Assembly: GCA_016214695.1 (NCBI GenBank)
Contig: JACRNY010000006.1
Location: 62,001-126,000 of the forward strand
DNA length: 64,000 nucleotides
Reading direction: 5' to 3'
DNA from: Nitrosomonadales bacterium
GTDB taxonomy: Bacteria; Pseudomonadota; Gammaproteobacteria; Burkholderiales; Gallionellaceae
The position numbers were made by a program, and so were the translations under genes. Shown in pieces: positions 1-64,000 of the stretch. Position 1 is the stretch's first letter, and the number at the start of each line of letters is the position of its first letter. Below the pieces are notes generated by a model. It had not been told where the DNA came from and made no database searches. It saw only the letters and a list, made by a program, of their open reading frames with translations.

Positions 1-564
1 CGCAGCGAGCGGCACAAAGGCGGCAGCTGCAGCGGCATCGTGCGCCACGAACGCCGTGCGCACATCCTCGCCGACCTCGAAGGCATGCGGCCCGATGGTC
101 GGACCGAGCCAGGCCAGCAGTTTCTGCGGCGCCACGCCCATCTCTTGCACGGTCGCTTCGATCACGCCGGCGGCCAGGCCTTTCCAGCCCGCATGCGCAG
201 CCGCGACCACGCTGCCGTCCTCGTCGCACAGCAGCACCGGCAGGCAGTCGGCCGTCATCACCACGCACACCGAGCCGCGCTGGCGCGCGACGCTGGCATC
301 GGCCACGACGCGGCAGGCGGCGGCATCGGCGTTCGCCACTTCGATGCCGTGCACCTGTTCCATCCACACCGGTTCGCTGGGCATGAACGGCGCCAGCGAC
401 TGGCGGTTGCGGTTCACGCGCAGCGGGTCGTCGCCGACATGCAGGCCGAGGTTGAGCGTGTCATACGGGGCGGCGCTGACACCGCCGAGGCGCGTGGTCT
501 GCAATGCCTTCACATTGGCAGGCGCGGGCCATTCGGGATGGATGAAGGTCTCACTCAATGACAT
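1..564 (-). CDS. pgeF: Peptidoglycan editing factor PgeF / YfiH-type multicopper-oxidase-like protein (3' end missing)
   Basis: Not in the ORF track because it runs off the left edge. Reading the minus strand from the ATG at 564 gives about 188 codons of a roughly 245-residue protein. Family hallmarks are visible: a histidine in MEQVHG, the cysteine in TADCLPVLLCD and a histidine in AHAGWKG, which form the metal/active site of the YfiH (DUF152) family. These proteins act on purine nucleosides or correct misincorporated peptidoglycan residues. The start overlaps the end of rluD by 14 bases, so the two genes are co-transcribed, a usual arrangement in proteobacteria. The C-terminal quarter lies outside the window. 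Confidence 0.88.
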   Translation of the reverse strand, partial: MSLSETFIHPEWPAPANVKALQTTRLGGVSAAPYDTLNLGLHVGDDPLRVNRNRQSLAPFMPSEPVWMEQVHGIEVANADAAACRVVADASVARQRGSVCVVMTADCLPVLLCDEDGSVVAAAHAGWKGLAAGVIEATVQEMGVAPQKLLAWLGPTIGPHAFEVGEDVRTAFVAHDAAAAAAFVPLAA

Positions 565-1561
565 CGCCCGCCTCCTCTATCCCTTCCAGCAGCTCTTCCA
601 TATCGTCCGGCAAGGGGGAATGGAACTCCATGCGCTCGCCGCTGACGGGATGGTCCAGCGCCAGTTGCGTGGCGTGCAGCGCCTGGCGCGGAAAACCGTT
701 CAGCAGTTCGCGCAGCGACGGCGAGCATTTCTGCGTGCCGCGCTGGTACACGCTGTCGCCGATCAGCGGGTGGCCGATGTGGGTCATGTGCACGCGGATC
801 TGGTGGGTGCGGCCGGTCTCCAGACGGCAACGCACCAGGGTGCAATAGGGGAAACGCTCCTCGACGCTGACATGCGTGATGGCTTCCTTGCCGCTCTCGG
901 TCGTGGCCATCTTCACCCTTTGCGAGGGATGGCGACCGATGGGCACGTTGATGGTGTAGTCGCGGTCCAGCTCGCCCCACACCAGCGCGAGATATTCGCG
1001 CTTCACGCTGCGTGCCTGCATCTGCCGCACCAACGCGGTCTGCGCGACCAGCGTCCTGGCCACCACCATCAGTCCGCTGGTGTCCTTGTCGAGGCGGTGC
1101 ACGATGCCGGCACGCGGTACGTTCGCCAGTTCCGGCGCGTGGTGCAGCAGGGCATTGAGCAGGGTACCTTCCCAATTTCCGCTGCCGGGATGCACCACCA
1201 GCCCGACCGGTTTGTCGATGATGATGATGGCGTCGTCCTCGTAGACGATGTCGAGCGGAATATCCTCGGGCAGGAAAGGTTGTTCGGAGGGGTGTATCTG
1301 CGGCGATACACGCACGGTCTCGCCGCCCCACACCTTCTGCTTGACGCTGGCCGGTTGGCCGTTGAGCGTGACCAGGCCCTGCTCCACCCAGTCCTGCAGG
1401 CGGCTGCGCGAGTACTCGGGCAGCAGTTTGACCAGCACCTGATCGAGACGCAGTCCGCCGTGCTCCATCGGCACCTTCATCTCAAGCAGGTCGGATGACT
1501 CGTCGTCTTTGCTATAATCGGACAAATCCTCTTCGGGTTCCATCATTTCGGGTTCTATCAT
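551..1561 (-). CDS. rluD: 23S rRNA pseudouridine synthase RluD
   Basis: Makes pseudouridines in helix 69 of 23S rRNA. An N-terminal S4 RNA-binding domain (LRLDQVLVKLLPEYSRSRLQ, about residues 35-90) is followed by the catalytic domain with HRLDKDTSG holding the essential Asp. The ORF track begins at 1639, but that would run through the start of divergent bamD. The ATG at 1561 (MIEPEMMEPEED) or the ATG at 1543 fits the family better; I use 1561, giving 336 residues. No clear ribosome site sits close to either. The acidic N-terminal extension is normal for betaproteobacterial RluD. Confidence 0.93.
   Translation of the reverse strand: MIEPEMMEPEEDLSDYSKDDESSDLLEMKVPMEHGGLRLDQVLVKLLPEYSRSRLQDWVEQGLVTLNGQPASVKQKVWGGETVRVSPQIHPSEQPFLPEDIPLDIVYEDDAIIIIDKPVGLVVHPGSGNWEGTLLNALLHHAPELANVPRAGIVHRLDKDTSGLMVVARTLVAQTALVRQMQARSVKREYLALVWGELDRDYTINVPIGRHPSQRVKMATTESGKEAITHVSVEERFPYCTLVRCRLETGRTHQIRVHMTHIGHPLIGDSVYQRGTQKCSPSLRELLNGFPRQALHATQLALDHPVSGERMEFHSPLPDDMEELLEGIEEAGDVIE
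1513..1518 (+). promoter_or_regulatory. Candidate -10 element for bamD
   Basis: A perfect TATAAT lies 42 bases before the bamD ATG, inside the 5' coding part of divergent rluD. No good -35 hexamer sits at 17 bases. The two genes therefore have overlapping 5' ends and the bamD promoter must lie within rluD. Confidence 0.5.
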
Positions 1562-2351
1562 GCGCCATAGTTTAGCTGTTTTCCTCCTGCTCTCGTTAGT
1601 TGCTTGCAGTTCCGACCCCGCCAAGGACGATAACCTCACCGCCGACCAGCTCTACAGCGCGGCGAAGGAATCGATGGCGGACAACAATTACGAGAAGGCG
1701 GTGAAGCAGTTCGAGAAGCTGCAGTCGCGTTACCCCTACGGCCGTTATGCACAACAGGCGCAGATGGAGATCGCCTACGCCTACTACAAGCACAGCGAGC
1801 CGGCGCCCGCGCTGGTGGCGCTGGACAACTTCGTGAAGATGTACCCCAACAGCCAGCACCTGGACTATGTCTACTACCTCAAGGGGCTGATCAACTTCAA
1901 CGAGAACATCAACAGCCTGTTCGGCACCATGTTCAAGCAGGACCCGTCCGAACGCGACCCCACCGCCCTGCGCGATTCCTTCGCTTCCTTCAAGGAGCTG
2001 GTCACGCGCTTCCCGGACAGCAAATACACACCGGATGCCAGACTGCGCATGCAATACCTGCTCACCACGCTGGCCAGCGGCGAAGTTCATGTCGCCAGCT
2101 ATTACCTGCGCCGCGGCGCCTATGTTGCTGCCGCCAACCGCGCCAAGGGCGTGCTGATCGATTACCCGAACACGCCGCAGACGCGCGAGGCCCTGCAGAT
2201 CATGGTACAGGCCTACGATGCGCTGAAGATGAACGACCTGCGCGACGATGCCAAGCGCGTGCTGGCGCTGAACGTCGCCAAGGACGGCATCAACCCCGAG
2301 GCGAAGGAATCGCCGGAGAACGCCGCCGCCTGGTGGCAGTTCTGGAAGTAG
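1560..2351 (+). CDS. bamD: Outer membrane assembly lipoprotein BamD (ComL)
   Basis: BamD is an essential lipoprotein of the BAM complex that folds beta-barrel proteins into the outer membrane. The 263-residue product begins with a lipoprotein signal ending in LVAC, so Cys17 would be lipidated. TPR-like helices follow (QLYSAAKESMADNNYEKAV, then the conserved SRYPYG and AYAYYK segments). Length is normal for the family. The ATG overlaps the proposed ATG of rluD on the other strand. Confidence 0.95.
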   Translation: MRHSLAVFLLLSLVACSSDPAKDDNLTADQLYSAAKESMADNNYEKAVKQFEKLQSRYPYGRYAQQAQMEIAYAYYKHSEPAPALVALDNFVKMYPNSQHLDYVYYLKGLINFNENINSLFGTMFKQDPSERDPTALRDSFASFKELVTRFPDSKYTPDARLRMQYLLTTLASGEVHVASYYLRRGAYVAAANRAKGVLIDYPNTPQTREALQIMVQAYDALKMNDLRDDAKRVLALNVAKDGINPEAKESPENAAAWWQFWK

Positions 2352-2361
2352 GGATGCGCGC

Positions 2362-2904
2362 GTGAAATTCTGCCCGACATGCGGCGCTCCCGTTGAACTG
2401 CGCACCCCGCAGGACGACCACCGCGAACGGCATGTCTGCACCGTCTGCCACACCATCCATTACCAGAATCCCAAGCTGATCGTCGGCGCCATCCCGGAAT
2501 GGGAGGACGGACGCATCCTGCTTTGCCGCCGCGCCATCGAGCCGCGCCACGGCCTGTGGACATTGCCCGCCGGCTTCATGGAGAACGGCGAGACCACCAC
2601 GCAGGCCGCCGCACGCGAGACGCTGGAGGAAGCCAATGCGCGTATCGATGTGCAGGAACTGTATGCGCTGTACAACCTGCCCTATATCGACCAGGTGCAA
2701 CTGCTGTTCCGCGCCAAGTTGCTCGACCTGAATTTCTCTCCCGGCGTGGAGAGTCTGGAAGTGGAACTGTTCAGCGAAGAGCAGATACCCTGGGACACGC
2801 TGGCTTTCCGTCCCATCAGTTACACGCTCAGACATTTCTTCGACGACCGCAGACGCGGCGAATTCACCTTCCGCAGCGCCGACCTGGCCCCGCCCAGGCG
2901 GTGA
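2362..2904 (+). CDS. Nudix hydrolase with N-terminal zinc ribbon
   Basis: The 180-residue protein starts with a zinc ribbon (CPTCG near residue 4 and CTVCH near residue 26), then a Nudix domain with the box GFMENGE...RETLEEANA at about residues 71-95. The box keeps the R-E-x-x-E-E metal core, but the usual late Gly is Asn. Zinc-ribbon Nudix proteins of this type hydrolyse ADP-ribose, NADH or related dinucleotides; the substrate here cannot be read from sequence. GTG start, 10 bases after bamD with AGGG upstream, so probably the second gene of a bamD operon. Confidence 0.85.
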   Translation: MKFCPTCGAPVELRTPQDDHRERHVCTVCHTIHYQNPKLIVGAIPEWEDGRILLCRRAIEPRHGLWTLPAGFMENGETTTQAAARETLEEANARIDVQELYALYNLPYIDQVQLLFRAKLLDLNFSPGVESLEVELFSEEQIPWDTLAFRPISYTLRHFFDDRRRGEFTFRSADLAPPRR

Positions 2905-2969
2905 GATTCCACCTGCATGCCGCTGCGATCATCGGCGTGCCTCTTGAACGTGCCTGAAAGTCGATCTGC

Positions 2970-3284
2970 TCAGCCGGTGCTCCATGCCCGCGGCCGTTTC
3001 ATGCCCGCGATGCGGCATGCCTGCTTCACATAGCCATAGGGAAACAGTTCGAAGACCAAGTTGCGGTCCCCGCCGCCCGGCCGCTCGGTAAGGTGTTTGG
3101 TCACATGCCGCACATCAGGCGCGACCTGGTGCTCGGCGTAATACTCGCGCATGAAGCGGATCGCATCCCAATGGTCCGCCGTGAGCGCGATGCCTTCCTG
3201 CTCGGCAAAGATTTGCGCCACACCCTCGTTCCATTCCAGCGGTTCGATCAGATATCCCTCTGCGTCGATCTGCGGCATCTGCAT
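2970..3284 (-). CDS. DsrC/TusE-family sulfur-carrier-like protein lacking the terminal cysteine
   Basis: The 104-residue protein has the DsrC/TusE fold signature (DAEGYLIEPLEWNEGVA near the N-terminus, AIRFMREYY, then a C-terminal arm with ACRIAGM). DsrC proteins carry two arm cysteines 11 residues apart, and TusE keeps only the last one. Here the inner cysteine is kept while the position 11 later is Trp and the chain ends WSTG, so the usual persulfide-carrying cysteine is gone. The ATG at 3284 is preferred to the GTG at 3290 because AAGGAGG lies 7 bases before it. That ribosome site overlaps the stop of the TonB receptor, so the two are co-transcribed. A role in sulfur trafficking or regulation is inference. 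Confidence 0.8.
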   Translation of the reverse strand: MQMPQIDAEGYLIEPLEWNEGVAQIFAEQEGIALTADHWDAIRFMREYYAEHQVAPDVRHVTKHLTERPGGGDRNLVFELFPYGYVKQACRIAGMKRPRAWSTG

Positions 3285-3296
3285 GGTCACGCCTCC

Positions 3297-5525
3297 TTAA
3301 AATTCAAACACCAGCTCGGCCAGCAGACTGCGTCCCGGCATCAGGAAGTATGAATACGCCTTCCTGTCGAACAGATTGTTGATGGCAAGGTTGCCCCGCA
3401 CCTCTCCGGAGAAAGCGTAGCCCACTCTCGCATCGACCATGGTGCAGGAGTCGTAGCTGGTGGGCACCCCCTCGACCACATCGGTATTGCGCGCCGTCGC
3501 GAAGATATGGCTGACATAGCGCGCGCCCAGCCTGCCGGACCACGCTCCCTGCTGCGCCGTCATGCCGAGTCCGCCGATGTTCTTTGGCGAATCGGTCAGC
3601 CGCTTGCCCACGCTCAGGGGATCGGCGCTGTTCTCCAGCATGCGCGATTCGATATACGAGTAATTCGCCTCCAGTGCCAACCAGTCGGTCAGCCCGGTCG
3701 TCGCGGACAACTCGATGCCGCGCACCTTCGCGCTGCCGGCATTGATGCGCTGCGACAGGACCAGCGGGACGACCTGTTTCAGGTAGATTAGGTTGCTCAA
3801 GCGGTTCTCGAACCAGGTCACTGTCATCCTGGTATCAGCAGCAGCCCGCAGCTCGCCGCCGAGCTCCCATGTCGTCCCACGCTCCGGCTGCAGGTTGGGA
3901 TCGCCCTGGGTCGTCAGGCCGTTGATGGTCGAGGTCGTATACATGTCCTCGTTGGTCGGTGCACGGAAGGATCTGCCGAACGAAGCTCGCAGCGTAGTGG
4001 CAGCGTTGGCCTGATAGACAGCGGACAGTTTCGGGCTGAATGCTGAAGCGCCGCGAGAGGCAAAGACCGTGGTGCCGGCGGGTGCGGTGTTCTTGAAGTT
4101 GTCGCCACGCGTCTCCCAGCGGTCCACCCGGCCGCCCAGATACACGCGGAGGGCATCACCCATCTGGATCTCGTCCTGCACGAAGACCGCTCTCGTCATC
4201 GAATCGCCGTTGTAGCCGCTATTTACGCTGGTGCGCGAGTCCGGGTTGCGCCAATCGCTCAACGCATAGGCTCTCTGGTTCGCATAGTCGCGATGTAGCG
4301 CCACCCCGGTCACCAGAAAATGTCTGAGACCCACCGGGAAACTCAGTTGAGCCGTGGCATCGACTGCGCCGTTCGGCGTATCCATCAGCGTCCCCGCTCC
4401 GCCGGACCAGGTGGACGTTGCCCCGGCCTGGGTGAAACTGTACGCACGTTCGATGCGGGCGAGATCGATCTTCAGCAAATGATGCTCGCCTGCGGTTCCG
4501 TCGTAGCCGGCGAAATATCGCGTCGCCGCCTCATGCAACGGCGAGTTGTTGACGAAGTTGATCTCGCTCAGCGTGACGAGCTGACCATTGATATCCAACG
4601 GCCCGCTCGACACCGGCACGCCTGAGGCATCGCGGAGATAGGTATTGAAATGCGTATAGCCCTGGTCGATATTCTGGTGGGTGATGCCGGTGTACAACTT
4701 GTCGCGCTCGTTCAGGAAATAGAACAGTTTGGCCGTCGCATTGGTCGAGTCCCACGGCGTGGTTCCCTTGTCGCCCACCAGCCAGGCGGGTGCGCCGTCG
4801 CGGGTGGTGATCGGTTGCGCCCCGCTGACCGGTGTGCCGGGCGTTCCGGCGACCGCACTCCTGACAACAAAGTCGTTCACATAGCTGTCGCGGTTCTGCC
4901 GGCCGTAACCGACGACGACACCGAAACCGTTGTCCAATCGCTCGCGCCAATAGATGCTGCCGTCCTCGCCGCTCGCGTCCTGCCAGCCTTTCTTCACCCT
5001 GGCCGTGAGCTCATGCTTGTCCGGCTGCTTGGTGATGACGCTGATCACGCCGCCGATGGCATTGCTGCCGTACAGCGAGGAGAACGCGCCGGGCACCACC
5101 TCGACGCGTTCGATGTCCTCGACGAAGGGTATGCGCCAGTTCACCTTGCCCGAACGGCCGTCCTGCAGCGGCTGTCCATCCAGCAGGATGAGGGTCTTGT
5201 TCTGGTCGATGCCGCGCAGCGACATGCCGCTGGTACCCGAGGTTCCCTGCGACGAGCCGAGTGCGCCGTCGCGCAGATAGAGGCTCGGCACCTGGTCGAG
5301 CACATCGCCGAGGCGGGAGACGTTCTTCGTTTCGATGTCCCTGGCCGTGACCGCCGTCACTGCGGCTGGCGCATCGGCGAGTGTCGCTTTCACCCTGGTC
5401 GCCGTGACCACAACCTCATCCAACCCGGTTGCACCGATGCTTTCCGTCACTTCTGCGGCATTGGCCAGATTACAGATCAGGCCGAGTGCGAGTGACGCCG
5501 TTCCCCTGCATAACCGAGTTCTCAT
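3297..5525 (-). CDS. TonB-dependent outer membrane receptor
   Basis: A 742-residue outer membrane receptor. It has a signal peptide ending near ANA-AE, a TonB box-like DEVVVTATR, an N-terminal plug (DVLDQVPSLYL, LILLDGQPLQDG, VEVVPGAFSSLYGSNAIGG) and a beta-barrel ending in the aromatic residue of LVFEF. The plug resembles BtuB/CirA-type receptors, but the ligand (siderophore, heme, cobalamin or copper) is not evident; no cobalamin riboswitch was seen upstream. The dsrC-like gene follows after 12 bases. Between this gene and the divergent small membrane gene lies a perfect TTGAC-N4-GTCAA palindrome, so expression may follow the denitrification regulon. Confidence 0.9.
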   Translation of the reverse strand: MRTRLCRGTASLALGLICNLANAAEVTESIGATGLDEVVVTATRVKATLADAPAAVTAVTARDIETKNVSRLGDVLDQVPSLYLRDGALGSSQGTSGTSGMSLRGIDQNKTLILLDGQPLQDGRSGKVNWRIPFVEDIERVEVVPGAFSSLYGSNAIGGVISVITKQPDKHELTARVKKGWQDASGEDGSIYWRERLDNGFGVVVGYGRQNRDSYVNDFVVRSAVAGTPGTPVSGAQPITTRDGAPAWLVGDKGTTPWDSTNATAKLFYFLNERDKLYTGITHQNIDQGYTHFNTYLRDASGVPVSSGPLDINGQLVTLSEINFVNNSPLHEAATRYFAGYDGTAGEHHLLKIDLARIERAYSFTQAGATSTWSGGAGTLMDTPNGAVDATAQLSFPVGLRHFLVTGVALHRDYANQRAYALSDWRNPDSRTSVNSGYNGDSMTRAVFVQDEIQMGDALRVYLGGRVDRWETRGDNFKNTAPAGTTVFASRGASAFSPKLSAVYQANAATTLRASFGRSFRAPTNEDMYTTSTINGLTTQGDPNLQPERGTTWELGGELRAAADTRMTVTWFENRLSNLIYLKQVVPLVLSQRINAGSAKVRGIELSATTGLTDWLALEANYSYIESRMLENSADPLSVGKRLTDSPKNIGGLGMTAQQGAWSGRLGARYVSHIFATARNTDVVEGVPTSYDSCTMVDARVGYAFSGEVRGNLAINNLFDRKAYSYFLMPGRSLLAELVFEF

Positions 5526-5648
5526 CCGGACACTCCATTGTTTTCAAAAATGGGCTGGCTCCCGCCCGGGCCCTTGCGATACTTCTCCAGCCCGTGGCGC
5601 AGCTTATACCTGTGGATCGCATGTTCAAATACCGCACACTAAAACTCA

Positions 5649-5662
5649 TTGACCGGGGTCAA
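5649..5662. promoter_or_regulatory. FNR/DNR-type operator between TonB receptor and small membrane gene
   Basis: TTGACCGGGGTCAA has perfect 5-base arms (TTGAC-N4-GTCAA), the architecture of Crp/Fnr-family sites. On the minus strand a TATAAG (5608-5603) lies about 50 bases downstream of its centre. That would put the site near -60 of a TonB-receptor promoter, a class I position. It could also serve the plus-strand gene at 5769. Confidence 0.6.
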
Positions 5663-5768
5663 GGTATTCACATGCCGTATGTCTTCCAATTGCACTGACA
5701 GTCACAGGCCGGATGAAGCGGATCCGCCGAGCCGCTCGTCCCGGGTCTGCGATCGACAAGGAGAACTC

Positions 5769-6080
5769 ATGGATCAGCACAACAAGGAAAACGCGATCTT
5801 CAAATACCTGCCCTCGGGCCGGCAGCTGGCGATCCATGTCACCGCCATGTTCACGCTCTCCGGCCTGTCGGGGCCGCTGATCGGTCCGTTGCTGATCCAG
5901 TGGGTCAACCCGCCGCAGGCTTGGGGGATCGCGACCGGGATGGGTGACTACTCGCCGATGAGCATCGTGCTCTGGGGATTGGCTTTCACGATGATAGCGG
6001 CTTTCTTCTATACCGGATGGCTGATCGCCTTGGCGCGCAAGGGCTGGGAGGAAGCGCAGCCGAAGTCCTGGTACAACTGA
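5769..6080 (+). CDS. Small two-helix membrane protein, unknown function
   Basis: The 103-residue protein is not recognised. The ATG at 5769 is chosen over the longer ORF-track start (5649) because AAGGAG lies 5-10 bases before it and the upstream stretch contains the operator. Two hydrophobic segments are visible, LAIHVTAMFTLSGLSGPLIG (about 20-40) and MSIVLWGLAFTMIAAFFYTG (about 64-85), followed by a charged C-terminal tail. It shares an intergenic region and a Crp/Fnr-type site with the TonB receptor and lies next to the nor genes. A membrane role tied to anaerobic growth is inference. Confidence 0.7.
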   Translation: MDQHNKENAIFKYLPSGRQLAIHVTAMFTLSGLSGPLIGPLLIQWVNPPQAWGIATGMGDYSPMSIVLWGLAFTMIAAFFYTGWLIALARKGWEEAQPKSWYN

Positions 6081-6081
6081 A

Positions 6082-6223
6082 GGACGCCTCTAGAAATTCA
6101 AAGTTCAAAGCAAGACAAGGCGCGAGCAAAAAATTGCGCCGCAGCATATTCCTTGATATGTAAGAAGTAATTTTTTGTGAGCAACGCCGTATTGCGACGA
6201 AATTTGGATTTTTAGAGGTGTCC
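6082..6223. repeat. 142-bp imperfect palindromic element (MITE/REP-like)
   Basis: Begins GGACGCCTCTAGAAATTCAA and ends TTTGGATTTTTAGAGGTGTC(C); the ends are imperfect inverted repeats of about 24 bases. The arms stay complementary inward (GGCGCGAGCAAAAAATT against AATTTTTTGTGAGCAACGCC) to a centre CATATTCCTTGATATG. The whole element can fold into one long hairpin. It fills the gap between the convergent small membrane gene and norD and codes for nothing obvious. It looks like a mobile palindromic repeat without transposase; it could also act as a transcription barrier. Confidence 0.75.
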
Positions 6224-6229
6224 CGAACA

Positions 6230-8056
6230 TCAATGCGTCAGTTGAGCATACAGCAACGGCAGTTCGCGCGGCAGTTCCGACGGTTTGCGTATCACCACAT
6301 AGCCGTTGACGCCGAACAGGTGCGGCAGATAGCTGCTGCCTTTCTCGTCGATGGTGACGCAGAACGGCCTCAATCCCATCTGGCGCGCTTCGTGGATGGC
6401 GACACGCGTGTCTTCCACGCCGTAGCGTCCTTCGTACTGGTCCAGATCGTTCGGTTTGCCGTCGGTGAGGATGAGCAGCAGCCTTTGCGTCGCCGCCTGT
6501 CTGGCGAGCAGCCGGCTGGAATGGCGTATCGCTGCGCCCATGCGGGTGTAGAAACCGGGCTTGATCGCGGCGATGCGTCCGCGCACTTTGTCGTCATACT
6601 TCCCCTCGAATTCCTTGAGGATATGGAAACGGATGTTCTCCCGCTTGAGCGAGGAGAAGCCGTACAGCGCGAAGCGGTCGCCGGTGGCAGAGAGCGCTTC
6701 GGAGAACAGGAACAAGGTGTCGCGAATGACATCGATGACACGCGCCTCGTCGCTGATGTGGGCATCGGTAGACAGCGACAGATCTGCCAGCAGCAGGCAC
6801 GCCAGATCGCGGTCGCGGTATTGATGCGCCTTGTACAGCCCCTGTTCGCGCGCCTGCAGACCGCCGATGCGGTCGGCGCTGAATTGCACGCAGGCATCCA
6901 GATCGAGTTCGCTGCCGTCGAACTGTCCCTTGAACCACACCTTGGTTGGCGTCAATGCCGCGAACTGGCTGCGCAGGCGGCGCGCCGTGGCGGACAGATG
7001 TGCAGGCAGCGGCAGTGCTTCCGCGTCCCGCGCCAGCATGGGTTGCAAACGGCAGTGTGACGGTTGCAGGAGCTGCTTCTTGTAATGCCATTCCGGCAAC
7101 AGTATCCCCTCCCCCAGCGGACTATCATCGGATGCCGCGGAAGGCAGGTCGAGATCGAACTTCAAACGCGAGGCGGTGGTCTTGCCGTCCTGGGCCACGC
7201 TCAGGCGATCCAGATCTTCCGCGGGCTTGTCATCGGGCGGCTCGTCCTCCTCGGTGGGACGATTGACCTTGATGTATTCGGCCCAGCTCAGGATGCTCTC
7301 CGCGCGGAAGGACATCATGAAGCCGTCCTTGCCGTCGGGCATGTCGACACGCTCGGCCTGGTAACGGCGGTCTTTTTCATTCTTCCTGCTGTCGCCGCCT
7401 TCGTGACTTTGCGGTTCCCTGCTGTCGCTGCCGCCGCGCTCGCTGGCAGGCGGATCGGGATGCAGCCACAGGTACACCGGCTGCGGCGGACGTCTGGCCG
7501 GGGGCAGGCGCTCCACACTGCCGGGATGCAGCAGCGCGGCACGGATGGCTTCTTCCTGCTCGCGCTCGCCGCGCGGCAATCGTTCGGGGGCGGGACGCAT
7601 GGCAAGTACGGCATCGGCGAGTCGCTGATAGCGGCGTGCCAGTCCGGGAAAACGCTCCAGCACCTCCAGCGTGGCGCGCTGGTTGCGCACTATCCACGGC
7701 TGTGCGGATCCGCCGCCGGTGGCCGCCAACGCGATCAGCCAGAGATACAGGTCGCGGTTGAGCTCGCGGCGCGGGAACAGGTCGATCATGGCCGGCAGGT
7801 TCAAGGTCTCGCCATCCAGCCAGGTCAACTCGGTCTTGGTATTGCTGCCGGCGATGCGCTGCAGCAGGCTGCGTCTTGCACCATGCTGGGTGGCAGCAGC
7901 CGATTTCACGGCCAGCCCGCTGTCGCCGCCCCACGAACGGAACAGGATACCGGCGGTCTTGCCGATCTGTTCCAGCGTGACCGCCTCGGCCGGGTAGCGC
8001 CTGTCGGCCGCACCGGTGATGAGCTTGTGCCACAGCGCACCGACTTGCTCTTCCAT
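6230..8056 (-). CDS. norD: Nitric oxide reductase activation protein NorD
   Basis: A 608-residue NorD, partner of the AAA+ ATPase NorQ in maturing cytochrome c nitric oxide reductase, probably by inserting the non-heme FeB iron. The C-terminal third is a von Willebrand A domain with the MIDAS motif DLSLST and the later LLLILTDGKPND. The middle (about residues 180-290) is charged, proline-rich linker. It is the last gene of norE-F-Q-orf-orf-D, 11 bases after the polyferredoxin gene. Confidence 0.93.
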   Translation of the reverse strand: MEEQVGALWHKLITGAADRRYPAEAVTLEQIGKTAGILFRSWGGDSGLAVKSAAATQHGARRSLLQRIAGSNTKTELTWLDGETLNLPAMIDLFPRRELNRDLYLWLIALAATGGGSAQPWIVRNQRATLEVLERFPGLARRYQRLADAVLAMRPAPERLPRGEREQEEAIRAALLHPGSVERLPPARRPPQPVYLWLHPDPPASERGGSDSREPQSHEGGDSRKNEKDRRYQAERVDMPDGKDGFMMSFRAESILSWAEYIKVNRPTEEDEPPDDKPAEDLDRLSVAQDGKTTASRLKFDLDLPSAASDDSPLGEGILLPEWHYKKQLLQPSHCRLQPMLARDAEALPLPAHLSATARRLRSQFAALTPTKVWFKGQFDGSELDLDACVQFSADRIGGLQAREQGLYKAHQYRDRDLACLLLADLSLSTDAHISDEARVIDVIRDTLFLFSEALSATGDRFALYGFSSLKRENIRFHILKEFEGKYDDKVRGRIAAIKPGFYTRMGAAIRHSSRLLARQAATQRLLLILTDGKPNDLDQYEGRYGVEDTRVAIHEARQMGLRPFCVTIDEKGSSYLPHLFGVNGYVVIRKPSELPRELPLLYAQLTH

Positions 8057-8067
8057 TTACGGACACC

Positions 8068-9033
8068 TCATTTCTTTTTCCCCGGTTCATAGCAATGTAG
8101 GGGAATCTCGTCGTGATGGCCGAAATCGCGCACCGATTTGTCGAGAGCGCATTCGTCCCTCACCCATTTCAGCAGCGCACCGTCGGGATTGCCGCTCTGC
8201 ACCTGGGAACAGGCGTTGGCGCACTGGCCGCACTGGGTGCAGGTGAACATGAGACGCTTGATCTGGCGCGGCTTGATGCGCATCGGACAGACGTTGTCGC
8301 AGGCCGAGTTGCAATCGACGCACTCCTCCACACGCCGCCGGTTGAAGCCGATCACCATGGCTTTGCGGTTGCCCATCCAGGCGATGCTCTGGAACAAGCC
8401 GACGGCACAGGCATAGCGGCAGAACAGATGGCGGGCGAACATGAACTCGACGAAGAAAGCGAGCGTGCCGACACCGAGGAACACGCTCTGGTTGCGCGTC
8501 AGCGTGCCATGCCACAGGTTGCCGTAGATCTCCGCCGGAGAGATCAGATAGGTCAGCAGTGCGACAGCCCACACGAAGGCGAAGGCGACCACCAGCGGCA
8601 ACAACACCAGCCAGTAGCGCGGATCGGCGCGGGTGATGGAACCGTCGGCATTCTGTTCCGGCAGCGGGTGGCGATCCCACAGGCTTTGCCGGCCGATGGT
8701 GCGGCGCATGAGCTGGTTGACGGTTTCCACCACCGAGAAATGCGGACACAGCCAGCCGCAATACAGACGCCCGTATTTCCACGAGACCCACACGCCGAGG
8801 GCGATGGTGCCGAGGATGGGCAGGCCGCCGCGCAGCGCGATGTTGAAAGCCGCCTCCAGTGCGCCGATCTTGCCGGCGACGAAATCGTCCAGCCCCAGCG
8901 TCCAGTGCATACCGAGAAAGAAGAAATGCTTGAGATCGAGGTCGAGCCGGAACAGGTCGAACACCGGCGCCAGCAGGAACAGCATGAAGAATCCGGCCTG
9001 GGCCAACAGTCGCTTGCGCTGGAGCTTATCCAT
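8068..9033 (-). CDS. CcoG/NapH-like membrane polyferredoxin in the nor operon
   Basis: A 321-residue membrane iron-sulfur protein. Start chosen at MDKLQRKR (9033); the ORF-track extension upstream is in the preceding gene. About five hydrophobic segments are visible. Membrane-edge cysteine pairs YCGWLCP and FCRYACAVG match the CcoG/NapH/NosR family. Two ferredoxin-type motifs follow, CVDCNSACDNVCP and CTQCGQCANACS. It lacks the C-terminal Ig-like domain of full CcoG. CcoG is a copper reductase in cbb3 oxidase assembly; a similar redox step for NO reductase maturation is inference. It overlaps the upstream gene by 8 bases and is followed by norD. Confidence 0.82.
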   Translation of the reverse strand: MDKLQRKRLLAQAGFFMLFLLAPVFDLFRLDLDLKHFFFLGMHWTLGLDDFVAGKIGALEAAFNIALRGGLPILGTIALGVWVSWKYGRLYCGWLCPHFSVVETVNQLMRRTIGRQSLWDRHPLPEQNADGSITRADPRYWLVLLPLVVAFAFVWAVALLTYLISPAEIYGNLWHGTLTRNQSVFLGVGTLAFFVEFMFARHLFCRYACAVGLFQSIAWMGNRKAMVIGFNRRRVEECVDCNSACDNVCPMRIKPRQIKRLMFTCTQCGQCANACSQVQSGNPDGALLKWVRDECALDKSVRDFGHHDEIPLHCYEPGKKK

Positions 9034-9424
9034 CGCACTTCTTTCCGAGCAGCGGAAAAGTGAACGGCTGCCCGGCCATCGCCTTGGACAAGCCAAGCAC
9101 GCCCAGCAGCACCAGGGTGGAATGACAGGTGGTGAAATAGAGTATGACCACGATCCAGGTGTTGGCCGAGGTGTAACCGCCGAGCAGGAGAATGGCGAGG
9201 TTGGCGACCACCAGCAATATCCCCGCCCAGATGCTGGCAACAACAGTTTGCTGCAGATGGCATACGGCCAGTTGCGGCGCAGTCGCGCGGTGCCTGAAAT
9301 ACAGCCGCAACAGGATGGCGAAGCCCAGGCCGGGTGCCAGCAGCAGGTTGACGAGGTAAAGCACCTCCGCCGTCACCGCGAGGGTCTGTCCGGGCTGCCC
9401 GCTGTCATCTGCCGAAGCTGGCAT
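9026..9424 (-). CDS. Hydrophobic membrane protein of the nor operon, unknown function
   Basis: A 132-residue protein with three or four transmembrane segments (VLYLVNLLLAPGLGFAILL, TVVASIWAGILLVVANLAIL, TWIVVILYFTTCHSTLVLLG). The third contains a Cys-His pair (TTCHS) that could bind metal or heme, but it is not a CxxCH site. I do not recognise a named family. The gene overlaps norQ by 20 bases upstream and the polyferredoxin by 8 bases downstream, so it is tightly coupled in translation. Its job is probably in assembly or electron delivery for NO reductase (inference). Confidence 0.75.
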   Translation of the reverse strand: MPASADDSGQPGQTLAVTAEVLYLVNLLLAPGLGFAILLRLYFRHRATAPQLAVCHLQQTVVASIWAGILLVVANLAILLLGGYTSANTWIVVILYFTTCHSTLVLLGVLGLSKAMAGQPFTFPLLGKKCDG

Positions 9425-10187
9425 AGACGATCTCCATCAGTGCCTCGGCGGTCTCCTCGTCGTCGGTGAGCGGCTCGACGAGTGCGGCGCGGCAGGCATC
9501 CACCGGATCGAAGCCGCTGCCGATCAGGGTCGCGGTATAGACCAGCAGGCGTGTGCTGGCGGCTTCTTCCAGATCGTGTTCCTTGAGCGCGCGCAGGCTG
9601 TTGGCCAGATTGACCAGTCGTTTCGACAGCATGGCATCCGCGCCGGTCTCGCCGACGACGATCTGCTGCTCCAGTTCCGGCTCCGGAAAGTCGAAGCGCA
9701 GGCTGACGAAGCGCTGGCGTGTGCTGGGCTTCATGCCCTTGAGGAAATTCTGGTAACCGGGGTTGTAGGACACGATCAGCATGAACTCCGGCGGCGCCGC
9801 AAGTATCTCTCCGGTGCGTTCGATCGGCAGGATGCGGCGGTCGTCGGACAAGGGATGCAGCACCACGGTGGTGTCCTTGCGCGCTTCCACCACTTCGTCG
9901 AGGTAGCAGATGCCGCCTTCGCGCACTGCACGGGTGAGCGGGCCGTCGTTCCAGTAGGTCACGCCGTCGCCGATGAGATGCCGGCCGACCAGATCCGCGG
10001 CAGTAAGGTCGTCATGGCAGGCGACGGTATACAGCGGCAAACCGAGCCTGGCCGCCATATGCGCCACGAAGCGCGTCTTGCCGCAGCCGGTCGGTCCCTT
10101 GATCAGCAGGGGCAGGCGGTTGCGATAGGCGTGCTCGAACAGCTCGATCTCGTTGCCGTGCGGTTTGTAGAAAGGCAGCTCGCTCAT
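9405..10187 (-). CDS. norQ: AAA+ ATPase NorQ (CbbQ/NirQ/NorQ family)
   Basis: A 260-residue MoxR-type AAA+ protein that works with NorD to activate NO reductase. Walker A GPTGCGKT lies near residue 30 and Walker B GICYLDEVVE near residue 90; PGYQNFLKGMKPSTRQRF is typical of the CbbQ/NorQ group. Start set at MSELPFYK (10187) because the ORF-track N-terminal extension runs through non-conserved sequence. It follows norF after a 53-base gap. Together with norD it defines this as a cytochrome-c-dependent NO reductase locus. Confidence 0.94.
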   Translation of the reverse strand: MSELPFYKPHGNEIELFEHAYRNRLPLLIKGPTGCGKTRFVAHMAARLGLPLYTVACHDDLTAADLVGRHLIGDGVTYWNDGPLTRAVREGGICYLDEVVEARKDTTVVLHPLSDDRRILPIERTGEILAAPPEFMLIVSYNPGYQNFLKGMKPSTRQRFVSLRFDFPEPELEQQIVVGETGADAMLSKRLVNLANSLRALKEHDLEEAASTRLLVYTATLIGSGFDPVDACRAALVEPLTDDEETAEALMEIVYASFGR

Positions 10188-10240
10188 GAGGGAAACCTGT
10201 GTGTTGGATTTGTTGCAGTCTAAATCAAACGGCCGTGTTT

Positions 10241-10522
10241 TTACTTGATCGCGGTTAAGTAGGCGATGGTGATGAGTCCGGTCACCAGCAACAGCCAGCC
10301 CAGCACGATGCCGCGCCACAACCAGCGCGTACGGCGCAAACCCATGAAGTAGCCGGCCACCAGCTGCACCTTGACCGCGGCAGTGCCGAGCACGGCCAGC
10401 ATGACGGCGATGCCGCCCAGACCGGCTTCGCCGATGAGATAAGTAGTCACGGTCAGCAGCATCAGCAGCAACCAGACGTATGTGCAGGGGCGGATGAAAC
10501 GGGTTCGTTGCGTGGCGTCCAT
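10241..10522 (-). CDS. norF: NorF, small membrane subunit of the NO reductase locus
   Basis: A 93-residue protein with three hydrophobic helices, resembling prokaryotic cytochrome c oxidase subunit IV and NorF. Start placed at MDATQRTRF (10522) with TAGGGA upstream; the longer ORF-track start lies inside norE. NorF is needed for full NO reductase activity in some denitrifiers, though its biochemical role is unsettled. It lies 8 bases after norE. Confidence 0.78.
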   Translation of the reverse strand: MDATQRTRFIRPCTYVWLLLMLLTVTTYLIGEAGLGGIAVMLAVLGTAAVKVQLVAGYFMGLRRTRWLWRGIVLGWLLLVTGLITIAYLTAIK

Positions 10523-10530
10523 GAGTGTCC

Positions 10531-11118
10531 CTAATGGATCACGTAAACCAGCGGAAACAGGATGATCCACAGCAGATCGACCATATGCCAATAGGAAGCA
10601 CCGGTCTCCACGTCGGTATGGTTTTGCGCGCTATAGCCGCCCCGCCTCGCTTTAAGCATCACCGCCGCAAGGATCACCATGCCGAGGATCACATGCATGA
10701 AATGAAAGATCGTCAGCGACAGGTAGAACATGTAGAAGGTATTGGTGCTGAGGGAGATGCCGGCGGAGAACTTGTCGTGGAACTCAACCAGCTTGATGGC
10801 CAGGAAAATGCCGCCCAGAGCGATGGCAGCGGCGATCCAGCGCGCGCATACGCGCGATAACCCCTGTTTGATGGCCGCGACCGCGCGCACCATGAAATAG
10901 CTGCTGGTGATCAGCACCAGGGTGTTGATGGCGCCGGAAGAGATGTCGAGCTGCCGTTGCGATTCGTCGAACAGTTCCACGTTGTGCGCCCGCGCAAACG
11001 CGTAGGCGACGAAAAAGACGCCGAACGCCAGCAGTTCGGCGAAGATGAAGAACCAGATCGCCAGATCGCCGGGCGGCGTGGCGAGGATCTCATCCGGTGT
11101 GATCGTATCGATGGTCAA
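10531..11118 (-). CDS. norE: NorE, cytochrome c oxidase subunit III-like protein
   Basis: The 195-residue protein has five transmembrane segments and subunit III family features (LAIWFFIFAELLAFGVFF near the N-terminus, FHFMHVILGM in the middle, HMVDLLWIILFPLVYV at the end). NorE supports NO reductase assembly or activity in denitrifiers. The only reasonable start is a TTG at 11118, with no strong ribosome site. It follows a strong hairpin terminator just after norB, so norEFQ...D is probably expressed at a lower level than norCB. Confidence 0.87.
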   Translation of the reverse strand: MTIDTITPDEILATPPGDLAIWFFIFAELLAFGVFFVAYAFARAHNVELFDESQRQLDISSGAINTLVLITSSYFMVRAVAAIKQGLSRVCARWIAAAIALGGIFLAIKLVEFHDKFSAGISLSTNTFYMFYLSLTIFHFMHVILGMVILAAVMLKARRGGYSAQNHTDVETGASYWHMVDLLWIILFPLVYVIH

Positions 11119-11134
11119 AACAGGATATCCAGAC

Positions 11135-11161
11135 GAAAAAAAGGGGGCGCGAACGCCCCCT
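11135..11161 (-). terminator. Strong UUCG-loop terminator between norB and norE
   Basis: On the minus strand AGGGGGCG-TTCG-CGCCCCCT is followed by six T. This 8-bp GC stem with a stable tetraloop lies between norB (ends 11176) and norE (starts 11118). It should end or strongly attenuate norCB transcription. Confidence 0.85.
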
Positions 11162-11175
11162 CCCGAGGAACAGCG

Positions 11176-12564
<1,389 letters not shown>

Positions 12565-12596
12565 CTAAACCGTTGTGTGTCAGGGTATCTGCCGGA

Positions 12597-13022
12597 TCAG
12601 CCTTCGATGTTCGGCGGCCACTTGTTGGTGTCGATCTCCGATGTCCATTTCAGGAACTCGACGATGTCGTCCAGTTCCTGATCGGTCAGGTTGAATTGGG
12701 GCATCTGACGGCGGCCCGGTGCACCCGTGGGCTGCGACTTGATCCACGCCTTGATGAACTCACCGCCGCGACGTTTGTACACGTTGCCAAGTTCCGGTGC
12801 GAAATACGCGCCTTCACCCAGAATGGTGTGGCATCCGATGCAGTTGCGTGTTTCCCAGATGTGCTTGCCGCGAACGACGGAATCCGTGATGTTCTCGCGG
12901 TGATCCCGCTTGGGCAGGCCCCGTACTGTGTCGAAGGTCAAGGCGAGAAACAACAGGAAGAAAAACACCGCTCCCCCGTAGAATATGTTTCGCGCCATCG
13001 CCTTGGTAAACGTTTCGCTCAT
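12597..13022 (-). CDS. norC: Nitric oxide reductase cytochrome c subunit NorC
   Basis: A 141-residue membrane-anchored monoheme cytochrome c. An N-terminal helix (IFYGGAVFFFLLFLALTF) anchors it and CIGCH near residue 61 binds heme; RRQMPQFNLT contains the likely Met ligand. It takes electrons from soluble cytochromes and passes them to NorB, encoded 44 bases downstream. The ATG has CAGGAGG before it. A DNR/FNR-type box lies 150 bases upstream. Confidence 0.96.
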   Translation of the reverse strand: MSETFTKAMARNIFYGGAVFFFLLFLALTFDTVRGLPKRDHRENITDSVVRGKHIWETRNCIGCHTILGEGAYFAPELGNVYKRRGGEFIKAWIKSQPTGAPGRRQMPQFNLTDQELDDIVEFLKWTSEIDTNKWPPNIEG

Positions 13023-13171
13023 AACTTACCTCCTGAATGAATGGCTCTGTATCGGTTGTCGCCCCGAACCTGATCGTTTGCCTTCCCGTCTGTGGTCCGG
13101 TGCAAAAAAACGGGCAATCATGTTCAAAATCACGGCGCACTCACATTAACCCAGGGGTGCTTCGCATATCC

Positions 13172-13185
13172 TTGACTTCAATCAA
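13172..13185. promoter_or_regulatory. FNR/DNR-type operator upstream of norC
   Basis: TTGACTTCAATCAA fits TTGAY-N4-ATCAA. If it acts at -41.5 on norC, transcription would start near 13137, and a TAATGT lies at the matching -10 place on the minus strand. On the plus side the -10 region is GC-rich, so norC is the likelier target. Confidence 0.7.
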
Positions 13186-13256
13186 GAGAATCCATGCGTA
13201 TCGATTTGCGCCCCCGGCGACACTGGCTGCGCTACCATCGCGGCGACTCCTGACAG

Positions 13257-14393
13257 GTGTGTCATCTCATGATTCTGGTATCACTGGTATTGGCGGCCAT
13301 CCTCGGCATGGTGGCTGCGTGGTTGCTGCCGTTCGGCTCCGACTCCCATCGCGCCGCCCATGTCCATTTGGCTTTTGCGCTGGGCGTGATGCCGCTGATC
13401 CTGGGCGCGATGACGCATTTCGTTCCGGTGCTCACCCGCACGCGCGCGGCGCCAAAGAATGTAGCAGGCTATGCTGCCCTGGCCTGGGTCGGCGGTGCGC
13501 TGATCGTGGTCTTCTTCCTCTTTTCGCTGCCGGAGATCTTCCGCAGCGCTGCCGCCCTGTCCGGCCTTGTCGCCGGCATCGGCCTGCTTGCGTGGCAGCT
13601 CCTGCGCGGCAAGGAGGCGCTGGGCGGTGCGCATCCCGGCGTGCGCTGGTATCTCGCGGCGCTGCTCTGCCTCGCCGCAAGCCTGCTGGCCGTACTTGCC
13701 ATGTCGGTGTGGCCGCAGCAGATGCTGGCGCTCAAGCGTTTGCATCTGCACCTCAATCTTCTCGGCTTTGTCGGCCTGACTGCCGTCGGCACCCTGCAGG
13801 TCCTGCTTCCCACCGCGGCCGGTCATCCCGACCCGCAGGTCGCCCACCGGCTGCGTGCCGACCTGCCCGCCGCACTGGGCGGCACGCTGCTGATCGCGGC
13901 GGGTGCCGCCTGGCTGCCGCTGCTGTGCTGGCCCGGATTGTTGCTGTGGCTGATCCCGTTGAGCCGTTTGCTGCGGGTCTGGCTCGCGCGCTACCGCAAC
14001 GAGATCTTTTGCCGGCATGGTGCGGTGCCGTTGCTGGCGGTGGCGCTCGCGGGGTTCTCCATCGCACTAATGGCCGGAAGCGCACACGGCGCAGAGCGGC
14101 TGGACTCCACCGGCGTGGCGCATGCATTCGTGTTCGCATTTCTGTTCCCGCTAGTCAGCGGCGCGGCGGGACAGCTGCTTCCGCTCTGGTTCAGGCCGGG
14201 ACAACAGACGGAATGGCATGCACGGGTGCGCCGACGTCTGACTTATGCCGGCGGTTTGCGCGCGCTACTGTTCCTTGTCGCCGGAATAATGGCGCTGGCG
14301 GGATCCGGATCGGCAAGCTGGTTCGCGCTCGCCGCCCTGCTTCCCTTCGCCTTGGCGGCATTCAGCCTGTTGCGGGATGCGCGGCGTCCTTGA
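13257..14393 (+). CDS. NnrS-like multipass membrane protein
   Basis: A 378-residue protein with about ten to twelve hydrophobic helices, divergent from norC. Scattered conserved-looking histidines at helix ends (SHRAAHVHLAF, MTHFVPVL, LKRLHLHLNLLGF, TGVAHAFVF) suggest heme or metal binding, as in NnrS-like proteins. NnrS is a heme-and-copper membrane protein that lessens stress from NO and iron-nitrosyl species. The start is a GTG at 13257 or the ATG at 13269 (MILVSLV). It shares general pattern, but not obvious close identity, with the protein at 14411-15718. Family assignment is moderate. Confidence 0.7.
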   Translation: MCHLMILVSLVLAAILGMVAAWLLPFGSDSHRAAHVHLAFALGVMPLILGAMTHFVPVLTRTRAAPKNVAGYAALAWVGGALIVVFFLFSLPEIFRSAAALSGLVAGIGLLAWQLLRGKEALGGAHPGVRWYLAALLCLAASLLAVLAMSVWPQQMLALKRLHLHLNLLGFVGLTAVGTLQVLLPTAAGHPDPQVAHRLRADLPAALGGTLLIAAGAAWLPLLCWPGLLLWLIPLSRLLRVWLARYRNEIFCRHGAVPLLAVALAGFSIALMAGSAHGAERLDSTGVAHAFVFAFLFPLVSGAAGQLLPLWFRPGQQTEWHARVRRRLTYAGGLRALLFLVAGIMALAGSGSASWFALAALLPFALAAFSLLRDARRP

Positions 14394-14410
14394 ACTGCAC
14401 CCTCCCCGTT

Positions 14411-15718
14411 CTATCCGGCACTGGTGCTGGCCTTCCCGAGTAGCGCATCCACACGGGAATAGGTGCGGCTCGCCGCGACGATGTTAAGCCACAGCCACAG
14501 ATTGGACGCACCGAAAAGCAGTGCAGACGGGTAGACGAAGGGGGACGGGAAAACGATCGCGGCAAGGAGCGCCGCCAGTGCGGCGAAGTGCAGCCACATC
14601 TGCCGCCGGGTGCGCGACTCCGGCATGATCTCCCTGACATTGGGCACGGCCGGTCCGGTCGCCCCGCGCCTGCTTTGCAGGTGGAACCACACCAGGAACG
14701 GCACGATCTTGTAGAGCATGCCGTTCATGATCGACATGGCGAACCCGACGATCATCAGTACTCCCAGCAGCATGCCATATCCCCGCATGCCCCCTATCGC
14801 CGGTGCGATCTGCGCGGCAAGCCAGAGCGTGATCGCCGATAACAGGCTCAGCATGCTGCAACGCCAGAAATACATGAACACGTCCGGCTGCTTGCGGCGT
14901 CGTTTCGTCTGCAACCACAAGGTGGTCAGCGCAAAAACGGCAAAGCCCGCTGCCAGCAGTATCTTCAGCGTGCTCCACAGCACCGGCAAATGTCTGGCCG
15001 GGGCGAGTGCAAGCAGCAGGATGAAGAGTACCGGCGCCAGCCAGCGCGTGAGCCGGGCCGGATAGGCCGGCGTGAGCTGGAACATCGGCACGACCTGATA
15101 GGCGACACCCGCTATCAACAGGCCGACCCAGCCCAGCAAACCCCAGGTCAGGTGGAGATCGGCCAGCCTCTCGCGTGCCTGCAGCCACCAGCCGAACGCA
15201 TGGTTGCTCAGCAGGGTAAGCCCCAGCAGCACTGTCGCCGCAAGCATCAGTGCGGCCAGGCGCATCGCCCGCGCAGTCATGTTCTGCGGCAAAGAGCGGC
15301 GCAGGGTGACAACGACCAGGGTGGCGAACAGGAGCAGCGCTGTTCCCAGTGTTGGCAAGGCGATCTGCAACGCGAGTGGCGCGGTGAGGATGAGCCCGCT
15401 GCCGAGCAGGATGATGCCGCTTGTTGCCAGCACGTGAACGATGGCGGCAACCAGTGCCGGCCGTCGCACCGGCGTACCAGCGACCACCGGCAGCATCTGC
15501 AGGATCGCTCCCAGCATGACCAGCCCCATGAAGCCGAGTGTCAGCAGATGGGTGATGCCCAGCATGGCAGGATCCCAGCGGCTGCTGAATAGCTCCGGAC
15601 CTGCCCACAACAACAGCAATGCGGCTGTCAGCGCGAACAAGGGCGCGGTGATGAAGAACCGCAGCGGCACCCAGATGGGCGGAGCCTGGTCGAGGGAGAT
15701 GCCCGACGGCACGTTCAT
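14411..15718 (-). CDS. NnrS-like 12-helix membrane protein
   Basis: A 435-residue membrane protein with about twelve helices. Histidines lie in or near helices (GITHLLTLGFMGLVMLGAI, LADLHLTWGLLGWVGLLI, VVPFLVWFHLQ after YK), typical of the heme-binding NnrS/cbb3-like group found near denitrification genes. It overlaps the DUF2249 gene by 4 bases (ATGA), and with the hemerythrin gene forms a three-gene operon. The operon starts close to a Crp/Fnr-type site. A role in NO tolerance is inferred from context. Confidence 0.72.
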   Translation of the reverse strand: MNVPSGISLDQAPPIWVPLRFFITAPLFALTAALLLLWAGPELFSSRWDPAMLGITHLLTLGFMGLVMLGAILQMLPVVAGTPVRRPALVAAIVHVLATSGIILLGSGLILTAPLALQIALPTLGTALLLFATLVVVTLRRSLPQNMTARAMRLAALMLAATVLLGLTLLSNHAFGWWLQARERLADLHLTWGLLGWVGLLIAGVAYQVVPMFQLTPAYPARLTRWLAPVLFILLLALAPARHLPVLWSTLKILLAAGFAVFALTTLWLQTKRRRKQPDVFMYFWRCSMLSLLSAITLWLAAQIAPAIGGMRGYGMLLGVLMIVGFAMSIMNGMLYKIVPFLVWFHLQSRRGATGPAVPNVREIMPESRTRRQMWLHFAALAALLAAIVFPSPFVYPSALLFGASNLWLWLNIVAASRTYSRVDALLGKASTSAG

Positions 15719-15969
15719 GAAGACTCCGGGCCGCCGACGGGTATGACTTGTTCCTTGTACCAGATCAGTATTTCGTAGCTGCCGTCATCGCAGGCGTGGG
15801 TCGTGTAGTCGTATCCCCAGTCCTTCAATAGCGGGAAAAGCATGTGCGGCATGCGGTGGATCAGCAGGCGCAAACGCTCGCCCGATTCCAGGACATTGAG
15901 GGCCGCGAGCGTGAGTTCCATCGGCTCGGGAGGCTCCAGCCAGCGTGCATCGACGATGCGCTCCGTCAT
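15715..15969 (-). CDS. DUF2249 domain protein
   Basis: An 84-residue protein with the TusA/SirA-like DUF2249 pattern: ARWLEPPEPMELTLAALNVL, then LRLLIHRMPHMLFPLLKDWGYDY and an EILIWYK strand. DUF2249 proteins often accompany hemerythrins and nitrogen-oxide genes in denitrifiers; the biochemical role is not known to me. It sits 4 bases after the hemerythrin stop and overlaps the next gene by 4 bases. Confidence 0.85.
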   Translation of the reverse strand: MTERIVDARWLEPPEPMELTLAALNVLESGERLRLLIHRMPHMLFPLLKDWGYDYTTHACDDGSYEILIWYKEQVIPVGGPESS

Positions 15970-15973
15970 CGGT

Positions 15974-16411
15974 TCAGGTCATGGCGCGCATGCGCCCGAC
16001 CACCTCTTCCAGTTCGTTCGCCAGCGCCCGGTCTGCCATGCGGTACAGCATCTGTTCCTCTTTCACGTTGTGCTGCTGCATGATGATGAGCAGCGTGTCG
16101 GCATCGCCGAGATAAGCGTCGCCGTCTTTCCGTGCGAGTGCGCCGGACATCTGGTTGAGCAGGTCGCTCATCTGGCGGTGTTCGGAACGCATCACCGCGG
16201 TCGGCCCCTGCGTCATGCCGGTGCGCGCCTCGAAGGCGGGGAACATGACCTCCACTTCCATGGCGAAATGGTGCTGCAGCGCCTCCTGGAAACGGCTGAA
16301 CCCCTCTGCTGCGCCATCCCAGTCGCCGCTTGCCACCAACGCCTCCGTCGCCGCAAACAGATCGTCGCAGCGCTTGTGATCGGGCGCGAGAAATTCGCTG
16401 ATCGTCGTCAT
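15974..16411 (-). CDS. Hemerythrin-like di-iron protein
   Basis: The 145-residue four-helix protein has hemerythrin HHE-domain ligands: APDHKRCDDLF, LQHHFAMEVEVMFPAFE, RSEHRQM and MQQHNVKEEQML. These supply the His/Glu/Asp set for a di-iron site that binds oxygen or NO. The ATG at 16411 is chosen because CAGGAG lies just upstream and the protein then starts at the usual MTTISEFL; the ORF-track start (16486) is longer. First gene of the hemerythrin-DUF2249-NnrS-like operon. Similar proteins act in NO response or iron-sulfur repair. Confidence 0.88.
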   Translation of the reverse strand: MTTISEFLAPDHKRCDDLFAATEALVASGDWDGAAEGFSRFQEALQHHFAMEVEVMFPAFEARTGMTQGPTAVMRSEHRQMSDLLNQMSGALARKDGDAYLGDADTLLIIMQQHNVKEEQMLYRMADRALANELEEVVGRMRAMT

Positions 16412-16485
16412 CTGGCCTGACTCCTGAATAATTTGCCGCCGGAACGGCAGGCAGCGTATTCTCGGTGCAGGCTGCGCCCCCTGCA

Positions 16486-16499
16486 TTGAGCGGGATCAA
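16486..16499. promoter_or_regulatory. Crp/Fnr-type half-conserved operator between hemerythrin and dnr-like genes
   Basis: TTGAGCGGGATCAA matches TTGAY-N4-ATCAA at 9 of 10 arm positions. It lies 75 bases before the hemerythrin ATG and about 65 bases before the expected start of transcription of the regulator, so it could serve either gene and may give autoregulation. Confidence 0.5.
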
Positions 16500-16545
16500 G
16501 GAAGCGAAAGTCGCGTTCATTTCGCTGCTTGCGGCGCTTTGCCCC

Positions 16546-16551
16546 TATAAT
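16546..16551 (+). promoter_or_regulatory. -10 element of the dnr-like regulator gene
   Basis: A perfect TATAAT 29 bases before the TTG start. No convincing -35 hexamer at 16-18 bases, consistent with an activator-dependent promoter. Confidence 0.5.
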
Positions 16552-16579
16552 CCGCCGTCCGGATTTGTAAGGAGTCGCC

Positions 16580-17266
16580 TTGAACAATCCATTGAAGATC
16601 CCCGCTTTCCTCTCGCATATCCCCTTGTTCAGCGAACTGTCGCCCAAGGAGATCGAGCGCATCGCCCAGGGCACGCGCGAACTCCACCTCGCGCGCGGCG
16701 ATGTGCTGTTCCAGCGCGGCGACCCGGTCACCGGTTTCCATGTGATGATCCACGGCCAGGTCAAACTGGCTTTGACTTCACCGCATGGGGTCGAGAAGGT
16801 CGTGGAGTTGTTCGGCCCGGGCCAGAGTTTCGGCGAGGCGGTGATGTTCCTGGGAAGACCCTACCCGGTCTATGCCCAGGCACTGACGGATTCCCTGGCA
16901 CTGCATATCGGCAAGAACGTGATCGTGGGTGGCATCGACGGCGATCCGGCTTTCTGCCGCAAGATGCTGGCGGGACTTTCCATACGCCTGCACAGCCTGA
17001 TCCAGAACGTCGAATCCATCTCGCTGCGTTCCTCGGCACAACGGGTGATCGATTACCTGCTGCATGACCTGGTCGAGGTCAAGGAAGGCCTCGATGTCCA
17101 TATCAGCCTGTCGGCCAACAAGAACGTGATCGCCTCCAATCTCAACATCACGCCGGAGACATTCTCGCGCATCCTGCACAACCTGTCCGATGCCGGCCTG
17201 ATCAGGGTCGAGGGCAAGGATGTGTGCATCAGGGACATCGCCAGATTGCGCGCTTACGAGGAGTGA
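16580..17266 (+). CDS. Crp/Fnr-family transcription regulator, DNR type
   Basis: A 228-residue regulator. The N-terminal cyclic-nucleotide-like domain (about 15-125, with GQSFGEAVMFLG) is joined by a long helix to a C-terminal winged helix. The recognition helix SNLNITPETFSRILHNL contains the E..SR signature that reads TTGAY half-sites. No N-terminal Fe-S cysteines are present, so it is not a classical FNR; it resembles DNR/NnrR, which sense NO through heme. It starts with TTG, with TAAGGAG 5 bases upstream. Surrounded by nor, nir and nap genes with matching boxes, it is the likely regulator of this locus. Confidence 0.88.
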   Translation: MNNPLKIPAFLSHIPLFSELSPKEIERIAQGTRELHLARGDVLFQRGDPVTGFHVMIHGQVKLALTSPHGVEKVVELFGPGQSFGEAVMFLGRPYPVYAQALTDSLALHIGKNVIVGGIDGDPAFCRKMLAGLSIRLHSLIQNVESISLRSSAQRVIDYLLHDLVEVKEGLDVHISLSANKNVIASNLNITPETFSRILHNLSDAGLIRVEGKDVCIRDIARLRAYEE

Positions 17267-17272
17267 ACGGCC

Positions 17273-18262
17273 TCACCCGCCGGTGCGCGACATGAAACGC
17301 GCGACCGTGCCCTGCGCCTGCGACAGATCGAAGCGATGTTCCCGCGGCTTGGCCGCCAGGGCTTGCCGTATCAAGTCAGACAGTCCCGTCTCGTCGCCGG
17401 CACGCAGCGCCGGCATCAGGTCCACCATGCCCTCCTTACCCAGACAGGTGAACAGTTCGCCGCGTGCCGACACGCGCACGCGGTTGCAACTGCTGCAGAA
17501 ATTATGCGTATGCGGCGAGATGAAGCCGACCCGCGACTCGTGCCCCGGGATGCGCCAGTAGCGCGCCGGACCGCCGCTGCTCTCCAGACTCGGGATCAGC
17601 TGATGACTGCGCATGAGTTGCGCCTGGGCGTCCGCGCTTGAATGGAACGACGACGCGTGCGAATGACCGGTCTCGCCCATGGGCATCTGTTCGATGAAAC
17701 TGATGTCCACTCCGCGCCCCAGTGCGAAGCGCAGCAGCGCGGGCAATTCTTCATGGTTACCGCCGTGCAGCATGACGGTGTTCAACTTGATGCGGCGGCA
17801 GCCGAATGCCGCTATCGCGGCGTCTATCCCCGCCAGCACCTGGTCCAGCTCGCCGCCGCGCGTGATGCGCCGGTAGGCTGCAGGATCGAGTGAGTCCAGA
17901 CTGATATTGATGCGGTGCAGGCCGGCCTGTGCCAGTGCCTGCGCAAACTGCGGCAGCTGCGAGCCGTTGCTGGTCAGTGCCAGTTCACGCAGGCCTTCCA
18001 GTCCCCGCAGCCGTGCGACCAGATCGGGGAGTCCTTTCCTGACCAGCGGCTCGCCGCCTGTCAGGCGTATCTTGTCCACGCCCAGCCCGACGAATGTGCG
18101 CGCGACGAGCAGGCACTCTTCCAGCGAGAGTATCTGTTCGCGCGGCAGGAACTGCATCTTCTCGCTCATGCAATAGGTGCAGCGCAAGTCGCAACGGTCG
18201 GTCACCGACAGTCGCAGATAGCTGACCCTCCTGCCGAAACCGTCATGCAATGGATCGTTCAT
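17273..18262 (-). CDS. moaA: GTP 3',8-cyclase MoaA
   Basis: Radical SAM enzyme for the first step of molybdenum cofactor synthesis. The 329-residue protein has the SAM cluster motif CDLRCTYC near residue 24, LTGGEPL, and a second C-terminal cluster motif FCSSCNRVR followed by a third Cys (LFTCLG). It ends in the typical Gly-Gly. It is convergent with the dnr-like gene (6 bases apart) and lies among genes for NapA, whose cofactor it serves. Other moa genes are not in the window. Confidence 0.95.
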   Translation of the reverse strand: MNDPLHDGFGRRVSYLRLSVTDRCDLRCTYCMSEKMQFLPREQILSLEECLLVARTFVGLGVDKIRLTGGEPLVRKGLPDLVARLRGLEGLRELALTSNGSQLPQFAQALAQAGLHRINISLDSLDPAAYRRITRGGELDQVLAGIDAAIAAFGCRRIKLNTVMLHGGNHEELPALLRFALGRGVDISFIEQMPMGETGHSHASSFHSSADAQAQLMRSHQLIPSLESSGGPARYWRIPGHESRVGFISPHTHNFCSSCNRVRVSARGELFTCLGKEGMVDLMPALRAGDETGLSDLIRQALAAKPREHRFDLSQAQGTVARFMSRTGG

Positions 18263-18298
18263 TCAGGCAGCTCCCATCCCTCTCTCGCATATACGACA

Positions 18299-18322
18299 AG
18301 GGGGGCACAGACCGCCCCCTGC
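18299..18322 (-). terminator. Possible terminator after nirB
   Basis: On the minus strand GGGGGC and GCCCCC flank a 7-base loop, followed by CTTGTCGT. The T-run is weak, so this may be only an RNA-stabilising hairpin at the end of nirSTB. Confidence 0.45.
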
Positions 18323-18330
18323 CGTAACCG

Positions 18331-19239
18331 CTATTTCGCCGCGGTGATGTCTGCCTTGGCGTCTATCCCCAGCGTGTAACCCAGGGAGACATGGTGGAAG
18401 CGCCCCGCCGCGTGATTGGCATGGATGGCGAAGCCCATGTTGTAGGTCTTGCCCGAGGCCATGGCGATGTCACCCTCGCCCCCGCCCGCCAGTTTGCGCG
18501 TGAATGTCACGGTCCAACTGTCGCCGTCCTTCTTGCCTTCGGCACTCACCAGCGCCTTGCCGCCTTCCATCACGCGCTTGTCGGCCACATATCCGTCAAC
18601 CTTGGCACCCTTGCCGCTCTTCCACTGGATGAGGTCGAAATAAGTGCCGTTGGCGAGCGAGCCGCCGGGGACGTACTTGGTCTTCTTGTCGTCGGCACCG
18701 GGCATGGTGCGCGCATCGGTATGGCATGTGGCCCAGCACCCGGCCGCCAGACCGATCTCGACTTCCTTGCCCTTGTCGTCCTTGTAGATGACCTTGTTGT
18801 CCTCGAACATCACTGCCAGCTTGACGGGATTGTCCTTGTCCATCACCGTTGCCTTGCCGGAAGGTTCTTTCCAGTTGAAGCGCAGATAGAGGTTGCTGCC
18901 GTCGTTGGCGGCCTGCACGTTCACCATGATGATGGGCACCCTGCCACTGACCGGTTTGGGTTCGAGCTTCTCGCCGGCCAGTATCCTGTCCGCCGCGATG
19001 TCGATGTTCAGCGTCTTCTCGTTCTCGTGACAACCGATGCAGCGCTCGCCTTTCTTGGTGCCCTTGGCGCCGCCGTGCTCGGTTCCCTTCATCACCCATT
19101 CCATACCCGATGCACCGGGGTGGAACACCGCCACCTTGCGCACCGGCACCTTGCTCCAATCCGGGGCGGCCCAGGCCGTTCCCGCCATACCGGCCAGCAC
19201 CAGGCCCAATGCCGAAGCAGTCGTCAATACTTTATTCAT
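18331..19239 (-). CDS. nirB: NirB-type cytochrome c-552 (IPR019020-like heme-binding domain)
   Basis: A 302-residue periplasmic cytochrome with a signal peptide ending AWA-AP. One classical heme site CIGCH lies near residue 66. A second site, CWATCH, has three residues between the cysteines; similar CW..CH sites occur in the cytochrome c-552/ethylbenzene dehydrogenase gamma-like family. The order nirS-nirT-this gene matches the nirSTB order known from Pseudomonas stutzeri, where NirB is a diheme cytochrome c-552 (not the assimilatory NirB). The ATG at 19239 has GGAGG 6 bases before it; the ORF-track ATG (19245) abuts that site. Confidence 0.7.
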   Translation of the reverse strand: MNKVLTTASALGLVLAGMAGTAWAAPDWSKVPVRKVAVFHPGASGMEWVMKGTEHGGAKGTKKGERCIGCHENEKTLNIDIAADRILAGEKLEPKPVSGRVPIIMVNVQAANDGSNLYLRFNWKEPSGKATVMDKDNPVKLAVMFEDNKVIYKDDKGKEVEIGLAAGCWATCHTDARTMPGADDKKTKYVPGGSLANGTYFDLIQWKSGKGAKVDGYVADKRVMEGGKALVSAEGKKDGDSWTVTFTRKLAGGGEGDIAMASGKTYNMGFAIHANHAAGRFHHVSLGYTLGIDAKADITAAK

Positions 19240-19297
19240 GTTCATCCTCCGATAGGATTAGGTTGTCGAATCGATCATTCGATGATGTGCCGCTTGC

Positions 19298-19885
19298 TTA
19301 ACCACCTGCTTCTTCTTCCGTCATGCCTTCCGGCTTGTTGTGTGCGATGCCCTTGTGGCAGTCGATGCAGGTCATATTGTCGCGCTGTGCATTGGCATGC
19401 TGTTTCGCTGCGCGGTTGAGCTGCTTCTCCACATCCATACCATCGAAAGAGTGACAGTTGCGGCACTCGCGCGAATCCGAAGCCTTCATCCGCGCCCATT
19501 CGCTGCGCGCCAGCTTCAGGCGTTTGGCTTCGAACTTCTCTCTGGTATCGATACTGCCCGTGATCTTGCCCCACACTTCGCCGGAAGCCTGGATCTTGCG
19601 GATCATCTTGTGCGTCCAGTCCTTGGGCACGTGGCAGTCGGAGCACACCGCGCGCACGCCGGTGCGGTTGGAGTAGTGGATGGTCTTGGTGTATTCCTGA
19701 TACACGTTGTCCTTCATCTCGTGACAGCTGATGCAGAACTCCAGCTGGTTCGTCGCCTCCATGCCGGTATTGAAACCGCCCCAGAACAGGATGCCGCTAA
19801 TGAAGCCGACACCGGACAGCGTCAGCAGAGAGTATTTGACACTCGGGCTGCGCAGCTTTGCCCACCAGTTTGAAACGACCATCAT
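19298..19885 (-). CDS. nirT: NirT, membrane tetraheme cytochrome c (NapC/NirT family)
   Basis: A 195-residue quinol-oxidising cytochrome. One N-terminal anchor helix (YSLLTLSGVGFISGILFW) and four heme motifs CISCH, CSDCH, CRNCH and CIDCH make the standard NapC/NirT tetraheme arrangement. It lies 67 bases after nirS and likely feeds electrons to NirS. The nearby nap operon has no napC of its own, so it could also supply NapB-NapA. AGGAGG precedes two tandem ATG codons; the second (19882) has better spacing. Confidence 0.93.
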   Translation of the reverse strand: MMVVSNWWAKLRSPSVKYSLLTLSGVGFISGILFWGGFNTGMEATNQLEFCISCHEMKDNVYQEYTKTIHYSNRTGVRAVCSDCHVPKDWTHKMIRKIQASGEVWGKITGSIDTREKFEAKRLKLARSEWARMKASDSRECRNCHSFDGMDVEKQLNRAAKQHANAQRDNMTCIDCHKGIAHNKPEGMTEEEAGG

Positions 19886-19952
19886 GCCTCCTTATCGTTT
19901 GGGTCCGCCAGCGCACCGGAGGGTCGCCCCTCCGGTCGCATGCTGCGGGATA

Positions 19953-21702
<1,750 letters not shown>

Positions 21703-21757
21703 TTTTTTCACTCAACTATTTCTTGTAACGATCCCGCAACAGGGGCTTTTCCGATGA

Positions 21758-21771
21758 TTGATATACATCAA
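21758..21771. promoter_or_regulatory. Perfect FNR-type operator for napDAGHB
   Basis: TTGATATACATCAA is a perfect TTGAT-N4-ATCAA palindrome. Centred 72 bases before the napD ATG, it predicts transcription starting about 30 bases upstream of napD if used at -41.5. Confidence 0.78.
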
Positions 21772-21836
21772 GGAAACAGGATCGGATTCGCCACACTCTG
21801 GTGTCTGGAAAATCTCAGACAGGATGGATCGATATC

Positions 21837-22079
21837 ATGCACATTTCCGGAATCGTCGTTCACGCCCGGCCAGGGCACGCCGCCCAGGCCCATGCGCAAC
21901 TTGCCGCGATCGAGGGCGTGGAAGTCCACATCAGTGACGTCGAATGCAAACTGGTCGTCACCATCGAAAAAGAGGATGAGCAGTCGACCGTGGACACATT
22001 TGAACGGCTTAACGCGCTCCCCGGTGTGCTCTCGGCCACCATGGTATACCACCATTTCGAAAACGACACCGATCAATAG
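21837..22079 (+). CDS. napD: NapD, chaperone of periplasmic nitrate reductase
   Basis: The 80-residue protein binds the Tat signal of NapA and prevents early export. It matches the NapD pattern ([51 protein letters not shown]). The ATG at 21837 gives the usual family start; the ORF-track GTG (21801) is an extension. First gene of napDAGHB, 20 bases before napA. Confidence 0.93.
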
Positions 22080-22099
22080 ACAAGCAGAGGAGACCCATC

Positions 22100-24658
22100 A
22101 TGGAATTGACTCGCCGTGAATTCATCAAGATCAGCGCAGTTTCCGCCGCCGCCACCGCGGCCTGCGTAGTCGTACCCGGCGCCCAGGCGGCGCTGGCAGC
22201 AGCGGGCGAAAGCGGGATTCGCTGGGACAAGGGAGTATGCCGCTTCTGCGGCACCGGCTGCGGCGTGCTGATCGGCACCAAAGGCGGCCGCGTGGTGGCC
22301 ACCCAGGGCGACCCCGACGCGCCGGTGAACAAGGGACTCAATTGCATCAAGGGCTATTTCCTGTCCAAGATCATGTACGGCAAGGACCGGCTCACCCAGC
22401 CCATGCTGCGGATGAAGGACGGCAAGTACGACAAGAACGGCGAGTTCGCCACCATCAGCTGGGACCAGGCGTTCGACATCATGGCAGAGAAATGCAAGGC
22501 CACACTCAAGGCCAAGGGCCCCAAGGGCATCGGCATGTTCGGTTCGGGCCAGTGGACGGTGTGGGAAGGCTATGCTGCCACCAAGCTGATGAAAGCCGGT
22601 TTCCGTTCCAACAACCTCGACCCCAATGCGCGCCACTGCATGGCCTCCGCGGTCGCGGGCTTCATGCGCACCTTCGGCATCGACGAGCCGATGGGCTGCT
22701 ACGATGATGCCGAACACGCCGACGGCTTCGTGCTGTGGGGTTCGAACATGGCGGAGATGCATCCCATCCTGTGGTCGCGCATCACCGACCGCCGCCTCAC
22801 CGGCAAGGATGTCAGCATCCATGTGCTCTCGACCTTCGACCACCGCTCCACCGAGCTGGCCGACAACACGCTGATCTTCAAACCGCAGAGCGATCTGGCG
22901 ATACTCAATTACATCTGCAACTACATCATCCAGAACAACGCGGTGAACGAGGCGTTCGTGCAGAAGAACGTCAACTTCAAGAAGGGTGTGACCGACATCG
23001 GCTACGGCCTGCGTCCCAATCATCCGCTCGAACAGGCGGCCAACAACAACGGCTATCCCGGCCCGGCCGGCCCCGACGGCAAGCCCACCACCAAGGGCAA
23101 CCCGAACAATGCCAGCCCGATCACCTTCGACGAGTTCAAGGCTTTCGTTGCCGAATACACGGTGGAGAAGACTTCCGAGATCTCCGGCGTGCCCGCGGAG
23201 AACCTGATCGCGCTGGCCAGGCTGTATGCCGACCCGAACAAGAAGGTGGTGTCGTACTGGACCATGGGTTTCAACCAGCACACGCGCGGCACCTGGGTCA
23301 ACAACATGATCTACAACGTGCACCTGCTGGTGGGCAAGATCTCCGAACCCGGCAACGGTCCCTTCTCGCTCACCGGCCAGCCCTCGGCTTGCGGCACGGC
23401 GCGCGAAGTGGGCACCTTCGCCCACCGCCTGCCAGCCGACATGGTGGTGATGAACCCGAAACACCGCGAGGCCACGGAAAAGATCTGGAACCTGCCCGCC
23501 GGCACCATCCCGGACTGGATCGGTTCGCATGCGGTGAAGCAGAGCCGCGACCTCAAGGACGGCAACATCAATTTCTACTGGACCTCCACCACCAACAACA
23601 TGCAGGCCGGGCCGAACATCAACGGCGAGATCTATCCCGGCTGGCGCAACCCGGCCAACTTCGTGGTGGTCTCCGACGTCTACCCCACCGTGTCCGCCGT
23701 CTCTGCCGACCTGATGCTGCCCTGCGCGATGTGGATGGAGAAGGAAGGCGCCTTCGGCAACGCCGAACGCCGCACCCAGTTCTGGCGCCAGCAGGTGAAA
23801 GCGCCGGGCGAGGCACGCTCCGACCTGTGGCAGTACATGGAGTTCTCCAAGCGCTTCAAGGTCGAGGAAGTGTGGCCCGCCGAGCTGCTGGAGAAAGCGC
23901 CGCAATTCAAGGGCAAGACCCTGTACGACGTGCTCTACGCCAACGGCGAAGTCAACAAGTTCCCGCTGGACGAGGTGAAGAAAGTCAACGCGCACGGCAT
24001 CAGGAACTACAGCAACGACGAGTCCACCGCCTTCGGCTACTACGTGCAGAAAGGCCTGTTCGAGGAATATGCCCAGTTCGGTCGCGGCCATGCGCACGAC
24101 CTGGCCAGTTTCGACACCTATCACAAGGCGCGCGGCCTGCGCTGGCCGGTGGTGAACAACAAGGAGACGCTGTGGCGTTTCCGCGAAGGCTTCGACCCCT
24201 ATGTGAAGAAAGGCGAGGGAGTGAAATTCTACGGCCATGCGGACGGCAAGGCGGTGATCTTCGCGCTGCCCTACCAGCCCGCCGCCGAACAGCCCGACAA
24301 CGAGTACGACCTGTGGCTGTGCACCGGCCGCGTGCTGGAACACTGGCACACCGGCTCGATGACGCGGCGCGTGCCGGAGTTGTACAAGGCGGTGCCGGAC
24401 GCATGGGTCTTCATGAATCCGGAAGACGCCAAGAAGCGCGACCTGAAACGCGGCGACAAGGTGAAGGTCATCAGCCGCCGCGGCGAGATCACCACCCTGG
24501 TGGAGACGCGCGGCCGCAACAAGCCGCCGGCAGGATTGATCTTCGTCCCTTTCTTCGACGAGTCGCGTCTGGTCAACAAACTGACGCTGGACGCCACTTG
24601 TCCGATCTCGAAAGAGACCGACTTCAAGAAATGCGCGGCCAAGATCGTTAAGGTCTGA
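22100..24658 (+). CDS. napA: Periplasmic nitrate reductase catalytic subunit NapA
   Basis: An 852-residue molybdenum bis-MGD enzyme that reduces nitrate to nitrite. The Tat signal [19 protein letters not shown] leads to the 4Fe-4S motif CRFCGTGC...NCIKGY near residues 48-84. The expected Mo ligand is the Cys in [12 protein letters not shown] near residue 180. The C-terminal molydopterin-binding region ([20 protein letters not shown]) is intact. Length is normal. A good ribosome site (GAGGAG) lies upstream. The ORF track shows an 885-residue antisense ORF here, a shadow of high third-position GC. Confidence 0.97.
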
Positions 24659-24710
24659 AAGGCGGAGGGTCGGGGGCGGGCGGAAAACATCCCTGTCCCC
24701 GGCTGACATC

Positions 24711-25550
24711 ATGGAAGCCACCAGCAACAATCAGAGCCGTCGCCAGTTCTTCCTCGACGTGGCGAAAGCCGCCTGCGGCATCGGCATGTTCGGACTCGGA
24801 CTGGGTCTGTACGCCAGGCAGGCGCGCGCACTGCCGCCCACAGCCATCCGTCCGCCGGGCGCGCTGGCGGAAGCGGATTTCCAGGGCGCGTGCATCCGCT
24901 GCGGGATGTGCGTGCGCGACTGCCCCTACAACATCCTGGAGCTGGCCAGGCCGGAAGACGATCTCGCCACCGGCACACCCTATTTCGTGGCGCGCAAGAT
25001 CCCGTGCGAGATGTGCGAGGACATCCCCTGCGTCAAGGCCTGCCCCACCGGCGCGCTGGACCACAAGCTCACCGACATCAACAAGGCGAAGATGGGGCTG
25101 GCAGCACTGGTCGACCAGGAGACCTGCCTCAACTTCCTCGGCCTGCGCTGCGACGTGTGTTACCGCGTGTGCCCGGTAATCGACAAGGCCATCACGCTGG
25201 AGCGCACGCACAATGTGCGCACCACCAAGCACACCATGTTCCTGCCCACGGTGCACTCGGAACACTGCACCGGCTGCGGCAAATGCGAGAAGTCCTGCGT
25301 GCTGGAAGTGGCGGCCATCAAGGTGTTCCCGATCAACCTGGCCAAAGGCGCACTGGGCGAACACTACCGGCTCGGCTGGGAGGAGAAGCAGAAGGCCGGT
25401 GCAAGCCTGGTGGCACCGGAGATCGAGCACCAGTACAACCTGCCGGAAGGCTACAAGTATGAACAGGGACCGGGCCTGAGCGGCGAGGCTGTTCCGCCGG
25501 CTGCGGCACAACCCGCTGTTCCCAAGGCGCTGCATGGAGACCAGCTGTGA
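24711..25550 (+). CDS. napG: NapG, Tat-exported 4Fe-4S ferredoxin
   Basis: A 279-residue periplasmic iron-sulfur protein that moves electrons from NapH toward NapAB. The Tat motif SRRQFFLD lies near residue 9. Four ferredoxin motifs are visible: [35 protein letters not shown] and [11 protein letters not shown]. It starts 52 bases after napA, with a weak ribosome site, and overlaps napH by 4 bases. The C-terminal 40 residues are alanine/proline-rich and unstructured. Confidence 0.95.
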
Positions 25551-26455
25551 GCGAGAACAAAAAGATCGGTGCCGACGCGCTCATGACCAAGGGCTGGCTG
25601 GGCGCGCACAGATGGCTGCTGCTGCGCCGCGCCTCCCAGCTCGGCATCCTCGCCCTGTTCCTGCTCGGTCCATGGGCGGGCCTCTGGCTCATCAAGGGCA
25701 ATCTGGCCTACAGCCTGACGCTGGAAACACTGCCGCTGGCGGATCCCTATGTGCTGCTGCAGTCCCTGCTGACCGGGCATGTGCCGGAGAGACTCGCGCT
25801 GATCGGGGCAGCCCTGGTGATCGGCCTGTATGTCGTGATCGGGGGACGCTCCTATTGCTCCTGGGTCTGTCCGCTCAACATGCTGACCGATCTTGCCGCC
25901 TGGCTGCGGCGCCGCCTCGGCATCAAGGGCGGTGCGCATTTCTCGCGCAACACGCGCTACTGGCTGCTCGCCATGACGCTGCTGCTGGCCGCAGCCACCG
26001 GCACCATCGTCTGGGAGATGCTCAATCCGGTCGCCATGCTGCACCGCGGGATCATCTTCGGTCTGGGGATGGCCTGGAGCATCGTCCTCGCGGTTTTCCT
26101 GTTCGACCTGTTCGTCAGCCCGGACGGCTGGTGCGGCCATCTCTGCCCGGTGGGTGCCTTCTACAGCCTGATCGGCAAGGCCAGTCTGCTGCGCGTCAGT
26201 GCGACACAGCGCGCCGCATGCAACGACTGCATGGACTGTTTCGCGGTGTGTCCCGAACCGCAAGTCATCAAGCCGGCACTGAAGGGACAGGCGAAAGGCA
26301 TCGGCCCGCTGATCACTTCGCACAACTGCACCAACTGCGGTCGCTGCATCGATGTATGTTCCAAGGATGTGTTCGGATTCGCTTCGCGTTTCAACAACAA
26401 GGCGGAAGTCAGCGCCCCGCAGGGGGGAGCAACCGCTCTCGGCAACAGATCATGA
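25547..26455 (+). CDS. napH: NapH, membrane quinol dehydrogenase with ferredoxin clusters
   Basis: The 302-residue protein has four transmembrane helices, the membrane-edge motifs [10 protein letters not shown] and [10 protein letters not shown], and two C-terminal 4Fe-4S motifs ([24 protein letters not shown]). NapGH forms the quinol-oxidising branch when NapC is absent, as here. It starts with GTG overlapping the napG stop (GTGA). The polyferredoxin in the nor operon (8068-9033) is a distant relative. Confidence 0.95.
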
Positions 26456-26472
26456 TAAAGAGGAGATCAACC

Positions 26473-26952
26473 ATGAAAAACACGCTGCAGTTCGCCCTTG
26501 TCGCACTCGCCACTTCTGCTCTGTCTTTCCTCGCCGCAACGCCGGCGCTGTCAGCCGAGGGGGCCGTCCAGTCGCTGCGCGGCGTGGATGCGCAGGCCGC
26601 CGATCAGGCCCCGGAGGAAAAAACCCAGCTCGGCAGGCGTCCCGGCTCGCAGAAGGTCGTGCCGCGTACTTTTGACAAGCAACCGCCTGTCATCCCGCAC
26701 GCCACCGAGAACTTCGACGAGATCACGCTGGAGGAGAACCAGTGCCTGAGCTGCCACGGGCCGGCGAAATACAAGGAAAAGAAAGCACCCAAGATCGGCG
26801 TCAGCCACTTCCGCAACCAGCAGACCGGCAAGCTCATGAAGCAGGTATCCAGTGCGCGCCACAACTGCGTTCAGTGCCATGTGCCGCAGGTAGATGCCCA
26901 GCCGCTGGTGGAGAACACCTTCCAGAGCGTGCCGCAGGGAAAGGGCAAGTAA
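26473..26952 (+). CDS. napB: NapB, diheme cytochrome c subunit of periplasmic nitrate reductase
   Basis: The 159-residue periplasmic diheme cytochrome is the electron donor subunit of NapA. It has a signal peptide ending ALS-AE and two heme motifs, CLSCH near residue 93 and CVQCH near residue 135. The ATG at 26473 has AGGAG upstream. The ORF track shows a 472-residue ORF from 25534 that reaches here only because the frame shadowing napH has no stop; that N-terminal part is not real. Last gene of napDAGHB. Confidence 0.95.
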   Translation: MKNTLQFALVALATSALSFLAATPALSAEGAVQSLRGVDAQAADQAPEEKTQLGRRPGSQKVVPRTFDKQPPVIPHATENFDEITLEENQCLSCHGPAKYKEKKAPKIGVSHFRNQQTGKLMKQVSSARHNCVQCHVPQVDAQPLVENTFQSVPQGKGK

Positions 26953-26962
26953 AACTCCCGAG

Positions 26963-27886
26963 TCAGGGCGCGATCTGCAACTGCTCTGGATCGAGCAGCA
27001 GGTAGCGCGCATGGCGCCCCTCTTCCCTGCTACCGTCGTCGCTGACGATCATGATGCGCTGGCGGCCGTCGATCACGGCGGGCGTCACCCCCTCGGCATG
27101 TTCGAAGCCTTGCAAACCCGGAACGCTGACGCGGCGCGGATGCTCGCCTGACTTGCCGCTCCAGAACCAGAGCTGGAAGTGGACCTGCTCGCGTGCGACC
27201 GGTCCGCTGATCAGCAGATAGCCGCCGAGTGCCGGCACCCAGCTCATCCCCCTGATGCCGTTCCCGCCCAGATCCAGTGTTTCCAGTTCGGGCGCTATGC
27301 GCGGCGTCGCGCCCGCGTCGAACATCGCGGCCGGATTCTCGACACTGGCGACGATCGCGCGGCCGTCGAGCAGGGGACTGCGGAAACCGACCAGCAGGCG
27401 CTGCTGGTCGGGGCTGATCTCCAGCGCCTCGATGTTGAGGCCGCCGTCGTTCTTCACGTCGCGGATCTCCGCCGCCTGCGCCAGCAACGGGTGTGCCGCG
27501 GCCAGTGCGGGCTTCAGCTCCATGACCACCGACGGCGCGACCACGCGTTCGCCCTCGATGCGGAAACGGACCAGCTTGTCGCGCGATCTCTTCTGCTCGC
27601 CTTTGCCGTTGCGCGAATGCGATGTCAGCGCGTAGATATTCCCGGAGCGGTCGAGCGCGATGCCTTCGAGGTCGTCCAGTTTCCAGAAATCGTCATCGGC
27701 CTGCCGCATGTCCGGCGTCAACGGCGTGCTGCCGGCACTGCCGTCGCGGCGGATCGTGACCAGGCTGAACGGGTGTTCCTTTTCGTCCTCGACGACGAGG
27801 AAGCGACCGTCCGCAAGCTGCTGGATGGCGGATGGTTCATAGACGCCGGTCAGGGTCAGGAACATGAGCATGTCGTTCATCGTCAT
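26963..27886 (-). CDS. DUF3616 domain protein
   Basis: A 307-residue protein with the DUF3616 propeller-like pattern (GVYEPSAIQQLADGRFLVVEDE, LDDLEGIALDRSGNIYALTSHS, LNIEALEISPDQQRLLVGFRSP, FEHAEGVTPA). No signal peptide is evident after MTMNDMLMFL. The function is unknown to me; repeated strand motifs suggest a beta-propeller. It is convergent with napB (10 bases apart), so no link to nitrate reduction should be assumed. A second ATG at 27880 is possible. Confidence 0.8.
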   Translation of the reverse strand: MTMNDMLMFLTLTGVYEPSAIQQLADGRFLVVEDEKEHPFSLVTIRRDGSAGSTPLTPDMRQADDDFWKLDDLEGIALDRSGNIYALTSHSRNGKGEQKRSRDKLVRFRIEGERVVAPSVVMELKPALAAAHPLLAQAAEIRDVKNDGGLNIEALEISPDQQRLLVGFRSPLLDGRAIVASVENPAAMFDAGATPRIAPELETLDLGGNGIRGMSWVPALGGYLLISGPVAREQVHFQLWFWSGKSGEHPRRVSVPGLQGFEHAEGVTPAVIDGRQRIMIVSDDGSREEGRHARYLLLDPEQLQIAP

Positions 27887-27932
27887 GCCGATCTGAGCCT
27901 CCTGCGGGAAAGCATTCCGTCCGGATCCGGGA

Positions 27933-30434
27933 TCATTTTTCCGCCAGTGCCGCTTCGAACGTCTCGATGGGTACCGGCCTGCCGAACAGATAACCCTGGT
28001 ACGCCATGCAGCCGTTCTGCCTGAGGAAATCGAGCTGCTCCTGCGTCTCGACGCCTTCCGCGATCACGTTGATGCGGAAGTGCTGCGCCAGGCTGATGAT
28101 GGTTTGCACCATGATCGCATCGTCGACATCGTTGGTGATGTTGCGCACGAAACTCTGGTCGATCTTGATCTGGTCCAGCGGCAGCTGCTTCAGGTAGGAC
28201 AGCGAGGAATAGCCCGTGCCGAAATCGTCCAGCGCCAGTCCGACCCCCAGCGCCTTCAATGCGTGCATCCTTGCGACCACTTCCGCCACATCGTTCAGCA
28301 CCACGCTCTCGGTCAACTCCAGCTTCAGACGGGCCGGATCGACCCGATGGATGCGCAGCAATGCCGCAACGGTGTCCACGAACTCGTGCTTCTTGAATTG
28401 CTGCGCACTGACGTTGATCGCCAATGTCAGCGCGCGGGTCTGTTCGCGCTCGCTCCAGAGCGCCAGTTGTCTGCATGCCGACTCCAGCACCCAGTGTCCT
28501 ATCTCCTGGATCAGGGAGCTGTCCTCGGCAATGGGGATGAACTGTGCCGGGGAGACCATGCCCCGGACCGGATGCATCCAGCGTATCAGGCCTTCTGCAC
28601 CGAATGGACGCTGTTCGCTGTCCAGCTGGACCTGGTAATGCAGACGCAATTGTCCGTCGGGCACCGCATGGCGTAACTCGGCTTCCAGCGCCGCGCGCGT
28701 CTCCACCGCGTACTGCATGGCCGGATCGAAGAAACGCACCGCATTGCGCCCCGATTCCTTGGCCTGATACATGGCCATGTCGGCATGCTTGAGCAGGGTG
28801 TCCACAGTCTGTTCGTTACCCCGGTACAGGCATACCCCGATGCTGGGCGAGCTGAGGTGTTCCTTGTCGTTGAGCTGATAGGGTTCGGTCAGTGCGGCCC
28901 TGATCTTCTCGGCGATCAGCGCGACCTTCTGCGAGACCTCGTTCGCGTTCGTCCCTATCTCCTCGATCAGGATCACGAACTCGTCGCCGCCGATGCGCGC
29001 CACGGTGTCCATGTCGCGCACACAGCCGCGCATGCGCTTGGCCACGTCGATCAGGAATATATCGCCGTGGTCATGCCCCAGCGTGTCGTTGAGCGTCTTG
29101 AAGCGGTCCATATCGAGGAAGAGCAGCGCGCCGTACTGATTGCTGCGCGCCGATGCCGACTGCGCCTGCTGGATACGGTCCAGCACGAAACGCCGGTTGG
29201 GCAGGCGGGTCAGGGTATCGTAGAACGCCAGGCTGTAGATCTCCTCTTCGGCCTGCTTGCGCGTGGTGATGTCGCTGAAGATCGAGACATATTCGGTGGT
29301 TTCGCCCTTGTCGTTCCTCACCGCGGTGATGGTCAGCCATTTCGGGTAGACCTGCCCGTTTTTGCGCTTGTCCCAGATCTCCCCGGTCCAGGAGCCGTTC
29401 TCCAGCAAGCGCTTCCACATCGCCGCGTAGAATTCGGTGCTCTGGCGCCCGGAGCGCAGGATGCGCGGATTCCTGCCGACGACATCTTCCTGGCTGTAAC
29501 CGGTGATGACCTCGAAAGCATGGTTGACGCGGATGATGTTGGCGTTCGCATCCGTGATCATGATGGCCTCATGGGTCTCGAACGTGGTGGCCGCGATGCG
29601 CAGCTGGCTTTCGACCCGGCGCCGCTCCTCGATCTGCTGCGTCAGCAGCTGGTTGCTGAGCAGGGTCTTGGCCTCGACCGATTTGGCCGTCTTGACCACC
29701 AGCCACAGCGACAGGCCGTATCCCGCCAGCCGCTGCACATGCCAGCCCCACCAGGGCAGATCCCAGACGTGCGACTGCGCGAACATCAGTGCGGCGGAGG
29801 CAATGATGAGACACTGGAATGAAAAGAGCAGGTCCTCGGGCCTGCCGGATTGCCGGTAGGTGAGGAACAGTTTCAGCGAGGCCAGCAGCAGGAGCGCACC
29901 GCCGCTGTTGTTCAACAGCACGGCAGTCGGCGTGAACCTCCCGCCTTCCAGCATCTGCGGTATCAGTTGCGGCCAGAGCAGTGAACCGGCACCCGACAGG
30001 ATCGCCACCAGCAGGGCGGCGAAGAAGCGGTATCTCAGCGTCGACTTTTGCGCAGTGGCAGGCAACCAGACCATCGCGAACAACAGCCCGCCAAAGACAG
30101 TGGCCAGCGCATGCAGCCAGACGAAGGTCTCGCCTGCTGGCATCAGGGCATGCAAACCGTCCAGGCAGCTCATGGCGGACAGGGCCGCGGCGATCTGGTA
30201 GTTGAAGCTGCTGCCCTCGCCGATCGCATTCAGCCGCAGCAGCAGATAGGCGACCATCGCCGCGATGACCGAGCCTGCCATCTCGATGGCGCCATGCAGT
30301 GCCGGGTTCTGCACGAGCATCGGGCTGCCCGTGCTTTCCAGCAGCAGGCTCAGCGCCTGGATCAGCAACCCCAGCGTGAAGACCGCAACCATCATGATGC
30401 GCAAACGCAATGTCTCAGATCCGGTGCCTGTCAT
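27933..30434 (-). CDS. Membrane PAS-GGDEF-EAL protein (cyclic di-GMP turnover)
   Basis: An 833-residue regulator. About seven transmembrane segments fill residues 10-250, followed by a PAS domain (ITDANANIIRVNHAFEVITGY, about 290-400). A GGDEF domain with intact GGDEF in ARIGGDEFVIL and an EAL domain complete it. The EAL signature reads AEGLIRW, with Gly for Ala, but DDFGTGYSS and KIDQSFV are intact, so phosphodiesterase activity is plausible. It makes or degrades cyclic di-GMP in response to an unknown membrane or PAS signal. It stands alone, 46 bases after the DUF3616 gene's start on the same strand. Confidence 0.92.
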   Translation of the reverse strand: MTGTGSETLRLRIMMVAVFTLGLLIQALSLLLESTGSPMLVQNPALHGAIEMAGSVIAAMVAYLLLRLNAIGEGSSFNYQIAAALSAMSCLDGLHALMPAGETFVWLHALATVFGGLLFAMVWLPATAQKSTLRYRFFAALLVAILSGAGSLLWPQLIPQMLEGGRFTPTAVLLNNSGGALLLLASLKLFLTYRQSGRPEDLLFSFQCLIIASAALMFAQSHVWDLPWWGWHVQRLAGYGLSLWLVVKTAKSVEAKTLLSNQLLTQQIEERRRVESQLRIAATTFETHEAIMITDANANIIRVNHAFEVITGYSQEDVVGRNPRILRSGRQSTEFYAAMWKRLLENGSWTGEIWDKRKNGQVYPKWLTITAVRNDKGETTEYVSIFSDITTRKQAEEEIYSLAFYDTLTRLPNRRFVLDRIQQAQSASARSNQYGALLFLDMDRFKTLNDTLGHDHGDIFLIDVAKRMRGCVRDMDTVARIGGDEFVILIEEIGTNANEVSQKVALIAEKIRAALTEPYQLNDKEHLSSPSIGVCLYRGNEQTVDTLLKHADMAMYQAKESGRNAVRFFDPAMQYAVETRAALEAELRHAVPDGQLRLHYQVQLDSEQRPFGAEGLIRWMHPVRGMVSPAQFIPIAEDSSLIQEIGHWVLESACRQLALWSEREQTRALTLAINVSAQQFKKHEFVDTVAALLRIHRVDPARLKLELTESVVLNDVAEVVARMHALKALGVGLALDDFGTGYSSLSYLKQLPLDQIKIDQSFVRNITNDVDDAIMVQTIISLAQHFRINVIAEGVETQEQLDFLRQNGCMAYQGYLFGRPVPIETFEAALAEK

Positions 30435-30527
30435 GTCGCATCTATCGCCTTCATCTGTTGTCGACCCGCACGGGGTATGTGTGATGACGCGGACTGCCGC
30501 TGTGTCCGCGGAACCGGCATATCTCTT

Positions 30528-31382
30528 CTATTTCCTGCCCGCCGCCAGCTCCCTGGCAAAACGCGCTTCCAGCGCGGGCTGCCCCTCCAGACCTTCGAAG
30601 CCCGATGCCAGCAGATCGTCGAGCCGGCCCAGCCTGTCATCCAGCGCCGGGTGCGTCTTGAACATCAGGGCCACGTTGGAGTCGGCCGGGTTGAGCGCTT
30701 GCAGGGTCTGCAACACCGCAGGCAGGCCGTATGGGTCATAGCCGCCGCGTGCGGCGATCACCACGCCCATGCGGTCCGCCTCGTACTCGTCGTTCTTGTC
30801 CAGACCGCGCGCATACACTTCGGTACCGGCACTGACCAGTTTGGTCAGGCGCGGATCGCCGCCCTTTTCCCTGATCGCATCGTTGGCCAGATCGGTCAGC
30901 AACTCCGCCTGTGCGCCTTTCCTGATCGCCTGCAGGTGGTGCTTGCGCAGCACATGCGACATCTCGTGCGCCAGCACGCCCGCCAGTTCCGCTTCGCTGT
31001 TCATGCGCACCAGCAGGCCTTTGGTGACGAACACCTTGCCGCCGGGCGTGGCGAAGGCGTTCACATCGTTGTCGTCGAGCACGCCGAACAGCCAGGGCAG
31101 ATCCGGGCGCTCGGTCTGCGAGGCGAGCCAGCGTCCGACCCGGTTCACATAGCGCTGCACCGGCGGATTGTCCAGCAGGGGCGCGGCGCCCAGCAGGTTG
31201 CTGGCGATGCCGTCGCCGAGCATGATCTCCTGTGGTTCGTCGATCTCGGTATTGGCCTTCTGTACCTTCTGCACGGTCTTCACCGCCTTGTCCAAATCGA
31301 TCTTGCCCAGATCGAAGGAAGCCGCGGGGAGCGCCGCTCCCAGCAGGCAAACCATCAGCAGCGTCTGCTTCGTTCTCATCAT
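30528..31382 (-). CDS. M48-family periplasmic zinc metalloprotease
   Basis: A 284-residue protease with an N-terminal signal (LLMVCLLGAALPAASF), the zinc site HEMSH near residue 140 and the third ligand region DEYEADRMG. The family includes BepA/YfgC and LoiP (YggG), which act in outer membrane quality control; a TPR domain is absent, so it is nearer the LoiP type. Its ATG overlaps the end of the SH3 gene by 4 bases, placing it last in a cyclase-SH3-protease operon. Confidence 0.9.
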   Translation of the reverse strand: MMRTKQTLLMVCLLGAALPAASFDLGKIDLDKAVKTVQKVQKANTEIDEPQEIMLGDGIASNLLGAAPLLDNPPVQRYVNRVGRWLASQTERPDLPWLFGVLDDNDVNAFATPGGKVFVTKGLLVRMNSEAELAGVLAHEMSHVLRKHHLQAIRKGAQAELLTDLANDAIREKGGDPRLTKLVSAGTEVYARGLDKNDEYEADRMGVVIAARGGYDPYGLPAVLQTLQALNPADSNVALMFKTHPALDDRLGRLDDLLASGFEGLEGQPALEARFARELAAGRK

Positions 31383-31873
31383 CGGCCTCCGCTCACGTAG
31401 TCGATACTCTGCGCTTCCAGTTTCCCTTCAGCCGCGTAGCGCTGCGCATCCTGCTTGCTCACGGCATTGCGCCTCGCCGCCTGCAGCGCCTTGGCATCCG
31501 GCTTGGCGTTCTTCAACTGCTCCTCCGACAGACCCCGCACCCCGGTGGTGACCGTGCTGCCGCTCTTGCCGGTGGAAGCGACATTGAACAGGCTTCTCAG
31601 ACCTGTATCGCCGCGTTTGCTCTGCGCATTCGACTCCAGTTGCAGAGCCAGCATCTTCACCCAGCCGCTGAAGGAGGCCGACTTGACCTGCGTCCAGCCA
31701 GATCTCCGTTCCAACACCTCCACCTTGCTGCGCGGCGGCAGCGTGGTCAGCGTCTGCGCATCGCCGTACGGTTTGGCCTTCAATTCGGTGGCGCGTATGG
31801 TGTATGCGTATCCCTCCGCCCAGACTGCCGGTGCGAAACCGAACAGCAGGCATAACGCGATGATGTTCCTCAT
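31379..31873 (-). CDS. Secreted bacterial SH3 domain protein
   Basis: The 164-residue protein has a signal peptide ending VWA-EG and an SH3b domain (TELKAKPYGDAQTLTTLPPRSKVEVLE...SGWVKM, about residues 28-80). A lysine/alanine-rich tail follows. SH3b domains commonly bind peptidoglycan. It overlaps both neighbours by 4 bases, so translation is coupled with the cyclase upstream and the M48 protease downstream. The specific role is unknown. Confidence 0.82.
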   Translation of the reverse strand: MRNIIALCLLFGFAPAVWAEGYAYTIRATELKAKPYGDAQTLTTLPPRSKVEVLERRSGWTQVKSASFSGWVKMLALQLESNAQSKRGDTGLRSLFNVASTGKSGSTVTTGVRGLSEEQLKNAKPDAKALQAARRNAVSKQDAQRYAAEGKLEAQSIDYVSGGR

Positions 31874-33732
31874 TCCTGCATCCCTCCTTTTTTCAGCGGC
31901 GCGAACAACTCGACCTCCTGCTCGCGCCCTTTCACCTTGAACGACCCGTGAGACTTGAATTCGAACGCGTCGCCGCAGGCTTCCATGGTCTCGCGCGAGA
32001 CCAGGATGCGCGACACGCCCTTGGTCAGGCCCTCGATGCGGCTGCCGAGATTGACCGTGTCGCCGATGGCGGTGTATTCGCGCCGCTGCTCGGAGCCGAT
32101 CAGGCCGACCACCGCCGGACCGGTATGGATGCCGATGCCGACATCGAAGTCCGCATCTTCCTCACCCAGTTCCTTCTTGAAGCGCTGCAGCACCTCGCCC
32201 ATCTCCAGCGCCGCCTCGACCGCGTGGCGCGCATGCTCGGGATCGTCCAGCGGCGCGCCCCAGAACGCCATGATGCAGTCGCCGATGAACTTGTCCAGCG
32301 AGCCGCCGTGGCGGAACACCACCTCCACTTGCAGAGTGAAATAACGGTTCAGCAGCTCCACCACCTGCTGCGGGGTGCGCTTCTCCGACAGCGTGGTGAA
32401 ACCGCGGATGTCGGAGAACAGGATGGTGATCTGGCGGCTCTCGCCCGCGCGGCTCAAGCCGCCGTGCGCCACCAGTTCCTTCACCACATGCGGATTGACG
32501 AAACGGCTGAACAGCTGCACCGCCTGTTCGCGCGACCTGCGTTCGCGCAGATACTCGTGCAGGGCGAAGGCGAAATAGCCGGCCCATGCCAGCAGCAGCG
32601 GCGACAGCACCGGCAGCAGATACAGCTGCGCCACGGCGAGATAGCTGGCCAGCAATGCGGCGACGGTGACCAGCGCCAGTGCGAAACCGACCTTGAGCGC
32701 GTTGATGCCGCGCAGGAAAGCGAGGCTCAGCAGGGCCAGCAGCAGCACGGCGATGCCCAGTGCAAAATCGTCCCCGAGCTTGTGCATGGCGCGGCCGTTC
32801 TTCAGGCCGTCCAGCGCGGTGGCCAATATCTCCACGCCGGGTTGCAGGCTGGACATCGGCGTGGCACGCAGGTCATGCAGCCCGGTCGCGGCCGTGCCGA
32901 TGATGACGATCTTGCCTTGCAGCTCATCGGCGGGACGTTGCGGCTGGCGGCGGTCGAAATCCTCGTACAGGTCGGCATAGGAGATATGCCGGAACGTGCC
33001 CGGGGCACCGCGCCAGGCGAGGATCAGGTCCGGCTGCCGCGGCACGCTGTAACCCAGATCCTGCGCCACGCGCGCCGGCAACGAGGGGATGAGCCATCCG
33101 TAAGCGTCTGCAGCGAGCTGGTAGCGGCGCCCTATGCCATCGCTGTCTTCCAGATAGTTGATGGTGCCGACACGCCAATGTAGCGGGTCGATGGCCAGCG
33201 GCGGCAGCACGGCAAGGCGCGCCGTCTCATCGGCCTGCTCCCCGCGCTGCAGCCCCAGCATCTGCGCAACCTGCGCGATGGGCGCACCCTGCGCATCCAG
33301 CGCCGAATCGCGCCGCACCATGGGGAAATACACCTTGTCGAGTCCGCGCAGGGCACTGTTGAATGCCTCATCGCTGTCGGGACGGAATTCGTCGCGCTCG
33401 CTGAACAGGATGTCGAACACGATGGCTTCGGGCTTCTGTCTGGCGATGCCGCGCACCAGTTCGCCGTGCACCGCCCGCGGCCACGGCCAGCTTCCGGCCG
33501 TCTCCTGCATGCGCGCCAGGCTGGCATCGTCGATATCGACGATGACGATGTCGGCATCGGGCGAAAGTCCAAGCGCCTGCTGCCTGACAAAGAGATCGGA
33601 TAGCCGGTTCTCCAGCGGGGCCAGTGCATGCAACCAGGCCAGCTCCAGCGCCGCCAGCAACAGGAAAGCGATGCCGATGCGCGACAATGACTTGCGTGAG
33701 GACGTGACGGGAGGACTGTTCATGCCGCACAT
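31870..33732 (-). CDS. CHASE2-domain class III adenylate/guanylate cyclase
   Basis: The 620-residue membrane cyclase has an N-terminal helix, a CHASE2 sensor domain in the periplasm (about 45-320; VIVDIDDASLARM, VFDILFSERDE, GKIVIIGTAATGLHD), and three helices (330-410). A cyclase catalytic domain follows (LFSDIRGFTTLSEKR, LDKFIGDCIMAFWG, YTAIGDTVNLGSRIEG). Metal Asp and transition-state Asn/Arg residues are present, so it should be active; the Lys in LDKF and overall pattern favour ATP. Start is 33732 or 33723. First gene of a three-gene operon. Confidence 0.9.
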   Translation of the reverse strand: MCGMNSPPVTSSRKSLSRIGIAFLLLAALELAWLHALAPLENRLSDLFVRQQALGLSPDADIVIVDIDDASLARMQETAGSWPWPRAVHGELVRGIARQKPEAIVFDILFSERDEFRPDSDEAFNSALRGLDKVYFPMVRRDSALDAQGAPIAQVAQMLGLQRGEQADETARLAVLPPLAIDPLHWRVGTINYLEDSDGIGRRYQLAADAYGWLIPSLPARVAQDLGYSVPRQPDLILAWRGAPGTFRHISYADLYEDFDRRQPQRPADELQGKIVIIGTAATGLHDLRATPMSSLQPGVEILATALDGLKNGRAMHKLGDDFALGIAVLLLALLSLAFLRGINALKVGFALALVTVAALLASYLAVAQLYLLPVLSPLLLAWAGYFAFALHEYLRERRSREQAVQLFSRFVNPHVVKELVAHGGLSRAGESRQITILFSDIRGFTTLSEKRTPQQVVELLNRYFTLQVEVVFRHGGSLDKFIGDCIMAFWGAPLDDPEHARHAVEAALEMGEVLQRFKKELGEEDADFDVGIGIHTGPAVVGLIGSEQRREYTAIGDTVNLGSRIEGLTKGVSRILVSRETMEACGDAFEFKSHGSFKVKGREQEVELFAPLKKGGMQE

Positions 33733-33791
33733 ACTAATCGCAACGTCTCATTTCCAACAGTCCCTTGCTTTTAGATGCGTGCGATTCCCCC

Positions 33792-33797
33792 TATAAT
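33792..33797 (+). promoter_or_regulatory. Candidate -10 element for mlaA
   Basis: TATAAT 35 bases before the mlaA ATG. The nearest TTGCTT is 21 bases upstream, too far for a standard -35, so strength is uncertain. Confidence 0.45.
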
Positions 33798-33832
33798 CGC
33801 GCCCACTCCCTATCAATCCCCAGCAACAACCC

Positions 33833-34555
33833 ATGCTTCCAATGCGTACTGCCCTGCTGCTTTGCTGCCTGTCCCTGACGGGTTGCAGCTCCATTCCCAA
33901 CCTGAGCAACTACACCAAACAGAAGGATCCCTTCGAGTCGTTCAACCGCGGCATGTACAACTTCAACGACAGCGTTGACCGCAATGTGGTCAAGCCGGTC
34001 GCGCAAGGGTACGACAAGGTGATGCCGTCCCCGGCCAGGACCATGGTGAGCAACTTCTTCTCCAACCTGGACGACGTCGTGGTCACGGTGAACGACCTGT
34101 TGCAGTTCAAATTCAAGCAGGCGGCCAGCGACGGCAGCCGCGTGTTGTTCAACAGCACGTTCGGCATTTTCGGCCTGTTCAACATCACCGAGAAACTGCC
34201 CAAGCACAACGAGGACTTCGGCCAGACGCTGGGCTACTGGGGTTTGCCGAGCGGGCCGTATCTGGTGCTGCCCGTGCTGGGACCGAGCTCGATACGCGAC
34301 GGCAGCGGCCTGTATGCGGACAGTTTCAGCAGCGTGATCAGCAACACCGACCATGTGGCGACGCGCAACAGCGCCTGGGCGCTGAAGGGATTGGATACGC
34401 GTGCCGGTTTCCTCGAACAGGAGAAGGTGCTGGATGATGCGATCATCGACCGCTACAGCTTCATCCGCGATGCCTATCTGATGCGCAGGCAGAATCTGGT
34501 ATACGACGGCAGTCCGCCGCGCGTCAGGTACGACGACGACGACGAAGAGGAATAA
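33833..34555 (+). CDS. mlaA: MlaA (VacJ) phospholipid-transport lipoprotein
   Basis: Outer membrane lipoprotein of the Mla system, which removes misplaced phospholipids. The 240-residue protein has a lipobox (SLTGC) near residue 18 and the family core (DPFESFNRGMYNFND, RVLFNSTFGIFGLFNI, DFGQTLGYWGLPSGPYLVLP). The C-terminus is an acidic run of Asp/Glu. A start at the second ATG (33842) is also possible. Other mla genes are not adjacent. A strong terminator follows. Confidence 0.93.
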   Translation: MLPMRTALLLCCLSLTGCSSIPNLSNYTKQKDPFESFNRGMYNFNDSVDRNVVKPVAQGYDKVMPSPARTMVSNFFSNLDDVVVTVNDLLQFKFKQAASDGSRVLFNSTFGIFGLFNITEKLPKHNEDFGQTLGYWGLPSGPYLVLPVLGPSSIRDGSGLYADSFSSVISNTDHVATRNSAWALKGLDTRAGFLEQEKVLDDAIIDRYSFIRDAYLMRRQNLVYDGSPPRVRYDDDDEEE

Positions 34556-34582
34556 AAAACGGCGGGATCATCCCGCCGTTTT
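34556..34582. terminator. Bidirectional terminator between mlaA and htpX
   Basis: AAAACGGCGGGA-TCA-TCCCGCCGTTTT is a perfect 12-bp stem with A and T tracts on both sides. It lies between convergent genes, so it can serve both. Confidence 0.9.
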
Positions 34583-34602
34583 CATTTGCCGCCATGTGAA
34601 TC

Positions 34603-35487
34603 TCAACGTCCCGCACGCAACGCTTCGATACGCTCGTCCAGCGGCGGGTGCGTCATGAACAGGCGCGAGAAACCGCCACCGCTCGAGATCGCCATCGCCG
34701 ACATGTTCTGCGGCAAGGCAGCGGCCTGCTCGTGGTTGGCTTTCAGGCGCTCCAGCGCGGCGATCATCTTCTGGCGTCCGGCCAGGCTGGCACCGCCCGC
34801 ATCGGCGCGGAACTCGCGCTGGCGCGAGAACCACATGACGATGATGCTGGCGAGGATGCCCAGGATGATCTGCGCAGCGATCTCGGCGACGAAAGCGCCG
34901 ATGCCGGGGCCGTTGCGGCCGTCGTTCTTGAGCAGCACGCGATCGACCAGGATGCCGAACAGTTTGGCGAAGAACACCACAAAGGTGTTCACCACGCCCT
35001 GGATCAGCGCCAGCGTGACCATGTCGCCGTTCGCCACATGGCTCACTTCATGCGCCAGCACGGCTTCTGCCTCGTCGCGGCTCATGCTGTGCAGCAGGCC
35101 GGTGCTCACGGCGACCAGCGCATTGTTGCGGTTCCAGCCGGTGGCAAAGGCGTTCACGTCGGGGGCGTCGTAGATCGCCACCTCCGGCATGCCGATACCG
35201 GCTGCCTGTGCCTGGCGGCGCACGGTCTCGACCAGCCAGCGTTCGGTCGGATCCTGCGGGTTCTCGATGACTTGGGCGCCGACCGACATCTTGGCCATCC
35301 ACTTCGACATCAGCAAGGAGACGATGGAACCGGAGAAGCCGATCACTGCCGACAACACCATCAGTGCAGTGAAGTTGATCGCACCGCTCTCGTCCAGCAC
35401 ACGATCCACCCCCAGCAGCCGCAGGGTGATGTTGATGACCGCCAGTACCGCGATATTGGTCAGGATGAACAGGAAGATACGTTTCAT
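34603..35487 (-). CDS. htpX: Membrane zinc protease HtpX
   Basis: A 294-residue M48 protease for quality control of membrane proteins. Two N-terminal helices ([38 protein letters not shown]), zinc motif HEVSH near residue 148, then two more helices and [10 protein letters not shown] with the third ligand. Typical length and motif order. Stands alone, sharing a terminator with mlaA. Confidence 0.95.
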
Positions 35488-35671
35488 TGCATTTATTCTC
35501 CAAAGATACGATGTTGTGCGGCGCGCAGTGTACCACCGGGGCCGTGCTTGCCAGATGCGGGCAGATCGCCGTATTTCAAGCCCCCGGCACCCAGCCGCAG
35601 GATTCGAATGATGCCGGGACGAAAAGTTTCATGCCGCTGTCCGGCGCGGGAATCAGCGCATAAAAACCCTA

Positions 35672-35700
35672 TTGACCATAACCTACTATTTAACTAGGAT
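35672..35700 (+). promoter_or_regulatory. Sigma-70-type promoter for cytochrome b561-yceI
   Basis: TTGACC, a 17-base spacer, then TAGGAT; a second possible -10 (TATGAT) overlaps it. It lies about 25 bases before the cytochrome b561 ATG. Sequence around it is unusually AT-rich for the window. Confidence 0.55.
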
Positions 35701-35725
35701 ATGATCACCTATCGAGGCGATCATC

Positions 35726-36265
35726 ATGACAGACCGTTACACCGGAACCGCCATCACTCTGCACTGGCTGATCGCCTTGCTGATCTTCATCGCATTCCCA
35801 TTGGGCGTGTACATGCACGAATTGCCGCTGTCGCCGGACAAGCTGCGCCTCTACAGCTACCACAAGTGGATAGGCGTCACGGTGTTCATGCTGGCGGTGA
35901 TACGCGTCTACTGGCGCGCCACCCACCGCCCACCGGCCATGCCGGACAGCATGGCGAATTGGGAAAAGTTCGCCGCCCACGCCACCCATTACGCCCTCTA
36001 TGTGCTGATCTTCATCATCCCGCTGAGCGGCTGGCTGATGAGTTCGGCCAAAGGTTTCCAGACCGTGTGGTTCGGCGTACTGCCGCTGCCCGACCTGCTG
36101 AACAAGGACAAGGAACTGGGCGACATGCTGCTGGAGGTGCACAAGATGCTCAATTTCCTGTTGTTCGGCCTGGTGCTGGGCCATGTCGGTGCAGCGCTCA
36201 AGCACCATTTCATCGAGCGCGACGACATCCTTGCGCGCATGGTCACCTTCCTGCGCAGGAAATGA
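35726..36265 (+). CDS. Cytochrome b561 family protein
   Basis: The 179-residue protein has four transmembrane helices and the paired heme-ligand histidines of bacterial cytochrome b561 (TLHWLIALLIFIAF, YHKWIG, HATHYALYVLIF, LEVHKMLNFLLFGLVLGHVG). It oxidises quinol or serves as a superoxide-quinone oxidoreductase in E. coli CybB. Its partner downstream is YceI, an arrangement seen widely (yceJ-yceI). Confidence 0.92.
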   Translation: MTDRYTGTAITLHWLIALLIFIAFPLGVYMHELPLSPDKLRLYSYHKWIGVTVFMLAVIRVYWRATHRPPAMPDSMANWEKFAAHATHYALYVLIFIIPLSGWLMSSAKGFQTVWFGVLPLPDLLNKDKELGDMLLEVHKMLNFLLFGLVLGHVGAALKHHFIERDDILARMVTFLRRK

Positions 36266-36308
36266 CGGAACGTACAGCGCAGCAGCCTTTAAAACCGGGA
36301 GTACTGCC

Positions 36309-36872
36309 ATGAATAAACTCTTTCCTGCCCTGCTCGCCAGTCTGTTCGCCTTTCCCGTCCATGCGGCCGACACATACACGATAGACCCCACCCATACCTG
36401 GCCGATGTTCGAGGTGAGCCACCTTGGCTTCTCGACGCAGCGCGGTCGCTTCGACAAATCCAGCGGCAAGGTGGTGCTCGACACCGCCGCCGGCACCGGA
36501 CACATCGAACTGGTCATCGACACGGCCTCCATCAACATGGGCTTCGAGGAATGGAACAAGCACATGAAGGGGCCGGACTTTTTCAGCGTGGTGTATTTCC
36601 CTACCATGACCTTCACCTCGGACAAGATCGTGTTCGACGGCGACAAACCGGTGACAGCATCGGGTGAACTGACCCTGCTGGGCGAGACCCGCCCTGTCAC
36701 GCTGACCATCAGCGACTTCAAGTGCGGCACCCACCCGATGTTGCGCAAAACCATGTGCGGAGCGAACGTCGCCACCACCATCAAGCGCTCCGACTTCGGC
36801 ATGAAGCGTTTCATCCCCATGGTCGGCGATGAAGTGAGGATCTATTCGCCGGTGGAAGCCTACAAGGATTGA
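36309..36872 (+). CDS. YceI-family periplasmic lipid-binding protein
   Basis: A 187-residue lipocalin-like protein. A signal peptide ends VHA-AD, followed by the YceI pattern (YTIDPTHTWPMFEVSHLGFST, GHIELVIDTASINMG, FPTMTFTSDKI, KRSDFGMKRFIPMVGDEVRI). The family binds isoprenoid quinones or similar lipids in the periplasm. Start at 36309; the ORF-track start (36183) lies inside the b561 gene. The gene is co-transcribed with cytochrome b561, 43 bases downstream. Confidence 0.93.
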   Translation: MNKLFPALLASLFAFPVHAADTYTIDPTHTWPMFEVSHLGFSTQRGRFDKSSGKVVLDTAAGTGHIELVIDTASINMGFEEWNKHMKGPDFFSVVYFPTMTFTSDKIVFDGDKPVTASGELTLLGETRPVTLTISDFKCGTHPMLRKTMCGANVATTIKRSDFGMKRFIPMVGDEVRIYSPVEAYKD

Positions 36873-36957
36873 ATTGGCAACACGCCCGGCACGGTCGGAT
36901 ATCCCGGCCGTGCTACCCTAGTCACGAGATCAACCACACCACCCGGAATGCTTGCCC

Positions 36958-37665
36958 ATGGATAGCCGATCGTTCTTCGCTTCGTTCAGACCCCACCCCT
37001 TACCGACCTCATTCGCCGAAAAACTCCGCAGCGCGCTGGCGGGCGGCAGCGCCATCCTGCTGCTGACGCTGGCGCTGCAACACCTGCCGCAGAACCTGCT
37101 CCCCATGCTCATCGTCGTCTCGATGGCCGCTTCGGCGACGCTGCTGTACGCCACGCCGCACAGTCCGCTGTCGCAACCGTGGAACCTGGTCGGCGGGCAT
37201 GTCGTCTCGGCCATCGCGGGATTGCTGTGCAGCGCACTCATCCCCGAGCCGACCATCGCTGCGGGTGCCGCAGTCGGCCTGGCCATCCTGGCGATGCAGC
37301 TCCTCTCCTGCCTGCATCCGCCCAGCGCAGCCACCGCGCTGATGATGGTGCTCGGCAGTTCGCAGTTCCATGTGATGCAATGGCAATGGGCGCTCGCCAT
37401 CGTCGCAATCAACGCGGGCATCTCGCTGTTGCTGGCATTGACCATCAACAACCTGCTGCCCGGCAGACGCTACCCGATGCCGGCACTCCCCGCGCAGACA
37501 CCGCCCAAACCAGCCCCCTTCATCGAGCTTGAAGAGAGCGATCTCACCCGGGCGCTGGAACAGATGGACAGCGCGATCGATGTGAGCGAGGAGGACCTTG
37601 CGCAGATCTACAAATTGGCACTGCAGAGCGCGCAGAAGCGCATCGAGGCAGCGATGCCGTCATGA
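36958..37665 (+). CDS. HPP-family integral membrane protein
   Basis: A 235-residue membrane protein with four or five helices and the family signature CLHPPSAATALMMVLGSS near residue 120. A plant HPP protein transports nitrite into chloroplasts; the bacterial role is less certain, but nitrite transport would fit this locus (inference). The C-terminal 60 residues are a soluble acidic tail (FIELEESDLTRALEQMDSAI) not part of the core family. The downstream gene overlaps by 4 bases. The ORF track's TTG start (36952) is an alternative. Confidence 0.82.
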   Translation: MDSRSFFASFRPHPLPTSFAEKLRSALAGGSAILLLTLALQHLPQNLLPMLIVVSMAASATLLYATPHSPLSQPWNLVGGHVVSAIAGLLCSALIPEPTIAAGAAVGLAILAMQLLSCLHPPSAATALMMVLGSSQFHVMQWQWALAIVAINAGISLLLALTINNLLPGRRYPMPALPAQTPPKPAPFIELEESDLTRALEQMDSAIDVSEEDLAQIYKLALQSAQKRIEAAMPS

Positions 37666-38648
37666 GGATCTTTCTGGCCACCGTCCTGATCTTTACCCTG
37701 AGTGCTTGCGGCACCCGCGCCCCGCGCGAGGCCGCTTACTATGAGATGGATCGCGGAAACCTGCCAGCCGCGAATGTCACGCTGAACATACCCGGCCTGG
37801 GCCCCTGCACCGACAATCCGGATCGCACTTTGCGCCTCGACGCCGCCCAACCCATCAACGTGCTGGTACACGGCTGCTTCGGCTCTTCCGGCGAATTTCG
37901 CGGACTTGCCCAAGTGCTGGCTTTCCACGGCCAGCAGACCGCCTGTTTCACTTACGATGACCGCGACAGCCTGACCCACAGCGCCACCGACCTGCGCAGC
38001 GCAGTCGATCAGCTCGCTGCACAGACCCACGCGACACCGATCACCGTGATCGGACACAGTCAGGGTGCGTTGATCTCGCGCAAATCGCTCACCGAACTGC
38101 CGCTCGCGCCGCCGCAACACCAGTCGGAACTGCGCCTGGTGACCATCTCCGGTCCTTTCGACGGCATCGCCTCGGCAGAGACATGTGGAAAAAAATGGCT
38201 GTACCCGCTCACACTGGGCCTGCTACCGGCAAGCTGTTATGTGGTGACCGGAGCGAAGTGGTCCGACATCACCTACTCCTCGCGCTTCATCCGCGAGCCG
38301 GGAATGCTGATCCCGCAAGTAAGCAGTTATCTGAAGATAGACACAGACGAGCGCGACAGCTGCCGCCGCGAGGAGAATGGACGCTGCCTGGAGAATGACG
38401 ATGTCTTCTCGCTGGCGGAGCAGCACAACCCGCTGGTGGAGAACGATGCCCGCGCAAAGCGGGTGGAAGTGAAGGCGGGACATGTGGAGATCGTCGGCAA
38501 CAAACGCGTCGCCCCGACCAAGTTGATCGCCACACTGCAGCAGCAAGGCGTGATCCGCGCGACCGCCCCTGATCGGCTATCCGCCTTCAATCTGCTGCTG
38601 GCACGGATCTATCAGGATGAGGGACTCAAAGACCGCACGCCGCGTTGA
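37662..38648 (+). CDS. Predicted lipoprotein with alpha/beta-hydrolase fold
   Basis: A 328-residue exported protein: the signal LIFTLSAC gives a lipobox with Cys16. The hydrolase core is seen in INVLVHGCFGSS (oxyanion region) and VIGHSQGALIS (nucleophile elbow GHSQG, Ser near 128). Six or more other cysteines suggest disulfides in the periplasm. Substrate unknown; lipase/esterase or acyltransferase are options. It overlaps the HPP gene by 4 bases, so they form an operon. Confidence 0.8.
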   Translation: MRIFLATVLIFTLSACGTRAPREAAYYEMDRGNLPAANVTLNIPGLGPCTDNPDRTLRLDAAQPINVLVHGCFGSSGEFRGLAQVLAFHGQQTACFTYDDRDSLTHSATDLRSAVDQLAAQTHATPITVIGHSQGALISRKSLTELPLAPPQHQSELRLVTISGPFDGIASAETCGKKWLYPLTLGLLPASCYVVTGAKWSDITYSSRFIREPGMLIPQVSSYLKIDTDERDSCRREENGRCLENDDVFSLAEQHNPLVENDARAKRVEVKAGHVEIVGNKRVAPTKLIATLQQQGVIRATAPDRLSAFNLLLARIYQDEGLKDRTPR

Positions 38649-38662
38649 TGGCGAGGGATAAC

Positions 38663-38706
38663 GCCTGTCAGACTTGCTGTTCAATCCCTTTATTTTCCTG
38701 ACAGGC
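38663..38706. repeat. Inverted repeat between lipoprotein hydrolase and cupredoxin genes
   Basis: GCCTGTCAG and CTGACAGGC are perfect 9-base inverted arms 26 bases apart, followed by TTTAAT. It may be a terminator with a large loop for the plus-strand operon, or an operator. The rest of this 146-base gap shows nothing else. Confidence 0.5.
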
Positions 38707-38794
38707 TTTAATCCTAACAATTAAAAGACTTCCTCGCCCGGTTTGCGCCCCGATGTGGGGGTATGCCCGGATGGACGCCGCCGAGCCAAAGTCA

Positions 38795-39166
38795 CTATTC
38801 AACGATCACGCGCCCCACCATGTGCGGATGGGGGCCGCAAATATAAGGGTACTCGCCCTTCGTATCGAACTTGCGCTGCCAGCTTTCGCCCGGGAACATC
38901 AACTCAGACTCTGCCACGCCTTCATTCTGGAACCAGACAGTGTGATAACCGCGTTTCTCGTAGCTCTTCCACACGACCGTATCCCCCGCTTTTACCCTGA
39001 CAACCTCGGGAACGAATCTCATCTTCTCTATCCGGACTTCAACCGTGTCTGCACAGGCGGGTTCGAGCGGCAGGGCAGCCAGCATGATTGAGAAACAGCA
39101 TATTGCGAATCCGTTCACAAAGTGATGTATATCCAGGCGACTGTGGTCGATCTCTTTTGCTTTCAT
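38795..39166 (-). CDS. Plastocyanin/pseudoazurin-like blue copper protein
   Basis: A 123-residue cupredoxin. A long N-terminal region ends in a signal peptide (ICCFSIMLAALPLEPACA). The copper site is recognisable: His in KRGYHTVWF and Cys/His/Met in YICGPHPHMVG. Such proteins carry electrons in the periplasm, and pseudoazurins can donate to nitrite or N2O reductases. GGAGG lies 5 bases before the ATG. It stands alone between the hydrolase operon (convergent) and amt. Confidence 0.88.
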   Translation of the reverse strand: MKAKEIDHSRLDIHHFVNGFAICCFSIMLAALPLEPACADTVEVRIEKMRFVPEVVRVKAGDTVVWKSYEKRGYHTVWFQNEGVAESELMFPGESWQRKFDTKGEYPYICGPHPHMVGRVIVE

Positions 39167-39300
39167 GTCATCCTCCTTGATAACAGTTCGGCTTCGGCAT
39201 TGTGCTTCATGGCCGCAAACTACGCCGCCCCCGAGAAAGGGTCAATATGCCGGGCGCACTGTTTGCTCTACGAACTTCAAGGATTCGCAATGGGAATACA

Positions 39301-39327
39301 AAAGCCGATGCGTGCCGCATCGGCTTT
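39301..39327. terminator. Terminator after amt
   Basis: AAAGCCGATGCG-TGC-CGCATCGGCTTT is a perfect 12-bp stem. On the minus strand it is followed by TGTATT, and it lies 59 bases after the amt stop. The remaining 219-base gap shows no other feature. Confidence 0.85.
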
Positions 39328-39385
39328 GTTTTAACGGAATGTTTCGTGACAAAAAACCAATTACATTTGCTGTCACGGAAACGGA

Positions 39386-40588
39386 TCACCAGCCCGATTC
39401 GCGTTCCGGCGTTGCGGTGATCTTGTGGATGCTCAGGTCGGCGCCGTTGAACTCCTCCTCATGGGTGAGACGGATGCCGACCAGTTTCTTCAGCAAGCCG
39501 TAGACGACGAAGCCGCCGATCAGCGCGACAGCTACACCCAGCAGCGTGCCTATCAGTTGCGACATGAAACTGACACCGCCGATGCCGCCCAGTTCTTTCA
39601 TACCGAAGATGCCGGCGGCGATGCCACCCCACGCGCCACAGAGGCCGTGCAGCGGCCACACGCCGAGCACGTCGTCGATCTTCCAGCGGTTCTGCGTGAG
39701 CGTGAACATGACCACGAACAATGCACCGGCGACGCCGCCCACCATGAGCGCACCGATGGGATGCATGAGGTCAGAACCGGCGCACACCGCGACCAGTCCA
39801 GCCAGCGGACCGTTATGCACGAAGCCGGGGTCGTTCTTGCCCAGCCACAGCGCGGTGAGCGTGCCGCCGACCATGGCCATCAGCGAGTTGACCGCAACCA
39901 GTCCGCTGATGCCGGTGACGGTCTGCGCCGACATGACGTTGAAGCCGAACCAGCCGACGGTCAGTATCCATGCGCCGAGGGCGAGGAACGGGATGCTGGA
40001 AGGCGGGTGCGCGGAGATGCGCCCTTCCTTGTTGTAACGACCGCGGCGCGCGCCGAGCAGCAACACGGCAGCGAGGCCTATCCAGCCACCCACTGCATGC
40101 ACCACCACCGAGCCGGCGAAGTCGTGGAAGCCGGCACCGAAGCTGGTCTTCAGCCACTCCTGGACACCGTATGATCCATTCCAGGCGATCCCCTCGAAGA
40201 AAGGATAGACGAAACCGACCAGCAGAAAAGTGGCGGCGAGTTGCGGATTGAATTTCGCGCGTTCGGCGATGCCGCCGGAGACGATGGCCGGGATGGCCGC
40301 GGCGAAAGTCATCAGGAAGAAGAACTTCACCAGACCGTAGCCGTTGCCGACTGCCAGCTGATCGGCGCCGACGAAGAAACTCACGCCGTAGGCGATGCCA
40401 TAACCGATGAAGAAATAGGCGATGGTCGAGACGGCCAGGTCGCTGAGTATCTTCACCAGCGCGTTGACCTGGTTCTTCTTGCGCACGGTACCCAGCTCAA
40501 GGAATGCAAAACCCGCATGCATCGCAAGCACCATGATGGCGCCCAACAGCACGAAAAGTGCATCGCTACTGACTTTCAATTCTTCCAT
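39386..40588 (-). CDS. amt: Ammonium transporter Amt
   Basis: A 400-residue channel with eleven helices. The conserved pore histidines are present (FHDFAGSVVVHAVGG and PLHGLCGAWGG), as is the typical EELKVSSDALFVLLGAIMVLAMHAGFAFLE start. The ATG at 40588 is chosen; the ORF-track start adds 7 residues. No glnK gene is adjacent. The upstream region carries a consensus sigma-54 promoter and two NtrC-like sites, so it should be induced when nitrogen is limiting. Confidence 0.95.
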   Translation of the reverse strand: MEELKVSSDALFVLLGAIMVLAMHAGFAFLELGTVRKKNQVNALVKILSDLAVSTIAYFFIGYGIAYGVSFFVGADQLAVGNGYGLVKFFFLMTFAAAIPAIVSGGIAERAKFNPQLAATFLLVGFVYPFFEGIAWNGSYGVQEWLKTSFGAGFHDFAGSVVVHAVGGWIGLAAVLLLGARRGRYNKEGRISAHPPSSIPFLALGAWILTVGWFGFNVMSAQTVTGISGLVAVNSLMAMVGGTLTALWLGKNDPGFVHNGPLAGLVAVCAGSDLMHPIGALMVGGVAGALFVVMFTLTQNRWKIDDVLGVWPLHGLCGAWGGIAAGIFGMKELGGIGGVSFMSQLIGTLLGVAVALIGGFVVYGLLKKLVGIRLTHEEEFNGADLSIHKITATPERESGW

Positions 40589-40623
40589 GTCATCTCCAGA
40601 AAAGTGCAAACTGCGAGGACGTA

Positions 40624-40640
40624 TGCAAAGCCTGTGCCAG
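40624..40640 (-). promoter_or_regulatory. Sigma-54 promoter of amt
   Basis: On the minus strand CTGGCACAGGCTTTGCA matches TGGCAC-N5-TTGCW exactly. It places the start of transcription about 24 bases before the amt ATG. Confidence 0.85.
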
Positions 40641-40702
40641 CAACAACAGGCATTGATTTATTTGGACAAATTTATGATCCGCTGAGTTTTTTGCAATCAC
40701 AA

Positions 40703-40748
40703 ATCACCAACTTGGTGCTTTCGATGATTTCGCGCACCATGATGAGGC
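40703..40748. promoter_or_regulatory. Two tandem NtrC-like binding sites upstream of amt
   Basis: CACCA-ACT-TGGTGC (40705-40718) closely matches the NtrC pattern GCACCA-N3-TGGTGC. A weaker copy, GCACCA-TGA-TGAGGC (40734-40748), lies 30 bases away, about three helical turns. Both are 65-125 bases upstream of the sigma-54 promoter, the usual enhancer distance. The outer one abuts the end of nudF. Confidence 0.7.
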
Positions 40749-40749
40749 C

Positions 40750-41304
40750 TTACTTCGGTGCGAGCCAGCCCCCGTTCAGCACCTTGTCCAGCCAGAACAG
40801 ACCGATGATGGTCTTGCTGTCGTCGATCTTGCCCTGCCTCACCCACTCCAGCGCATCCGCCAGCGAAAGCTCGAACACTTCGAGGAACTCGCCTTCATCC
40901 AGCTTGCGCCCCTCGTGGCTCAGACCGCGCGCAAGGAAGTATTCCATGCGTTCGTCGGCATAGCCGATGCACGGCCAGGATGTGGTGAGATGTATCCATT
41001 CCTTCGCCACATAGCCTGTCTCCTCCAGCAGCTCGCGTTGCGCGCAATCGAGGATGTGTTCCTGATCGTCGATCTTGCCGGCGGGCAACTCGATAAATTC
41101 GCGATGCAGGGGATAGCGGAACTGCCGCTCCATCACCAGATTGCCGTTGTCGAGCAAGGCCAGCACGGCAACCGCTCCGGGATGGGTGATGTATTCGCGC
41201 GTGCTGGTGCTGCCGTCAGGCAGCAATACATTGTCTTTGCGCACCGTGATGAAATTGCCGTCGTACATCAGGCGGCTGTCGAGTTGTTTCTCAGTCAGGT
41301 CCAT
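40750..41304 (-). CDS. nudF: ADP-ribose pyrophosphatase-type Nudix hydrolase
   Basis: The 184-residue protein has a complete Nudix box (GKIDDQEHILDCAQRELLEETGY, about 79-101). Upstream ITHPGAVAVLALLDNGNLVMERQFRYPL matches the NudF/ADP-ribose group, and a Pro occurs 16 residues after the box (SWPCIGYADE), a mark of ADP-ribose specificity. The ATG at 41304 has GTGGAGG six bases upstream. It follows nuoN on the same strand after a terminator. Confidence 0.88.
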   Translation of the reverse strand: MDLTEKQLDSRLMYDGNFITVRKDNVLLPDGSTSTREYITHPGAVAVLALLDNGNLVMERQFRYPLHREFIELPAGKIDDQEHILDCAQRELLEETGYVAKEWIHLTTSWPCIGYADERMEYFLARGLSHEGRKLDEGEFLEVFELSLADALEWVRQGKIDDSKTIIGLFWLDKVLNGGWLAPK

Positions 41305-41323
41305 GTTCATCCTCCACAAACGA

Positions 41324-41347
41324 ACACTCCCGCCGCAGCGGGAGTGT
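41324..41347 (-). terminator. Terminator at the end of the nuo operon
   Basis: On the minus strand ACACTCCCGC-TGCG-GCGGGAGTGT is a perfect 10-bp stem followed by TCGTTTG, 22 bases after the nuoN stop. Confidence 0.75.
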
Positions 41348-41368
41348 CTGGTCAAAATCTCGTCACAT

Positions 41369-42817
41369 TCAATGCAGCAGGGACTGCTGCACCGAAACGT
41401 AGCATACCGACATCAGCGTATTCGGGAATATGCCGAGCAACAGGATCGCCATGCCGTTGATGGAAACCAGCAGGCTGCTGTCGGGCTGGATATATATCTT
41501 CTCGTGGCTCTCGGGCGCATCGAAGTACATCAGCTTGACGATGCGCAGGTAGTAGAACGCGCCGATCAGCGAGAACAGCACCGCCATCACCACCAGGGGG
41601 ATATGCCCCGCCTGCACCGCGGCGCTCAGCACCGAGAACTTGGCATAGAAGCCCACGGTGGGCGGCACGCCGGCCATGGAAAACATCAGCAGCAGCATCA
41701 TGAAGGCGAGCCAGGGGCTGCGCTGGTTGAGCCCCTTGAAGTCGTTCAGCGTGTCGGCCTCGAAGCCCTCGCGCGAGAGCAGCATGATCATGCCGAAGCC
41801 GCCCAGACTCATCAGCACATAGACCAGTGCGTAGAACATGGCCGCGCCGTAGCCTTCGATGGTGCCGGAGAGCACGCCGATGAGCAGGAAGCCCATGTGC
41901 GCGATGGTCGAATAGGCGAACATGCGCTTGAGGTTGGTCTGCGCGATCGCGGTGATGTTACCCACGGCCATGGACAGCACGGCCAGGATCATCAGCATGC
42001 CGGCCCAGTGGATCATCATCGGCTGCAGCGCTTCAACCAGGATACGCATCACGAAGGCAAACGCGGCGAGCTTGGGCGCGGTACCGATGAACATGGTCAT
42101 CGCTGTGGGTGCGCCGTGATACACGTCCGGCACCCACATATGGAAAGGCACAGCCCCCAGTTTGAATGCCAGCCCGGCGACGATGAAGGCCAAGCCGAAC
42201 ACCAGCAACGATTTGTTCGCCGTTCCGTTCTGGATGACGTCGGAGATACGGGCGATGTCCAGACTGCCGGTCGCGCCATACAACATGGACATGCCGTAGA
42301 GCAGGAAGCCGGAGGCCATCGCGCCAAGGATGAAATATTTCATCGCCGACTCGGTGGCGATCGCGGAATCGCGCTGCAACGCGACCATGGCATACAGGCT
42401 CAGGGCGAGCAGTTCAAGACCAAGATACAGCGTGAGGAAGTTGCTGGCAGAGGTCATCACCATCATGCCCAGCGTGGCGAACAGCACCAGCGCGAGGAAC
42501 TCGCCGGTGAACAGGCCGCGCACCAGCAGGTAGCTGCGCGAATACAGCAGCATCGCCATCACCGCCAGGCAGATGAACACCTTGAGCACATAGGACATCA
42601 CATCGCCCACGAACATGTTGTTGAACAGGTGGGAGATGCCGGGCTGGTGGGTGAACAGCAGGATGAGCACGGTACAGAACAGCGCGACTTGCGTCAGCAG
42701 GTAGGTGACGGTCTTGGTGTAGTTGACGATGAACAGATCCACGATGAGGATCACGCTCACCATCACGAGCAGGAACATCTCTGCATAGATCGGGGACAGG
42801 GAAGCGAGATAATTCAT
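41369..42817 (-). CDS. nuoN: NADH-quinone oxidoreductase subunit N
   Basis: A 482-residue antiporter-like membrane subunit of complex I, one of the three proton channels. About 14 helices; the family segments [20 protein letters not shown], with the key Glu, and [23 protein letters not shown], with a buried Lys, are visible. Last gene of nuoA-N, 7 bases after nuoM. Confidence 0.96.
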
Positions 42818-42824
42818 GTTTTCC

Positions 42825-44318
42825 TCAATTCGGGATTTTGGAGATGTTCAGGTGCACCACCAGATCGTTGACCGATGCGTGCATGATGTCGGCGAACGGC
42901 AAGGGATACAGTCCCATGCCGAGAACACCCAGTGCCAGGATGACGAACACCAGTTTCTCGCGCCCGCCGATGTCGTGCAGGTGTTTGACGTGGTCATTGG
43001 CGACTGCACCGAAGATCACGCGCTTGTACATCCACAGCGTATAGGCGGCGCCGAAGATCAGCGTGCTCGCCGCCGCGAAGGCATACCAGAAGTTGGCCTT
43101 CACCGCCCCCATGATCACCATGAACTCGCCGACGAAACCGCTGGTACCCGGCAGGCCGCTGTTGGCCATGGCGAACAGCATGAAAAAGGCCGCGAAAACC
43201 GGCATCTTGTTGGCGACACCGCCGTAATCCACGATCTGGCGCGAGTGCACGCGGTCGTACAGCACGCCGATGCACAGGAACAAGGCGCCGGAGACGAAAC
43301 CATGCGAAATCATCTGCAGCAGCGCACCCTCGATGCCGTAGGCGTTGAAGATGAAGAATCCGAGCGTGACGAAACCCATGTGCGAGATGGACGAATAGGC
43401 CACCAGTTTTTTCATGTCGGACTGGGTCAGCGCGACCAGGCCGATGTAGACCACCGCGATCAGCGACAGCGCGATCATCACCGGCGCCAGATAGTGGCTG
43501 GCATCGGGCAGGATGGGCATGGAGAAGCGGATGAAACCGTAGGCGCCGACCTTCAACATGATGGCTGCCAGCACCACCGAGCCGCCGGTCGGGGCCTCGA
43601 CGTGCGCATCCGGCAACCAGGTGTGCACCGGGAACATCGGTACCTTTACCGAGAACGCCATGAAGAAAGCGAAGAACAGCATCACCTGCACCGCCATCGA
43701 GGGCAACGGAGTGCGGTGGAATTCGAGGATGCTGAAGCTGCCGCCGGACTGGTTATACAGGTACAGCAAAGCCACCAGCATCAGCAGCGAGCCGAGCAAG
43801 GTGTAGAGGAAGAACTTGACCGCCGCATACACGCGGTTGGGGCCGCCCCATACGCCGATGATGATGAACATCGGGATCAGCATCGCTTCCCAGAACACGT
43901 AGAACAGCATGGCATCCAGCGCGGCGAACACGCCGTTGACCAGGCCGGACATGATGAGGAACGCGGCCATGTATTGCGCCACACGCTTCTCGATCACCTT
44001 CCAGCCGGCGATGACCACCAGCGGGGTGAAGAAGCTGTTGAGCAGGATGAACAGCACCGAGATACCGTCCACACCGAGGTAGTAATAGATGTTAAAGCGC
44101 GAGATCCACTCGTCATGCACCACGAACTGCATGGCGCTGGTCAGGCGATCGAAACCGGTATACAGCGGGATGGTCACCAGGAAGCCGAGTACCGCGCCGA
44201 CCAGCGCGATGACGCGCGCCAGCGGTGCATTGCGATCATTCCCGGTCGCCAGCACCAGCAGACCGAAGAAGATGGGCAGCCAGATGGCGACGCTTAACAG
44301 TGGATATCCGAAAATCAT
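42825..44318 (-). CDS. nuoM: NADH-quinone oxidoreductase subunit M
   Basis: A 497-residue complex I proton-channel subunit with about 14 helices. It carries [20 protein letters not shown] (conserved Glu) and [24 protein letters not shown] (conserved Lys and the family HTWLPDAH segment). It lies between nuoL and nuoN, with gaps of 32 and 7 bases. Confidence 0.97.
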
Positions 44319-44350
44319 GCTTGTTCCTTCAGCTCTTCTCTAGTACTGCC

Positions 44351-46396
44351 TTATTCGAACCATGTGCGCACTGTCAGCAGTGCAGACACGCCGATGATCA
44401 TCCAAAACGCGTAGTGGTAGACGTAGCCGGTCTGCAAGCCGCGCAGCACGCCGGAGAACATGCCGACCAGCTTCGCCGATCCGTTGACGAAGAAACCGTC
44501 GATCAGCTTCACGTCGCCGAACTTCCACAACAGGCCGCTGGCGCCGCGTGCACCGCCGGCGAAGAACCAGTCGTTGAAGCGGTCGAAGTAGTATTTCTGG
44601 TCCAGCACGGTGTAGATGAAGGAAATCTTCTGCTTGATCGCCGCCGGGATATCGGGACGCTTCATGTACAGGAACCACGCACTGACCGCCCCCGCCAGCG
44701 CGAACCAGAACGGCAACGTCGTCAAGGCATGCAATGCCATGGCCCATGGCCCGTGGAACTCTTCGCGCATCTCCGCCATCGCGTGGTGGTCGTGACCGAT
44801 GAAGATCGATTCGAGGAAGTAGTCGCCGAACAGCATCGGCTCGATGGTGACGAGACCGATGATCACCGACGGGATCGCCAGCAGGATCAGCGGCAAGGTC
44901 ACCACCCACGAGGTCTCGTGCGGCTTCTGTCCAGGCGCCAGGCCATGATGGTGGTCGTGCGACTTATCATTATCCGAATGCCCTGAGCTTGTCGAATGGG
45001 CATCATGATCGGCATGATGGTCGTGATGCTGCTTGCCGAAACGCTCCTCGCCGTGGAACACCAGGAAGTACATGCGGAAAGAGTAGAAGGCGGTCACGAA
45101 GACCCCCGCCACCACCGCGAAATAGGCGAAGCCGGAACCCGGCAGATGCGACAGCGCGACCGCCTCGATGATGCTGTCCTTGGAATAGAAGCCGGAGAAC
45201 AGCGGCGTACCGATCAGCGCCAGCGTGCCCACCAGGGATGTTATCCAGGTGATCGGCATGTATTTGCGCAGGCCGCCCATGTTGCGGATGTCCTGGTCGT
45301 GGTGCATGGCGATGATGACGGAACCGGCGGCAAGGAACAGCAAGGCCTTGAAGAAGGCATGCGTCATCAGGTGGAACACCGCCACCGAGTAGGCCGAGGC
45401 ACCCAACGCCACGGTCATATAGCCGAGCTGCGACAGGGTGGAGTACGCCACCACGCGCTTGATATCGTTCTGGATGATGCCGAGGAAGCCCATGAACAGT
45501 GCGGTGATCGCGCCGATGACCATCACAAAGGACAGCGCGGTCTCGGACAGTTCGAACAGCGGCGACATGCGCGCCACCATGAAGATACCGGCGGTCACCA
45601 TGGTCGCGGCGTGGATCAGCGCGGAGATCGGGGTCGGGCCTTCCATCGAGTCGGGCAGCCACACGTGCAGGGGGAACTGCGCGCTCTTGCCCATCGCGCC
45701 GATGAACAGCAGGATGCAGATCGCGGTCAGCAGCCCCACCGACATGCCGGGGATGGGAGCCATGTCGTTGACATAGTTGTGCGCATTGGCGAACACGGAC
45801 TGGTAGTCCAGCGTGCCGAACACCATCAGGATCAGGCCGATGCCGAGCAGGAAACCGAAGTCGCCGACGCGATTGACCAGGAAGGCCTTGAGGTTGGCGT
45901 AGATCGCCGTGGGACGCGTATACCAGAAACCGATCAGCAGATAGGACACCAGGCCCACCGCTTCCCAGCCGAAGAACAGCTGCATGAAGTTGTTGGCCAT
46001 CACCAGCATCAGCATGGAGAAGGTGAACAGCGAGATGTAGCTGAAGAAGCGCTGGTAGCCGGGATCCTCTTCCATATAGCCGATGGTGTAGATGTGCACC
46101 ATCAGCGAGACGAAGGTGACCACCAGCATCATCATCACGGTCAGGCGGTCGATCAGGAAACCGACCTCGAAGCTGGTATTACCGGAGGACATCCACTTGT
46201 ACACGGCGCCATTGAAGATATGGCCTTCCATCACGTCCTGGAAGATCGCCAGCGAGGCGAAGAAAGACACCGCCACCAGAGCAATGGTGATGCGGTGCGA
46301 CCAGGTGCGTCCCAGCCATTTGCCAAACAGGCCGGCAGCGATGGCGCCGACCAGCGGCGCCAGGGGAACGATCAGATAGAGAGTCTGCATATCCAT
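44351..46396 (-). CDS. nuoL: NADH-quinone oxidoreductase subunit L
   Basis: The 681-residue distal proton-channel subunit of complex I with the long lateral helix. MQLFFGWEAVGLVSYLLIGF and GKSAQFPLHVWLPDSMEGPTP mark the core. A His/Asp-rich loop near residue 450-485 interrupts the region before the last helices. It contains a short STSSGHSDND segment encoded by a palindromic repeat (see the repeat at 44974). Histidine-rich loops here occur in related betaproteobacteria, but the repeat-derived part looks inserted. Otherwise intact. Confidence 0.97.
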   Translation of the reverse strand: MDMQTLYLIVPLAPLVGAIAAGLFGKWLGRTWSHRITIALVAVSFFASLAIFQDVMEGHIFNGAVYKWMSSGNTSFEVGFLIDRLTVMMMLVVTFVSLMVHIYTIGYMEEDPGYQRFFSYISLFTFSMLMLVMANNFMQLFFGWEAVGLVSYLLIGFWYTRPTAIYANLKAFLVNRVGDFGFLLGIGLILMVFGTLDYQSVFANAHNYVNDMAPIPGMSVGLLTAICILLFIGAMGKSAQFPLHVWLPDSMEGPTPISALIHAATMVTAGIFMVARMSPLFELSETALSFVMVIGAITALFMGFLGIIQNDIKRVVAYSTLSQLGYMTVALGASAYSVAVFHLMTHAFFKALLFLAAGSVIIAMHHDQDIRNMGGLRKYMPITWITSLVGTLALIGTPLFSGFYSKDSIIEAVALSHLPGSGFAYFAVVAGVFVTAFYSFRMYFLVFHGEERFGKQHHDHHADHDAHSTSSGHSDNDKSHDHHHGLAPGQKPHETSWVVTLPLILLAIPSVIIGLVTIEPMLFGDYFLESIFIGHDHHAMAEMREEFHGPWAMALHALTTLPFWFALAGAVSAWFLYMKRPDIPAAIKQKISFIYTVLDQKYYFDRFNDWFFAGGARGASGLLWKFGDVKLIDGFFVNGSAKLVGMFSGVLRGLQTGYVYHYAFWMIIGVSALLTVRTWFE
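44974..45002. repeat. Palindromic REP-like repeat inserted in frame in nuoL
   Basis: CGAATGCCCTGAGCTTGTCG (continuing AATGGGC) contains the core CCTGAGCTTGTCGAA, which I recognise as a common interspersed repeat in proteobacterial genomes. GCCC and GGGC arms can pair, and GAATG is repeated on both sides. Read on the minus strand it encodes HSTSSGHSDN within the His-rich loop. Confidence 0.65.
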
Positions 46397-46401
46397 GTGT
46401 T

Positions 46402-46713
46402 TCAGCCTTTCAGGGATCCGAGGTCATCCACGTTGATGGTGCGCAGGTTGCGGAACAGCACCACCAGGATCGCCAGGCCGATCGCCGCTTCGGCGGCCGC
46501 CACGGTGAGGATGAAGAACACGAAGATCTGGCCGGCCGTATCGTTCAGATAATGCGAGAACGCGACGAAGTTGGTATTCACGGCCAGCAGCATCAACTCG
46601 ATCGCCATCAGCAGCACGATGAGGTTCTTGCGGTTGAGGAAGATGCCGACCACGCTGATGGCGAACAGCACCGCGCTCAGTATCAGGTAATGCGATAGAC
46701 CCAGATTCAACAT
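46402..46713 (-). CDS. nuoK: NADH-quinone oxidoreductase subunit K
   Basis: The 103-residue, three-helix complex I subunit has the conserved Glu in [16 protein letters not shown] and a second in [13 protein letters not shown], both on the membrane proton path. Length is exact for the family. It lies 5 bases before nuoL and 15 bases after nuoJ. Confidence 0.97.
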
Positions 46714-46728
46714 GCTCTCCCCTTTGCC

Positions 46729-47376
46729 TTAATCCGCGGTATGACCGTTCGTCGATGCTTCCACATCCTGCGCCGCATTCGCCTGGCGCGACGATGGAAC
46801 GGAAACGATGCGCACGCGATCTTCCCGTTTGACCTTGAGCTGTTTGTCGATGTCCTGGCGCTTGGTGTCGCGGCGCTGGCGCAGCGTCAATGCGATCGCC
46901 GCGACCATGGCCAGCAACAGCAGCACCGCCGCGAGTTCGAACGGGTAGACGTAATCGGTATAGATCAGGCGCCCCAGTTCCTTGGTGTTGTCGTAGTCGG
47001 CAGCATGCTTGACCGCTGCGGTACCGGCAGAGATATCTTCGGCGCCCAGCACCCACACCATCTGCACCCCGATCAGTCCGGCCAGCAGCGCGCCCAGCGG
47101 CAGCCATTGCCAGAATCCCTTGCGCAACTGCTCGATGTTGATATCCAGCATCATCACCACGAACAGGAACAGCACCATCACCGCCCCGACATACACCAGC
47201 ACCAGCGCGATGGCGAGGAACTCGGCTTCCAGCAGCAGCCAGATGCCGGCGCTGCTGACGAAGGCCAGCACCAGAAACAGCACGGCATGCAGCGGGTTGC
47301 GTGCGGTGATCACGCGCAGCGCCGCAAACACGGTCACGGCGGCGAACAGGTAGAACAGGACGGTCTCAAAGTTCAT
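46729..47376 (-). CDS. nuoJ: NADH-quinone oxidoreductase subunit J
   Basis: The 215-residue, five-helix complex I subunit carries the conserved ITARNPLHAVLFLVLAFVSSAGIWLLLEAEFLA and ALVLVYVGAVMVLFLFVVMML segments. The last 45 residues are hydrophilic and low in conservation. It lies between nuoI (14 bases) and nuoK. Confidence 0.96.
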   Translation of the reverse strand: MNFETVLFYLFAAVTVFAALRVITARNPLHAVLFLVLAFVSSAGIWLLLEAEFLAIALVLVYVGAVMVLFLFVVMMLDINIEQLRKGFWQWLPLGALLAGLIGVQMVWVLGAEDISAGTAAVKHAADYDNTKELGRLIYTDYVYPFELAAVLLLLAMVAAIALTLRQRRDTKRQDIDKQLKVKREDRVRIVSVPSSRQANAAQDVEASTNGHTAD

Positions 47377-47390
47377 GGTGCTTCCTCAAT

Positions 47391-47879
47391 TTACCGGTAC
47401 TTGGCATCGGCAGCGCGGTCTTTGGCGATCTGCGCTTCATGCTTGTCGCCGTTGGCCAGCAGCATGGCCTTGGTGTAATACAGGTCGCCGCGGTTCTCGC
47501 CGTGGTATTCGTACACCCGCGTCTCGACGATGGCATCGACCGGGCAGGATTCCTCGCAGAAGCCGCAGAAGATGCATTTGACCAGGTCGATGTCGTATTG
47601 CGTGGTGCGGCGGCTGCCGTCGGCGCGCTCCGCCACTTCGATCTTGATCGCCAGCGCCGGACACACCGCCTCGCACAGTTTGCAGCCGATGCAGCGCTCT
47701 TCACCGTTTGGATAACGGCGTTGCGCATGCAGGCCGCGGAAGCGGAAGCTCTGCGGCGTCTTTTCTTCCGGATATTCGACGGTGATGTGGCGCGCGAAGA
47801 AATACTTGCCGGTCACCGACATGCCCTTGAGCAGTTCGAGCAGCAGGAAACTCTTGAAGAAATCGATAATGTTTTTCAT
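47391..47879 (-). CDS. nuoI: NADH-quinone oxidoreductase subunit I (two 4Fe-4S clusters)
   Basis: A 162-residue ferredoxin-like subunit of the peripheral arm carrying clusters N6a and N6b. Motifs [12 protein letters not shown] and [12 protein letters not shown] are visible. Start set at [10 protein letters not shown] (47879), with GAGGG 6 bases upstream. The ORF track runs on to 48437 because the antisense-frame of nuoH lacks a stop; that extension is not real. Confidence 0.96.
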
Positions 47880-47896
47880 GTTCATCCCTCGACCGC

Positions 47897-48964
47897 TCAC
47901 CACAGCCAATAAGGCGTCTGCATCCACGCAGCGACCACGACCACCCACACCAGCGTCAGCGGGATGAATATCTTCCAGCCCAGACGCATCAGCTGGTCGT
48001 AACGGTAACGCGGGAAGGTCGCACGGAACCACAGGAACAGGAACAGGAAGATGGACATCTTGCCCAGCATCCAGAACAGGCCGGGAACCATATCGGTCAG
48101 TTCGCCGATCACCGGCCAGCCATGGAAAGGATTCAGCCAGCCGCCGAGGAACATCACCGAGCTCAGTGCCGCGATCAGGATCATGTTGGCGTATTCGGCG
48201 AGGAAGAACAGCGCGAAACCCATGCCGGAATACTCGACGTGGAAGCCCGCCACGATCTCCGATTCGCCTTCGGCGAGGTCGAAGGGCGCACGGTTGGTCT
48301 CGGCCACGCCGGCGATGAAATACACCACGAGCATCGGGAACAGCGGCAGCCAGTACCAGCCGAACAGGCCGTAATCGCTCTGCTGACCGCGCACGATGTC
48401 GCCCATGTTCATGCTCTGTGCCGCCAGCAGCACACATACCAGTGCGAAGCCCATCGCCAGTTCATAGGAGACGATCTGTGCGGCGGAGCGCAAGGCGCCG
48501 AGGAATGCGTACTTGGAGTTGGAAGCCCAGCCCGCGATGATGATGCCGTACACACCGAGCGAGGTCATGGCCAGCAGGTAGAGCAGGCCCGCGTTCACGT
48601 CGGCCAGGATCATGCCGTCGTCGAAGGGGATCACCGCCCAGGCTGCCAGTGCCGGCGTCAGCGCCAGTACCGGTGCGGCGAGGAACAGGAACTTGTTGGA
48701 ATTGGTCGGGATGATGACCTCTTTGCAGAGCAGCTTGAGACCGTCGGCAACGGGTTGCAGCAAGCCCCAGTAACCCACGCGGTTGGGCCCCGGACGCACC
48801 TGCATGAAGCCCAGCACCTTGCGCTCGGCCAGTGTGTAATAGGCCACGCCGCCCATGATCGGCAGGATGATGACCATGATCTTCACGGCGGTCCAGACCG
48901 GAAGCCAGGCCGCGCCGAGCAGATCCTGCCCGGCCAGTTGCAAAGTTTGCAGCAGCTCCATCAT
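47897..48964 (-). CDS. nuoH: NADH-quinone oxidoreductase subunit H
   Basis: The 355-residue membrane subunit forms the quinone-binding site at the junction of the two arms. It has eight helices, with [25 protein letters not shown] and [21 protein letters not shown] typical of the family. It overlaps nuoG by 4 bases. Confidence 0.97.
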
Positions 48965-51267
48965 GCGCGCTCCACTGAGATCGTTCCAAACATGGCCCCC
49001 AGGCTGGCTGTCGCCGCATGGCCTGCCGCCACACGCACCACACCCTTGGGCAACTTGTCGTCTGCCGCGGCGAACAACTGCACGCTACCCTGCCCCTGGG
49101 AGACCTTGACCACTGCACCGGACTGCACGCCCAGCTTCTTCAGTTCATCGCCGTGCATCCAGGCTTGCGGGATCGCGGCGTCTGCCGTCGCCTGCAGCGG
49201 CGCTGAGCGGCGCACCACCGCATCCGTGGCATAGATCGGCACGTCGGCTACGCGCTGCAGGCCGCTCGCGGCGGATGCAGCCCTGGCCTCCACGCCGCCG
49301 ATGGCGTTGTTCAGTCTGGCGGGGACATCCACGCCCTTCATCGCCTCGTCGCGCACGGCCTCGGAAGTATCCTGGTCGAAACCGTCGACCTTGAGCAGAT
49401 TGCCCAGTACGCGCAGCACCTTCCAGGCCGGGCGCACTTCGCCCAGCGGCTTGACCGCCCCCTTGAAACTCTGCACACGCCCTTCGGCGCTGACGAAGGT
49501 ACCGGAGGTCTCGCTGAACGGCGCGACTGGCAACAGCACGTCGGCATACTCGGTTGCATGATGTTTGTATGCAGACATCGCAATCACCATATCCGCGGCC
49601 TGCATCGCGGCCATGGCCTGCTGCGGATCCGCACAATCCAGTTCCGCCTCGACATTCAGCAGCACGTAGGCCTTGCGCGGCGTCGCCAGCATGGCGGCGG
49701 CATTCAACCCTTTCGCTCCCGGCGTGGCTTGCACGAGATGGCCACCGACGCTGTTCGCGGCTTCGACCAGGAAGCCGAACTTGCCGTTGCTCAGGGCGGA
49801 TATCTGTTGCGCCAATGCCTGCAGTTGTGCGGCCTGCGGATGCTGTTGCGCGAAGTTGCCGAGCAGCACTGCCACGCGCTCGCCGCCGGCCAGGCTCCTG
49901 GCGATCGCACCGGCATCGCCGCCCGTGCTTTGCCCCTGCTTCTCTGCCGCCAGCGCTTTCGAAACTTGCGTCAATGTCTCCACCAGCGCATCCGGTGCCA
50001 CGATCGCCTTGTGCGCCACGTTCATCAGCAGGTCGTCATCGGCCGAATGGACGATATTGACCTGCGCACCCGACTTCGCCGCGCGACGGATACGCGCCGC
50101 CAGCAGCGGATGGTCCTTGCGCAGGAAGCTGCCGACGATGAGCAGGCGGTCGGCACGGCCGATATCGCTCACCGACATACCCAGCCAGGGCGCTCCTTGC
50201 TGCTTGCCGTCGCTGCTGAAATCGGACTGGCGCAGTCGGAAGTCGACATTGTCGCTGCCGATACCGCGCATGAGTTTCTGCAGCAGATAGAGTTCTTCCA
50301 GTGTCGAATTGGCCGTCGCCAGCGCACCGACCTGCTCGGCGCCCGCGCCGTTGGCGATGTGACGCAGACCGTTCGCCGCGTATTCCAGCGCAACCTGCCA
50401 TTCGACTTCCTGCCACTTGCCGTCCTGCTTGATCATCGGTTTGGTCAGGCGGTCTGCCGTGTTCAGGCCTTCATAGGCAAAACGGTCCTTGTCGGACAGC
50501 CAGCATTCGTTGATATCCTCGTTTTCGATGGGCAACACGCGCAACACGCGGTTGTTTTTGGTCTGCACGGCGAGATTGGAACCGAGACTGTCGTGCGCGC
50601 TCACCGAGCGGCGGCGCGACAGCTCCCAGCTGCGCGCCTTGTAGCGGAACGGCTTGCTGGTCAATGCTCCGACCGGGCAGAGGTCGATCATGTTGCCGGA
50701 AAGCTCGGAGTTCACCGAGCCGGAGACGAAGGACATGATCTCGGCATGTTCGCTGCGGAAGGCCTGACCCAGCTCCATCTGGCCGGCGATCTCCTGGCCG
50801 AAACGCACGCAGCGCGTGCAGTTGATGCAACGGCTCATCTCCTCCGCCGACACCAGCGGGCCGAGGTCCTTGGCCAGCACCACGCGCTTTTCTTCGTGAT
50901 AGCGCGAATGGCCGCCGCCGTAGCCGACCGAGATATCCTGCAGCATGCACTCGCCGCCCTGATCGCAGATCGGGCAGTCCAGCGGATGGTTGATCAGCAG
51001 GAACTCCATCACCCCCTTCTGTGCCTTCACGGCCTGTTCGGAATGGGTGAATACCTTCATGCCTTCGGTCACCGGCGTGGCACAGGCAGGCAGCGGCTTG
51101 GGCGCCTTCTCCACCTGCACCAGGCACATGCGGCAATTGGCGGCGATGGAGAGTTTCTTGTGATAGCAGAAATGCGGGATCTCGATGCCGGCCTGATGCG
51201 CGGCTTCGATCACGGTCGAACCGTTTTCCGTCTGGATCTGCTTACCGTCGATTTCGATGTTGATCAT
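48961..51267 (-). CDS. nuoG: NADH-quinone oxidoreductase subunit G
   Basis: The 768-residue iron-sulfur subunit of the peripheral arm. An N-terminal 2Fe-2S domain ([15 protein letters not shown]) is followed by the His-ligated and Cys-ligated 4Fe-4S sites ([25 protein letters not shown]). A molybdopterin-oxidoreductase-like domain without catalytic metal forms the rest. It lies 22 bases after nuoF. Confidence 0.97.
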
Positions 51268-51289
51268 TGCTCACCTGTTCCGTTCAGCC

Positions 51290-52555
51290 TCACACCAGAC
51301 AACGCTTGTGCTCGATGTGATATTCGAATTCATTGCGGTAATGCTTGAGCATGCCCTGCACCGGCCAGGCCGCCGCATCGCCCAACGCACAGATGGTGCG
51401 ACCGGCGATGTTGTTGCACAGGTCGAGCAGCAGGTCGAGGTCTTCCGGCCGGCCTTCGCCATGCTCGATGCGGTGGACGATGCGATACAGCCAGCCGGTA
51501 CCCTCGCGGCATGGCGTGCACTGGCCGCAGGACTCCTCATGATAGAAATAGGACAGGCGCTCCAGCGCCTTGACCATGCAGGTTGTCTCGTCCATCACGA
51601 TGATGGCGCCGGACCCCAGATAGGAGCCGGCACGCTGGATGGAGTCGTAATCCATGTTGAGATCCATCATGATCTCGCCCGGCAGCACCGGCATGGATGA
51701 ACCGCCGGGGATCACTGCCTTGAGCTTGTGACCGCTGCGCACTCCGCCCGCCATCTCCAGCAGCTTGCGGAACGGCGTCCCCATCGGCACTTCGAAGTTG
51801 CCGGGCTTGTTGACATGACCGGAGATGGAGAACAGTTTCACACCGCCGCTGTTGGGCACGCCGATGTCGGCGAACTTCTTGCCGCCTTCGCGGATGATGT
51901 AGGGGATGCTGGCGAAGGTCTCGGTGTTGTTGATGGTGGTGGGCTTGCCGTACAGCCCGAAACTGGCCGGGAACGGCGGCTTGAAGCGCGGTTGGCCCTT
52001 CTTGCCCTCGATGGATTCGAGCAGCGCGGTCTCTTCGCCGCAGACATAGGCGCCGTAGCCCATGTGATTATGCAGATCGAACTCGAAATCGGAACCGAGG
52101 ATGTTCTTGCCCAGATAACCCGCCTTGCGCGCCTCTTCGCAGGCGGCCTCCATGCGCTCGTAGGCTTCGAAGATCTCGCCGTGCACATAGTTGTAGCCGG
52201 TCTTCACGCCCATGGTGTAAGCGGCGATAGCCATGCCTTCGATCAGCATGTGCGGGTTGTAGCGCAGGATGTCCCGGTCCTTGCAGGTGCCCGGCTCGCC
52301 CTCGTCCGAGTTGCACACCAGATATTTCTCGCCCTGGTAGTTGCGCGGCATGAAGCTCCACTTCAAGCCGGTTGGGAAACCCGCGCCGCCGCGGCCGCGC
52401 AGGCCGGAAGCCTTCACTTCGGCAATGATGGCATCGGACGACATCTTCTCGGCCAGCACTTTGCGCAGGGCCTGGTAGCCGCCGACCTTGAGGTAGTTCT
52501 CCAGCGTCCACGGCTGGTCGAAATGCAGGGTATTGAGGAGGATGGGCGCGTTCAT
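51290..52555 (-). CDS. nuoF: NADH-quinone oxidoreductase subunit F (NADH-binding)
   Basis: The 421-residue subunit binds NADH, FMN and cluster N3. [18 protein letters not shown] and the glycine-rich [12 protein letters not shown] region bind nucleotide; [12 protein letters not shown] supplies cluster cysteines. Start at [10 protein letters not shown] (52555), overlapping nuoE by 4 bases. The ORF track's 583-residue version is extended by a shadow frame of nuoE. Confidence 0.97.
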
Positions 52556-53031
52556 TGTTTGTCCAGTTCTGCCAGGATCTGGTCGATCTTTTCGCTGGTC
52601 AGGCGACCGCACATTTTCTTGTTGTTGATGGTGAGCAGCGGCGCGTCGACACAGGCGCCCATGCACTCGCCCTCGCGCAGGCCATACTTGCCGTCCGGCG
52701 TGACCTCGCCAAGACCGATGCCAAGGCGCTTGTGGATGTGCGCCAGCGTGTCGCCGGAACCGCACAACTGGCACGACAGGTTGGTGCACACGGTCAGCGT
52801 GTGTCTGCCCATCGGCTTGAGGTTGTACATGTGATAGAAGGTCGCCACTTCGTATACCGCCATCTGCTGCATGCCCAGATAATCGGCGATATCGGTCATG
52901 TCTGCCGGTGCGATCCAGCCCTTCTCGTCCTGCACGAAACGCAATGCCGCCATCACGGCAGACTGGCGCTGGTCGGCGGGGTATTTCTTCAGCTCTTTGT
53001 CGATGAGCGTCGTGATCTGTTGGGATAGCAT
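52552..53031 (-). CDS. nuoE: NADH-quinone oxidoreductase subunit E
   Basis: A 159-residue thioredoxin-like 2Fe-2S subunit of the NADH module. Cluster ligands are in [13 protein letters not shown] and [11 protein letters not shown]. It overlaps nuoD by one base upstream and nuoF by 4 bases downstream, showing translational coupling along the operon. Confidence 0.96.
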
Positions 53032-54284
53032 CAGCGGTCAATCTCCCCGAAAACGATGTCCTGCGTTCCGATGATCGCCACCACGTCGGCGATCATATGC
53101 CCGCGCGTCATCTCGTCCAGGCTGGACAGATGCGAGAAGCCGGGGGCGCGAATCTTCATGCGGTAAGGCTTGTTCGCACCATCCGAGACGAGGTAGATGC
53201 CGAACTCGCCCTTGGCATGCTCCACAGCGGAATACACCTCGCCTACCGGCACGTGGAAACCTTCGGTGAACAGCTTGAAGTGGTGGATCAGCTCTTCCAT
53301 GTCCTGCTTCATGGCCTCGCGCCTGGGCGGGGCGAACTTGAGATTGTCGGACATGACCGGCCCCGGGTTCTTGCGCAGCCAATCGATACATTGCCTGATG
53401 ATGCGGTTGCTTTGCCTCATCTCTTCCACGCGCACCAGATAACGGTCGTAGCAGTCGCCTTCGACGCCGACCGGGATGTCGAAATCGATGCGGTCGTAGA
53501 CCTCGTACGGCTGCTTCTTGCGCAGGTCCCACACCACGCCGGAGCCGCGCAGCATCGGGCCGGTGAAGCCCAGTGCCAAAGCACGTTCCGGAGAGACCAC
53601 ACCGATGCCGACGGTGCGCTGTTTCCAGATGCGGTTGTCGGTCAGCAGTGTCTCGTATTCGTCGACATAGCCGGGGAAACGGTTGGTGAAGTCTTCGAGG
53701 AAATCGAGCAGGGAGCCCTGGCGATTCTCGTTCATCTTCTTCACCGCGGCCGCATTGTGCACCTTGCTCGCCTCGTATTGCGGCATGGAGTCCGGCAGAT
53801 CGCGATAGACGCCGCCGGGGCGGTAGTAGGCCGCGTGCAGACGCGCACCCGACACTGCTTCATAGGCATCCAGCAGATCTTCGCGCTCGCGGAAGGTATA
53901 GAAGAACATGGTCATCGCGCCGAGGTCGATGCCGGAAGCGCCCAGCCACAGCAGGTGATTCAGGATGCGCGTGATCTCGTCGTACATGACGCGGATATAT
54001 TGCGCGCGGATCGGCACCTCGATACCCGCCAGCTTCTCGACCGCCATCACATAGGCATGCTCATTGAGCATCATGGACACATAGTCCAGACGGTCCATGT
54101 AGGGGACGGTCTGCAGGAAGGTCTTGTGTTCCGCCAGCTTCTCCGTGGCACGGTGCAGCAGGCCGATGTGCGGATCGGCACGCTCGATCACTTCCCCGTC
54201 CAGCTCCAGCACCAGACGCAACACGCCGTGCGCCGCCGGGTGCTGCGGGCCAAAATTCATGGTGTAATTTTTTATCTCAGCCAT
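53031..54284 (-). CDS. nuoD: NADH-quinone oxidoreductase subunit D
   Basis: The 417-residue 49-kDa-type subunit lines the quinone site with Nuo[22 protein letters not shown] near the N-terminus and [14 protein letters not shown] are diagnostic. NuoC and NuoD are separate genes here, not fused as in E. coli. It lies 21 bases after nuoC. Confidence 0.97.
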
Positions 54285-54305
54285 TGCAGTCTCTCTATCG
54301 GATCT

Positions 54306-54935
54306 TCAGTTGCGACCGTAATTTTCTTCGCGCATGGTGCGCGGCGTGATCTGGCGCGGCTCCACCGTCACCGGCTCATAGACCACGCGCTGCTGCGCTG
54401 CGTCATAGCGCATCTCGACATGACCGGAAAGCGGGAAGTCCTTGCGGAAGGGATTGCCGACGAAACCGTAATCGGTGAGGATGCGGCGCAGATCGGGGTG
54501 ACCGACGAAGATGATGCCGTACAGGTCGAACGCCTCGCGCTCGTACCAGTTGGCGGAAGGCCATATCGCGGTGACCGAATCAAGGATAGGCATCTCGTCA
54601 TCCTCCGCGAACACGCGCACGCGCAAACGCATGTTGTGCGTGACTGAAAGCAGGTGGTAGACCGCGGCGAACCGGAGACCCTCGCGCGCAAAATCGGGCA
54701 GGTATTTGCCATCTTCGCAAAGCTCGCTGCCGTAAGTGAAGTAGTCGATACCGCAAACGTCGACAAGCTGTTCGAAACGCAGATCGGCATCGTCGCGCAG
54801 ACGGGTGAACACGGGAATCATGTCTTTCGCCTTCACCACCAGCGTCAACTCGTTCAAGCGTTCTTCCAGACTTACTACTTTGCCCGCGAAAGCCTCGTTC
54901 AGGTTGGCAGACAGTATGTTCAGGTCGGTAGCCAT
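54306..54935 (-). CDS. nuoC: NADH-quinone oxidoreductase subunit C
   Basis: The 209-residue 30-kDa-type subunit of the peripheral arm. [24 protein letters not shown] followed by [15 protein letters not shown] is the family signature. Start placed at MATDLNILS (54935); the ORF track extends into the end of nuoB in another frame. It lies 7 bases after nuoB. Confidence 0.96.
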
Positions 54936-54942
54936 ATTCAGC

Positions 54943-55422
54943 CTATCGTGCGATGGTGTTGGTTCGTTTGATCTTGTTCTGCAACTGGATAATGCCGTAG
55001 AGCAGCGCCTCGGCGGTCGGAGGACAGCCGGGAACGTAGATATCCACCGGCACGATGCGGTCACAGCCGCGCACCACCGAATAGGAGTAGTGGTAGTAGC
55101 CGCCGCCGTTGGCACAGGATCCCATGGAGATCACCCAGCGCGGCTCGGCCATCTGGTCGTATACCTTGCGCAAGGCAGGCGCCATCTTGTTGCACAGTGT
55201 GCCTGCCACGATCATCACATCCGATTGGCGCGGGCTGGGGCGGAAAGCACCGGCACCGAAACGGTCGAGGTCATAGCGCGGCAACGCGGCATGCATCATC
55301 TCCACCGCACAGCATGCCAGACCGAAGGTCATCGGCCACAACGAACCGGTACGGGCATAGTTGATCACCGTATCCGCAGTCGTGGTGACAAAACCCTTCT
55401 CGAGAACGCCTTCTATTCCCAT
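54943..55422 (-). CDS. nuoB: NADH-quinone oxidoreductase subunit B
   Basis: The 159-residue subunit holds the last cluster (N2) before quinone. The unusual adjacent cysteines in [11 protein letters not shown] and the other ligands in GSCANGGG and [11 protein letters not shown] are all present. Start at [10 protein letters not shown] (55422) overlaps nuoA by 10 bases; the longer ORF-track start is in nuoA. Confidence 0.97.
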
Positions 55423-55769
55423 TCCAGGGCTCCTTTCATCCACTCGTAGACAAAACCGACCACCAGGATGGCCAGGAAGATCATCATGGAAACGAAGCCG
55501 AAGGTACCGATCTCCTTGAGCACGATCGCCCAGGGAAAGAGAAATGCGATCTCGAGATCGAACAGGATGAAGAGGATGGCTACAAGGTAGAAGCGCACGT
55601 CGAACTTCATGCGCGCGTCTTCGAACGCCTCGAAGCCGCATTCATAAGGAGAGAGTTTCTTCTCGTCTGGACGGTGCGGGCCGACCAGCATGCCCAGCAC
55701 CAATGGCACCACGCCCATCACGAGTGCGATGCCGATGAATAGCAGAACTGGAAAATAATTTTCCAACAT
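55413..55769 (-). CDS. nuoA: NADH-quinone oxidoreductase subunit A
   Basis: The 118-residue, three-helix subunit opens the nuo operon. [33 protein letters not shown] is the family core. Start at MLENYFPVL (55769), preceded by AGGAGGGGG. A TATATT on the minus strand (55803-55798) is a possible -10. The tRNA-Leu gene lies about 100 bases upstream, and co-transcription from tpiA-secG is likely. Confidence 0.96.
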
Positions 55770-55874
55770 CTTGAGTCCCCCTCCTCTGTAGGCTCCCAAT
55801 ATAGCGGAGCGCAGAATGCTACTCTAGTTTTTTTTCGACCTTTGGTCCGCAGACTTTCGGTTCTCATTAAAATT

Positions 55875-55959
55875 TGGTGCGGAGCAAGGGACTCGAACCC
55901 TCACGTCTTTCGACACAGCCACCTCAAGGCTGCGCGTCTACCAATTCCGCCAACTCCGC
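55875..55959 (-). tRNA. tRNA-Leu (anticodon GAG)
   Basis: The 85-nt minus-strand sequence folds as a class II tRNA. Acceptor GCGGAGT pairs with GCTCCGC, the anticodon arm is CAGCC-TTGAGGT-GGCTG, a variable arm and GGTTCGAGTCC T-loop follow, and CCA is encoded. The loop gives anticodon GAG for CUC/CUU leucine codons. Its place between secG and nuoA is a known arrangement. Confidence 0.95.
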
Positions 55960-55984
55960 CTGCTTACTACAACCCAGTCTGTTG

Positions 55985-56332
55985 TTATTTTGGTATCTGT
56001 TGCGACTTCGAGTCGCCCGTATCAACAACGGTCGGAGCTGGCACAGCCTGTGGCTGCAATGTTTGCACGTCGACCTTATCCATCACACCCTGCTCCTTGG
56101 CCGGAGAGGCATACAGATAAGTCAAAGCCAGGCTGGTTGCGAAGAATACGGCTGCCGCATATTTCGTACTGCGGCTCAGGAAGTTCGCCGATCCGCTGGA
56201 ACCGAATAGACTACCGGCAGAGCCAGAACCGAACGCCGCGCCCATATCGGCGCCTTTGCCATGCTGGATCAGCACCAAGCCGATCAACACCACCGCCGTC
56301 GTCACATGCACTACCCAAACTATAGTTTCCAC
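55985..56332 (-). CDS. secG: Preprotein translocase subunit SecG
   Basis: The 115-residue SecYEG subunit has two helices (VHVTTAVVLIGLVLIQ and AVFFATSLALTYLYA) and the family segment HGKGADMGAAFGSGSAGSLFG. The C-terminal tail is Pro/Gln-rich, longer than in E. coli but common in betaproteobacteria. It lies 36 bases after tpiA. Confidence 0.95.
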   Translation of the reverse strand: METIVWVVHVTTAVVLIGLVLIQHGKGADMGAAFGSGSAGSLFGSSGSANFLSRSTKYAAAVFFATSLALTYLYASPAKEQGVMDKVDVQTLQPQAVPAPTVVDTGDSKSQQIPK

Positions 56333-56368
56333 ACACTGCTCCGAAACAAGATCAAATCAATAAACCCG

Positions 56369-57121
56369 TTACTGCCCGGCACGGCAGATCGCCAGAAACT
56401 CTTCCGCGATCAAGGCTGCGCCTCCGATCAAGCCACCATCGATATCGGCATTGGCGAACAATTCCGCGGCATTTGCCGCTTTTACACTACCGCCGTACAG
56501 GATAACCAGACCCTGCGCGACTTGCGCATCATGACCTGCTACGCGCTGACGGATGAAAGCGTGTACCGCCTGGGCCTGGGCCGGTGTCGCCGTCTTGCCG
56601 GTACCGATCGCCCAGACCGGCTCATATGCCACGACCGCCTTGCGCAATGCCTGCACGCCCGCCAGGGCGATCACGGCATCCAGCTGCTCGGCAACCACCG
56701 TTTCCGTCGCCCCGCTCTCGCGTTGTTCCAGCGTTTCGCCGAGACACAGGATCGGGACCAGACCTGCCTGCTGCGCGGCAGCGAACTTCTCCGCCACCAG
56801 CCGGCTGCTTTCGCCATAGATGCTGCGACGCTCGGAATGCCCGACAATTACATACGTACAGCCAAAGTCAGTCAGCATCGAAGCCGACACTTCACCGGTG
56901 AAAGCACCCTTTTCGAGCTGGTGGACATCCTGCGCCCCCCATTTCACCGTCGAAGCTGACAATTCCTGTTTGAGTTGCGCCAGATAAGGAAAAGGCGCAC
57001 AGACCGCGACATCCACATTGGACATTTGCGCCACGCCACTCTTCACCGCCCCCAGCAGGGAACTGTTCTGAGCCAGCGAGCCATGCATTTTCCAATTTCC
57101 GACCACTAACTTGCGACGCAT
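56369..57121 (-). CDS. tpiA: Triosephosphate isomerase
   Basis: The 250-residue glycolytic enzyme interconverts dihydroxyacetone phosphate and glyceraldehyde 3-phosphate. Catalytic residues appear in VGNWKMHGS (Lys), IVGHSERR (His) and AYEPVWAIGTG (Glu), with the phosphate loop LYGGSVKAAN near the end. Start at MRRKLVVGN (57121); the ORF-track version adds three residues. Confidence 0.97.
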   Translation of the reverse strand: MRRKLVVGNWKMHGSLAQNSSLLGAVKSGVAQMSNVDVAVCAPFPYLAQLKQELSASTVKWGAQDVHQLEKGAFTGEVSASMLTDFGCTYVIVGHSERRSIYGESSRLVAEKFAAAQQAGLVPILCLGETLEQRESGATETVVAEQLDAVIALAGVQALRKAVVAYEPVWAIGTGKTATPAQAQAVHAFIRQRVAGHDAQVAQGLVILYGGSVKAANAAELFANADIDGGLIGGAALIAEEFLAICRAGQ

Positions 57122-57263
57122 CAGGATCAATCTACAGACGTTTCAGAAGGCGGCGATAGTACCGATGAAAACCAAAATGGTCAATCCGGCCGCCGCCACG
57201 GGCCGCCGATGGCTTTATGACAGCCGGCGCAGGCCCCTATCCGCCGTCACAAGGATTGTTACA

Positions 57264-57299
57264 CTGTGTAATAATTGTGTAACACGAAGCTCTTAAGAT
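57264..57299 (+). promoter_or_regulatory. Pho-box-like repeat and -10 of the pst operon
   Basis: CTGTGTA-ATAA-TTGTGTA is a 7-4-7 direct repeat resembling the PhoB site CTGTCAT-N4-CTGTCAT. About 12 bases downstream lies TAAGAT, a plausible -10, 63 bases before the pstS ATG. The first repeat is preceded by a related GTTACA, so a third half-site is possible. Confidence 0.6.
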
Positions 57300-57361
57300 G
57301 CGCTTCGCTGGCATCCGGCAAGCAAGCTAACGAAACTTATCCTTATTGGGAGAACTTTGAA

Positions 57362-58411
57362 ATGATCAAATTGAACCGTCTTCTGAGCAGCATCGGCCTG
57401 TCGGCTGCACTGCTGTCTGCTGGCGCAGCATACGCCGGCGACATCACTGGCGCTGGCGCTACCTTCCCCTACCCCATCTACGCCAAGTGGGCTGAGACCT
57501 ACAAGACTCAGACCAGCGTGGGCATGAACTACCAGTCCATCGGTTCCGGCGGCGGCATCAAGCAGATCAAGGCCAAGACCGTGGACTTCGGCGCATCCGA
57601 TGCTCCGTTGAAGATCGAAGAACTGGATTTCGAAGGTCTGACCCAGTTCCCCACCGTGATCGGCGGCGTGGTTCCGGTCGTTAACATCGAGGGCGTGGCC
57701 GCTGGTCAGCTGAAACTGACTGCCGACACCCTGTCTGGCATCTTCATGGGCAACATCAAGAAATGGAACGACCCCAAGATCACCGCTGACAATGCCGGCG
57801 TTTCCCTGCCGGACGCCGAGATCACCGTCGTGCACCGTTCCGATGGTTCCGGCACCACCGCCATCTTCACCACCTACCTGTCCCAAGTCAGCCTGGACTG
57901 GAAGCGTAGCGTTGGCTCCGGCTCCGCCGTTTCCTGGCCTGTCGGTACCGGCGGCAAGGGTAACGAAGGTGTCGCATCCTATGTTCAACGCATCAAGAAC
58001 TCCATCGGCTATGTGGAATATGCCTACGCGCTGCAGAACAAGATGCCCTACGCGCAACTCAAGAACCGCGATGGTCAGTACGTGAAACCGGACGCGGACA
58101 ACTTCAAGGCTGCCGCAGCCAACGCCAAGTGGGACGCCGACAAGGGTTTCTACATGATGCTGACCAACCAGCCGGGTGCGGCAAGCTGGCCCATCACCGG
58201 CGCCACTTTCATCCTGATGCACAAGAACCAGGACAAGCCCGAGAACGCCAAGGAAGCCCTGAAGTTCTTCGACTGGGCCTTCTCCGCCAATGGCGACAAG
58301 ATGGCGATGGACCTGCACTATGTGCCGTTGCCCGAGAACGTCACCAAGATGATCCGCGAATCCTGGAAAGCCAAAATCAAGGACAGCAAAGGTCAGGCGG
58401 TCTGGAAATAA
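57362..58411 (+). CDS. pstS: Phosphate-binding periplasmic protein PstS
   Basis: The 349-residue binding protein of the high-affinity phosphate ABC transporter. Signal peptide ends AYA-GD; GAGATFPYPIYAKW, IGSGGGIKQI, FGASDAPL and RSDGSGTTAIF are the phosphate-binding segments. Start at the ATG at 57362; the ORF track extends 29 codons upstream. A hairpin lies between it and pstC, which usually lets pstS be made in excess. Confidence 0.97.
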   Translation: MIKLNRLLSSIGLSAALLSAGAAYAGDITGAGATFPYPIYAKWAETYKTQTSVGMNYQSIGSGGGIKQIKAKTVDFGASDAPLKIEELDFEGLTQFPTVIGGVVPVVNIEGVAAGQLKLTADTLSGIFMGNIKKWNDPKITADNAGVSLPDAEITVVHRSDGSGTTAIFTTYLSQVSLDWKRSVGSGSAVSWPVGTGGKGNEGVASYVQRIKNSIGYVEYAYALQNKMPYAQLKNRDGQYVKPDADNFKAAAANAKWDADKGFYMMLTNQPGAASWPITGATFILMHKNQDKPENAKEALKFFDWAFSANGDKMAMDLHYVPLPENVTKMIRESWKAKIKDSKGQAVWK

Positions 58412-58456
58412 GCCGCATATCCTGACCGGGTGCACCTTGTCGGTCAGGATATAATG

Positions 58457-58489
58457 CAAGGGGGCGCGAGATACGCCCCCTTGTTTTTA
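58457..58489 (+). terminator. Attenuating terminator between pstS and pstC
   Basis: CAAGGGGGCG-CGAGATA-CGCCCCCTTG is a perfect 10-bp stem followed by five T. It lies 45 bases after pstS and 31 bases before pstC, so it probably reduces read-through into pstCAB. Confidence 0.85.
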
Positions 58490-58520
58490 TAAGTTCAAGA
58501 TACAGACAGAGACCTTCAGG

Positions 58521-59483
58521 ATGCCTAACTTGTTACGCGAAGCGAGCCTTAAACGACAGACCGTGTTCGACTTGCTGTTCCGCAACCTGACACGACTCGC
58601 CGCCTTTGCCGTGCTGGCGCTGCTTGCGGCCATCATCGGCTCGCTGATCGTGGGCAGCATGCCCGCTATCAATGCCTTCGGTTTCGGCTTTCTGACCAGT
58701 TCCGCCTGGAACCCGGTCACCGACGAATACGGGGCACTGATCCCAATCGTCGGCACTCTGGTAACCTCCGGCATCGCGTTGTTGATCGCGATCCCGGTCA
58801 GCTTCGGCATCGCCATCTTTCTGACTGAATTATCGCCGCGCTGGCTGCGTCGTCCGCTCGGTATCGCGGTCGAACTGCTGGCAGGCATCCCCAGCATCAT
58901 CTACGGCATGTGGGGACTGTTCATATTCGCCCCGCTGTTCGCCGATCATGTAGAGCCCTGGCTCAATGACAATATCGGCACCTGGCCCCTGCTGGGGCCC
59001 TTCTTCTCCGGCCCGCCCATGGGTATCGGCATGCTCACCGCCGGGATCATCCTGGCGATCATGGTCATCCCCTTCATCGCCTCGGTGATGCGCGACGTGT
59101 TCGACGTCGTACCCACCATGCTGAAGGAGTCGGCCTACGGCCTCGGCGCCACCACTTGGGAAGTGATGTGGCAAGTTGTGCTGCCCTACACCAAGATCGG
59201 CGTGGTCGGCGGCATCATGCTCGGCCTGGGGCGCGCTCTGGGCGAGACCATGGCGGTCACTTTCGTCATCGGCAATGCGCATGAACTGCACAAATCCCTG
59301 CTCATGCCCGGTAACAGCATCTCCTCGGCACTGGCCAACGAATTCACCGAGGCGGTGGGCGATCTGTACACCTCTTCATTGATCGAACTGGGCCTGATCC
59401 TGTTCTTCATCACCTTTGTCGTCCTTTCGCTCGCCCGCCTGATGCTCTACCGGCTGTCGAAACGCGAGGGTCATGGAGCCTGA
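58521..59483 (+). CDS. pstC: Phosphate ABC transporter permease PstC
   Basis: The 320-residue inner membrane permease has six helices. [19 protein letters not shown] is the conserved cytoplasmic loop region, and the EAA-like motif lies in [20 protein letters not shown]. It forms the channel with PstA. The pstA start follows one base after its stop. Confidence 0.96.
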
Positions 59484-59484
59484 T

Positions 59485-60330
59485 ATGCTGAACCTTTACA
59501 CTCGCCGCCGCATCACCAATGCACTCAGTCTCGGCATCTCGGTACTGGCCATGCTGTTCGGCCTGTTCTGGCTGGGCTGGATCTTGTGGACCCTGCTGGA
59601 ACACGGCCTGCCCGGCTTGGGCGCGCATGTGTTCACCCAGACCACGCCCGCGCCCGGCAGCAGCGGCGGCCTGATCAACGCCATCTTCGGCAGCGTGATA
59701 ATGACTTCCGTGGCTGTACTCATCGGCACGCCGATCGGCATTCTGGCAGGCACCTACCTGGCCGAGTTCGGCCAGCGCGGCTGGCTCGCCCCGCTCACCC
59801 GTTTCATCAACGACATCCTGCTCTCGGCCCCGTCCATCGTCATCGGCCTGTTCGTATATGAAGTCTACGTGGTCAAGGTCGGGCACTTCGCGGGCTGGGG
59901 CGGAGCGCTCGCGCTTTCCATCATCGTCATCCCGGTGGTCATCCGCACCACCGAAAACATGCTGCGTCTCGTCCCGAACAGCCTGCGCGAAGCCGCGGCC
60001 GCGATCGGAGCGCCGCAATGGAAGATCATCTCCTTCGTCACTCTGCGTGCAGCGCGCGCCGGCATCCTGACCGGAATATTGCTGGCCATCGCGCGCATCA
60101 GCGGCGAGACAGCCCCGTTGCTGTTCACCTCTCTGAACAACCAGTTCTGGAGCAGCGACATGAACCAGCCGATGGCCAACCTGCCTGTGGTCATCTTCCA
60201 GTTCGCCATGAGCCCCTATGAAGACTGGCACAGCCTCGCCTGGGCGGGCGCATTGCTCATCACCCTGAGCGTACTCACCCTGAACATCGTGGCGCGCGTC
60301 ATGTTCCGCCAGAAATCGAATTCACAATGA
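59485..60330 (+). CDS. pstA: Phosphate ABC transporter permease PstA
   Basis: The 281-residue partner permease of PstC with six helices; [22 protein letters not shown] and the EAA-like [20 protein letters not shown] loop are typical. The ATG at 59485 has GGAG six bases upstream; the ORF-track start (59473) lies inside pstC. Its stop overlaps the first possible ATG of pstB. Confidence 0.96.
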
Positions 60331-60341
60331 GGATCCAAGAA

Positions 60342-61118
60342 ATGACTGCCGAACAAATCATCTCCGCACCAAAATTGATCGTGCGCGGCCTGAACTTCTA
60401 TTACGGTGCGGACCGTGCGCTGAAAGACATCAACCTGGTCATTCCGGAAAAGATGGTCACCGCCTTCATCGGCCCGTCCGGCTGCGGCAAATCCACCCTG
60501 CTGCGCACCTTCAACCGCATGTATGAGCTCTATCCGAAGCAGCGCGCCGAAGGCGAGATCCTGCTGGACGGACAGAACCTGCTCGACAAGAAACAGGACC
60601 TCAACAACCTGCGCGCCAAGATCGGCATGGTGTTCCAGAAACCCACGCCGTTCCCGATGTCCATCTACGACAACATCGCTTTCGGCGTGAAGCTCTATGA
60701 GAATCTGAGCAAGCACGACATGGACGAGCGCGTCGAATGGGCGCTGAAGAAGGCTGCGCTGTGGACTGAAGTCAAAGACAAGCTGAAACAGAGCGGGACC
60801 GGCCTCTCCGGCGGTCAGCAACAGCGCCTGTGCATCGCCCGCGCCATCGCCGTCAAACCGCAGGTGCTGCTGCTGGACGAGCCCACCTCGGCACTCGACC
60901 CGATCTCCACCGCACACATCGAAAAGCTGATCGACGAGCTGAAGAAGGATTTCACCATCGTCATCGTGACCCACAACATGCAGCAGGCAGCCCGCGTCTC
61001 CGACTTCACGGCTTACATGTATCTGGGTGATCTGATCGAGTTCGGCGACACCAGCACCGTATTCACGAATCCGAAGCGGAAAGAGACTGAAGACTACATT
61101 ACTGGTCGCTTCGGTTAA
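60342..61118 (+). CDS. pstB: Phosphate ABC transporter ATPase PstB
   Basis: The 258-residue ATPase energises phosphate uptake. Walker [10 protein letters not shown]-loop [10 protein letters not shown], signature LSGGQQQRL and Walker [13 protein letters not shown] are all intact. I choose the ATG at 60342 with GAGGA upstream over that at 60327. phoU, the usual next gene, is absent. The gene's last codons are partly repeated 99 bases downstream. Confidence 0.96.
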
Positions 61119-61191
61119 GCGCGCAGTAATGTAACGGCGAAGGCTAACATGTGCATCGCGAATGTTAAGCCGCGAAGCGGCGGCCGAAACC

Positions 61192-61217
61192 ACTACATCG
61201 CCGGTCGCTTCGGCTAG
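61192..61217 (+). pseudogene. Diverged duplicate of the last codons of pstB
   Basis: ACTACATCGCCGGTCGCTTC (then GGCTAG) matches the pstB end at 61093-61118 at 21 of 26 bases and would read HYIAGRFG-stop, next to DYITGRFG-stop in pstB. A hairpin (GCTAACAT/ATGTTAAGC) lies between the copies. It looks like a decayed tandem duplication. Confidence 0.55.
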
Positions 61218-61227
61218 ACGCCCATCA

Positions 61228-61264
61228 AATGAAGAACGCCGAGCATTGCTCGGCGTTCTTCATT
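61228..61264. terminator. Bidirectional terminator between pstB and glmM
   Basis: AATGAAGAACGCCGAGC-ATT-GCTCGGCGTTCTTCATT is a perfect 17-bp stem between convergent genes; it can act in both directions. Confidence 0.88.
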
Positions 61265-61279
61265 CCGGCACGGGATAAA

Positions 61280-62632
61280 TCAGGCTGCGGCGTTCTTCAC
61301 CGCCTCGGCGATCTTCTCCGCACACAGTTTCACCTTCGCGCCATCCTCGCCTTCCACCATCACCCGCAACAGAGGTTCGGTGCCGGAAGGCCGCAACAGC
61401 ACCCGTCCCTTGCCGTCGAGCATGACCTCGGCGGTGTCCACCGCATGCTTCACTTTGGGATGGCTGGCGAAATCGTCCTTCTTCGCGACCTTCACGTTGA
61501 TGAGTATCTGCGGGTACATGTGCAGGTCGCCTGCCGCCTGTGCCAGCGTCTGCTGTTTCATGCGCAGGGCGTGCAGCACCTGCAGTGACGAGACGATGCC
61601 ATCACCGGTGCTGTGCTTGTCCAGACAGATGATATGACCGGAGTTCTCGCCGCCGAGCTGCCAGCCTTTCTGTTGCAGCAGTTCCATCACATAGCGGTCG
61701 CCGACCTTGGCGCGCGCAAAGGGTATGCCCAGATGCTGCATGGCATGCTCGAACGCCAGATTGGTCATCAGCGTACCCACCACGCCGCCCTTCATCGAGC
61801 CTTCGGCATGACGGTGCTTGGCGACCACGTAGAGCAACTGGTCGCCGTCGTAGAGCCTGCCAGCTGCGTCGACCATGATCAGGCGATCACCATCGCCGTC
61901 CAGCGCGACGCCAATATCGGCCTTGTGCTCGACCACAGCCTTCTGCAGGTTCTGCGGCTTGGTCGCACCGTAGCCTTCGTTGATGTTCTTGCCGTTCGGC
62001 TCCGCTCCGATGGCGACCACATCCGCGCCGAGTTCATGGAATACATTGCGTGCAATGTGGTAAGTCGCACCGTGCGCGCTGTCCACCACGATCTTCATGC
62101 CGCGCAGGTTCATGTCTGCGGGGAAGGTGCTCTTGCAGAATTCGATATAACGGCCGACTGCATCATCGAGGCGTTTGGCCTTGCCGAGCGCCTCGGAGGG
62201 GTTGGTCAGCATCGGCTCGTCCAGCGCGGCCTCGATGGCAGCTTCGACCGCATCCGGCAGTTTCTCCCCGTTGCCGGAGAAGAATTTGATGCCGTTGTCC
62301 TCGAACGGGTTGTGGGAAGCCGAGATGACCACCCCCGCCTGCAGGCGCAAGGCTCGCGTGAGGTAGGCCACGGCCGGCGTCGGGATCGGGCCGGCCAGAT
62401 AGACATCGATACCCGCCGCGATCAGCCCTGCCTCCAGCGCAGATTCCAGCATGTAACCGGAGATACGCGTGTCCTTGCCGATCAGTACTGCCGGACGCTC
62501 CCCCTGTGAATGCTCGGCTTTTGCCAGCACCTTGCCCGCCGCATAGCCCAGATGCATCACGAACTGCGGGGTGATGGGATGTTCACCCACACGTCCGCGC
62601 ACTCCGTCGGTTCCGAAATATTTTCTACTCAT
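61280..62632 (-). CDS. glmM: Phosphoglucosamine mutase GlmM
   Basis: A 450-residue enzyme converting glucosamine 6-phosphate to glucosamine 1-phosphate for cell-wall precursors. The phosphorylated serine lies in [13 protein letters not shown] near residue 102; the metal loop DGDGDR and the sugar-binding GENSGH segment are intact. It starts 4 bases inside folP, the normal ftsH-folP-glmM order. Confidence 0.97.
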
Positions 62633-63456
62633 CGCTCACTCTCGTTGATCGCTTCCAATATCTTCAGTGCATCCACTGTCTCACGCACATCGTGCACGCG
62701 CACGATGGCCGCACCGCGCTGCACCGCCAGCAAGGCGGCAGCCACGCTCGCGGCCAGACGTTCGTTCACATCGCGCCCGGCGATCGCGCCCAGCATGGAT
62801 TTGCGCGACAGTCCGGCCAGCAACGGCACACCCAAAGCGCGAAATGACTCCAGCCCTCGCAACAGTTCGAGATTATGCGCCACTGTCTTGCCAAAGCCAA
62901 AACCCGGGTCGATCACGATACGCTCGCGTGCGATGCCTGCGGCTTCAACCGCCGCGACGCGCCCGCCCAGAAAATCGCTCACCTCCTCGACCACATCACG
63001 GTATTGCGGGCGCTGCTGCATGGTCTGCGGATCGCCCTGCTTGTGCATCAGACACACCGCTGCGTCTGTGCGGGTAACGACCTCCAGGGCACCTGCCGCC
63101 TGCAGTGCATTCACGTCGTTGACCATGCTCGCCCCCGCCGCCAGCGCCGCGCGCATCACTGCCGGTTTGTACGTGTCGATGGAAAGGGGAATGGATATGC
63201 CGCACAGCCCTTCGATGACCGGCAGCACGCGCTCCAGCTCCTGCTGTTCGCCCACCTCCGCAGCCCCGGGACGCGTCGACTCGCCACCGATATCGAGTAT
63301 GTCGGCGCCATCTGCAATCAGTTGCCGCGCATGGGCGATGGCGGCGGCAGTCGAGGCATGCTGCCCGCCGTCGGAGAAGGAATCCGGCGTGACGTTGACG
63401 ATGCCCATCACAATGGGGCGCGCCAGGTCGAGTTGGAATTTACCGCAATGGAGCAT
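62629..63456 (-). CDS. folP: Dihydropteroate synthase
   Basis: The 275-residue folate enzyme, target of sulfonamides, joins p-aminobenzoate to the pterin. [30 protein letters not shown] and [10 protein letters not shown] are the substrate-binding motifs. It overlaps glmM by 4 bases and follows ftsH after a terminator-like hairpin. Confidence 0.97.
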
Positions 63457-63459
63457 GGA

Positions 63460-63485
63460 AAGAAGACGGGGGCCGAAGCCCCCGT
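63460..63485 (-). terminator. Terminator after ftsH
   Basis: On the minus strand ACGGGGGC-TTCG-GCCCCCGT is followed by CTTCTTT. This 8-bp GC stem with a UUCG loop lies between ftsH and folP; partial read-through into folP is likely. Confidence 0.75.
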
Positions 63486-63495
63486 AGTAGTTTGG

Positions 63496-64000
63496 TTAAA
63501 CGCCTTCAGCAGGCTTGTTGGTCGCTGCTGCTGTGGGCGTCTCATCCTTGGGCGGCTCGGCCGACTTGCTGCTCTGGCTCGGTTTGGGCGGACGCGGCGG
63601 TTTGCCTGCCATGATGTCCTGGATCTGCTCGGCATCGATGGTTTCCCATTCCATCAGCGCGTTGGTCATGGCTTCGACTTTGTCGCTGTTCTCTTTAAGC
63701 AGTTTGGTGGCGAGGGCATATTGTTCGTCGAGGATGCGGCGGATCTCGGAATCGACCTTCTGCATGGTCGCCTCGGAGATGTTCTTGTGCGTGGTCACCG
63801 AGCGGCCGAGGAACACTTCGCCCTCGTTCTCTGCATACACCATCGGGCCCATCAGGTCGGACATGCCGTAGCGCGTGACCATGTCGCGCGCCATCTGGGT
63901 CGCGCGCTCGAAATCGTTGGAAGCGCCGGTCGAGATGTCGCCGGTAAACAGTTCTTCCGCCACGCGCCCGCCGAAAAGCATGCTGATCTTGTCCAGCATC
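63496..64000 (-). CDS. ftsH: ATP-dependent zinc metalloprotease FtsH (C-terminal part only)
   Basis: Only about 168 C-terminal residues are in the window; the membrane helices, AAA+ domain and HEXXH zinc site lie beyond the right edge. The visible part is the M41 peptidase end: MLFGGRVAEELFTGDISTGASNDFERAT carries the third zinc-ligand region, followed by ARDMVTRYGMSDLMGP. The tail is Pro/Ser/Lys-rich. FtsH degrades misassembled membrane proteins and LpxC. Confidence 0.95.
   Translation of the reverse strand, partial: MLDKISMLFGGRVAEELFTGDISTGASNDFERATQMARDMVTRYGMSDLMGPMVYAENEGEVFLGRSVTTHKNISEATMQKVDSEIRRILDEQYALATKLLKENSDKVEAMTNALMEWETIDAEQIQDIMAGKPPRPPKPSQSSKSAEPPKDETPTAAATNKPAEGV

Follow-up and report, generated by a model that had tools for sequence, protein, structure and literature searches.

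A TonB-dependent receptor in a denitrification regulon of Gallionellaceae as a predicted heme d1 importer

Introduction

What does a TonB-dependent receptor import when its gene lies behind a regulatory box of the kind found at denitrification genes? The locus studied here, part of a 64,000-nucleotide stretch of a Gallionellaceae genome (hereafter the window), raises this question in a gap of 243 bp (5526-5768) between two divergent genes, one encoding a TonB-dependent receptor (ATG at 5525, minus strand) and the other a membrane protein of 103 amino acids (ATG at 5769, plus strand). A first-pass annotation had proposed that both genes appear to belong to the denitrification regulon and that the receptor might supply iron, heme or copper to the Nir and Nor enzymes.

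One of these enzymes, the cytochrome cd1 nitrite reductase NirS, uses heme d1 as its cofactor, and to our knowledge organisms with nirS have been assumed to make their own heme d1. The Gallionellaceae pangenome paper describes nirS as scattered through the family (PMC10734462), and a global NirS phylogeny reports that the presence of assembly genes varies (PMC10999283); TonB receptors are mentioned in neither. No earlier report of heme d1 uptake was found in the literature searched, most subscription papers lying outside that search.

Denitrification genes in the window

The features of interest are collected in Table 1. Besides these, the window carries NnrS-like genes, a DUF2249 gene, a hemerythrin gene, moaA and a gene for a NapC/NirT cytochrome; here and in the table, the names NorC, NorB, NorQ, NorD, NnrS, DUF2249 and hemerythrin were read from translations, without a Pfam or NCBIfam match. 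In the Crp/Fnr regulator, the recognition helix is of the ExxSR type (PETFSR) and N-terminal cysteines are lacking, a combination that, from what is generally known of the FNR/DNR family, presumably marks it as DNR-type.

Some neighbours are worth recording in their own right. The nor operon includes a gene for a NapH/CcoG-like ferredoxin membrane protein (8068-9174) in the norQ-norD interval, which is kept across the genus, and an EB_dh (ethylbenzene-dehydrogenase-like) heme protein (18331-19885) adjoins the NapC/NirT cytochrome and nirS. Several genomes of the genus have a second NorB type, about 41% identical to that of the window, directly preceding nirS and the TonB receptor.

Table 1. 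Coordinates of the receptor locus and of the denitrification genes and sites in the window
Feature	Position	Strand	Evidence
P0001, predicted outer-membrane importer of heme d1 (TonB-dependent receptor, 742 aa)	3297..5525	-	Pfam; NCBIfam; nirS linkage; clade-specific residues
Predicted -10 element GAACAT	5621..5626	-	spacing of 22 nt from the box (downstream); class II, with the box centre near -41.5 and the transcription start near 5614
FNR/DNR-type box TTGACCGGGGTCAA	5649..5662	.	genome site counts and conservation in relatives
Small membrane protein, 103 aa, end of nor cluster	5769..6080	+	six genus members; selection
cNOR cluster norCBEFQ-(NapH-like ferredoxin)-norD	6230..13022	-	translations; Pfam/NCBIfam for ferredoxin and NorE; order conserved in relatives
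FNR/DNR-type box between norC and divergent NnrS-like gene	13172..13185	.	site scan; same location in relatives
DNR-type Crp/Fnr regulator	16580..17266	+	Pfam cNMP_binding and HTH_Crp_2; translation
nirS, cytochrome cd1 nitrite reductase	19953..21677	-	PF02239, 496 bits; P. aeruginosa NirS alignment; nirS tree
Two FNR/DNR-type boxes upstream of nirS	21689-21702, 21758-21771	.	window site scan

The box and its promoter

The first-pass annotation had placed a perfect palindrome between the divergent genes. The box is indeed there, at 5649-5662, with perfectly matching arms (TTGAC/GTCAA) on either side of a core, CGGG, that lacks self-complementarity and leaves the 14-mer with two mismatches to its own reverse complement. 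TTGA-N6-TCAA sites number five in the 64-kb window against 0.46 expected. Those of the form TTGAY-N4-RTCAA occur just 13 times across the 2.66-Mb genome (about 0.001 expected in the gap), four of them inside the 16-kb nor-nir cluster of the window, and the box in the gap exceeds chance. The DNR consensus TTGATnnnnATCAA is established upstream of nir and nor genes (PMC1274295), and DNR would presumably bind the box in the gap.

Comparison with relatives shows what the box usually precedes. It is found upstream of all six small-protein orthologues and, in two more relatives that lack the small protein (G010 and G027), it also precedes nirS. Directly behind it stands nirS in six genomes (G025, G028, G029, G012, G010 and G027), followed on the same strand by the TonB receptor in G025, G028, G010 and G027 but not in G029 and G012. 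In the window genome (G000) and in G013, nirS is gone from the site and the box directly precedes the receptor. Towards nirS or the receptor, a NANNAT hexamer follows the box at exactly 22 nt in seven of the eight genomes, the exception being G028; because of this spacing, the box is placed near -41.5, as in a class II promoter, so that these seven genomes combine a TTGAY-N4-RTCAA site near -41.5 with a -10 element in the manner of a DNR/FNR-type promoter. Since the old nirS has been lost at the window site, the receptor gene appears to have inherited, and to use, the former nirS promoter.

Might the box instead serve the small membrane protein only, or nothing, with the receptor outside the denitrification regulon? 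It stands 113 bp from the small-protein start, and G000 and G013 have TCCAAT/TTTAAT at the equivalent site facing the small protein. Across the eight genomes compared, however, the hexamer position on the small-protein side shows no conservation, while the -10 on the nirS/receptor side is kept in seven of them, including G010 and G027 with no small protein to serve, which makes this explanation highly improbable. The small membrane protein itself, with six members (the window and five others) at 62-86% identity and a dN/dS of 0.2-0.3, is by these measures a real, conserved gene, for which profile searches of Pfam, NCBIfam and PDB gave no relative and PHROG gave only a match at chance level. 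It occurs in six of the seven genomes with the window-type nor cluster, among them G012 and G029, which have no receptor; by this distribution, it goes with the nor cluster rather than with the receptor.

Control of the receptor by Fur was considered and is unsupported: upstream of the gene, the best Fur-box match scores 11/19 against a shuffled mean of 10.4, and none rises above chance. Along with the class II spacing of the box, the use of this promoter by nirS in relatives and the position of the receptor directly behind nirS in 14 genomes of the genus, this strongly favours the earlier assignment of the receptor to the denitrification regulon, and we regard its membership as well supported by these sequence comparisons. 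A remnant of the nirS terminator was also sought in the window leader, where the hairpin scores no higher than shuffled sequences do (z -0.15) and does not count as evidence. Between nirS and the receptor of G028, by comparison, lies a strong, terminator-like hairpin (z -4.6), so that the two genes are not necessarily co-transcribed.

Receptor and heme d1 pathway within the genus

The genus sample comprised 34 genomes, 18 of them with nirS (weak matches in G020 are not NirS), and absence of the heme d1 pathway was tested by the known families TIGR04051, PF17805 and PF02239. NirJ above the family cut-off together with NirDLGH (PF17805) occurs only in G012 and G029, both of which also have NirF and NirN; we call such genomes d1-competent. 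In profile searches, the other 16 nirS genomes of the genus lack NirJ, NirDLGH and NirF, and NirN is present solely in G011. The window genome is one of these d1-less genomes: it has no PF17805 match and no NirJ above the cut-off, and NirS is its sole match to PF02239. It is 99.97% complete, and G028 is a single contig of 3,003,656 bases.

The receptor is present in all 16 d1-less genomes and in neither of the two d1-competent ones, so that the pathway and the receptor are completely complementary in this sample. Their exchange can be seen at the level of the locus: directly behind the box and nirS, where other genomes have the receptor, G012 and G029 carry the d1 operon.

G011 (80% complete) shows a variant of this arrangement, with nirS, the TonB receptor and nirN on one strand (L050:7714-13431), and with NirJ, NirF and NirDLGH not found. 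In this organism, dihydro-heme d1, the substrate of NirN, may also be imported and then finished by NirN.

The pattern beyond the genus

The survey was extended to 399 genomes of the order, each at least 90% complete, which were searched for the d1-domain family, NirJ and the receptor. This gave 16 further nirS genomes without a NirJ match. Two of these, G065 and G402, were rejected as d1-less, as they encode NirDLGH along with an additional d1-domain protein and most likely miss NirJ through assembly gaps; both are without the receptor, as predicted. G790, G691 and G791, each with a single PF02239 match at threshold, were likewise discarded as candidates, having proved d1-competent. The remaining 14 have no NirDLGH, and NirS is their only d1-domain match (f1: G294, G342; f10: G134, G199, G284, G356; f38: G073; f23: G058, G318, G341, G363, G406; f8: G256, G420).

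A TonB receptor lies near nirS in all 14, within 2 kb in 12 and at 6 kb in both f8 genomes, the association thus recurring in five families. The controls, 108 nirS neighbourhoods, came from 102 d1-competent genomes in the order and the phylum and mostly spanned about 8 kb per side, less at contig ends; none of the 108 contained a TonB plug domain. Within 2 kb of nirS, a TonB receptor is present in 26 of 30 d1-less against 0 of 102 d1-competent genomes (Fisher's exact test, about 1e-23, uncorrected for relatedness); counted by family, the contrast is 5/5 against 0/~40 (p about 8e-7, the number of families being approximate). Families f1 and f38 even contain both states, d1-competent members without the receptor alongside d1-less members with it.

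A screen of all ORFs within 6 kb of nirS, retaining families common to at least four d1-less taxonomic families and comparing them with 105 control loci, returned NirS (and shadow ORFs antisense to it), one small ORF, the TonB receptor and a few ORFs that lie at Crp/Fnr genes or overlap them. The small ORF is also found near many d1-competent loci, and the receptor is the only family absent at all 105 control loci (one receptor ORF with control matches is a stop-to-stop frame overlapping nirS).

Plasmids were considered as well, with 18 non-Thermus types listed as having close nirS matches, plus further Rhodobacteraceae records; Thermus was set aside. NirJ is on the same record as nirS in all but one, pTfr153 of Thiothrix fructosivorans. 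Here, a TonB receptor gene with an upstream FNR-type box lies in the denitrification island, 4.3 kb from nirS (L192:7500-17300); the absence of NirJ here refers to the plasmid record. The best match of this receptor in the compared set is the nirS-linked receptor of G073 (38.6% identity, 433 bits; next, 130 bits). The island is also rich in FNR-type boxes. On a Thermus thermophilus plasmid (L195:7917-10736), nirS is followed by a radical SAM gene of the TIGR04053 family, not the usual NirJ family, which possibly represents a different route to heme d1.

Could the d1-less genomes, too, make heme d1 by a pathway that has yet to be described, with the receptor importing something else, for example copper, cobalamin or iron? 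Absence was judged by known families only (TIGR04051, PF17805, PF02239), Thermus pairs nirS with a different radical SAM gene, and a relative of P0001 lies in a cobalamin locus (see below). In the neighbour screen, however, the TonB receptor alone consistently replaces the d1 operon and no other gene family does, and different families have recruited different receptor lineages; we consider this explanation quite unlikely.

The receptor protein

P0001 is a TonB-dependent receptor with a plug (PF07715, 92.5 bits) and a barrel (PF00593, 187 bits). Its best NCBIfam family is the heme/hemoglobin receptor TIGR01785, at 218.4 bits, below the cut-off of 316.85; it likewise falls short of the cut-offs for the vitamin B12 receptor BtuB (TIGR01779, 150.4 against 599.7 bits) and for TonB siderophore receptors (TIGR01783, 169.3 against 223.5 bits), and no copper receptor family (NosA/OprC) is among the best 25 of its 32 NCBIfam matches. 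The f23 and f8 receptors, on the other hand, exceed the curated NCBIfam heme/hemoglobin receptor cut-offs, and that of G058 (f23) can be aligned end to end with PhuR, the heme receptor of P. aeruginosa.

Four residues, H411, H673, K127 and R131, are specific to the nirS-linked Gallionellaceae receptor clade. The two histidines are invariant in its 15 nirS-linked receptors and missing from all 12 unlinked homologues, H673 also being present in three of four f10 receptors; they could be iron ligands. A model of the receptor, built with AlphaFold from three sequences, had a mean pLDDT of 28 and was discarded. In the receptor tree, the Gallionellaceae, f10 and f23 sequences form clades and those of f38 and f8 stand apart, which gives at least three separate clades, the exact placement of f38, f8 and the paralogues being unsure on their long branches. 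Receptors beside nirS thus seem to have been recruited several times.

Plasmid pGLOV01 of Trichlorobacter lovleyi encodes a relative of the receptor (33% identity; L190:6362-8575) within a cobalamin biosynthesis locus that has its own ExbB/ExbD/TonB, which suggests that the wider receptor group handles modified tetrapyrroles.

The family matches bear on a simpler explanation, namely that the cargo of the receptor is ordinary heme b or iron, destined for the many heme proteins of denitrification, and that its adjacency to nirS reflects only shared regulation. Denitrification is heme-rich, heme receptors are the best NCBIfam family of P0001, and the receptors of f23 and f8 are members of heme-receptor families. 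Left unexplained would be why none of the 108 d1-competent nirS loci has a receptor when the d1-less ones do, and why receptor and d1 operon replace each other at one site in G012 and G029; no Fur box, moreover, rises above chance. We therefore regard import of heme b or iron as unlikely, though it is the least improbable of the alternatives.

Origin of and selection on the present nirS

The nirS gene now in the window lies about 14 kb from the receptor, and that of G013 is similarly distant (14-16 kb for the pair). In the nirS tree, it groups with the nirS of a d1-competent genome, apart from the box-linked nirS of the sister genomes, which suggests that nirS was swapped for that of another lineage while the receptor and the promoter stayed.

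Aligned to P. aeruginosa NirS, the window protein has intact motifs around the histidines that we take, from general knowledge, to be the d1 ligand and the active-site residues. The dN/dS of nirS is 0.03-0.06 in d1-less pairs and 0.016 in a d1-competent pair, that of the receptor 0.10-0.18. These values indicate strong purifying selection, under which NirS is kept functional despite the absent d1 genes. They are hard to reconcile with NirS being a relic that persists without d1 synthesis next to a receptor by coincidence, a notion for which one could cite that denitrification by Gallionellaceae has seldom been shown in pure culture; with catalytic motifs intact, the receptor itself under constraint and linkage at 26/30 against 0/102, it is very unlikely.

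A proposed role in heme d1 uptake

Quite likely, in our view, the receptor is a functional partner of nirS in an NO/anaerobic (DNR-type) regulon and replaces biosynthesis by bringing heme d1, or dihydro-heme d1, into the periplasm. We infer both the transport itself and its ligand, the latter from the distribution of the receptor. The cell has NirS and none of the known enzymes that lead from siroheme to heme d1; other denitrifiers would presumably release heme d1 or dihydro-heme d1, the last precursor, for the receptor to bring into the periplasm at the expense of TonB energy. NirDLGH and NirJ are cytoplasmic, whereas NirF, NirC, NirN and the insertion of d1 into NirS are periplasmic (PMC13168839). 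As NirS is assembled in the periplasm, a receptor delivering heme d1 to this compartment would therefore suffice, and neither an inner-membrane transporter nor cytoplasmic synthesis would be necessary. The earlier idea of a metal or heme receptor supplying iron, heme or copper to Nir and Nor is too general, the distribution pointing to heme d1 and to NirS only.

Several observations weigh against heme d1 import. P0001 is below every curated heme-receptor cut-off and its nearest plasmid relative is in a cobalamin locus; the window and G013 receptors are 14-16 kb from the present nirS; and the f8 receptors, 6 kb from nirS, adjoin a HemN/HemW-like gene and could serve ordinary heme uptake, which makes the f8 cases weak support.

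On a broader scale, it is likely that heme d1 is a shared good in denitrifying communities; many nirS bacteria would have lost its synthesis, or never possessed it, and would repeatedly have taken on TonB receptors of separate lineages beside nirS that bring it directly into the periplasm. The window receptor would then be the first heme d1 receptor type to be recognised. If heme d1 is scavenged, nirS in a genome would no longer equal a self-sufficient nitrite reducer. How much NO and N2O is released would then hinge on community members that donate d1, and the known metabolic dependencies, auxotrophy for B12 and for heme among them, would come to include auxotrophy for d1. For a whole set of TonB receptors that are orphans at present, from iron-oxidising bacteria and other denitrifiers, heme d1 would also be a clear ligand to test.

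Comparison with known systems

A counterpart in genomic position is the nirF-DL-GH-J-N operon, which in G012 and G029 sits at the site of the receptor behind the box and nirS; it makes heme d1 from siroheme, however, and takes up none. BtuB (TIGR01779) is likewise a TonB receptor whose cargo is a modified tetrapyrrole cofactor, one that many bacteria obtain by scavenging rather than synthesis, but the window receptor is far from its cut-off (150 against 599.7 bits) and its distribution tracks heme d1 biosynthesis. PhuR, HasR and ShuA (TIGR01785/TIGR01786) share with it the plug and barrel of TonB receptors for an iron tetrapyrrole, and the f23 and f8 receptors pass the cut-offs of these families; the window receptor differs in its score (218 against 316.85), in having a denitrification promoter and no Fur box, and in its predicted cargo, heme d1, with use in the periplasm.

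A precedent for an outer-membrane receptor in a denitrification regulon is NosA, a copper receptor known from the NnrR regulon of Brucella (Lee 1991, as cited in PMC1274295). Like NosA/OprC, the window receptor would provide a cofactor component for one denitrification enzyme. Yet NosA gives copper to NosZ for the assembly of N2O reductase, whereas the window receptor pairs with nirS and is predicted to carry an entire modified tetrapyrrole, and its presence, unlike that of NosA, is tied to the lack of biosynthesis of its predicted cofactor.
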